From Victivallis vadensis (GTDB taxonomy: Bacteria > Verrucomicrobiota > Kiritimatiellia > UBA8416 > CAMCYG01), in contig CAMCYG010000010.1 of assembly GCA_945883775.1 (NCBI GenBank), positions 1 through 36,458 of the forward strand: DNA of 36,458 nucleotides, read 5' to 3'. This document shows positions 1-36,458 of this stretch, piece after piece. The position numbers were made by a program, and so were the translations under genes. Below the pieces are notes generated by a model, which was given only the letters and a program-made list of their open reading frames with translations, had not been told where the DNA came from and made no database searches. The first letter of the stretch is position 1. Every line of letters begins with the position of its first letter.

Positions 1-472
1 CCATCGTCACGAACTCATAAGGAACTGGCTCAGTGCCGCCACCTTCCCTGCTGATGACACTGAAGCCGAGGTATTCAGGAAAGAAAGTATCAGCATCCTG
101 GGGAGAGTCGTCGACAAGAGTGAGATAAAGTCTCTCGGCCATAGGCAGAGACTGCGCATAGATTTGACCGCCGCCGATAATAAAGATCTCGTCATCCGCA
201 CCGTACTTCTGTCGCGCTATAGCAATCGCCTCATCAATGCTTGCACAAACAACACAGCCATCAACCTTATATGCCTTATTTCGAGTGACGATAATATTGG
301 TTCTCCCTGGTAATGGCCTGTTTATGGTTTCAAAAGTCTTGCGGCCCATGATAATGGCATGGCCAGTGGTTATACGCCTGAACCGTTTCAGATCATCCGG
401 AATACGCCAGAGCAGGCCGGCTTTCCGTCCTATCGCCCGGTTCTTTCCTAATGCACATATAATCGAAATCAC
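1..472 (-). CDS. folA: dihydrofolate reductase, 3' end cut by the window edge
   Basis: Reduces dihydrofolate to tetrahydrofolate with NADPH in the cytoplasm. It recycles the dihydrofolate made by ThyA, whose gene lies directly upstream on the same strand. About 157 codons are visible, close to the usual ~160, so only a few C-terminal residues are missing. Typical DHFR segments are seen: an N-terminal ISIICALGKNRAIG strand, LLWRIPDDLKRF with the active-site acid at about residue 26-27, GRKTFETI, LPGRTNIIVTR, and FIIGGGQIY near residue 100. I chose a GTG start at 470-472 because it begins exactly where the family begins and has GGGAG six bases upstream; no ATG fits. Product and family are secure. 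The exact 3' end is unseen. Confidence 0.93.
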   Translation of the reverse strand, partial: MISIICALGKNRAIGRKAGLLWRIPDDLKRFRRITTGHAIIMGRKTFETINRPLPGRTNIIVTRNKAYKVDGCVVCASIDEAIAIARQKYGADDEIFIIGGGQIYAQSLPMAERLYLTLVDDSPQDADTFFPEYLGFSVISREGGGTEPVPYEFVTM

Positions 473-489
473 AAGATTCTCCCAAAATC

Positions 490-510
490 CGGCGCATGAC
501 ACATGCGCCG
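490..510 (-). repeat. REP-like GTAG-headed hairpin between thyA and folA (element a)
   Basis: A perfect 8-bp stem, CGGCGCAT (490-497) with ATGCGCCG (503-510), and a 5-base loop. On the minus strand it is preceded directly by TGTAG and followed by GGAT. A GTAG head 5' of a palindrome is the known signature of REP elements. It lies just upstream of the folA ribosome binding site, so it could also affect folA translation. Confidence 0.55.
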
Positions 511-534
511 CTACAACAAGACAAACAACCGAGC

Positions 535-561
535 CTGTAGCTGAGCTTGTGTCAAGCTCAG
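535..561 (+). repeat. REP-like TGTAG-headed hairpin, inverted relative to its neighbours (element b)
   Basis: A perfect 9-bp stem, CTGAGCTTG (541-549) with CAAGCTCAG (553-561), and a 3-base loop. On the plus strand TGTAG lies directly 5' of the stem. The head and hairpin arrangement matches the elements on both sides, but the orientation is opposite, as in BIME clusters of REP sequences. Confidence 0.5.
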
Positions 562-582
562 GCCACATAAACAAAAATCCAT

Positions 583-603
583 CCGCTCATAGAGCGGTGC
601 TAC
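583..603 (-). repeat. REP-like TGTAGC-headed hairpin next to the thyA stop (element c)
   Basis: A 6-bp stem, CCGCTC (583-588) with GAGCGG (592-597), and a 3-base loop. On the minus strand TGTAGC occurs just 5' of it and GGAT-GG just 3'. It is the third GTAG-headed hairpin in about 115 bases. It lies about 22 bases beyond the thyA stop codon, so it might also act as a transcript-stabilising 3' structure. Confidence 0.45.
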
Positions 604-625
604 ATTCTGACTACTGAATGCTTCT

Positions 626-1627
626 TTAGAAGCCTCCAACATTTGTGATTGGCGCCTTGAGCGCTGGATGAGGGTCGTAGCCCTCCAGCGTGAAGTCTTC
701 GAATTTAAACTCATTCAGATTCTTTACGGCGGGATTCAACTTCATAACAGGAAACGGCTTTGGCTCTCTTGACAGCTGAGTCTTTATCTGTTCTGTATGA
801 TTCGAGTACGCGTGAACATCCCCGAATGTATGGACGAACTCGCCAGGCTGAAGGCCAGTAACCTGCGCTACCATCTGCAGCAGCAGCGCATAACTCGCAA
901 TATTGAACGGCACGCCTAGAAACACGTCAGCACTTCTCTGATACAGGCCGAGATTAAGCCGGTTTTCGTGTGTAACAGAAAACTGGTACATTGTATGGCA
1001 GAACGGCGGCACTTCGTTTGCATTGCCTGACGATGCCATTTCATAAATGAAATCCGGATTCCAGGCAGAAACCACGTACGATTTCCTGAATGGACGCTTC
1101 GTTAGACCTTCAATCACCCACCCCAGCTGGTCTATCTCCCGGCCATCGCTGGCAGGCCAGCGGCGCCACATTCTTCCATATACAGTCAACAATTCACCCC
1201 ACTGCTTCACAAAATCGCTGTCAGCCTTCTCGGTTTTTATGCGCTCTACGAATTGTTCCTGTGTTACCTCAGGCAAATTGTTCTTTTTGCAGTGTTTAAA
1301 ATACCGCTTATACGCCCATTCATCCCAGATGTGCACATTGTTATCCACCAGATACTTGATATTAGAGTCGCCATTGAGGAACCAAAGCAGTTCAATAATA
1401 ATACCTTTGCTGAAGACTTTCTTTGTCGTTAGCAAAGGGAACCCTTTGGAAAGATCAAATCTTATCTGACGCCCGAACACTGAAATTATATAAGGCAAAT
1501 CCTCACCCTTCTGCTTGTACTGCGCCTTCACCTCCGGAGTCAGGAAAAGCTCCTTTTTTGAACCGTTGGTAATGATATCGTTAAGCAAGTCAAGGTATTG
1601 ATATTCCGGATGCTTCTCATTGACCAT
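626..1627 (-). CDS. thyA: thymidylate synthase (long form)
   Basis: Methylates dUMP to dTMP using methylene-tetrahydrofolate and releases dihydrofolate for FolA. Visible hallmarks are GFPLLTTKK (residues 62-70), [14 protein letters not shown], the phosphate-binding [15 protein letters not shown] (179-193), catalytic Cys210, [20 protein letters not shown] (228-247), and a C-terminal [10 protein letters not shown]. The protein has 333 residues against ~264 for E. coli ThyA; the extra length is an insertion around residues 105-150, as in known long-form enzymes. The residue before the catalytic Cys is Phe209 (PPFCH), where Pro is usual. The ATG at 1625-1627 has AAGGAG nine bases upstream. folA follows on the same strand after about 150 bases of hairpins. 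Confidence 0.97.
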
Positions 1628-1660
1628 AGCTGAATTCTCCTTAAGATTACGAAAATCATA

Positions 1661-1688
1661 ATATTAGTAGGTATTTTTCTTGATTCAA
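1661..1688 (-). promoter_or_regulatory. predicted sigma70-like promoter for thyA-folA
   Basis: Reading the minus strand, TTGAAT (1683-1688) and TAATAT (1661-1666) are 16 bases apart. They would start a transcript about 27 bases before the thyA ATG, which leaves room for its AAGGAG site. The -35 overlaps the -35 of a predicted plus-strand promoter. Pattern match by eye only. Confidence 0.45.
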
Positions 1689-1706
1689 GCCTGCTTTTAA
1701 TAATAA
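1680..1706 (+). promoter_or_regulatory. predicted promoter for the DUF2723 gene, overlapping the thyA promoter
   Basis: TTGATT (1680-1685) and TAATAA (1701-1706) are 15 bases apart, somewhat short. Transcription would start near 1713, only about five bases before the ATG at 1718. The palindrome CTTGATTCAAG supplies the -35 for both directions. Weak evidence alone; it is listed because the same arrangement recurs at the atp operon. Confidence 0.3.
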
Positions 1707-1717
1707 TGCAACGGGTT

Positions 1718-4700
1718 ATGGATGTTATTAACACAAAGCAGGAGTCATTCTTCAAAAGGCATGACTGGTTTTCGTTCTGGGCTGCATTAATAGTATCACT
1801 TGGGGTATACGTTTACACCCTGGCCCCATCAGTCACTCTTGAGGATTCCGGAGAACTTGCAGTTGCAGGTGATTATCTGGGAGTTCCTCATCCGCCCGGT
1901 TATCCTAGCTGGTCCATGCTGGCTTTTCTCTTTGCGCGGATATTCTCGTTCGTCACATTCAGAGGGATGCCCAATCCAGCATGGAGCATTGCCCTGCTGT
2001 CAGCCGTTTGCGGGGCGATTTCAGCGGCCCTAACCGCATTACTCATTTCCAGATCGGCATCGGAACTGCTGAAGTTCTCAAAACTTGTGACAGAGGACCT
2101 TGATGAAAAGTCCGAACAGGTAATTTGCGCTATCAGCGGCATTTCCTGCAGTCTGCTTTTTGCTTTTTCCCCTGTGATGTGGTCTCAGTCGGTCATCGTA
2201 GAGGTATATGCACTTAATGCGTTTTTCCTGATTATTGTCTTTCTTCTAACATACTACTGGATGCACAAACCAACAGATAAACTGCTCTATATAACGTCTT
2301 TCCTGTTCGGGCTCGGGTTGACAAACTATCAGGCTCTTTTACTGGCGGCGGTTGCTCTTGTGATTGCAATAATGGTAGCAGACATCAGGCTGTTTCGCGA
2401 CTTCATAGTCACTCTTGCTCCCATGATAGCGGTCATATTGCTTATACAGATGGGAAAGATTCCCGGCATAGGCAGTCCATACGACACATCCTGCTTCGTG
2501 TATATTACGCTTAATTTCGCGCTTTTGGCGGGTGCCTATTTCCTGCTCCCCAAAGGCAAGCAGGTTGCAATATCCATATTAATGGTCGAGCTGGGGCTTG
2601 CGTTCTATGTATACATGCCGATTGTATCCGATCTTCGCAATCCTCCGATGAACTGGGGCTATCCGCGCACTTGGGAAGGATTCCTTCATGCCCTGAGCAG
2701 AGGGCAGTACGAGAAGATCGCACCAACTGACATATTCTCTGTGCAGTTTCTGAATCAGGTAGGCGGTTACTTCACAGATCTCCGTGAACAATTCACACTT
2801 CCTGTCGCCGCCATCGGCTTCCTTCCTTTTGCCGTATGGAAGATAAAGGTCATGGACAGAACCATACACGCATTCAATGTTGCATTCGTCCTTTGCATGG
2901 CGGCAACCGGCATCATCGTCGCAGAAGAATTGCTAGTTCCAGCTGGTGAAGCCCCGATGGCACCGGTGTATAAGAGCCTGATCGGCCTGGTCATGTTAAT
3001 CATGCTTGTTGGCATTACCACCCTTGCCCTGAATCAGACTCGCAGGTTCTGGCGGATGCTCGTCGGAAAGACCGAAGCAACCATAAGCGAGAAGGCGACC
3101 ATATTGATAGTGGCTCTTGGTTGTGCCGTTATTTATCTTATATATGTAAAAAGCCTTATCGGCTGCATCGGCGTAATAACAGAACCTCTGCGCGCAAACC
3201 CTGAAATTCCGCCAGCGGTCTTTAACAGCATAATATTCAAGAGCATCGGGATTATCCTTGCTGCGATACTGCCGGTAGTAGCTGCCATGGGGACCGCCTG
3301 GCTGATGCGTAGCAAGTATGAGCTGAGCCTGACCATCGAAGAAAGAAGCCAGAACTGGTTCGCCGCGACATTCACCGGCTTCCTCTGCATGAGTATTTTG
3401 TTCATCGTTCTGGCCAACCCCAAGGGCGACCTGCAGGATGCATTTATCCAGAAGGTGAAATTCATCTCCTCTCATGGAATTTACGCGTTCTGGATCGGTT
3501 ATGGACTGGTACTCTCCCTGTCGCTAGTCTTCATCAAGCTGAAGAAAAGTCCTGCAATCAAGGCGTTTGCGCTTGCCACTGTAATCGCTCTTCCTGTCAT
3601 CCCAATACACCAGAACTATAACGATCCAATCATACTCAAGAAATACGGTGGATCCGAACAGAACCAGCACGATTTCGGCTGGCAGTTCGGCAATTACCAG
3701 CTCAGGGGTGCAGATGCCGTGACGGAAGAACTTGACGAAAAGGCTGAGCCGCTTCCAAATCCAGCATTTCCTGAAGAAATGGGCCCGGCCGCAGTGTTTT
3801 TCGGCGGAACCGATCCGGGAAGATTTGTCCCGACATATATGATTTATTCCGCCATGGTCAGACCGGATGTGCATCTGATCACACAAAATGCACTGGCTGA
3901 CAATACCTATATGAGTGTGATGCGGGATCTGTACGGAGACAAGATATGGATTCCTGCGGCAAATGACAGCGCCTTCGCATTCCAACGATACATAGATGAG
4001 GTCAATTCCGGAAAAAGGCCCAAAAACGCCGATCTTAAGTTCGAGAACGGCAGACTGCAGGTCAGCGGCGCAATAGGCGTCATGGAAATTAACGGTATCC
4101 TCGCCCAGATGATATTCGAGCATAACAACTATAAGCACAGCTTTTACGTGGAAGAGAGTTATGTACTGCAGTGGATGTTCCCCTATCTGACCCCGCATGG
4201 CTTGATAATGAAGATCAACAATAATAGCCTCGCCTCTCTGCCGGCGGAAAGCACCAACAACGATATGGATTTCTGGGACTGGTACTGCAGGAAGCTCATA
4301 AGCGACAAGAAATTCCGCCGTGATGTCTGCGCAATGAAAAGCTTTTCCAAGCTGAGAAGCGCAATCGCAGGTATCTATTCTTTCCGCGGCATGATGAGTG
4401 AAGCGGAACGCGGGTTCCAGCAATCACGACTCCTTTATCCGCTAAGCCCTGAGGCAAACTTCAGGCTTAGCCAGGAAGTATATATGCGGCAGAACAGGTT
4501 TGGCGATGTCAAGAAGATCATGGTAGACTTCGGAAAAGAAGATCCAGGTAATCGGTCAATTGAAGGATTCCTCGGCAATATAACAAAGATAGAACAGCTC
4601 AGCGCCCGGGTCATTCAGCTTGAAGGGCTCATCGGCCAAGGCAAGCTGAATGCCGATAATGCACTCGAACTCGCCAGCCTGTATCAGCAAAGCGGAAACA

Positions 4701-5164
4701 TTCCTAAATTCGGTAATATTGCACAGAATATGCTTAACATCACAAACCTGCCTCCTCATTACTTCTTCCAGCTCGCCCAAATGTTAAGCAACTCTCAAAT
4801 GAAGGACGAGATGAGCAAGGCACTGGCGCTTTGTATGGACAAACTGCCTGAAGGCACGCCCCCCATGGTTTATGTAGAGGCTGCCAGAATGTATGCCATG
4901 GCACGTCAGCTTGACAAAGCGACAGAGCAGATAAACAAGTATCTGACCCTTACCCCCACTGACTGGAAAGCCTGGCTTGACCTGACATCTCTTTACATGG
5001 AACTGGGAAAAACCAACCTTGCCATGAAGTCCATGGACGGTGCCATACGGCATGGAGGGAATAACGTAATTTCGATAGTCAGCAAAGAGCCCAGATTCCA
5101 GGCACTCTACCAGCAGATCGTAAACGTACAGCAGAATAAGCGGACTCGCAGTTTCGGTTATTAA
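1718..5164 (+). CDS. DUF2723 (TMEM260-like) multi-pass membrane protein with C-terminal TPR-like repeats
   Basis: About 1,148 residues. The N-terminal ~90 residues hold a first membrane helix and the DUF2723 signature: LEDSGELAVAGDYLGVPHPP with acidic residues in the first extracytoplasmic loop, as in GT-C glycosyltransferases. Some dozen further hydrophobic helices run to about residue 640. A soluble region with GGTDPGRF then RPDVHLITQNALADNTYM follows, and after residue ~890 come TPR-like helical repeats. Eukaryotic TMEM260, a DUF2723 protein, is a protein O-mannosyltransferase, so a lipid-sugar-dependent glycosyltransferase role is plausible; substrate and acceptor are unknown. No clear SD exists for either the ATG at 1706 or the one at 1718. 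I prefer 1718 because 1706 falls inside the predicted -10. The gene stands alone, divergent from thyA. Confidence 0.85.
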   Translation: MDVINTKQESFFKRHDWFSFWAALIVSLGVYVYTLAPSVTLEDSGELAVAGDYLGVPHPPGYPSWSMLAFLFARIFSFVTFRGMPNPAWSIALLSAVCGAISAALTALLISRSASELLKFSKLVTEDLDEKSEQVICAISGISCSLLFAFSPVMWSQSVIVEVYALNAFFLIIVFLLTYYWMHKPTDKLLYITSFLFGLGLTNYQALLLAAVALVIAIMVADIRLFRDFIVTLAPMIAVILLIQMGKIPGIGSPYDTSCFVYITLNFALLAGAYFLLPKGKQVAISILMVELGLAFYVYMPIVSDLRNPPMNWGYPRTWEGFLHALSRGQYEKIAPTDIFSVQFLNQVGGYFTDLREQFTLPVAAIGFLPFAVWKIKVMDRTIHAFNVAFVLCMAATGIIVAEELLVPAGEAPMAPVYKSLIGLVMLIMLVGITTLALNQTRRFWRMLVGKTEATISEKATILIVALGCAVIYLIYVKSLIGCIGVITEPLRANPEIPPAVFNSIIFKSIGIILAAILPVVAAMGTAWLMRSKYELSLTIEERSQNWFAATFTGFLCMSILFIVLANPKGDLQDAFIQKVKFISSHGIYAFWIGYGLVLSLSLVFIKLKKSPAIKAFALATVIALPVIPIHQNYNDPIILKKYGGSEQNQHDFGWQFGNYQLRGADAVTEELDEKAEPLPNPAFPEEMGPAAVFFGGTDPGRFVPTYMIYSAMVRPDVHLITQNALADNTYMSVMRDLYGDKIWIPAANDSAFAFQRYIDEVNSGKRPKNADLKFENGRLQVSGAIGVMEINGILAQMIFEHNNYKHSFYVEESYVLQWMFPYLTPHGLIMKINNNSLASLPAESTNNDMDFWDWYCRKLISDKKFRRDVCAMKSFSKLRSAIAGIYSFRGMMSEAERGFQQSRLLYPLSPEANFRLSQEVYMRQNRFGDVKKIMVDFGKEDPGNRSIEGFLGNITKIEQLSARVIQLEGLIGQGKLNADNALELASLYQQSGNIPKFGNIAQNMLNITNLPPHYFFQLAQMLSNSQMKDEMSKALALCMDKLPEGTPPMVYVEAARMYAMARQLDKATEQINKYLTLTPTDWKAWLDLTSLYMELGKTNLAMKSMDGAIRHGGNNVISIVSKEPRFQALYQQIVNVQQNKRTRSFGY

Positions 5165-5255
5165 AGCAGGGTTACGCGAGCACTACAGTCCGGATAAGAA
5201 ATTCACCTTTGTGTATCTTATTGATTATTAATTCTTTTCGTGTGTTTCTGCGTAT

Positions 5256-5291
5256 CCCGCCTGCAACGCTATGCGTAGCACTGCGGGCAGG
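5256..5291. repeat. long imperfect hairpin in the gap between the DUF2723 gene and rsmE
   Basis: CCCGCC at 5256-5261 pairs with GGCAGG at 5286-5291 (one G-U), and most of the inner bases also pair, leaving a small loop near 5271-5276. It lies between two convergent genes (5164 and 5343). It lacks a clear T-run, so it is either a dispersed palindrome or a bidirectional 3'-end structure. The remainder of the 178-base gap is AT-rich and shows nothing else I can name. Confidence 0.5.
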
Positions 5292-5342
5292 TTCGTAGTT
5301 ATCTGAACTGCCGGATTTAGGTTGATTTTGTGGAAAGCGATT

Positions 5343-6089
5343 CTATCCGCTAAACTCATAGGCCATGATGCTTAAAGCATATATCGCGGCCGTTTCGACT
5401 CTCAAAACCAGATCACCAAAACTTGTCTCTACCGCACCGAGCTTCACCATGACATCCAGCTCATCCGGCGTCAAATCGCCCTCAGGACCAATAACCATTG
5501 CAACACGCAGGGCATCAACCGGAGTAATCGACCGCAGAACCTGTTTAAGGCTGATGGCATTAGCTGACAATGAACCCACCAAGACCTTATCAAACACAGC
5601 CAGACACCCCATAGCCTCTTTAAAGCCCATGATATCCTTTACAACCGGCAGGTAGGCCGTCCCGCACTGTTTGGATGCACTTTGGGCAATCTTCCGCCAC
5701 CGTTCGCACTTGGTCTTGTCCTTGCCATCATGTGGCCTTGATATTGTGCGGGCTGTTATGACTGGCCATATCTCGCTGACCCCCAGCTCTGTCGCCTTCT
5801 CGATGATCAGATCCATTTTGCTGCCCTTGGGAATTGCTTGTACCAAAGTGATTCTAACGGGCAACCCCGGCAGAACTGCCTCATCCTGAATATTCAGAAC
5901 AGCGATCCCGTCATCAACCGAAGATACTCTGGCATGAGCCTGCCGGCCTTCCCCATCAAATGCAATCACAACATCGCCGGTTTTGACACGAAGCACATTA
6001 ATAAGGTGATTGGATTCAGAACGATCGGCTTTTATCTGATCCGTCAGCCATCCTTGCGGATGCACGTATGTCCGGTGAATCGATGCCAT
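5343..6089 (-). CDS. rsmE: 16S rRNA (uracil1498-N3)-methyltransferase
   Basis: Methylates U1498 of 16S rRNA with SAM. The 248-residue length fits the family (~240-250). An N-terminal PUA-like part (RSESNHLINVLRVKTGD) precedes a SPOUT-knot methyltransferase domain, recognised from LVQAIPKGSKMDLIIEKATE at about residues 101-120, VIGPEGDLTPDELD at about 205-218, and the C-terminal knot segment LVLRVETAAIYALSIM. It follows dnaJ by about 50 bases on the same strand. A dnaJ-(prmA)-rsmE order is common in other bacteria, so it probably belongs to the grpE-dnaJ operon. Confidence 0.93.
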   Translation of the reverse strand: MASIHRTYVHPQGWLTDQIKADRSESNHLINVLRVKTGDVVIAFDGEGRQAHARVSSVDDGIAVLNIQDEAVLPGLPVRITLVQAIPKGSKMDLIIEKATELGVSEIWPVITARTISRPHDGKDKTKCERWRKIAQSASKQCGTAYLPVVKDIMGFKEAMGCLAVFDKVLVGSLSANAISLKQVLRSITPVDALRVAMVIGPEGDLTPDELDVMVKLGAVETSFGDLVLRVETAAIYALSIMAYEFSG

Positions 6090-6137
6090 TGCTACTGTGT
6101 CCTGACTATCTGAGACTGATCCCCGAAATCATTCCCG

Positions 6138-7322
6138 TCATTTACCGATTGCCTTTTTCCTTGAAAAGAAAGCCTCTGCCTTTGAAACAAAATGATTTTT
6201 TGCAGGATAATTACTATTCTCGACACAATCCGCATAGTCCTGAATAAATTTGCGCTGTTTCTGGTTCAGCCTTACAGGAACTTCAATACTTATCTTAACA
6301 TGCAGATCACCAGTCTCGAATCCCTCGACATTAGGCATACCCTTGCCTCTTAACCTGAATACCTTTCCGTTCTCAGTACCAGCGGCAAGCTTTAGCATGG
6401 CATAACCGTCCACTGTAGGAACCTGGACATCGCCTCCCAGCGCAGCTATTTCAAAAGGAACAGGAACTTCGCAGAACAGGTCATCTGCATTCCTGTCAAA
6501 TATATCATGCTTTTTGACATGAATGACTACATAAAGGTCTCCGGGCGGTCCACCCATAGAACCGCTCTCTCCTTTACCTGCAAGCCTGAGTCTGGATCCG
6601 GTCTCCACGCCCTTTGGTATCTTCAGGTTAAGACGCTTGCGCACCTTAATCCGTCCTGAGCCCGAACACTCGCGGCACGGCTTAGATATTACCGATCCCG
6701 CTCCCCCGCATATAGGACAAGTCTGTCTAACCTGAAAAAAACCTCCGCCAGATATGACTTCGCCACGTCCGCTGCAATGCTTGCATGTCTCTTTGGAGCT
6801 TCCCTTTGCAACCCCCGATCCTTTACAGATACCGCATTCATCGTTTACAGGAAGAGTTATCTCTCGTTCTGACCCAAAGGCACTTTCCTCAAGATCTATT
6901 TCGATATCAAACCTAAGATCAGCCCCTTGCTGTGGACCATTCCGGCCTGACCTTTTCCGTCCGCCGCCGCCACTGAAAAACTCATCAAATATCCCGCCAC
7001 CGCCACCGCCAAAGAGAGAGCCCAGTATATCCTGCAGATCGGCAGAATGAGTGAAGTCCCTTGAGAAATCAAAGCCGCCAGGCCCAAACGACGACCTCAT
7101 TCCATCGTGTCCGAATTGGTCATATTTCTGCTTCTTCGCAGGATCACTGAGAACTTCGTACGCTTCAGATATTTCCTTAAAACTATTTTCGGCCGCCTTG
7201 TCTCCTGGATTACGGTCCGGATGGAACTTCATGGCGAGCTTACGGTATGATTTCTTTATTTCATCTTCAGAAGCAGTTCTGCTCACGCCCAGAAGCTCGT
7301 AATAATCCGCCTTAGTAGCCAT
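6138..7322 (-). CDS. dnaJ: chaperone protein DnaJ (Hsp40)
   Basis: Co-chaperone that delivers unfolded clients to DnaK and stimulates its ATPase. In order there are a J domain (residues ~5-70) with HPD at 34-36, a Gly/Phe-rich linker (FGPGGFDF, then a Gly run around 105-120), a zinc-binding domain with four CxxCxGxG repeats ([32 protein letters not shown]), and the C-terminal client-binding domain. At 394 residues it is a full-length type I DnaJ. It starts three bases after grpE; its SD (AAGGAAGG) lies inside the last grpE codons, suggesting translational coupling. dnaK is not in the window. Confidence 0.97.
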
Positions 7323-7325
7323 AAA

Positions 7326-7964
7326 TCACCCTTCCTTAGCTGTTGTATCTGCAGGGACAGGTTTACCGCTAGAGACTACAACCTGTGTAGCTCTGATCAA
7401 TTTGCCACCCAGCATATAACCTTTACGCGCTTCTGTGATTATCCCATTCTCCGCAATCTGATCGGATGGGATTAGGGATATAGCCTCATGCTGATTAGGA
7501 TCAAACGTCTTGCCGCTTACCGAGATCTCCGTCAATCCAAACTTCGACAATACAGTCTTGAGCTGCTCCCCAACCAGTTTGAAACCGTCTAGCGTTCCAG
7601 TGGAGATTTCTTTATGATGGGCCGCTGCGGCCTGAAACGCCAGATCGAGGTGATCAAGCACAGGAAGCATCTCCTCCATCAAATCCTCGCTTGCTCTGAC
7701 GTACAGCTCGTTCTTCTCTCTGATCATCCTTTTTCTGAAATTATCAAAATCTGCCTGCAGGCGCAGGAACCTTTCCTCGAGCTCCTTCTTTGCATCAGAT
7801 TCTATTTCCACTGAAGGCACACTATCCACTAGTACCGGGACTTCAGGCGCCGTCTCACTCGAATTGTCCTGCGCAACTGGTTCCGCGCCATGGTCTTCTA
7901 CTTTTACATGCGCTTTATTCTCAGACTTATTGTGATCGTTATGATTCTTTTTTGACCTGAACAT
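7326..7964 (-). CDS. grpE: nucleotide exchange factor GrpE
   Basis: Promotes ADP release from DnaK. The first ~55 residues are charged and look disordered. A long helix follows, with LEERFLRLQADFDNFRKRM at about residues 62-80, typical of the GrpE dimer coiled coil. The C-terminal beta domain carries FDPNQHEAISLIPS and GYMLGGKLIRATQVVVS. Its 212 residues are normal for the family. The ATG at 7962-7964 has AGAGGAAT upstream. It is first in a grpE-dnaJ-rsmE unit. No CIRCE element or hrcA is visible next to it. Confidence 0.95.
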   Translation of the reverse strand: MFRSKKNHNDHNKSENKAHVKVEDHGAEPVAQDNSSETAPEVPVLVDSVPSVEIESDAKKELEERFLRLQADFDNFRKRMIREKNELYVRASEDLMEEMLPVLDHLDLAFQAAAAHHKEISTGTLDGFKLVGEQLKTVLSKFGLTEISVSGKTFDPNQHEAISLIPSDQIAENGIITEARKGYMLGGKLIRATQVVVSSGKPVPADTTAKEG

Positions 7965-7994
7965 ATAGTTAAATTCCTCTGTTAAAACGGAGAA

Positions 7995-8022
7995 AGAATA
8001 CCCTCTGCCAGTGATAAGTCAA
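7995..8022 (-). promoter_or_regulatory. predicted sigma70-like promoter for grpE-dnaJ
   Basis: On the minus strand TTGACT (8017-8022) and TATTCT (7995-8000) are 16 bases apart, predicting a start about 24 bases before the grpE ATG. That fits a leader carrying the AGAGGAAT site. A heat-shock sigma32-type reading was not convincing. Confidence 0.45.
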
Positions 8023-8045
8023 GAAGATGAATCATGTAATAAGCA

Positions 8046-8073
8046 TTGAGTTACCCAGAGGAAAGGATAAAGT
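8046..8073 (+). promoter_or_regulatory. predicted promoter for the metallo-beta-lactamase RNase gene
   Basis: TTGAGT (8046-8051) and TAAAGT (8068-8073) are 16 bases apart, giving a start near 8080 and a leader of about 23 bases that contains GGAGG. This argues that the in-frame TTG at 8046 is part of a promoter, not a start codon. Confidence 0.35.
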
Positions 8074-8102
8074 TAGCAACAATTACAAATGATGGAGGAA
8101 GC

Positions 8103-9500
8103 ATGGAAATCACATTTTACGGCGCCGCCAAGACGACAACAGGATCGATGCACCTGATAAAGGTCAACGGACACAGCATTCTTCTGGATTGCGGCTTGTA
8201 CCAGGGCAAACGAAAAGAAGCGTTCGAACGTAACAGAGCCTTTCCTTTCAATCCTATGACAGTAGAAAAGGTGATCCTTTCCCATGCCCATGTCGACCAT
8301 AGCGGCAACCTGCCCAATCTGGTCAAACAGGGTTTCAAGGGCGAAATCATAGCCACTCCTGCCACCTGCGACCTGTGTGAGTTAATGCTTCAGGATACAG
8401 CACACCTGCAAGAGAGGGATGTTATCTTCGTAAACAAGCGCAGAATCAAAGCAGGACAAGCGCCCTTTGAGCCACTGTATACTGTCGCAGAAGCCCAATC
8501 AGCAGTGAAAAACTTCTCACCGCTCAACTACAGAACAACTCAGGAAATATTTCCTGGCGTTAAACTGACTTTTTATGATGCGGGCCACATAATCGGCTCG
8601 GCCATAGTGGTCCTCGACATTAAGACAGGAAACGTTTCAAAGCGGTTCCTTTTCACAGGCGACCTGGGCCAGAACTATATGCCGATAATCAATGATCCTG
8701 AGGTTGTGCAGAACGTTGACGCAATTGTAACCGAAAGCACCTATGGAGACAGGGTTCATCCGCCACTCGAAGATGTTGAAGGCCGGCTCAAGGGTTTCAT
8801 AGATGATATCTGCCAGCAGAAAAGCAGAATGATTGTACCGGCATTCAGCGTCGGCCGGACACAGCAACTATTGTATTCTTTGAATGAACTCTACAAGAAA
8901 CGCAGAATCCCCGAAATACCAATTTACGTGGACAGCCCTCTTTCATCAAAGGTAACAGCAGTCTACGCAAAACATATGGAATGCTATGACAAGGAGACGG
9001 CCGCTATGTTGGCAGAAGGCAGCAACCCTCTCAAATTTAAGTCGGTCAAGTTCATAACAGAAGCGGAAGAATCAAAGAAGCTGAATGACGCCAAGGGGCC
9101 TATGATCATCATATCCGCCTCGGGAATGTGCGAAGGCGGACGGATACTGCATCATCTTGCCCATGCGGTGGGTGATCCGCGCAACATCATACTCATCGTT
9201 GGTTATCAGGCAGAGAACACATTGGGTCGCAGAATAGTCGAGCGCATCAACCCTATCAAGATATTCGGCGAAGAGCATGAACTCAGGGCGCGGGTACACA
9301 CGATCAACGCACTGAGCGCTCACGCAGACCGTAACGATCTTCTGGATTATTTCAAGAAGATGGGCACGGAAGTGGAAAGAGCATTCGTAGTCCACGGCGA
9401 ACCAGCACAATCAGAATCACTTGCAAATGCCATGTCAGGAATCGGCATCCGTAACGTAATCGTGCCGTCACCAGGCGACAAATTTAGCATCCTGAATTGA
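8103..9500 (+). CDS. MBL-fold/beta-CASP RNA-processing metallohydrolase (CPSF73/Ysh1-like)
   Basis: Predicted zinc-dependent RNA nuclease of the metallo-beta-lactamase/beta-CASP family (COG1236-like), 465 residues. The metal-binding HAHVDH motif lies at residues 61-66 (H61, H63, D65, H66) after GLYQGKRK. Further family motifs are DAGHIIGSAIVVL, FTGDLG, the beta-CASP segment IVPAFSVGRTQQLLYSLNEL, ISASGMCEGGRILHHL, and SAHADRNDLLDYF with a C-terminal HGEP. I moved the start to the ATG at 8103: it has GGAGG four bases upstream and begins with MEITFYGAAKTTTGSMH as the family does. The stop lies one base from the stop of the convergent DUF1638 gene. The RNA substrate is not known for most bacterial members. 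Confidence 0.9.
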   Translation: MEITFYGAAKTTTGSMHLIKVNGHSILLDCGLYQGKRKEAFERNRAFPFNPMTVEKVILSHAHVDHSGNLPNLVKQGFKGEIIATPATCDLCELMLQDTAHLQERDVIFVNKRRIKAGQAPFEPLYTVAEAQSAVKNFSPLNYRTTQEIFPGVKLTFYDAGHIIGSAIVVLDIKTGNVSKRFLFTGDLGQNYMPIINDPEVVQNVDAIVTESTYGDRVHPPLEDVEGRLKGFIDDICQQKSRMIVPAFSVGRTQQLLYSLNELYKKRRIPEIPIYVDSPLSSKVTAVYAKHMECYDKETAAMLAEGSNPLKFKSVKFITEAEESKKLNDAKGPMIIISASGMCEGGRILHHLAHAVGDPRNIILIVGYQAENTLGRRIVERINPIKIFGEEHELRARVHTINALSAHADRNDLLDYFKKMGTEVERAFVVHGEPAQSESLANAMSGIGIRNVIVPSPGDKFSILN

Positions 9501-9501
9501 T

Positions 9502-10251
9502 TTAGCTACAGGGAACGGCTTTGATGACTCCCTTTTCGTAAGATGGAGCAATTGTAGAGCCTGGTTCAATTACAAGAAAATCATCATCCCATCGGCTATC
9601 GATAAGATTCCGGATTATGCCGAAAGATCCGCTGATGACCTCAAAGCTCCATCCTTTCACCTCAGCCTCGTTCTTGGCCATGGCACAGAAACCGGCATCG
9701 CAATCCAAGCCCATGTTGATATAAGTTATCCGGTCATAATGTTCCGCCCCAACACCCATGGTCTCCATGACGTACTTCGCATTGTCCTCGCCGTATTTCT
9801 CGACCAGCTCCGCATATTTCATGGTCATACCCAGCTTATCCATGATGGTGTCCTCACCTGCCCCTTCAGCAGATTCACGCTCTATCCAGCCAGCAGTCCT
9901 GTAGTATGTGCCAGGATGCGAATTGAAATACTCCTCATACTTCGCTCGCCCACCCATGAATATAGCGATGCAGTCGTGGGATCGGGGAATAACAATCTTA
10001 GTATGAGCTGATGTTAGACCGCATAAGCCATTATTACACAGCCCGTACAAAAGAAGAATCGCCTCATATCGGCCCGCAGGTACGACATCAAGCCTTTCCT
10101 GAAGCCTGGATTTCATGCGTTCGCAACCCAGGTCGTGCAGGCCTTTCGGGAGAAACTCGAGGTCAAATGTCTTTGAATGATTCACCAGCTGTGAGCAAAT
10201 CTCCCTGAAGAAAACTTCACAAGCTATTATCTTATATCTTTTCTCGGTCAT
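9502..10251 (-). CDS. DUF1638 family protein (cysteine-rich, unknown function)
   Basis: A 249-residue soluble protein recognised as DUF1638 by its opening YKIIACEVFFREICSQL, LLYGLCNNGLCGL and IPRSHDCIAIFMGG. Cysteines lie at residues 11, 19, 43, 72, 77, 94, 184, 189 and 248; several probably bind metal or a cofactor. In methanogens and some anaerobes the family is often found with corrinoid-dependent methyltransferases. That is known context only and is not seen here. The ATG at 10249-10251 has a good SD (GAGGTGAT). It faces away from the RlmI-like gene and runs into the RNase gene with one base between stops. I assign no function. Confidence 0.8.
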   Translation of the reverse strand: MTEKRYKIIACEVFFREICSQLVNHSKTFDLEFLPKGLHDLGCERMKSRLQERLDVVPAGRYEAILLLYGLCNNGLCGLTSAHTKIVIPRSHDCIAIFMGGRAKYEEYFNSHPGTYYRTAGWIERESAEGAGEDTIMDKLGMTMKYAELVEKYGEDNAKYVMETMGVGAEHYDRITYINMGLDCDAGFCAMAKNEAEVKGWSFEVISGSFGIIRNLIDSRWDDDFLVIEPGSTIAPSYEKGVIKAVPCS

Positions 10252-10356
10252 GGCATCACCTCAAATATAAATGGATGTTATGAAATATATGCCACAGACA
10301 TCAATGAATAAAACATTCTCTTTCAGTTGCCGATAAACGCTCGGCTGCTGAGCACC

Positions 10357-10414
10357 GTTAATTTTGCACCGGCCTTGTGCAAAAGAGCGCATTGCAGCTC
10401 TGTGCAAAATTAAC
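10357..10414. promoter_or_regulatory. 13-bp perfect inverted repeat with a thrice-repeated GTGCAAAA half-site
   Basis: GTTAATTTTGCAC (10357-10369) and GTGCAAAATTAAC (10402-10414) are exact inverted complements around 32 bases. GTGCAAAA also occurs inside the loop (10377-10384), making a second, nested palindrome with the left arm, 7 bases apart. AGAGC/GCTCT (10384-10388/10397-10401) forms a small inner stem. It sits 14 bases upstream of a predicted -35 for the RlmI-like gene and about 105 bases from the DUF1638 start. It could be an operator for a dimeric repressor, a pair of alternative RNA hairpins, or a dispersed palindrome. The rest of the 213-base gap shows only the promoters. Confidence 0.6.
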
Positions 10415-10427
10415 AAACCATATTTCC

Positions 10428-10456
10428 TTGAACAGACGTCCGTTATTCTATAAATA
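10428..10456 (+). promoter_or_regulatory. predicted promoter for the RlmI-like methyltransferase gene
   Basis: TTGAAC (10428-10433) is 15 bases from TATAAA (10449-10454) or 17 bases from the overlapping TAAATA (10451-10456). Transcription would begin about 2-4 bases before the ATG at 10465. No SD is visible, so the mRNA may be leaderless. Confidence 0.4.
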
Positions 10457-10464
10457 CATCGTTT

Positions 10465-11325
10465 ATGGATTTGCATGCGATAAAAAGCAGTGGATATGAG
10501 CTTCTGGACAGCGGAGACGGCGGAAAGCTCGAGCGGTTTGGAGAAATCATACTTGACCGGCCCTGCAGCGTAGCCCTATGGAACAAGGAGCGCCCTGAGA
10601 AATGGGCATCCGCAAATGCGGTCTTTGAGCGCTCGTCAACGGGTAGCGGGAACTGGAAACACAACCGGAAAATACCAGCGAACTGGCAGATTCCTGTCGA
10701 CGACCTTACATTCATGATCAAGCCTACATCATTCGGTCATGTAGGCCTCTTCCCGGAACATTCATGCCACTGGCACTGGATAAGAGAAAGAATCAGCAAA
10801 AGGCAGGGTAGCTGCAATATACTGCATCTATTTGCATATACAGGGAGCATGTCTATTATGGTGGCAAAGGCCGGGGCTGCGGTTTGCCACGTCGACGCCG
10901 TTCAAGACATCAATGACTGGGCAAGGAAGAATGCGGAAGCTTCAGGTCTGGCCTCGGCCCCTATCAGATGGATAACCGACGACGTGACCAAATTTGTCAC
11001 ACGAGAGGTCAAGCGAGGAAGGAAATATGACGGCATCATCTTCGACCCGCCGTCATATGGCAAAGGTGCAGGCGGCGAGAAATGGGTACTGGAAGAGCAC
11101 CTCCAACCATTGATCGAGAATCTCTTGAGAGTCATGAGCGACCGCCCTGAATTCGTTCTATTTACCTGCCACACAACAGGCTTCTCTCCACCTGTCATGA
11201 AAAACATGCTTCTGCCATGGAAAACAAACTATGCGGGAAACATAGACTATGGAACCATGCTGATCCCCTCCACGGGCGGTGAGCGCGATTTGCCCTGCGG
11301 CTTTTATGCACGATGGCATAGCTGA
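10465..11325 (+). CDS. class I SAM-dependent methyltransferase, RlmI/RlmK-like (COG1092)
   Basis: Probably an rRNA cytosine-C5-type or related nucleic-acid methyltransferase, 286 residues. The SAM-binding motif I NILHLFAYTGSMSIMVAKAG spans about residues 118-137, followed by an acidic residue at the end of strand 2 (VDA, D144). Motif IV FDPPSYGKG lies at 193-201. The FGHVGLFPEHS segment before motif I is typical of RlmI/RlmL-C relatives. It is shorter than E. coli RlmI (396 residues) and lacks an N-terminal PUA domain, so the substrate is uncertain. The ATG at 10465 has no SD. It is followed two bases later by a GT2 gene, so the two are probably co-transcribed. Confidence 0.85.
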   Translation: MDLHAIKSSGYELLDSGDGGKLERFGEIILDRPCSVALWNKERPEKWASANAVFERSSTGSGNWKHNRKIPANWQIPVDDLTFMIKPTSFGHVGLFPEHSCHWHWIRERISKRQGSCNILHLFAYTGSMSIMVAKAGAAVCHVDAVQDINDWARKNAEASGLASAPIRWITDDVTKFVTREVKRGRKYDGIIFDPPSYGKGAGGEKWVLEEHLQPLIENLLRVMSDRPEFVLFTCHTTGFSPPVMKNMLLPWKTNYAGNIDYGTMLIPSTGGERDLPCGFYARWHS

Positions 11326-11327
11326 AT

Positions 11328-12140
11328 ATGTTGTTATCCGTAATCATACCTACAAAGAACGAAGCCTTGAAAATAAGGGACTGCATATCGTCCTTCACCA
11401 AGTTTCAAGCAAAGGGAGTTCTTGAAGTTATCGTTGTGGACAACTCTTCCACAGACAACACCTGCGCTATCGCAACAGAAAGCGGCGCACGTGTTGTAAC
11501 TTGCGGTCCTGAAAGGAGCTCTCAGCGCAACAGAGGCGGAATCATCGAATCCAAAGGCGATTATATCTTCTTCGTAGATGCTGACATGACAGTTCCTGAG
11601 GCGACTATGAACGAGATAATCTGCGCCATTGAACGGCCTGACGCGCCAGATGCAATGTACGTAAGGGAGACCATGACCGGCTCAACGCTGTTTACGAAAA
11701 TAAGAAATTTCGAACGCAGCTTCTATGACGCGACATGTATCGACGGCCTTAGGGTCTTCAAAAGGAAAGTTTTCACACAAGTTCAAGGATTCGACGAAAA
11801 CATGTACGCCGCAGAAGACTGGGACCTTGACCGCAGAGTAATGGGGATAACAACTCGTATATCCATCACAAAGCAATCATTGCTGCATAATGAAGGAGAT
11901 CTTTCGCTGTTCCGCCTTTTGCGCAAGAAAAGCTATTATGCCGGCAATTTCGACAGATATCGGAAGAAATGGAACGACGACGAGATAACACGAAAACAAT
12001 ACGGACTTAAGTATAGATTATTTATAGTATTCACCGAAGATGGAAAGTGGAAGCGTGCAATAACCAGACCTCATTACATTCTAGCAATCTGGCTCTATAA
12101 AATACTTGTCGGATTCGTCTTCTTTGTGAAAGGCAGATAA
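11328..12140 (+). CDS. family 2 glycosyltransferase
   Basis: GT-A fold sugar transferase of 270 residues. It opens with LLSVIIPTKNEALKI, the nucleotide-sugar-binding strand. VVDNSSTDNT follows at about residues 36-45 and FFVDADMTVPE, carrying the DxD-type metal motif, at about 80-90. YAAEDWDLDRRV near 164-175 matches the usual ED acceptor-site motif. The C-terminal ~25 residues are hydrophobic (YILAIWLYKILVGFVFFV), consistent with membrane association. It begins two bases after the methyltransferase stop and has no SD of its own, suggesting coupled translation. Its stop abuts the stop of the convergent receiver gene with no bases between. The sugar and acceptor cannot be told. Confidence 0.85.
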   Translation: MLLSVIIPTKNEALKIRDCISSFTKFQAKGVLEVIVVDNSSTDNTCAIATESGARVVTCGPERSSQRNRGGIIESKGDYIFFVDADMTVPEATMNEIICAIERPDAPDAMYVRETMTGSTLFTKIRNFERSFYDATCIDGLRVFKRKVFTQVQGFDENMYAAEDWDLDRRVMGITTRISITKQSLLHNEGDLSLFRLLRKKSYYAGNFDRYRKKWNDDEITRKQYGLKYRLFIVFTEDGKWKRAITRPHYILAIWLYKILVGFVFFVKGR

Positions 12141-12158
12141 TTACGCCGAAAGCCTTTC
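12128..12158. terminator. weak possible bidirectional 3'-end hairpin
   Basis: GAAAGGC (12128-12134) and GCCTTTC (12152-12158) form a 7-bp inverted repeat spanning the abutting stops of the GT2 and receiver genes. The loop is 17 bases and there is no strong T-run, so this is a low-confidence candidate. Confidence 0.2.
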
Positions 12159-12587
12159 TCTGATGAGAGCAAAAAGCTTATCCGTTGAAATAGGCTTGGT
12201 CACAACGCAATGCCGCTTATCCTCCGCAACGATTCTGTCAAGCATATCCGAAGGCGCATATCCGGTACAGAATATCACAGCCGGCATGTTCCATTTCTTT
12301 TCATCACAGATCCGCTTGATCGCAAAGAACGCCTTCTCACCATCCATTACCGGCATCATCAGGTCCATGATTATGACATTATGCTTACTCTCCTGGAAAC
12401 GTTCCACTGCTTCTGCCCCGTTCACAGCCAAATCAATACTCGACTCGGGCAGATGGAGAGAGATCACCTTCATGAACAATTCCCTGATGCCTTTCTCATC
12501 GTCCACGACCATGATTCTCGCCTCTTTAGGCGCCGTATAATCAACCCGTGACTTTACGTTTTCGTTCATGCAAAAAGAATACCGCAT
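12141..12587 (-). CDS. single-domain response regulator (CheY-like receiver)
   Basis: A receiver domain with no output domain, 148 residues from this start. It shows IMVVDDEKGIREL with the two Mg-binding acids, the phosphoacceptor Asp in NVIIMDLMMPVMDGE, Thr in FCTGYAP, and the conserved Lys in VVTKPIS. Such proteins act by protein contacts once phosphorylated. No histidine kinase is in the window. The ATG at 12587 has a weak GGAAA upstream; an ATG at 12569 (MNENVK) is nearly as likely, and a TTG further out is not. It is divergent from the cNMP-PilT gene, with 137 bases between, which makes a role in pilus control an attractive but unproven idea. Confidence 0.88.
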   Translation of the reverse strand: MRYSFCMNENVKSRVDYTAPKEARIMVVDDEKGIRELFMKVISLHLPESSIDLAVNGAEAVERFQESKHNVIIMDLMMPVMDGEKAFFAIKRICDEKKWNMPAVIFCTGYAPSDMLDRIVAEDKRHCVVTKPISTDKLFALIRERLSA

Positions 12588-12632
12588 TTCGATTTCCAGA
12601 CACAACTAAATAAGATTTTATATATTCACTAC

Positions 12633-12661
12633 TTGACGACACACACCCATTTAGTGATTAT
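12633..12661 (+). promoter_or_regulatory. predicted promoter for the cNMP-PilT gene
   Basis: TTGACG (12633-12638) and GATTAT (12656-12661) are 17 bases apart. This gives a leader of nearly 60 bases that ends in AAGGAG nine bases before the ATG at 12725. A small inverted repeat CCTGA/TCAGG (12662-12666/12680-12684) lies at the predicted transcript start. Confidence 0.4.
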
Positions 12662-12724
12662 CCTGACATGACAATAATATCAGGCATGTTGCATACTTAA
12701 TCCCAAGACAAGGAGCTGGCGATT

Positions 12725-14572
12725 ATGAACATTATCAAGATTGAAGACAGCATGAGACAGGCAATCACGACCGAACTTCAAAAAAGCAAACTCTTTGCCG
12801 GCCTTTCAACGGAAGATCTTGGAGAGATAACCAAGAGAGCAACCATGATCCAGTACAATGCAGGCGATATTGTCGTCAATCAGGGCGACAAGTCAGACAG
12901 CTTCTTTGTCATCATCGAGGGAGAGGTCGTAATAAAGGCCATGCACGAGACAAAAAACGAGCTGGTTGAAATCGCAAGGGTCAAACCTTTTGACACCATA
13001 GGCGAGATAGGAATGCTGCTTGACCAGCCCCGTTCAGCAACCGTTGAAGCTGGAGCCGATGCAGTACTGCTGATGTTCGACAGCAAGTTCTTCAACGAGA
13101 TGTTCATGAAGCTACCAAGCCTGGGTCTTGTAACATGTAAAGTTCTGGCACAGCGTTTGCAGCAATCATCGCGAAAGTTTCTCAACCAGGCAGTATCACC
13201 AGCAGACATGGTAGTAAATCCGGAAGTGATGAAGCTTTTACCTGTGGAATTCATGCAGAGACAGCGTGTTCTGCCAATGAAGGCCGAGGGCAACATACTG
13301 ACAATAGGCTTCGTTGATGACCCTTCCCCGCAGGTCATTAACCTGACAAGAGAGGCCCTGCCCGGCATGGAGCTGCGTCCCGTTCCAATCGATTCAGCCG
13401 CTTTCAATACCGCGATGATGTCTGCTGGTATCGGAAAAGAAATCACAATAAAATCCGGCACAAAACCGACAAAGGGCGGCGCAAAGAAAAGACAGTCACC
13501 CCATCTGGACGAACTTCTCAGAAGGATGGTGGCAGAAAGAGCATCAGATTTGCACATTTCGGCAGCCCACAAGCCGCGATGGAGAATTGACGGTGAGATC
13601 CTGGAAATCGGTGACGCACAAGTCCTATCTTCCGACGACATATATGGCCTTATTGAGCCGATAATGCCTGAAAGGAATATCACACAGTACGCATCTGATA
13701 ATGACACTGACTTTGCGTATGCAATAGAAGGAGTCGCAAGGTTCAGGGTAAATATATTTTGTGACAACAAGGGCGTTGGCGGCGTGTTTCGTCAGATCCC
13801 CAGCAAGATCCTGAGCGTCGAACAACTTGGGCTTCCCGCAGTCGTCCGCAGGGTATGTGACTACCCCAAAGGGTTGATATTGGTAACCGGCCCCACCGGC
13901 AGTGGAAAATCAACCACCCTCGCCGCAATGATAGACTATATAAACAAAACAAGGACTTCCCATATAATCACAATGGAAGACCCTATTGAGTTCGTGCATA
14001 TCAGCCAGAAGTGCCTAATCAACCAACGTGAGGTTGGTCCACACACCACTTCATTCAGCAGAGCGCTCAGGGCAGTTCTTCGCGAAGACCCCGATATCGT
14101 TCTGGTTGGCGAAATGCGCGACTTGGAAACCGTACAGCTTGCGCTGGAGACAGCAAACACCGGACACCTAGTGTTCGGCACATTGCACACCAATACTGCT
14201 GTAACAACAATAACACGTATAATTGACATGTTCCCTGCCAACCAGCAAAATCAGATAAAGACAGGTCTGGCTGACGGTCTAAAGGCCGTTATCGCGCAAA
14301 CTCTCTGTAAACGCAAAGGCGGAGGACGGGTAGCCGGTCTTGAAATCATGGTCTCTGACACTGGCGTGTCCAACCTCATCAGGGAAGGAAAGACTCAACA
14401 GTTGATGAGCGCCATGCAGACAGGCAAGGCCAGAGGCAACAGAATTCTCAATGAAGAGTTGGCGCGCCTGGTAAAAGAAGGCATCGTAGAACCGGATGAA
14501 GCCTTGAGCAAAACGGTAGACAAACCGGACCTTGCCTCAAAACTCGGCATTAAACTTGCCGCTGAGGAATAG
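12725..14572 (+). CDS. PilT-like pilus ATPase with N-terminal cyclic-nucleotide-binding and GspE_N-like domains
   Basis: A 615-residue fusion. Residues ~20-145 form a cNMP-binding domain: AGDIVVNQGDKSDSFFVIIEGEV, then the phosphate-binding cassette GEIGMLLDQPRSATVEA at 93-109, with Glu94 and Arg103 in place. Residues ~165-245 resemble the GspE N-terminal (MshEN-like) domain (ILTIGFVDDPSPQVINLTR). Residues ~260-600 are a PilT-type retraction ATPase: ASDLHIS, Walker A GPTGSGKST (389-397, Lys395), the Asp box MEDPIEF, Walker B-like VLVGEMRDLETV, and the His box GHLVFGTLHTN. PilT itself is about 345 residues. A ligand-gated motor for type IV pilus retraction is the obvious reading. No other pilus gene is nearby. 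Confidence 0.9.
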   Translation: MNIIKIEDSMRQAITTELQKSKLFAGLSTEDLGEITKRATMIQYNAGDIVVNQGDKSDSFFVIIEGEVVIKAMHETKNELVEIARVKPFDTIGEIGMLLDQPRSATVEAGADAVLLMFDSKFFNEMFMKLPSLGLVTCKVLAQRLQQSSRKFLNQAVSPADMVVNPEVMKLLPVEFMQRQRVLPMKAEGNILTIGFVDDPSPQVINLTREALPGMELRPVPIDSAAFNTAMMSAGIGKEITIKSGTKPTKGGAKKRQSPHLDELLRRMVAERASDLHISAAHKPRWRIDGEILEIGDAQVLSSDDIYGLIEPIMPERNITQYASDNDTDFAYAIEGVARFRVNIFCDNKGVGGVFRQIPSKILSVEQLGLPAVVRRVCDYPKGLILVTGPTGSGKSTTLAAMIDYINKTRTSHIITMEDPIEFVHISQKCLINQREVGPHTTSFSRALRAVLREDPDIVLVGEMRDLETVQLALETANTGHLVFGTLHTNTAVTTITRIIDMFPANQQNQIKTGLADGLKAVIAQTLCKRKGGGRVAGLEIMVSDTGVSNLIREGKTQQLMSAMQTGKARGNRILNEELARLVKEGIVEPDEALSKTVDKPDLASKLGIKLAAEE

Positions 14573-14620
14573 CGACAATGTCGCAGAGTTAGGAGTATCT
14601 GGGCCTAGTTGAGCAAGTCC

Positions 14621-14644
14621 GGCAACCATGGCGATACGGTTACC
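14621..14644 (+). terminator. possible hairpin between the cNMP-PilT and yidC genes
   Basis: GGCAACC (14621-14627) pairs with GGTTACC (14638-14644) over 7 bp with one G-U. It is followed on the plus strand by the pyrimidine-rich TTCTCT rather than a clean T-run. It is the only structure I see in the 111-base gap between these convergent genes and might end the cNMP-PilT transcript. Confidence 0.25.
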
Positions 14645-14683
14645 TTCTCTACACATTCAAGCTACGCCTTTACACCAACGAAT

Positions 14684-16465
14684 TCATGCTTTCTTTAACG
14701 CAGCTTCCTTTTCTGAGCGCCACTTGTTGAAAGCCAGCTGAACGATTGACAGCACCTGATTGATTGTCCAGTAGAGCACAAGTGCCGATGCCATATTGTA
14801 GAGCATGAAAAGGAATATTACCGGCATCCACATCATCATCTTCTGCTGTTGAGGGTCGCCTGTCTGAGGAGTAAGCTTAGTCTGGAACACACTGGTAATG
14901 GTCATCAATATCGGGAGAATGTTAATTGGGAATCCAATCGTACCAACTAGAAGGTTTTCCGGTTCGCAAAGGTCCTTGATCCAGAGGAACTCGGCATACC
15001 TCAACTCAACTGCGCTCCTGAGCACCGTATATAGGGCAAAAAACACGGGAATCTGAACAAGAATAGGCAAACAACCAGACATTGGATTAACTTTGTGTTC
15101 TTTGTAGAGCGCCATCACTTCCTGATGCATCTTCTGTGGCTTATCCTTGAACTTCTCCTGCAGTGCCTTGATCACTGGCTGAAGCTTCTGCATCTTCTTC
15201 ATGCTTTCTGTGCTCTTGTGGGTAATCGGCCAGAACACTACTTTCACTATCAGGGTAAGCAGTATTATTGCCACGCCATAATTGGGAATTATGCTGTTAA
15301 GCCAGTTCAATGTCGTCAAAAGCATCCTGCAAAGCCACTTGAACCAGCTCCACGTTCCTAACTCCATGACATCGACCTGATAATTCGGAAGGGTTTTTAA
15401 GGAGTTGTACTCTTTGGGCCCGGCGTAATAGTTGTATTCGTTAACCACATTAGCGCCCGGCTCAATTACCTGGCCATCCTTTGCAACCATAGCAGACACC
15501 GACTTCAGGGCATATACCCTGCTATTCTTCATGTCGCGCTCCGCCACGATGGTGCACTCCTTCGCGTCACCATTCGGCTCCAGAATCTGAACAAAGAACT
15601 TATTCTTGACGGCAACCCATGCCCATGGGCTTTTTGTAGCATGACCGACAGATGCCGGCAGTGCCGATGCATCAGGCATGGAACAGGCATACCATGCCTT
15701 TTGCAAACCAAACACCTCTGTAGGTATGACGCTCTCGCTGTCCCAATGCTTAATCGAATCGCCTGACGTTATCGGCATTGTATCTACGCCCAGGAAAGAA
15801 ATACCCGAAAAGCTGGCTTTAGTCTCGACCATCGACATCGGACCCATGGCTATATTATAAACAGGCAGCGCCAAGGGAATGGCTGACTTATTGCTAAAAG
15901 TGTCCTTTATGGAAACCAGATATTTATCGTCGAGCTTCACCTCACGCCGAAGGATTAATCCGCTTTTTGCTACGCAAACAAGAATAGCGCCCCGCCCATC
16001 TTCCGTCTTTGTAATGTCAAAATCCGCCGAAGCGTCCAGGCCTTCTATACCTGTCAGCGACAGAGCCGGCATACCCGAGAAATCCAGGACAACCGGACCG
16101 CTGTCTTTTTCATTATGCTGCTTGTAGTTACTCAGGGTTACTGACGAAATACCACCGCCCCACGACGTAAGGCGCAGCACAGAATTTGAGTTCTGTATAT
16201 CAATCTGCTTCTCGGGAGCCAGATGCTTTTCCGGAGCAGGCTTCCCTATGGACGCGACTTTAGTTTCCGGAACTGAGACATTCGCCAGATTCTCCACCGG
16301 TGCGTTAGTGATGACTGTCCCCGCCATATTGCTCAAATTGGCTTCCGATGCCGCCTGGGTCACCGCAGGCCGCTTCTGAGGCACGTAGTTGACCTTCTGC
16401 CTCCAGCCCCATGCTATAAGCAACGCAAAAAGGAGCATTACAATGACGATATCTGATTTTCTCAT
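14684..16465 (-). CDS. yidC: membrane protein insertase YidC
   Basis: Inserts proteins into the inner membrane, alone or with SecYEG. The 593-residue length and layout are Gram-negative. There is an N-terminal helix (VIVMLLFALLIAWGW), a linker, a large periplasmic P1 domain to about residue 370, and then five core helices. Core landmarks are WFKWLCRMLLTTLNWLN, the positively charged cytoplasmic hairpin KSTESMKKMQKLQPVIK, NPMSGCLPILVQIPVFFALY and MMMWMPVIFLFMLYNMASA. It lies five bases after yidD in the conserved rpmH-rnpA-yidD-yidC order. The usual next genes (jag/khg, mnmE) are absent; a convergent gene follows instead. Confidence 0.97.
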   Translation of the reverse strand: MRKSDIVIVMLLFALLIAWGWRQKVNYVPQKRPAVTQAASEANLSNMAGTVITNAPVENLANVSVPETKVASIGKPAPEKHLAPEKQIDIQNSNSVLRLTSWGGGISSVTLSNYKQHNEKDSGPVVLDFSGMPALSLTGIEGLDASADFDITKTEDGRGAILVCVAKSGLILRREVKLDDKYLVSIKDTFSNKSAIPLALPVYNIAMGPMSMVETKASFSGISFLGVDTMPITSGDSIKHWDSESVIPTEVFGLQKAWYACSMPDASALPASVGHATKSPWAWVAVKNKFFVQILEPNGDAKECTIVAERDMKNSRVYALKSVSAMVAKDGQVIEPGANVVNEYNYYAGPKEYNSLKTLPNYQVDVMELGTWSWFKWLCRMLLTTLNWLNSIIPNYGVAIILLTLIVKVVFWPITHKSTESMKKMQKLQPVIKALQEKFKDKPQKMHQEVMALYKEHKVNPMSGCLPILVQIPVFFALYTVLRSAVELRYAEFLWIKDLCEPENLLVGTIGFPINILPILMTITSVFQTKLTPQTGDPQQQKMMMWMPVIFLFMLYNMASALVLYWTINQVLSIVQLAFNKWRSEKEAALKKA

Positions 16466-16470
16466 TTTTT

Positions 16471-16695
16471 TTACCTTTCAGGAACCAGGTCTATTCCACC
16501 CGGATGATACGGATGACATTTCAATATTCTTTTGAAGCCCAAATATGCTCCTTTAAAAAAACCAAACCTTTCTATGGTCTCAGAGCAATACACCGAGCAG
16601 GAAGGATGAAATCGACAATTATCACCAAGCCACGGCGATATGAACAGCTTATAAAGCCTTATCAAAAATACTGCAGTCCTCGCGCCAAAGTTCAT
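16471..16695 (-). CDS. yidD: membrane protein insertion efficiency factor YidD
   Basis: A small 74-residue amphipathic membrane-associated protein that helps YidC-dependent insertion. The family signature is clear: [20 protein letters not shown], then [19 protein letters not shown], and a C-terminal [17 protein letters not shown]. Its ATG overlaps the rnpA stop (ATGA, 16692-16695) and yidC starts five bases after its stop, so the three are translationally coupled. Confidence 0.95.
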
Positions 16696-17072
16696 CTTGA
16701 TTTTGCGACGTCGATTCCCTTTGATTTAACAATATACAGGAAATCTTCCCCTATCCTTACCAAATCCGCTTTCAAGATCGCTCGTCTTGCAACCAAAACA
16801 AAGTCGACCTTTCCCTGATTTATATACTTGCGATTCAGGCGGAACGATTCCCTTAACATCCTTTTGGCTTTATTACGATCGACGGCACGGGGGAAAGTCT
16901 TTTTGCTAGCTATCACACCCAGCCGCAATAACGCATCATCGGCATTCCTCGTCCACAAAACCTGGTATCGTCCAGCCGTAGAATTGCCCTGATCAAACGC
17001 ATCCTTGAAACATCGGCTATTCTGCAATCTGCGATCGCGACCAAGCTTGTTATCAGCATTATGGCCGTTCAT
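16692..17072 (-). CDS. rnpA: ribonuclease P protein component
   Basis: Protein subunit of RNase P, which matures tRNA 5' ends with the RNA subunit; the RNA gene rnpB is not seen here. At 126 residues it is typical. The RNR motif region [18 protein letters not shown] spans residues 63-80. Upstream come the [15 protein letters not shown] helix (16-30) and the [13 protein letters not shown] strand (51-63). The start at 17070-17072 has only a poor SD. It lies 46 bases after rpmH. Confidence 0.94.
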
Positions 17073-17118
17073 AGGATTTGCCCGAGAGACGCTGAAAAGG
17101 AAGCTGCAGCATCACAAA

Positions 17119-17253
17119 TCAGGCACTGAGCTTCTTACGGCCTTTCTGCCGGCGACTGTTAATTACCTTACGGCCACCGGATGTTGCCATCCTCGCCCTG
17201 AAACCACACCTATTCTTACGCACCCTCTTTGAAGGCTGCCATGTTCTTTTCAT
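17119..17253 (-). CDS. rpmH: 50S ribosomal protein L34
   Basis: A 44-residue ribosomal protein reading [18 protein letters not shown], then [20 protein letters not shown] and RKKLSA, which is the full L34 pattern. The ATG at 17251-17253 has GGAGAA upstream. It opens the rpmH-rnpA-yidD-yidC block. In many bacteria dnaA and the origin lie just upstream of rpmH; here a methyltransferase gene does, and I see no DnaA-box cluster. Confidence 0.96.
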
Positions 17254-17289
17254 ATCTGTTCTCCATTGATTTTCTTCCGGAAAGGTGAA

Positions 17290-17317
17290 AAAGTATCATT
17301 TTAGGCCCTCAAGTCAA
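17290..17317 (-). promoter_or_regulatory. predicted sigma70-like promoter for rpmH-rnpA-yidD-yidC
   Basis: On the minus strand TTGACT (17312-17317) and TACTTT (17290-17295) are 16 bases apart. The start would lie about 30 bases before rpmH, ahead of its GGAGAA site. Confidence 0.45.
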
Positions 17318-17403
17318 GCACTATGGGCTTTAATGCAGTAATGTCTCCGCTTCAAGGACACGAATCGCCGGTTTTGCTATGTAAAACACCTTGTTTAGAG
17401 GGG

Positions 17404-18243
17404 TTAACGCGGGGACTGGAACAAAACCGCCTCACTGATAGATCTACCGTCGACAAGGACTGGGGCGTTTCTTGTACGCCATGTCCGCCTTTTTGCAGTA
17501 GCTATCCAGTAGAACCCCTTGGACAAGAACATCAACAGGTCCAACTGGTATGATATCTTGTAAAGCGGTCCGGCCGCTGCATAAAGCCTACGATATCCTG
17601 CCTCATCCGTGACTTTCCCATCAGGATACTTGCGCAGGGATATTGATTGTACTATGGCGTCGGTCAATTCCAGAAAGAATTTCGAGTAAGTCCTCAACTG
17701 GAGCACATCGAATCCATGCTTGAGTATACTAAACAGCCTCGCATCCGTGTAGCCATCCCTTACCCATCCACGCCGCTGATATGTCAGCCCCATAACTTGT
17801 CTCACTGTATTAATCACCGACATCTGCTTTATATTCGGCACGACAAGGACGAGCCGCCCATCGTTTTTCAATATAGAGTGGCACTCCTCAATAAATGCCT
17901 CGTCAGAAATCGTTTTCTCAAGGTAATTCCACACCACTACAACATCAAAACTCTTTTTTGCAAACGGCAAACCGCTATCGGTAATTTCCGTAACATTATC
18001 ACCAACGACAGAACGGACGAGATCCAGCTCTCCAGCGTTGGAAACTACCGTGCTCCATTTGCCGCCACGTCGCCTGAGATAATAGCTCACCATCGCGTTA
18101 TCGGCACCTATATCAACGCAATTACAATTCTCGCATGAACCAATTTCTCGCAACACCTCATGCAGGCCCACCTGGATCGTCAGCCTGTTAAGGAAATAAT
18201 CATTATGTCGTCCAGCAAGGCTGGTTATATCTTCATTACTCAT
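17404..18243 (-). CDS. class I SAM-dependent methyltransferase (Methyltransf_11-like)
   Basis: A 279-residue Rossmann-fold methyltransferase. Motif I is CVDIGADNAMVSYYLRRRGG (residues 42-61). GLPFAKKSFDVVVVWNYLEK lies near 100-120 and HSILKNDGRLVLVVPN near 135-152, as in small-molecule or lipid/sugar methyltransferases of the Methyltransf_11 type. The C-terminal third, with FLELTDAIVQSI and YQLDLLMFLSKGFYWIATA, is hydrophobic and may touch a membrane or lipid substrate. The conserved glycines of motif I are partly replaced (DIGADNA). Substrate unknown. It is divergent from pyrC and separated from rpmH by a 150-base gap. Confidence 0.78.
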   Translation of the reverse strand: MSNEDITSLAGRHNDYFLNRLTIQVGLHEVLREIGSCENCNCVDIGADNAMVSYYLRRRGGKWSTVVSNAGELDLVRSVVGDNVTEITDSGLPFAKKSFDVVVVWNYLEKTISDEAFIEECHSILKNDGRLVLVVPNIKQMSVINTVRQVMGLTYQRRGWVRDGYTDARLFSILKHGFDVLQLRTYSKFFLELTDAIVQSISLRKYPDGKVTDEAGYRRLYAAAGPLYKISYQLDLLMFLSKGFYWIATAKRRTWRTRNAPVLVDGRSISEAVLFQSPR

Positions 18244-18337
18244 ATATACAGTGAAATGTAGTGAATTACTGACGAATTAGCAATTAATTCCCACATATGG
18301 AATTCTGACCGCGCACCGCCATAACGACAGAATTAAT

Positions 18338-18366
18338 TTGAATGGGGTATCGATAATCACTAATCT
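18338..18366 (+). promoter_or_regulatory. predicted promoter for pyrC, placed at the start codon
   Basis: TTGAAT (18338-18343) and TAATCT (18361-18366) are exactly 17 bases apart. A start 6-8 bases downstream would fall on the GTG/ATG pair at 18372-18377, so the transcript would have no leader. No SD is present. Confidence 0.45.
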
Positions 18367-18371
18367 GATAC

Positions 18372-19670
18372 GTGATGAGATGCAATTGGATAATAAAAGG
18401 TGGACGTGTAATCGACCCTGTTAGCCATGAAGACAATGTCCGTGATATCTTCATCAGGGACGGAGTATTCTCCGCAAACCCTCCGGCAGACAATTACAGA
18501 ACCGTGAAGGCAAAAGGGGTTCTTGTCTGTCCCGGCCTTACCGATTTGCACGTTCATTTCAGAGAGCCAGGCAACATCAAGGCCGAAACAATCTCCTCCG
18601 GATCACTTGCTGCGGCAAAGGGTGGATTCACGAATGTTGTAACCATGCCCAACACCATACCCCCACCCGATTCGCCAGAAGGCATACGCTTCCAAATATC
18701 CGCCGCCACTTCGACAGGGCTTGTCAGGGTAATCCCAAGCGGGTGCATCACCGCAAAAAGACAAGGCCGCAACATCTCTGATATCGAAGGGATGGCTAAA
18801 GCAGGTGCAATCGCATTCACCGATGACGGCTCTACTGTCAGCAATGAAGCAATTATGAAAGGTGCTATGGAGCGCGCACAGAAGCTTGGGCTTTTAATCA
18901 TGGACCACGCACTTGACTCAACTCTGGCAGGCCGTGGAGTTATGCGCAAAGGAACCAGAGCGGAACAGCTCGGGTTTGAGGGTATCCCCGAAGATGCAGA
19001 AACAAGAATCGTAGAGAGAGACATAAAACTTTCCATGCAAACAGGATGCAAGATGCATATACAGCATATTTCATCCGCCAGATCAGTTCAGCTTTTGAGA
19101 GATGCTCTGTCACGTGGCATCCCCGTTTCAGCCGAAGCAACACCCCACCACATTGCACTGTCTGATACGGATGTCGACCCGGGCAACACCAGCTACAAGG
19201 TCAATCCTCCTCTCGGGACCAAGAGCGACGTAGAGGAGATCATCCGAGGATTATGTGACAATACAATAAAGGCATTCGCAACAGACCACGCTCCGCACAA
19301 AAAAGAGGACAAAGAAGTTGAATTCGCGCAAGCGGCCTTTGGCGCAATAGGGCTTGAGACTGCCATTGGAGTCACATACAAAGTCATGGCAAGCAGCGGC
19401 AGGATGCGTATTATCGATTGGCTGGCACGATGGACAACGGGGCCTTGCTCTATTCTAGGCATCCCATGTGTCGGTTTCTCTATAGGGACTCCCGCAGATA
19501 TTTGCCTCATCGATGCCTCCAACTCTTGGACGGTAAAATCTGCGGAATTCCTGTCCCATGCCCGCAACTGCCCCTTCGAAGGCTGGAATCTGCCTGCACG
19601 GGCTGCACTGACAATGAAAGCAGGCAGACTCACCTGGTGCGAGTCACAGGAATTGTTGACAGATGGATGA
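18372..19670 (+). CDS. pyrC: dihydroorotase (class I type)
   Basis: Cyclises carbamoyl-aspartate to dihydroorotate in pyrimidine synthesis. The 432-residue length fits the class I (amidohydrolase, PyrC/PyrX) group. Zinc-site motifs seen are TDLHVHFREPG with H60 and H62, VVTMPNT, AFTDDGSTVSNEA, MDHALD, MHIQHISSARSV, EATPHHIALSD, the catalytic ATDHAPH, and the C-terminal PADICLID strand. The start is either the GTG at 18372 or the ATG at 18375; neither has an SD and the predicted promoter puts the transcript start there. No carbamoyltransferase pyrB lies next to it, so catalytic activity is likely but unproven. It is followed by an FHA gene. Confidence 0.93.
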   Translation: MMRCNWIIKGGRVIDPVSHEDNVRDIFIRDGVFSANPPADNYRTVKAKGVLVCPGLTDLHVHFREPGNIKAETISSGSLAAAKGGFTNVVTMPNTIPPPDSPEGIRFQISAATSTGLVRVIPSGCITAKRQGRNISDIEGMAKAGAIAFTDDGSTVSNEAIMKGAMERAQKLGLLIMDHALDSTLAGRGVMRKGTRAEQLGFEGIPEDAETRIVERDIKLSMQTGCKMHIQHISSARSVQLLRDALSRGIPVSAEATPHHIALSDTDVDPGNTSYKVNPPLGTKSDVEEIIRGLCDNTIKAFATDHAPHKKEDKEVEFAQAAFGAIGLETAIGVTYKVMASSGRMRIIDWLARWTTGPCSILGIPCVGFSIGTPADICLIDASNSWTVKSAEFLSHARNCPFEGWNLPARAALTMKAGRLTWCESQELLTDG

Positions 19671-19683
19671 AATTCTGTAAATA
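19656..19683 (+). promoter_or_regulatory. predicted promoter for the FHA gene, inside the pyrC 3' end
   Basis: TTGACA (19656-19661), a perfect -35, lies in the last pyrC codons, 16 bases from TAAATA (19678-19683). The predicted leader is about 12 bases of AT-rich sequence without an SD. Confidence 0.35.
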
Positions 19684-19701
19684 ATCATCACTTATTAATT
19701 T

Positions 19702-20208
19702 ATGCCATATTTACAAATAATGTCAGGAAGCCGCAAGGGCGAAAAGATAGGCATCACCAAGAATGTCACCATTGGACGGTCGACAGAGAACACCATCCAT
19801 GTGGATGATGCTGCAGCATCGGGCAAGCATTGCATGGTTGTTAGTCAAGGCGAAGACTATGCGATAGTGGACAATAACTCTACGAATGGCACCTATCTTA
19901 ACGGAGAAAGAGTATTCGAATCAGAAGTTCTTAACGCTAAAGACATAATCAAGGTGGGCGACATCGAGATAATGTTTGACGGCGCTGATATAAAAAGAAC
20001 AAGTGTCGCATCCACAGTCTCAGCACCCAATACCCGTATTTCAGTAAGACCAGGCGCCGGACCAAGCGCCACGGTCTTCATTAAGGGATCAGGCTTCGAC
20101 AAGAAGAAGGACTCTAACAAGATGTGGATGGCAATCGGAGGAATAATCGCCGTAATACTTCTTGGCGGCGTTATCTGGTTCCTGTTCACGATCATGAAGA
20201 GCCAGTAA
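19702..20208 (+). CDS. FHA-domain protein with a C-terminal membrane anchor
   Basis: A 168-residue protein. Residues ~20-90 form a forkhead-associated domain that binds phosphothreonine peptides: VTIGRSTENTIHVDD, the SGKH segment, and NNSTNGTYLNG with the Asn-Gly-Thr core. A Ser/Thr/Pro-rich linker (95-135) leads to a single membrane helix (about 143-164, MAIGGIIAVILLGGVIWFLF), leaving the FHA domain in the cytoplasm. It lies 31 bases after pyrC. FHA proteins work with Ser/Thr kinases in signalling or secretion; none is in the window, so the partner is unknown. Confidence 0.9.
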   Translation: MPYLQIMSGSRKGEKIGITKNVTIGRSTENTIHVDDAAASGKHCMVVSQGEDYAIVDNNSTNGTYLNGERVFESEVLNAKDIIKVGDIEIMFDGADIKRTSVASTVSAPNTRISVRPGAGPSATVFIKGSGFDKKKDSNKMWMAIGGIIAVILLGGVIWFLFTIMKSQ

Positions 20209-20264
20209 GGCTGTTTTACAATACGTCAGGCACTAGCCCACTGAGCAACCGACTTTGACACCAA

Positions 20265-21110
20265 TCAGGCATTCTTACTTACAACGGAAAAGTCCTGCTC
20301 CCCCCAGCCCTGCCCCATCGCTTCCGCATATAAGCTTTCAGTCAACCGCGCTAGGGTCATCTTTGCTTTAAGCTCTCGAGCTCTCTTTACTGCAAGGCCC
20401 ACATCCTTATACATGTGCTTGAGACTAAAATGCGTCGGATACTCATTCGCCAGGATATTTGGCATCTTCATTTCGGCAAGCGGACACCACCCGGCATTCA
20501 GCTTGAATGCTTCAACAAAAGCATCTCTCTCAATACCCGCCTGCTCAATATACCGCAAGCCCTCGCTGATAGACTGCATGGTATTGGCAAGCATGACATT
20601 AAGAGCCAGCTTCACATCAGATGCAGCACCAGTCTTGCCGAAATATAAGACTTTCGTTCCTGTCTGCAGCAAAAACGGCATTGCTTTTTCATATGCGGGC
20701 TTATCACCTGCTGTAAAATATATGAGCTTGCCCTTCTCCGCGCCATCTTTACTGCCGGTAAACGGAGCCTCCAGAAACAATCCACCCGCGTTATTCACCA
20801 ACGACTCTAATTTGATATTGCACTCCGGATCGACTGTCGACGAATGGATGACCAGCTTCCCCTCCAAAGCAACACTGGCCACTCCACTACTGCCACCTAT
20901 GACAGTATTCGCTGCCGCAGGATCAGCCACAACCACAACAATCACCTCCGACAGGCAGGCCGCTTCTGCTGGCGAGGACGCAAGCCTTATACCGGCATTA
21001 CACACATTCGCTTTTGTTCTGTTCCAGCCAATGACATCATGCCCTGCTTTTATCCAATTGGCTGCCAATCTTGACCCGATTATACCAAGGCCTATTACTG
21101 CTATTCTCAT
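20265..21110 (-). CDS. beta-hydroxyacid dehydrogenase (GLYR1/GarR-like, probably NADPH-dependent)
   Basis: A 281-residue oxidoreductase of the 3-hydroxyisobutyrate dehydrogenase family. Rossmann motif GLGIIGSRLAANW spans residues 7-19. WNRTK at 29-33 has the Arg that usually marks NADPH use. The substrate loop is APFTGSKDGAEKG (115-127), and the catalytic Lys167 sits in GKTGAASDVKLALN. The GSKDGAEKG loop resembles the glyoxylate/succinic-semialdehyde reductase (GLYR1) branch more than true 3-hydroxyisobutyrate dehydrogenase. It would then detoxify or reduce small aldehydes or 2-oxoacids. Convergent with the FHA gene over a 56-base gap; no operon partner. Confidence 0.88.
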   Translation of the reverse strand: MRIAVIGLGIIGSRLAANWIKAGHDVIGWNRTKANVCNAGIRLASSPAEAACLSEVIVVVVADPAAANTVIGGSSGVASVALEGKLVIHSSTVDPECNIKLESLVNNAGGLFLEAPFTGSKDGAEKGKLIYFTAGDKPAYEKAMPFLLQTGTKVLYFGKTGAASDVKLALNVMLANTMQSISEGLRYIEQAGIERDAFVEAFKLNAGWCPLAEMKMPNILANEYPTHFSLKHMYKDVGLAVKRARELKAKMTLARLTESLYAEAMGQGWGEQDFSVVSKNA

Positions 21111-21263
21111 AAATATTTTCCTTCACGATAATCTATAGTTGAAGCATCACCCGGTATAGTTTATACAATAATGACATGGGGTTTGTAATACCTTATTTTT
21201 GCACAGTAGCGAATGGACAGCCAATGCAAAGACATGCATTTAGAACTTTTACGGAGGACAACA

Positions 21264-22181
21264 ATGATCACAGAAACTGAATCGCTTAAGAACCTTAACC
21301 ACGCATTTTCCATTAATGGCCAGCTTGAATTCATAACCGGAAAAGGCGGCATGACATTGGCGCGCATTACGAATAATGCCTGTACAGCAGAGATATATTT
21401 GCACGGCGGACATATAACTTCCTATATTCCGAAGGGCGACAAAGAAGTACTTTGGCTTGCACCAAATGGAGCTTTCAAACCTAATCACCCAATTCGAGGG
21501 GGGATTCCAATCTGCTGGCCCTGGTTTGGCCCGCACCCAGAAGGCAAATCAACACTGATGCATGGCTTTGCGAGAATCGAGATCTGGACGGTCTTAAGCA
21601 CACGAGAAATTAATGACCACACGACGGAAATATGCCTTTGCCTGCGCGACAGTGAGCGAACTAACGCCATCTGGCCTCATAAATTTGAGCTTTTTCTGCG
21701 CATTACGGCCGGAAAAACCCTGTTTATTGATTTAACCAGCCGAAATACTGGCAATACCCCTATAAGTATCACAGAAGCTCTTCACACCTATTTCTCCATA
21801 GGCGATGCCTCCAGAATACGTATCTCAGGTCTCGACAAGTGTGACTATATTGATAAAGCCGATGGCGACAAGGCCAAGACACAAATCGGTGACGTTGCAA
21901 TATCCTCAGAGACCGTCCGAATATACGTTAACACTAAGGCAGACTGCATCATTGATGATCCGGTAATTGACAGGAAAGTAGCGGTGGCTAAGAAAAACAG
22001 CGACACTACTGTGGTCTGGAATCCATGGATTGAGAAATCTAAGATTATGCCTGACCTGTCCGATGGCGATTACCAAACAATGGTTTGCGTTGAAACAGCG
22101 AAAACAAATAACGACATTGCTGTTATCGCCCCAGGAAAAGAACATACCATGTCGACGGAGATCTCTATTATCAGGCAATGA
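21264..22181 (+). CDS. D-hexose-6-phosphate mutarotase (YeaD-like aldose epimerase)
   Basis: Interconverts alpha and beta anomers of a hexose 6-phosphate, 305 residues. Galactose-mutarotase-fold motifs are HGGHITSYIPKGDKEVLWLA, IRGGIPICWPWFGPHP, STLMHGFARIEIW, and ITEALHTYFSIGD with GLDKCDYIDK. These point to the YeaD (glucose-6-phosphate 1-epimerase) branch. I chose the ATG at 21264, which has GGAGG six bases upstream, over the ATG at 21213, which has none. Its 3' end overlaps the convergent atpC by 11 bases. Confidence 0.88.
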   Translation: MITETESLKNLNHAFSINGQLEFITGKGGMTLARITNNACTAEIYLHGGHITSYIPKGDKEVLWLAPNGAFKPNHPIRGGIPICWPWFGPHPEGKSTLMHGFARIEIWTVLSTREINDHTTEICLCLRDSERTNAIWPHKFELFLRITAGKTLFIDLTSRNTGNTPISITEALHTYFSIGDASRIRISGLDKCDYIDKADGDKAKTQIGDVAISSETVRIYVNTKADCIIDDPVIDRKVAVAKKNSDTTVVWNPWIEKSKIMPDLSDGDYQTMVCVETAKTNNDIAVIAPGKEHTMSTEISIIRQ

Positions 22182-22500
22182 ACAAAGATTTTTGCTCCTG
22201 CTTCAGAATGTCAAGCTTCTCTGACGCATCTGCGAGATCCACAGCAGCAATCACTATTTCCGCCATAACAATAGTTGAGCCAGAATCAACGGTAAGCATT
22301 CCGTTACCGATAACGTAATAATTCATAGCCCCCGACAGGTCAAACTTAAGAATGCCAATATCCAACGCCGCAATTATGGGCGCATGGTTCGCCAGTATCC
22401 CCATGGAACCAGCTGTGCCGGGGACCGTTACAGACTCAACAGCCCCCTCAAATACCGTAATTTCCGGCGTTATAATTTGCAGTTTAAACGACGCACTCAA
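22171..22500 (-). CDS. atpC: F-type ATP synthase epsilon subunit, short form
   Basis: Central-stalk subunit of the F1 sector. The N-terminal beta-sandwich is complete: LQIITPEITVFEGAVESVTV, TAGSMGILANHAPIIAAL and YYVIGNGMLTVDSGSTIVMAE. At 109 residues it is about 30 shorter than E. coli epsilon. Only one short helix follows residue 88, so the usual two-helix C-terminal domain is truncated. The start is TTG at 22498-22500, with GGAG seven bases upstream inside the atpD end. It is last in the atp operon, and its 3' end overlaps the epimerase gene by 11 bases. Confidence 0.93.
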   Translation of the reverse strand: MSASFKLQIITPEITVFEGAVESVTVPGTAGSMGILANHAPIIAALDIGILKFDLSGAMNYYVIGNGMLTVDSGSTIVMAEIVIAAVDLADASEKLDILKQEQKSLFIA

Positions 22501-22504
22501 CTGA

Positions 22505-23926
<1,422 letters not shown>

Positions 23927-23946
23927 TCATTTCCTCTGTTTAATTT

Positions 23947-24819
23947 TCAATTCAATGCTTCGGCCCCCGAGATGATCTCGGAAAGCTCATTGGTTATCGC
24001 CGCCTGCCTTGCACGGTTCCTCAGAAGAGTTATAGCATCTATCAATTTCTCCGAGTTATTCTTCGAATTTTCCATGGCTGTCATCCTCGCGGCATGCTCA
24101 CCTACGGAACTTATCATCATGGATCTGAATACCGTTAGCGACATCATCTGAGGTATGGCCTCATTCAGTATTTCATCACAATCGGAATCCAGAAGAATGT
24201 CCTTATGCGCCTTACCATCCTTGGGCCCACTTAACAGCTCATCCGATATCGGCAGGAACTTCTCAATGACTGGCTGTTGAGAAATAACACTCTTATACTG
24301 GTTATACGCAATGTAAACTTCGTCAGCTCGGGATTTTAGAAAGGCCGAATGCAAATCGCTTGCTATGCGCTGGGCATCTACAAATCGAGGCTTAACAGTG
24401 AATCCGTCATATGTATTCTCAACGCTGGCCCTATTCTTCAAGTATACTGTCGCTTTCTTCCCACAAGTATATATCGTTGTACCTATCTCCGGCGCCAGAT
24501 TGGTCGTCCACTTTAAAACAGCCTTGTTGAGATTGTTATTGAATCCGCCGCACAACCCTCTGTCAGACTCAACGACAAGAACCAGAAAACGCTTCTTCTG
24601 TTTTCTGGGCAGACACGCAGGAATCTTCCCTACATCAGCGCCGGCATACATAAGACCGCGCAGAATCGACACCAGCTTGTCATGGTACAACTCGGTCCTT
24701 TTCAGAGCAGTCTGTGCCTTTCGCAGCTTGTTAGCCGACACCATATACATCGTCTTGGTCAGCTTTTTGGTGCTCTTAAGACGCGCCAGCTTGCGATTAT
24801 ATTCCTTTAACGAAGCCAT
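23947..24819 (-). CDS. atpG: F-type ATP synthase gamma subunit
   Basis: Rotor shaft of F1, 290 residues. The N-terminal helix reads LARLKSTKKLTKTMYMVSAN then KLRKAQ. The central VVESDRGLCGGFNNNLNKAV is diagnostic, and the C-terminal helix ENSKNNSEKLIDAITLLRNR leads into ARQAAITNEL near the end. It sits between atpA and atpD, with about 20 bases on each side. Confidence 0.97.
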   Translation of the reverse strand: MASLKEYNRKLARLKSTKKLTKTMYMVSANKLRKAQTALKRTELYHDKLVSILRGLMYAGADVGKIPACLPRKQKKRFLVLVVESDRGLCGGFNNNLNKAVLKWTTNLAPEIGTTIYTCGKKATVYLKNRASVENTYDGFTVKPRFVDAQRIASDLHSAFLKSRADEVYIAYNQYKSVISQQPVIEKFLPISDELLSGPKDGKAHKDILLDSDCDEILNEAIPQMMSLTVFRSMMISSVGEHAARMTAMENSKNNSEKLIDAITLLRNRARQAAITNELSEIISGAEALN

Positions 24820-24840
24820 CTATACTCCTGCCGGGCGGCA

Positions 24841-26346
24841 TCAACCGCCTTTTACATCTTTAAGAATCTTCTCTATGGCGCTCTTGACATCAGCATCCAT
24901 CACCTTGCGCTCCATGAACAGCTTGATATATCCCGGGTGACGGGCATTTATCATGTCGATCATCCTGCTTTCAAAATCCCGCACTTCGCCGACAGGCACA
25001 TCATCAAGAAAGCCGTTAATGCCTGCATATATAATTGCGACCTGTAAGGCCACATGCATCGGCGCATGTACATTCTGCTTCATAAGCTGCATAAGCCGCT
25101 GACCTCGATCCAGCTGTTTCTTTGTTGCAGCGTCAAGATCAGACGCAAACTGCGAGAAGCCAGCCAGCTCCCTGTACTGGGCGAGCTCCAACCGCAAAGA
25201 GCCAGCCGTTTGCTTCATAGCCTTGACCTGAGCATCGCCGCCGACGCGCGAGACCGAAATCCCAGGGTTCATCGCAGGGCGCTGGCCTGCATTGAAAAGG
25301 TCCGTCTCGAAAAATATCTGTCCATCCGTTATTGAAACAGTATTCGTAGGAATATAAGCAGATATATCGTTGGCCTGAGTTTCTACAATAGGTAACGCGG
25401 TAAGACTACCCCCTCCTTTATCACTGCTCATCTTCGCCGCACGTTCCAGCAACCTGGAATGCAAATAAAACACATCGCCCGGAAACGCTTCACGGCCTGG
25501 CGGGCGCCTCAACAGCAAAGAGAGCTGTCTGTACGCCTGGGCATGCTTGGTCAAATCATCATAAATTATAAGAGCATGCTGGCCGTTGTCCCTGTAATGC
25601 TCCGCCATCGTGCAACCAGAATATGCAGAGATGAACTGCATTGGAGCAGGATCTGATGCAGTAGCCGCAACTATAGTCGTGTACTCCATCGCACCCATCT
25701 TCTTTAGAAGCTCATAGACCTGCACAACAGTCGAACGCTTCTGCCCGATTGCAACGTAGAAACAATGCACATTCTCACCACGCTGATTGATGATCGTATC
25801 TATCGCCAGCGATGTCTTGCCAGTTTTACGGTCACCGATGACCAGCTCCCTCTGCCCTCTGCCTATCGGCGTAAGCGCATCTATCATCTTGTATCCGGTC
25901 TGCATCGGCTCCTTGACATCCTGTCTTTCTATGATGCCAGGCGCCTTGATCTCTATCATCCTGTAATCTTGCGTTTTAATCGGGATTCCGCCATCGATTG
26001 CATTACCGAGGGCATCGACTATACGGCCGACTACGGAAGGCCCTACCGGCACGCTGGCAATCTTTCCGGTTCTCTTGACAACATCGCCTTCCTTTATGTC
26101 CGCATCGTGTCCGAATATGGCAATACCCACATTGTCATCCTCAAGGTTCAACGCCATGCCGACAATGCCGTTAGAGAACTCTACAAGCTCGCCGGCCATG
26201 ACTTTTGCCAGGCCACTCGCCCTTGCGATACCGTCACCAACGCTAAGCACAGTGCCGATCTCCGCCACTTGCACAGCCACGTCAAAGCCGGTAAACTGTT
26301 TTTTTAATATTGATGATATTTCTTCTGGTCTAAGGTCTATACTCAT
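24841..26346 (-). CDS. atpA: F-type ATP synthase alpha subunit
   Basis: Non-catalytic nucleotide-binding subunit of F1, 501 residues, of normal length. It shows Walker [34 protein letters not shown], the Arg-finger region [16 protein letters not shown] and [18 protein letters not shown]. It starts ten bases after atpH. Confidence 0.98.
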
Positions 26347-26355
26347 TTGCCCATC

Positions 26356-26895
26356 CTATGTATTCAGTGAATTTCTTTTCAGCGACTCAAGCATCCCGGA
26401 GACGCTCAGGTCGTAGAGAGTCCAGTCCATTAAAATTGTAAAGCCCCCGATTAGAGAGGCATCCTCGGCCGCCATCAATGCCACTTTTCCGGAAAGCTTC
26501 CGCTCCAGATGTTTTTGCACGGAGGTCTGCTGCCCTGCATCAAGCACAAACGGAGTTTTTATCAGCGCATCCGCCATTCCATTTGCTTTCATGTATATCT
26601 GAGAATAGGAGAAGGCGATATGCTCTAGCAGTACTATACGCCGCTTGACCTCCAGAAACCGCAAGAACTTCCAGAACAGCTCGCCACACCGCTTCTCGAA
26701 CAAGGCAGAAAGGATATCCATCCTTACCTTTGAGGGAAGCGCACAGTTTTTCACAAAAGCAGATAACTCGGCATTAGCCAACAGCAATTTGCTCAGCGAT
26801 GTCATGATGCTGTTCATCTTTTCCGCCTGCCCGTCTTCGGAGGCGAGATCATACAACATCTTAGCATATCGTTTAGCAGCCCTATGAACCTGCAT
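26356..26895 (-). CDS. atpH: F-type ATP synthase delta subunit (OSCP)
   Basis: Peripheral-stalk protein that ties the b subunits to the top of F1; 179 residues, the usual length. RAAKRYAKMLYDLASEDGQ opens the six-helix N-terminal domain, and the C-terminal region has LSGKVALMAAEDASLIGGFT and DWTLYDLSVSGMLESLKR, the family's end motif. It starts one base after the atpF stop. Confidence 0.95.
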   Translation of the reverse strand: MQVHRAAKRYAKMLYDLASEDGQAEKMNSIMTSLSKLLLANAELSAFVKNCALPSKVRMDILSALFEKRCGELFWKFLRFLEVKRRIVLLEHIAFSYSQIYMKANGMADALIKTPFVLDAGQQTSVQKHLERKLSGKVALMAAEDASLIGGFTILMDWTLYDLSVSGMLESLKRNSLNT

Positions 26896-26896
26896 A

Positions 26897-27454
26897 TCAA
26901 ACTTCCTTCAAATATTTCTCCACCAAGGCCTTGTTCTTACTACCATCAAGGTTCTCTGCCATTATTCTACTGGCCAGACCTATTGCGAGTTCTGCACTTT
27001 CCTTACGCAGAGACGCCCTTGCCCGCTCAGTTGCGCTTACAATCTCTTTCTGTGCGGCAACAAGCATCTGCGCTGCCTCTTCCTTGGCCTTCTTCTCTAT
27101 AACCGCAGCAATATCCCCTGCTGCGACCTTGGCACTATGCATCAGCTCCCTGCTCCTGGCCTCAACCTCAGCCAGCATTTGCTTACTCTTAGCCTGTGTA
27201 TTTGCAAGATCCTGCCTAGCCTGCTCCGCATCGTCGAGCGACTTCTTTATGGTATCTTCCCTTTTGGCAAGAACCTCCAGGATCGGCTTCCATGCTATCT
27301 TATACAGAAACACGGTCACGGAGATGAACACCACCCAGGTCAGCAGCACCATCCAGAAACTGACATCCAGCACGCCCGCTTGCTTTTCGCTGGAATGCCC
27401 GCCCTCCTGCGGCACAACCTCAATGGTCTCACTTGTATGAGGAGTATCGCTCAT
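26897..27454 (-). CDS. atpF: F-type ATP synthase b subunit
   Basis: Peripheral-stalk subunit, 185 residues. A short N-terminal tail precedes one membrane helix (about 29-51, VSFWMVLLTWVVFISVTVFL) with KPILEVLAKREDTIKKSLDD next. A long charged helix rich in Ala, Glu, Lys and Arg then runs to the C-terminus. The N-terminal ~25 residues before the helix are longer than in E. coli b. It lies between atpE and atpH. Confidence 0.95.
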   Translation of the reverse strand: MSDTPHTSETIEVVPQEGGHSSEKQAGVLDVSFWMVLLTWVVFISVTVFLYKIAWKPILEVLAKREDTIKKSLDDAEQARQDLANTQAKSKQMLAEVEARSRELMHSAKVAAGDIAAVIEKKAKEEAAQMLVAAQKEIVSATERARASLRKESAELAIGLASRIMAENLDGSKNKALVEKYLKEV

Positions 27455-27475
27455 TTGACTATTCCTTGTAATTGC

Positions 27476-27682
27476 CTATTTGACAAGCAGGCAGATAATG
27501 GCGCAGAACAGCGCAACGCCCTCGACGAGAGCCGCGGCGATGAACATCGTTGTCTGAATTTTGGCCGTCATCTCAGGCTGCCTCGCCATGCTGTTTACTG
27601 CAGCCGCACCCACGAGACCAACGCCCAAACCCGCACCTATACTCACCAAACCCGCACCTATCGCTACAATCGAACCACCCAT
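27476..27682 (-). CDS. atpE: F-type ATP synthase c subunit
   Basis: Rotor-ring proteolipid of Fo, 68 residues, two helices. The loop ARQPE (33-37) and the ion-binding carboxylate Glu54 in AALVEGVALF are in place. Compared with Na+-type c subunits, the helix-1 Gln position is Val and the residue after the carboxylate is Gly rather than Ser. The ring should therefore carry protons. It starts 17 bases after the atpB stop. Confidence 0.96.
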   Translation of the reverse strand: MGGSIVAIGAGLVSIGAGLGVGLVGAAAVNSMARQPEMTAKIQTTMFIAAALVEGVALFCAIICLLVK

Positions 27683-27699
27683 TTGAACCTCCTTATTTT

Positions 27700-28515
27700 C
27701 TAATGTTCTGAATGATACCTCTCACCAATGAAGACCGCCGAAAGAAGCGTAAATATGTAAGCCTGCAATAGAGACACAAATATCTCCATTATAAAGATAC
27801 CGAAAGCCATAACCATGAAAGGCAACCCCCAGGCTCCCAGTATCAGCAAAAGACCGATCATGAAGAATATCACCATATGGCCCGCCATCATATTTGCAAA
27901 AAGTCGGATCATCAGCGCCACGGTCTTTATGAAAAGACCCGCCACCTCTACAGGAACAAGCAGAAGCAGAACCGGCCACGGCACCCCGTGCGGAATAAAG
28001 CCCTTGAAGAACCCTACCAGCCCATTTTTATATATTCCGCCGAATACCATAAAAAAGAACGATATAAGCGCCAACGCACAGGTCACACTAAGATTACCAG
28101 TTGCAGCTCCAAAACAGGGCACCAGCCCTATCAGATTTGCGAAAAGGATGAAGAAGAAGAAACTGCAAAAAATAGGAGTCATCTTCAAACCATCTGATTT
28201 ACCAAGATATTGAATACATATCTCATCACGGATAAACAGAACAAAGATTTCGAGCAGGTTGGTAATACCGCGGGGGGCCCCATCACGTTTTTTATACAAG
28301 AAACCGAACACAACTATCATCAAAAATGCTGTAAGCAAAAGCATCATCCCGTGGAGCGTCACGAAGAAGGGAATCTCAACCTGGGTGAAAGGTATCGTTA
28401 TCGAGTCGAACGGGAGTTTCATCACTACCCTGTCCGCGACATGATGATTGACAAAAGCTGCAACAGCATCAGTGCGCTGGGACATTAAATCGACTTTAGC
28501 CAGTCCGTTTGTCAT
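27700..28515 (-). CDS. atpB: F-type ATP synthase a subunit
   Basis: Fo stator channel, 271 residues with five to six membrane helices. The essential Arg204 lies in LMIRLFANMMAGH (201-213), and the C-terminal helix holds FVSLLQAYIFTLLSAVFI. The ATG at 28513-28515 overlaps the end of the atpZ gene by 20 bases and has AAGGGG ten bases upstream; Met11 (28485) is a weaker alternative. Confidence 0.96.
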   Translation of the reverse strand: MTNGLAKVDLMSQRTDAVAAFVNHHVADRVVMKLPFDSITIPFTQVEIPFFVTLHGMMLLLTAFLMIVVFGFLYKKRDGAPRGITNLLEIFVLFIRDEICIQYLGKSDGLKMTPIFCSFFFFILFANLIGLVPCFGAATGNLSVTCALALISFFFMVFGGIYKNGLVGFFKGFIPHGVPWPVLLLLVPVEVAGLFIKTVALMIRLFANMMAGHMVIFFMIGLLLILGAWGLPFMVMAFGIFIMEIFVSLLQAYIFTLLSAVFIGERYHSEH

Positions 28516-28777
28516 TTACGTCAAACCCCTTGTCGTTATCTGGTTTTTTGTTCAGAAGCAATATCACCTTCCAGAACTCATACACCATATACAAGACACC
28601 CAACACAAAACCTAACAATGTCCAAAGTATCCCACCACCTATATGCTTGTCAATACTGTAGCCCAGAAAAGTGAACAATCCAACTCCGGCCACTACGTTG
28701 ATTCCCAGCGACAACGCACGAGATGCCCCTTGACTCCTCATGCTATCGCTATTTGTGGCGTCATCGCTACTTTTCAT
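28496..28777 (-). CDS. AtpZ/AtpI-family ATP synthase accessory protein
   Basis: A 93-residue protein with a polar N-terminus and two membrane helices (about 25-44 and 49-72), of the AtpZ/AtpI type (PF09527-like, with GYSIDKHIGGG between the helices). Relatives sit at the head of atp operons and are linked to c-ring assembly or Mg/Ca transport. It is the first gene of the operon atpZ-B-E-F-H-A-G-D-C. No SD is seen, and the predicted promoter leaves only about six leader bases. Confidence 0.85.
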   Translation of the reverse strand: MKSSDDATNSDSMRSQGASRALSLGINVVAGVGLFTFLGYSIDKHIGGGILWTLLGFVLGVLYMVYEFWKVILLLNKKPDNDKGFDVNDKRTG

Positions 28778-28789
28778 CTATTGACGTTA

Positions 28790-28818
28790 CTTTAAAAAGC
28801 AAAACTAGTACTTGTCAA
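28790..28818 (-). promoter_or_regulatory. predicted promoter for the ATP synthase operon
   Basis: On the minus strand a perfect TTGACA (28813-28818) is 17 bases from TTAAAG (28790-28795). The transcript would start near 28783, about six bases before the first ATG. The -35 is shared with the plus-strand promoter through the palindrome CTTGTCAAG. Confidence 0.5.
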
Positions 28819-28839
28819 GACCGGATATATGTATAAAAT
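28812..28839 (+). promoter_or_regulatory. predicted promoter for the kinase-like/PPK2 operon
   Basis: TTGTCA (28812-28817) and TAAAAT (28834-28839) are 16 bases apart. The leader of about 17 bases carries AGGAG ahead of the ATG at 28863. It overlaps the atp operon promoter at the -35, so polymerase binding in one direction should exclude the other. Confidence 0.45.
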
Positions 28840-28862
28840 GTTATTCATATTAGGAGACACAT

Positions 28863-29552
28863 ATGCATCATATCGAACTGGTCAAAGAATATCTGCGCGA
28901 CAAAGGAATTAAGAAGAGTATAACACCGTCAGGACTGCCTTTTATAACAATATCCAGGGAAGCCGGTGCAGGCGGCCACCTGCTCGCGCATGTCATCGTA
29001 ACTGATCTAATGAAGGAGATTGGCGAAATATATCGAGGCTGGGAAGTATGCGACAAGGACATCTTCCATATGATGGGGCAGGATAAGGAAATCAACGCAT
29101 CAGTCAACGACCTGATGACGGAGAAAATGAATTCCGAATGGTTTCAATTCGTCAATGGCCTGTTTTCAGGCAGGGAAGATGAATATATGCACCATAAGAT
29201 GTCCTTTAATGTGATACGCCTGATTGCAGCACTAGGTAAAGTGGTTATCGTAGGCAGAGCTGGAGCCTTCGTAACAGCTGGAATACACGGAGGTATACAC
29301 ATAAGACTGGTCGCTCGCGAGTCTGCTAGAATCCGCTGGATGATGAAGAAATTCAACATCAATCAGGAACAGGCCGAGAAAATGGTAAAGGAACAGGATC
29401 ATGACAAAAAGAAGTTAGTGCAAACCTTTTTCCACGCTGACATTGCCGACCCCCTTCATTATCACTGCGTCTGGAACACGGAGATGGCATCAATGCATGA
29501 GATTTCCAGAGCCGTGATAAACATCATTAAAATGAGGTTTACCAAGGAATAG
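28863..29552 (+). CDS. cytidylate-kinase-like family protein
   Basis: A 229-residue P-loop protein of the cytidylate-kinase-like family (PF13189 type). The nucleotide-binding segment ITISREAGAGGHLLA spans residues 28-42. CDKDIFHMM and VVIVGRAGAFVTAG follow, then LVARESARIRWMMKKFNI, the Arg-rich lid. Relatives are annotated as cytidylate kinases, but their substrates are rarely tested. The ATG at 28863 has AGGAG six bases upstream. Its stop overlaps the SD of the PPK2 gene, so the two form an operon. Confidence 0.85.
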   Translation: MHHIELVKEYLRDKGIKKSITPSGLPFITISREAGAGGHLLAHVIVTDLMKEIGEIYRGWEVCDKDIFHMMGQDKEINASVNDLMTEKMNSEWFQFVNGLFSGREDEYMHHKMSFNVIRLIAALGKVVIVGRAGAFVTAGIHGGIHIRLVARESARIRWMMKKFNINQEQAEKMVKEQDHDKKKLVQTFFHADIADPLHYHCVWNTEMASMHEISRAVINIIKMRFTKE

Positions 29553-29561
29553 GAGGCCTCA

Positions 29562-31061
29562 ATGCTGGAAAACATCGACCTGACTCGCTGTGTCGCCAAG
29601 GATGAGTATAAGAAACGGAAGCAGAGCCTTGAACTGAAACTGGCGGAACTGCAACGAAAAGCCAAAGACCTCAAGATTCCAATTATGATCGTGTTTGAGG
29701 GATGGGATGCGGCAGGAAAAGGAACGCTGATAAATAACCTCATCCTCCCCATGGATCCTCGGGGGTTCAACGTCTTTTCCACTTTGCCACCTAATGAGGA
29801 GGAAGCACACCGGCCGTTCCTTTGGAGATTCTGGAAACGCACGCCCGCCAACGGCAGAATTGCGATCTTCGACCGCAGCTGGTACCGCAGGGTCCTTGTC
29901 GACAGGGTCGAAGAGAACATCGACAATAAAGAACTTGCCCAGGCGTTTGAGGACATCACATCATTCGAACGTCAGTTGGCCGATGACGGAAATGTGATCA
30001 TCAAGATGTTCCTGCACATTTCGAAGAAGGAACAAAAGGAAAGATTCAAGAAGCTTACAAAAAACCCGGCCACTGCGTGGAGAGTGTCGGAGGGCGACCT
30101 CAAGAGACACAAACAGTACAAGCAATACATGCGGGCAATAGAGGACATGCTGGCAGAGACCGACTCCGAATACGCCCCATGGACATTGATCGAGGCACAT
30201 GACCGCCGTTTCGCCGATCTGAAGATCTTCGACACAGTCATCACGGCGATAGAAGATGGCATTGAAAAGAAAGAAAAGCGTTCAGGAATAAAAGAAGCCG
30301 TCTCGAAAATGGCAAAGAAGGTAAAGGCTGAACAGCCAGACACCCTCAATTCCACCGTGCTGGACCGAATTGATACGTCAAAGAGCCTGGAACGGGATGA
30401 GTACAAGAAACAGCTCGATGAAAAACAGGATGAACTGCGGGAGCTTGAGCACAAGATTTATCTCCACAGGATCCCTGTGATGATAGCTTACGAAGGATGG
30501 GATGCCGCTGGAAAAGGCGGAAACATGCGCAGATTGACCCAGAATCTGGACCCACGGGGATATGAGGTCGTACCGATTGCCGCCCCTAACGACATAGAGA
30601 AAGCGCACCACTACCTCTGGCGTTTCTGGAACCAGATGCCCAAAGCTGGCCACATAACTATATATGACAGGACCTGGTACGGCCGAGTGCTGGTGGAACG
30701 AGTAGAAGGATTCTGCTCGGAAGATGAATGGCGACGCGCTTTCCGGGAAATTAACGAAATGGAACAACACATGACCAATTTCGGCGCCGTAATCGTCAAA
30801 TTCTGGCTCCACATCAGCAAAGACGAACAATTACGCCGCTTCAAGGAACGTCAAAAAACTCCGCACAAACAGTGGAAGATCACCGATGAAGATTGGCGTA
30901 ACAGAGAGAAATGGGACAAATACAAGGCAGCTATTGAGGAAATGATATTCCGCACAAGCACCAGAAATGCTCCCTGGACAATAGTAGAGTCCAACGACAA
31001 ATTGCACGCCAGAATCAAGTGCCTCGATACTGTCATCAAGGCTATTAAAAGCAAATTATAG
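29562..31061 (+). CDS. tandem-domain polyphosphate kinase 2 (class II type, polyphosphate:AMP phosphotransferase)
   Basis: A 499-residue protein with two PPK2 domains. Domain 1 has Walker A GWDAAGKG (47-54) and IFDRSWYRRVLVDRV. Domain 2 has GWDAAGKG (312-319) and IYDRTWYGRVLVERV; DPRG follows Walker A in both. Characterised two-domain PPK2s transfer phosphate from polyphosphate to AMP, giving ADP. Both domains keep the Walker Lys (K53 and K318), so both could be active. A strong SD (AGGAGG) overlaps the stop of the kinase-like gene. With the divergent atp operon this makes a nucleotide-phosphorylation locus. No ppk1 or ppx is in the window. Confidence 0.92.
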   Translation: MLENIDLTRCVAKDEYKKRKQSLELKLAELQRKAKDLKIPIMIVFEGWDAAGKGTLINNLILPMDPRGFNVFSTLPPNEEEAHRPFLWRFWKRTPANGRIAIFDRSWYRRVLVDRVEENIDNKELAQAFEDITSFERQLADDGNVIIKMFLHISKKEQKERFKKLTKNPATAWRVSEGDLKRHKQYKQYMRAIEDMLAETDSEYAPWTLIEAHDRRFADLKIFDTVITAIEDGIEKKEKRSGIKEAVSKMAKKVKAEQPDTLNSTVLDRIDTSKSLERDEYKKQLDEKQDELRELEHKIYLHRIPVMIAYEGWDAAGKGGNMRRLTQNLDPRGYEVVPIAAPNDIEKAHHYLWRFWNQMPKAGHITIYDRTWYGRVLVERVEGFCSEDEWRRAFREINEMEQHMTNFGAVIVKFWLHISKDEQLRRFKERQKTPHKQWKITDEDWRNREKWDKYKAAIEEMIFRTSTRNAPWTIVESNDKLHARIKCLDTVIKAIKSKL

Positions 31062-31068
31062 CCTATCT

Positions 31069-31095
31069 TGCACCATGCAGGTGCGAAATATCGTT
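31069..31095 (+). terminator. weak possible terminator after the PPK2 gene
   Basis: GCACC and GGTGC form a 5-bp hairpin about ten bases after the PPK2 stop, with a short TTTT a few bases further on. The stem is too short for confidence, but it is the only candidate in this 72-base gap. Confidence 0.25.
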
Positions 31096-31133
31096 TTCTA
31101 GGCTTTGGCATGCAGCGTATATATATAAGGATC

Positions 31134-31463
31134 TTATCTGCGCTTTCTACGGCGGATATATATATCAAGAATGGACACTACCCAGACAACGCCAGTCATC
31201 AGAAAATATTTTCCAACAGGGAGCCAGTAGACGTTGGCCTCCCGCATAGCTGACGGATCAGGAAATGCTTTATAGAAAGCAATCAACAGTTTGACCGCAC
31301 TCATAGTGAATAGCGCGAACGGCACTAAGAAGGTAAGAGTCAAAACCGTTCCAGACAGCCACCGCTTCTGCATTAACTGGCCGGCACCAGGAAACGCGCA
31401 TGACGAAAGAATCAAAGCATTAATGTAGCGCTTCTCTTCAGTAACTAAAACTGGTGGTTTCAT
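31134..31463 (-). CDS. small membrane protein of unknown function with a PGxGQ motif
   Basis: 109 residues. It has a hydrophobic segment at about 14-30, clear membrane helices at about 37-60 and 83-103, and a basic C-terminal tail (RRRKRR). The stretch LSSCAFPGAGQLMQKRWLSG resembles the PGxGQxYxGR..-G signature of TM2/DUF5683-like small membrane proteins, whose function is unknown. It is convergent with the PPK2 gene. The ATG at 31461-31463 has only a distant AGGA. Base composition looks like that of its neighbours. Confidence 0.6.
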   Translation of the reverse strand: MKPPVLVTEEKRYINALILSSCAFPGAGQLMQKRWLSGTVLTLTFLVPFALFTMSAVKLLIAFYKAFPDPSAMREANVYWLPVGKYFLMTGVVWVVSILDIYIRRRKRR

Positions 31464-31480
31464 ATTCTATTTCATCCTAC

Positions 31481-31544
31481 TGTAGGAGTCGCAACCCTTT
31501 GCGACGATCGAGAAGAATCGCCGATGCGGGGATCGGCTCCTACA
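31481..31544. repeat. BIME-like pair of inverted REP elements, TGTAGGAG...CTCCTACA
   Basis: Outer arms TGTAGGAG (31481-31488) and CTCCTACA (31537-31544) are perfect complements. Just inside each is a hairpin: GTCGCAA/TTGCGAC (31488-31494/31499-31505) and GCCGAT/ATCGGC near 31520-31537. Each half reads as a GTAG head followed by a palindrome, the layout of REP elements, and the two halves face each other. It sits in the 148-base gap between the small membrane protein and the subtilisin-like protease. Nothing else is seen in that gap. Confidence 0.7.
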
Positions 31545-31611
31545 ATGGAAAGCGCAAGTTCGAATTACTTCACAATACGCTCTGATCGTTGCTCTATTCA
31601 CCTACCGCCCA

Positions 31612-33168
31612 TCAATACACCGGCTTAAACTCTTTAATCATTATTCTATAAAAACGCGGACCAATATTGGTCGCCGACGCATCATCCGCCCAACTTGCAT
31701 TAGTGCCAGCATATAGAATATTGGTTTTAGCAGTCCATAACCCGGCCGGCGACGACGCGTATTCAATGTAATAAGGCAGTTTGTTGCTGGCATTATCCGG
31801 ACACATCCACGAAAAAGCCACTTGCCCACTATTTGTCGATTCAAGCGCGGTAAAAGCAGTCTTTGCTAGAATGAGGGAATTATAAATATTCAGCACCCCC
31901 CACCCATAAGACTCATCCCACCCTGCCACATCGTTAGTATCGACACTTACCCTATCCATCGCGCCAGCACACAAGAGCGTCCGAACCTGACTGCAATTTA
32001 AATCCGGACGCAGGGAACATATAAGCGAAGCCGCACCGGCGACCATCGGCGCGGCAAATGAGGTTCCGATTCCGTTCATATTAAACGAGCCACTGATTCC
32101 CAGGTAATAGACGTTTGTCCCTGGCGCAACAAGCGCGATGTTCGTGCCGGTAAGACTTCCCGCCCAGCGCATGCCGTTTGTATCGCTACCGCCCACTGCT
32201 ATACAGGACGGCAAAAGTCCGGGATAAGTCCTGGAATATGGCGCATTATGCGTTATAGATACAACAATTACTCCGTTACTCACGGCCCGGTTAACCGCAT
32301 TGCTAAGGCTGCTGTCGGGATTTGTTGTTCCCACAGACAAGTTGATCACCTTGGCGCCGTTCGTCACGGCCCAGTCGATGGCATTTGCCATGTGCGCAAC
32401 CATTGTACTGTTGTTGGTATTGAGGATTTTTATCGGCATAAGCCTGCAGCCCCAGTCAATGCCGGCACCCGAGTAACCGTTACTGCTGTTTGCCAGCAAT
32501 ATAGAGGCAACTGCTGTGCCATGGCTATCAAAGGAATCATCCATCGGATCAGAATCACTATTCCAGAAGTCCCAGCCAGGAACCCAGCGGCCTGTAAATT
32601 CTGCATTATTGGTATCACATCCGGAATCAATCACTGCAACAACCACGCCCGTACTACCGCGGGTTATATCCCACGCCTCCGGGGCATGAATCCGCCCTGC
32701 AACAACCGAGTTCGTGAGATACCATTGATATCTGTAATTTTCATCTGACGGAATAACCGACCCCGCATACGCAATCTGATCCAATTCCGCGTATTCTACC
32801 AATGGATGAGTTTTCAAGCGCTCTACGACAGTCACAGGATCTACTCCAGCCGGCAGACGCAGATACATAAACTGGTCAAGGTTGATATTGTATTCGCCAC
32901 TCAGGTAGTAGTTCTTATTTTCTTTTTTCTTCTTCCACTTCGAGAATCCGTTCTCCTCCAGATAAGCGCCGGCAGGAATGCTAAGCCTTGCGGCTATGGT
33001 AGAGAGCTGATTTTTATCATCCTGGCGCAGGAATTTCTTAACCTCGTCTGACTTGATTTTAACCAGAATATGATCGGCGGCGTGTTTTGGCGTCTTTGCA
33101 TCTGGTTGTACAGCCAGACCTGCGGAAAGCGAGAAGAATGCTCCAAATATTATCCAAATGAATTTCAC
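31612..33168 (-). CDS. secreted subtilisin-like serine protease (S8 family)
   Basis: 518 residues. A signal peptide (about 1-19, FIWIIFGAFFSLSAGLA) leads into a pro-region (~30-150) containing an inhibitor-I9-like LVEYAELDQIAY. The catalytic domain has Asp181 (VAVIDSGCD), His216 (SHGTAVASI), the oxyanion Asn308 (SITHNAP) and Ser370 (GTSFAAPMVAGAASL), so the triad is complete. The C-terminal ~75 residues form a small beta-rich domain (YYIEYASSPAGLW, WADDASAT, FYRI) of a style common in PVC bacteria. The start is GTG with no SD. Export is certain to the periplasm at least; the target is unknown. Confidence 0.92.
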   Translation of the reverse strand: MKFIWIIFGAFFSLSAGLAVQPDAKTPKHAADHILVKIKSDEVKKFLRQDDKNQLSTIAARLSIPAGAYLEENGFSKWKKKKENKNYYLSGEYNINLDQFMYLRLPAGVDPVTVVERLKTHPLVEYAELDQIAYAGSVIPSDENYRYQWYLTNSVVAGRIHAPEAWDITRGSTGVVVAVIDSGCDTNNAEFTGRWVPGWDFWNSDSDPMDDSFDSHGTAVASILLANSSNGYSGAGIDWGCRLMPIKILNTNNSTMVAHMANAIDWAVTNGAKVINLSVGTTNPDSSLSNAVNRAVSNGVIVVSITHNAPYSRTYPGLLPSCIAVGGSDTNGMRWAGSLTGTNIALVAPGTNVYYLGISGSFNMNGIGTSFAAPMVAGAASLICSLRPDLNCSQVRTLLCAGAMDRVSVDTNDVAGWDESYGWGVLNIYNSLILAKTAFTALESTNSGQVAFSWMCPDNASNKLPYYIEYASSPAGLWTAKTNILYAGTNASWADDASATNIGPRFYRIMIKEFKPVY

Positions 33169-33175
33169 GCGCAGT

Positions 33176-33204
33176 ATGTTAGCATTTCGCCCTGAGTATC
33201 ACAA
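33176..33204 (-). promoter_or_regulatory. predicted promoter for the subtilisin-like protease gene
   Basis: On the minus strand TTGTGA (33199-33204) and TAACAT (33176-33181) are 17 bases apart. The start would be only one or two bases before the GTG start codon, implying a leaderless mRNA. Confidence 0.4.
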
Positions 33205-33211
33205 GTTTGGA

Positions 33212-33240
33212 TTGACAGTTGGCCTGTTCACCTTGATTAT
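33212..33240 (+). promoter_or_regulatory. predicted promoter for recD2
   Basis: A perfect TTGACA (33212-33217) and GATTAT (33235-33240) are 17 bases apart. The transcript would begin about five bases before the ATG at 33252, with no SD. It lies head-to-head with the protease promoter, only eight bases away. Confidence 0.45.
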
Positions 33241-33251
33241 TCATTCCTTTT

Positions 33252-35432
33252 ATGAAGAAGACTGAACAAAACATTGAAGACAGCCCGCTCGAGAAGATCG
33301 AAGGCATTGTTGACAGTATCGTGTACAGATCCGAAGATACCGGTTATACCGTTTGCGCAGTCCAGCCGACAGGCAAGAACGCCCAGAAAGAGCTCATTCC
33401 GCTGGTATGCAATAGCGCCGCCATGTGGGTCGGCGAAATGATTACCGCCGAAGGGCGCTGGACGCGCCATGCAAGGCACGGCAACCAGTTCAAGGCAGAG
33501 AAAGTAACATGCCTCGCGCCTGTCACGGCAAAAGGCATCGAGCGGTATCTCGGGAGCGGAATGGTGCGCGGCATCGGCAAGGCGATGGCCAAACGACTGG
33601 TCAAGAAGTTTGGCGATAATACCCTCACCATAATCGATAAAGAATCGCAGAAGCTGGAGGATGTCGAGGGAATCGGCCCCAGCCGCAGGAAGATGATTAA
33701 GGATTCATGGGTTGAACAGAAAGCCATCCGCGACATCATGGTGTTCCTTAAGGGACACGAGATAGGGACCGCTCAATCCACAAGGATCTACAAACATTAC
33801 GGCAACGACGCCATCGCCATCATCACTGATAATCCGTATAGACTTTGTAAAGAAATATGGGGCATCGGATTTAAGACGGCCGATTCTATCGCAATGAGCC
33901 TGGGCATCCCACCCCAATCCGAAATGCGCGCCAGGGCCGGGTTGATTTATATGCTGGAAACAATGAGCGAGGAAGGTCACTGCTTCTGCCCTGACGACAT
34001 CCTGATAGAAAAGGCGCAGGAGATTCTGGAAATACCGACCGACATAATGAGAATCGCACTTGCAAAAGAGATCGAGAAGAACAATTTCTTCAACGACCAT
34101 GGCAACATCTACCTGTTCGACCTGTACCTTGCAGAAGTAGGCGTGACAAAAAAACTCCAAAAGCTGATTGCCACCCCTATCGCATTTCGCCCAATAGACA
34201 TAGACAAGGCGATAGAATGGGCCGGCAACCACATGCATCTGGATTTTGACCCGATGCAGAGAAGCGCCATCAAAATGGCGCTCACCCAAAAAGTCTCAAT
34301 AATAACCGGCGGACCAGGCGTCGGAAAGACGACGATCATCAAAGCTCTAGTGGATGTGTTCAAGGTCAGAAAGCTCAAGACCGCACTAGTAGCTCCGACA
34401 GGCCGTGCCGCTAAACGGATGGAAGAAGCCACAAAGCATCCCGCAAGCACGATACACAGACTGCTCAAATACCAGCCGCATACAGGCGGATTCTCGTTCG
34501 ACACGACCACCCAACTTGAAGTAGAAGCCGTGATCGTAGACGAGATGTCCATGGTCGATATCCGGCTTATGGCCTCATTTGTATCGGCCCTCCCCGACTC
34601 TTGCATCCTTGTCATGGTCGGCGATATCGACCAGCTTCCCAGCGTTGGACCCGGCACCGTGCTCAGCGACCTCATTCATTCCAACGCCATGCCGTTCATG
34701 AGATTGGAAACAATATTCAGACAGGAACATGGTGGCTTCATAGTGCAAAACGCTCACCGCATCAACAAGGGCGAATCACTGGTAACGCCGGAAAACGAGG
34801 AAGATTCGGACTTCTACTTGTTCAAAACTCAGGAACCTGAAGACGTTATAAAGATTGCGCTGGATCTCGTCACCAAGAAGATTCCTGAAAAATTCGGCTT
34901 CAACCCGCTGACCGATATCCAGCTACTCACACCAATGCGTAAAAATCAACTTGGGGCCGATAATCTCAATGTACTCCTGCAGGAAAAACTCAACCAGAGC
35001 GATGTATATGTCCAGCGGTTCGGGCGGAAGTACAAACTCGGCGACCGCGTGATGCAGATGCGGAACAATTACGACAAGGAAGTCTATAACGGCGATATCG
35101 GAAGAATATCATCCATTGAAAGCGAGAACCAGAAACTGACGGTGGATTATGACGGCAGGATCGTCACTTACGAATTCTCGGAAATCGATGAACTTGTACT
35201 GGCATATGCCTGCTCCATCCACAAGTCGCAGGGAAGTGAATATCCGGTAGTCGTTATTCTGATGACCACCCAGCACTACAAGCTCCTTCAAAGAAACCTG
35301 CTCTACACTGCTATAACACGGGGCAGAAAGCTTGTCTGCCTGGTCGGCTCGACAAAAGCCATATACATCGCCATCAGCAACAACGAGATACGCATGCGCC
35401 GCACAGGATTGAGAGAAAAGTTGAGTCGTTAG
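33252..35432 (+). CDS. recD2: RecD2-type 5'-3' DNA helicase
   Basis: A 726-residue SF1B helicase, the length of RecD2 (RecD-like proteins that work without RecBC). The N-terminal domain begins EKIEGIVDSIVYRSEDTGYT. Helix-hairpin-helix segments (GIGKAMAKRLVKKFG, GIGPSRRKMI, GIGFKTADSIA) follow at about 110-220. Walker A GGPGVGKTTI is at 353-362 with Lys359, Walker B is VDEMSMVD, and motif III is VGDIDQLPSVGPG. The C-terminal UvrD-like part has ACSIHKSQGSEYPVVV and YTAITRGRKLV. It probably resolves DNA or repair intermediates. No recB, recC or addAB is in the window. The ATG at 33252 lacks an SD. Confidence 0.95.
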   Translation: MKKTEQNIEDSPLEKIEGIVDSIVYRSEDTGYTVCAVQPTGKNAQKELIPLVCNSAAMWVGEMITAEGRWTRHARHGNQFKAEKVTCLAPVTAKGIERYLGSGMVRGIGKAMAKRLVKKFGDNTLTIIDKESQKLEDVEGIGPSRRKMIKDSWVEQKAIRDIMVFLKGHEIGTAQSTRIYKHYGNDAIAIITDNPYRLCKEIWGIGFKTADSIAMSLGIPPQSEMRARAGLIYMLETMSEEGHCFCPDDILIEKAQEILEIPTDIMRIALAKEIEKNNFFNDHGNIYLFDLYLAEVGVTKKLQKLIATPIAFRPIDIDKAIEWAGNHMHLDFDPMQRSAIKMALTQKVSIITGGPGVGKTTIIKALVDVFKVRKLKTALVAPTGRAAKRMEEATKHPASTIHRLLKYQPHTGGFSFDTTTQLEVEAVIVDEMSMVDIRLMASFVSALPDSCILVMVGDIDQLPSVGPGTVLSDLIHSNAMPFMRLETIFRQEHGGFIVQNAHRINKGESLVTPENEEDSDFYLFKTQEPEDVIKIALDLVTKKIPEKFGFNPLTDIQLLTPMRKNQLGADNLNVLLQEKLNQSDVYVQRFGRKYKLGDRVMQMRNNYDKEVYNGDIGRISSIESENQKLTVDYDGRIVTYEFSEIDELVLAYACSIHKSQGSEYPVVVILMTTQHYKLLQRNLLYTAITRGRKLVCLVGSTKAIYIAISNNEIRMRRTGLREKLSR

Positions 35433-35513
35433 AGATAGTCACGCATGTCATACACTTGGATTCCTGGCGTCTTTGCGCGAGGCCTTCTTCTTCTTCGCCT
35501 GCCCACCTGCAAC

Positions 35514-36455
35514 TCAAAGCATCATGCCTACAGCCGCCTTGACCATCATGGACTCATGCGAAATTCCTGCGGCATCCTCAGATGTACCGTCAAGCTCTTC
35601 AACATACATATCGCCCGTGGTCTCAGGTATCTGCTCATACTCGATGCCACCGCTGATATAATATCTACCGCCAAAAGTCCAAGACGCAGTTATGCCTGCT
35701 CCTACATACGGCACAGAAACAAATTCTTCTTCGAAATGGAGATCCCTCATCACATGGTAATCTTCATCGCTGGCAACACCGAAAAAGCTGCCCAGCAAAT
35801 ACACACTGACATCCAGTGCATCAGCATGATACGCACCCATGAAGCCGAAGTACGGAATCGCAAATAGCTGCTCGTATTCAATACCCACCTCTCCTTCTTC
35901 AAAAGTGCCCTCGCTATCCCTGAAGGAATTAACAGAATATATATATTCTCCGCCAAGGTCCTCCCACTCATATGTCGACACCTTCATTCCTGCCAGCACA
36001 TCAAGGCTTATCGCACCTGCCCTCTTCAGCAAGATCGATACGTTTACATCCATAATCAACGCATTCTCAACATTCACATCGCCACGTGAATAGTCAGTCC
36101 AATCCATACCGTCTACCATCCAGTCATAATCCGTCATTTCGCCTGATCCCTCGCTCAATCCCAGCCAAAACCCTCCATTGAAGCGCACCTTCTCGGCGAC
36201 TTTGACAGAAAATGCCGCACCGGCCATGGGAATATCCTTCAGATCCCAATTCAACTCACTAAGCGTCCTGCCGCCATCATCGGGGTCATAAACAATCTCC
36301 CTTGACTCGCCGTCAAGATAGCCACCCTGTAAGGAGACGTCGAAAGACATCATATCCTGTTTCCGTATATCCTTGGTATCTATCGCATGTACCGCAAATG
36401 CATCCGAAGCTAAAATCAATACAGCCAACATTACAAAACATTTTACAATTCTCAT
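35514..36455 (-). CDS. predicted outer-membrane beta-barrel protein
   Basis: 313 residues, not assignable to a named family. A signal peptide ends near residue 22 (VMLAVLILASDAFA). The rest alternates short aromatic and polar strands with acidic loops, for example MSFDVSLQGGYLDG, VRFNGGFWLGLSEGSG, AISLDVLAGMKV, LDVSVYLLGSFFG, VPYVGAGITASWTFG and YYISGGIEYEQI, as in porin-like barrels. It ends in hydrophobic MVKAAVGMML without the usual terminal aromatic. Loops are rich in Asp and Glu, hinting at cation binding. The start codon lies three bases from the window edge, so its SD is unseen. It is convergent with recD2 over an 81-base gap. Confidence 0.7.
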   Translation of the reverse strand: MRIVKCFVMLAVLILASDAFAVHAIDTKDIRKQDMMSFDVSLQGGYLDGESREIVYDPDDGGRTLSELNWDLKDIPMAGAAFSVKVAEKVRFNGGFWLGLSEGSGEMTDYDWMVDGMDWTDYSRGDVNVENALIMDVNVSILLKRAGAISLDVLAGMKVSTYEWEDLGGEYIYSVNSFRDSEGTFEEGEVGIEYEQLFAIPYFGFMGAYHADALDVSVYLLGSFFGVASDEDYHVMRDLHFEEEFVSVPYVGAGITASWTFGGRYYISGGIEYEQIPETTGDMYVEELDGTSEDAAGISHESMMVKAAVGMML

Positions 36456-36458
36456 TTT

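Follow-up and report, generated by a model that had tools for sequence, protein, structure and literature searches.

The PilT subfamily of retraction ATPases (TIGR01420), represented by P. aeruginosa PilT (3jvv) and Geobacter PilT4 (6ojx), is characterised by a complete N2 domain and RecA-like motor, a set of catalytic motifs and an LIR motif. PilT and PilU are described with only one N-terminal domain (PMC12607626) and, according to a 2024 review, the N1 domain separates extension ATPases from retraction ATPases (PMC11656802). In PilB, GspE and MshE, an N1-type domain precedes N2 and the motor, to which it is joined by a linker; some of these proteins sense nucleotides at the N-terminus, and ligands at N1 tune PilB (PMC11656802). 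The c-di-GMP motif of MshEN_N consists of two tandem 24-residue RLGxxL... stretches (PMC5013675). Fusion of a cyclic-nucleotide-binding (CNB) domain to an enzyme has a precedent in an acetyltransferase cited by PMC8316039. The CNB fold and its phosphate-binding cassette are also features of PKA RIα and CRP. To our knowledge, all known links between cAMP and pili are transcriptional (Pil-Chp, CyaB, Vfr), and direct nucleotide control of pilus motors is known as the action of c-di-GMP on extension ATPases. A full-text search of the open-access literature found no published description of a PilT with a CNB domain.

The window, the whole 36,458-nucleotide stretch of DNA that was analysed, belongs to a draft Kiritimatiellota metagenome-assembled genome (MAG) of 182 contigs, which pairs in an RpoB tree with genome G011 (100/100) within a group containing Kiritimatiellota bacterium B12222. 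An uninterrupted open reading frame on the plus strand (12725..14572; ATG at 12725, stop at 14572) encodes a 615 aa protein, identified from the reading-frame list, Pfam, NCBIfam and homologs. All of its features described below lie on the same strand. A Shine-Dalgarno-like AAGGAG (12710..12715), read from the sequence, is placed 9 bases 5′ of the ATG, and the opposite strand of this frame contains many stops in the register that was read. The CNB domain with its flanking helices, delimited with Pfam, models and a PDB fold match, occupies residues 8–150 (12746..13174); the cNMP_binding profile (PF00027) matches residues 43–128 with 61.7 bits (cut-off 27.5). Its phosphate-binding cassette, IGEIGMLLDQPRSATVEA (residues 92–109, 12998..13051), contains E94, G96, R103 and A105. 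Residues 157–233 (13193..13423) constitute the MshEN_C half of the GspE/PilB N1 domain, with a Pfam MshEN match at residues 157–230 (36.1 bits, cut-off 23.1) and weak matches to the N-terminal domains of PilB and PilF. The linker (residues 234–258, 13424..13498) drifts between orthologs, being 4–13% identical, as against 32–56% for CNB and MshEN_C. It is followed by a complete PilT unit comprising the N2/PAS-like domain and the RecA-like motor (residues 259–604, extending to about 607 in the model; 13499..14536), which matches Pfam T2SSE at residues 260–529 (173 bits, cut-off 24.9) and has a best PDB sequence match with an E-value of 6e-110. The motor includes Walker A GPTGSGKST (389–397, K395; 13889..13915), the Walker B region DIVLVGEMRD (457–466, E463; 14093..14122), the His box HLVFGTLHT (481–489, H488; 14165..14191) and GVSNLIRE (547–554, 14363..14386), an AIRNLIRE-like retraction motif with the LIR motif at 550–554. 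The protein scores 456 bits with the PilT/PilU model TIGR01420 (cut-off 319) and stays below the PilB/GspE equivalog cut-offs (160 of 675.65 and 180 of 630.25 bits).

The original prediction, which placed a cNMP-binding domain, a GspE_N-like domain and a PilT ATPase in this order in one 615-residue frame and listed E94, R103, K395, the Walker B and the His box as its key residues, is thus borne out by the reading frame, Pfam and NCBIfam, and each residue and box is at the predicted position. TIGR01420, the motifs and Pfam agree that the protein is a genuine ATPase of the PilT type and that its nucleotide pocket is canonical and intact. The GspE_N-like domain needs a narrower description: the MshEN match is above the cut-off, but it covers the C-terminal half only. 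The tandem MshEN_N motif is absent from the fusion even in a relaxed form, which rules out the MshEN part as a c-di-GMP sensor; since only the MshEN_C half is matched, the CNB domain occupies the place held in MshE by the c-di-GMP-binding half.

The AlphaFold model of the full chain has a mean pLDDT of 83 and contains the CNB domain (8–150) with a cassette helix (94–99) and a C-helix (131–150) running into MshEN_C, the latter modelled as a small α/β domain (157–233), whereas residues 237–254 of the linker have a pLDDT below 50 and are predicted to be disordered. The PilT unit superimposes on Geobacter PilT4 6ojx with a TM-score (target) of 0.93 and an RMSD of 2.0. The CNB domain remodelled with the MshEN part matches the fold of the cAMP-bound CNB-B domain of PKA RIα (TM-score (target) 0.83), and PKA RIα is also its best match among PDB sequences (1e-23). 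The pTM of 0.53–0.55 in the models (0.53 for the full chain) leaves the position of the CNB domain relative to the ATPase ring not fixed.

Compared with PilT, the fusion has about 258 additional N-terminal residues. Retraction ATPases are distinguished in PMC11656802 and PMC12607626 by a single N-terminal domain, N2; the fusion has CNB (8–150) and MshEN_C (157–233) in front of it and is filed as a PilT variant because the sequence-based TIGR01420 does not require a lone N2. Judged by its sequences, the subfamily is an exception to the rule that N1 marks extension ATPases. The arrangement of an N1-type domain, linker, N2 and motor is shared with PilB, GspE and MshE, from which the fusion differs in its PilT-type motor (456 bits, compared with 160 for PilB) and in the replacement of MshEN_N by CNB. 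Unlike PKA RIα and CRP, it has neither a kinase partner nor a DNA-binding domain, and its output would be a pilus motor.

The original prediction had also proposed a survey of this architecture across phyla, which found the fusion in three of them. In these surveys of genome samples, full-length orthologs (58–65% identical) were found in four further genomes of the host's order (5 of 31 including that of the window), and a sample of 388 genomes from the phylum yielded none outside this order. Acidobacteriota, the phylum of an Acidobacteria MAG, contain the fusion in 2 of 297 genomes. It is commonest in the phylum of genome G418, taken as Myxococcota: a profile search with the N-terminal module, in which scoring was limited to the top few candidates of each genome, located CNB-MshEN_C-PilT in at least 46 of 379 genomes. 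The 57 loci read in this phylum comprise 46 CNB-MshEN_C-PilT and 11 CNB-MshEN_C-PilB/GspE proteins. Earlier surveys and trees had suggested a fusion mainly limited to Kiritimatiellota that arose beside the PilTs of this phylum, a view overturned by the N-terminal profile search. A tree built solely from the PilT-domain columns unites 49 fusions in one clade, separate from 16 stand-alone PilTs (100/99), and the five Kiritimatiellota fusions nest within it as a clade of their own (99/96). The single clade points to one origin of the fusion and to its later passage from phylum to phylum, for which Myxococcota are the simplest source; the direction of this transfer is only inferred, as the base of the fusion clade is not resolved.

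Other extended proteins were noted during the surveys. About 150 genomes of Omnitrophota (the phylum of an Omnitrophica MAG) have a CNB match (profile residues 18–147), mostly in a frame of about 690 aa (L182–L189). The phylum was rejected as a carrier of the fusion: its matches are CNB only, and L182, L183, L186 and L189 have no PilT/PilB match. The N-terminal extensions of nine named PilTs contain no Pfam domain, and some may be a mere open frame in GC-rich DNA. Three stand-alone Kiritimatiellota PilTs (L093, L099, L131) have about 140–150 extra C-terminal residues with no Pfam match. An Acidobacteria ortholog of the fusion (L009:6001-8064, +) carries an additional PDZ domain at its C-terminal end, which is uncommon in a pilus ATPase of the cytoplasm. 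No plasmid record covering 80% of the query occurred among the 5000 best, and plasmid carriage was rejected.

The pocket is strongly conserved in 27 homologs with a canonical cassette from the three phyla, including the group of the window protein: G93, G96, R103 and A105 are present in 27 of 27, with Glu at position 94 in 26 and Asp in the remaining one, while the mean identity of the CNB domain is only 34–41%. Within the window's group the residues of the motor are all intact and show no variation. The best explanation, with about even chances of being right, is that the fusion is a PilT-subfamily retraction ATPase fitted with an allosteric receptor of its own for a cyclic mononucleotide, cAMP being the likeliest. 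By analogy with other type IV pilus motors, it would act as a hexamer at PilC, with six CNB-MshEN_C modules tethered flexibly around the ring of PilT, in the position that the N1 domains have in PilB. Membrane-bound class III cyclases would supply cAMP, which would close the cassette over the ligand and move the C-helix of CNB (131–150); MshEN_C could relay this shift either to the ring, at its N2 face, or to the base of the pilus. The relay would change ATP turnover or docking, and hence retraction, in either direction.

The supply of the ligand is consistent with this proposal. Six fusion hosts examined encode 5, 5, 1, 1, 6 and 4 class III cyclases (PF00211; 5 in G000). The cyclases read have both metal-binding Asp residues and the active-site Lys and Thr, the class IIIb adenylyl pattern, and they look like adenylyl cyclases; of four window-genome cyclases that were scanned, three carry CHASE2 or Cache sensors. 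Relatives with a stand-alone PilT frequently possess cyclases as well; because most relatives lacking the fusion have them, cyclases make the cAMP idea possible but not specific to the fusion.

The same N-terminal module precedes an extension/secretion-type ATPase in the 11 CNB-MshEN_C-PilB/GspE proteins (L216, L226, L228–L236), found here only in Myxococcota; seven of the 11 have Arg at the cassette position, and three genomes with such a protein carry the PilT fusion too. Sequences of both kinds tentatively suggest, with chances a little short of even, a multi-phylum subfamily of type IV pilus motors gated directly by a cyclic mononucleotide, in which CNB-PilT would serve retraction and Myxococcota CNB-PilB/GspE would serve extension or secretion, both strokes being controlled post-translationally. 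Two further CNB proteins are encoded directly beside such genes: a double CNB protein (L241:3688-4941, −) adjoins a CNB-PilT gene and a TPR-CNB protein (L248:6545-7951, −) a CNB-PilB gene.

A different ligand for the CNB domain, such as cGMP, another nucleotide or, as in Xanthomonas Clp, c-di-GMP, would likewise gate retraction but is an improbable choice. Ser or Thr directly follows R103 in all seven Kiritimatiellota and Acidobacteriota members, a feature also seen in cGMP-binding CNB domains; Ser after the Arg is, however, also a trait of CRP-type cassettes. The CNB domains of Clp bind c-di-GMP (PMC10333796), and fusion hosts possess GGDEF proteins. On the other side, both the best sequence match and the best fold match are the cAMP-binding PKA RIα, and the host cyclases look adenylyl.

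A comparably unlikely view gives the N-terminal module chiefly a docking or assembly role, in which it would recruit PilT to a partner at the base of the pilus and bind nucleotides only secondarily or constitutively. PilB N1 does bind PilZ and may engage the stator (PMC11656802). A Myxococcota clade of 18 fusions (100/99) has Asp or Glu in place of Gly96 in all members, Arg at 104 in 13 and Ala105 in only four, and it retains CNB-MshEN_C together with K395, E463 and H488, each in 18 of 18. An acidic side chain at the small-residue position of the phosphate-binding loop should prevent canonical CNB binding. From its sequences, the pocket of this clade should accordingly be regarded as lost; since the module has been kept, it must serve some purpose for which a cyclic mononucleotide is not required. 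In the window's group, however, the pocket is invariant in 27 proteins while the rest of the CNB domain has diverged, which would not be expected from docking alone.

A much less probable alternative to a cAMP-gated motor is a cAMP-regulated adaptor or brake that acts on other retraction ATPases and for which ATP hydrolysis is dispensable. A catalytically dead PilT can still connect PilU to the machine (PMC11656802, PMC12607626), and the window genome encodes three further PilT/PilU-like ATPases. In four Myxococcota members (L174, L193, L199, L200), the cassette is kept, Walker A is damaged and the His-box His is missing; all four are likely pseudo-ATPases. The intact, invariant motor residues of the window's group speak against such an adaptor. 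Taken with the clade that has lost its pocket, the motor-dead proteins indicate that pocket and motor are separable and that each is kept in most members. The two sister groups are built-in negative controls for gating, offering matched natural variants.

The idea of a functionless chance join or a MAG artefact, prompted by the draft state of the host genome, is refuted by conserved homologs and has next to no probability: the identical domain order recurs in independent genomes at 46–65% identity, the 49 sequences of one clade share the architecture with CNB and MshEN_C conserved, and the gene has a ribosome-binding site.

In the tree, the fusion groups with PilT and not with the PilU-like paralogs; none of the PilT-like paralogs of the window genome belongs to the canonical PilT group, and C45 and C74 join Stenotrophomonas PilU on long branches. 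Several PilB/GspE proteins are also encoded in this genome, including those of a PilB-PilC-NtrC cluster. A second canonical PilT was not found in the five Kiritimatiellota fusion hosts (E ≤ 1e-60; MAGs 63–93% complete), and a stand-alone PilT of about 58% identity is present in many relatives that lack the fusion. As no other PilT of the fusion's subfamily turned up in the five hosts, it is their main retraction motor that would be under cAMP control. If gating by cAMP is true, cells could switch retraction, and with it surface sensing, DNA uptake and twitching, with no need for new transcription; direct gating need not exclude a parallel transcriptional Vfr/CRP route, which the original prediction had expected it to bypass. 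In Pseudomonas, cAMP levels are influenced by functional retraction motors (PMC12607626), so a feedback loop could then close.

The fusion gene stands alone between a divergent gene for a response-regulator receiver protein (12141..12605, −) and convergent yidC/rnpA. The G011 ortholog is also adjoined by a receiver gene. A functional link between receiver and fusion is only possible, because no neighbour is conserved across the Kiritimatiellota orthologs or the Myxococcota members, and an operon-based or neighbour-based function was ruled out on the same grounds. Relatives of the window genome encode MscS-type mechanosensitive channel proteins with a C-terminal CNB domain (L171, L173). Elsewhere in the window, positions 22505-23926 (−) encode a subunit of the ATP synthase alpha/beta family whose C-terminal domain is of the V/A type, which suggests a gene cluster for a V/A-type ATPase.
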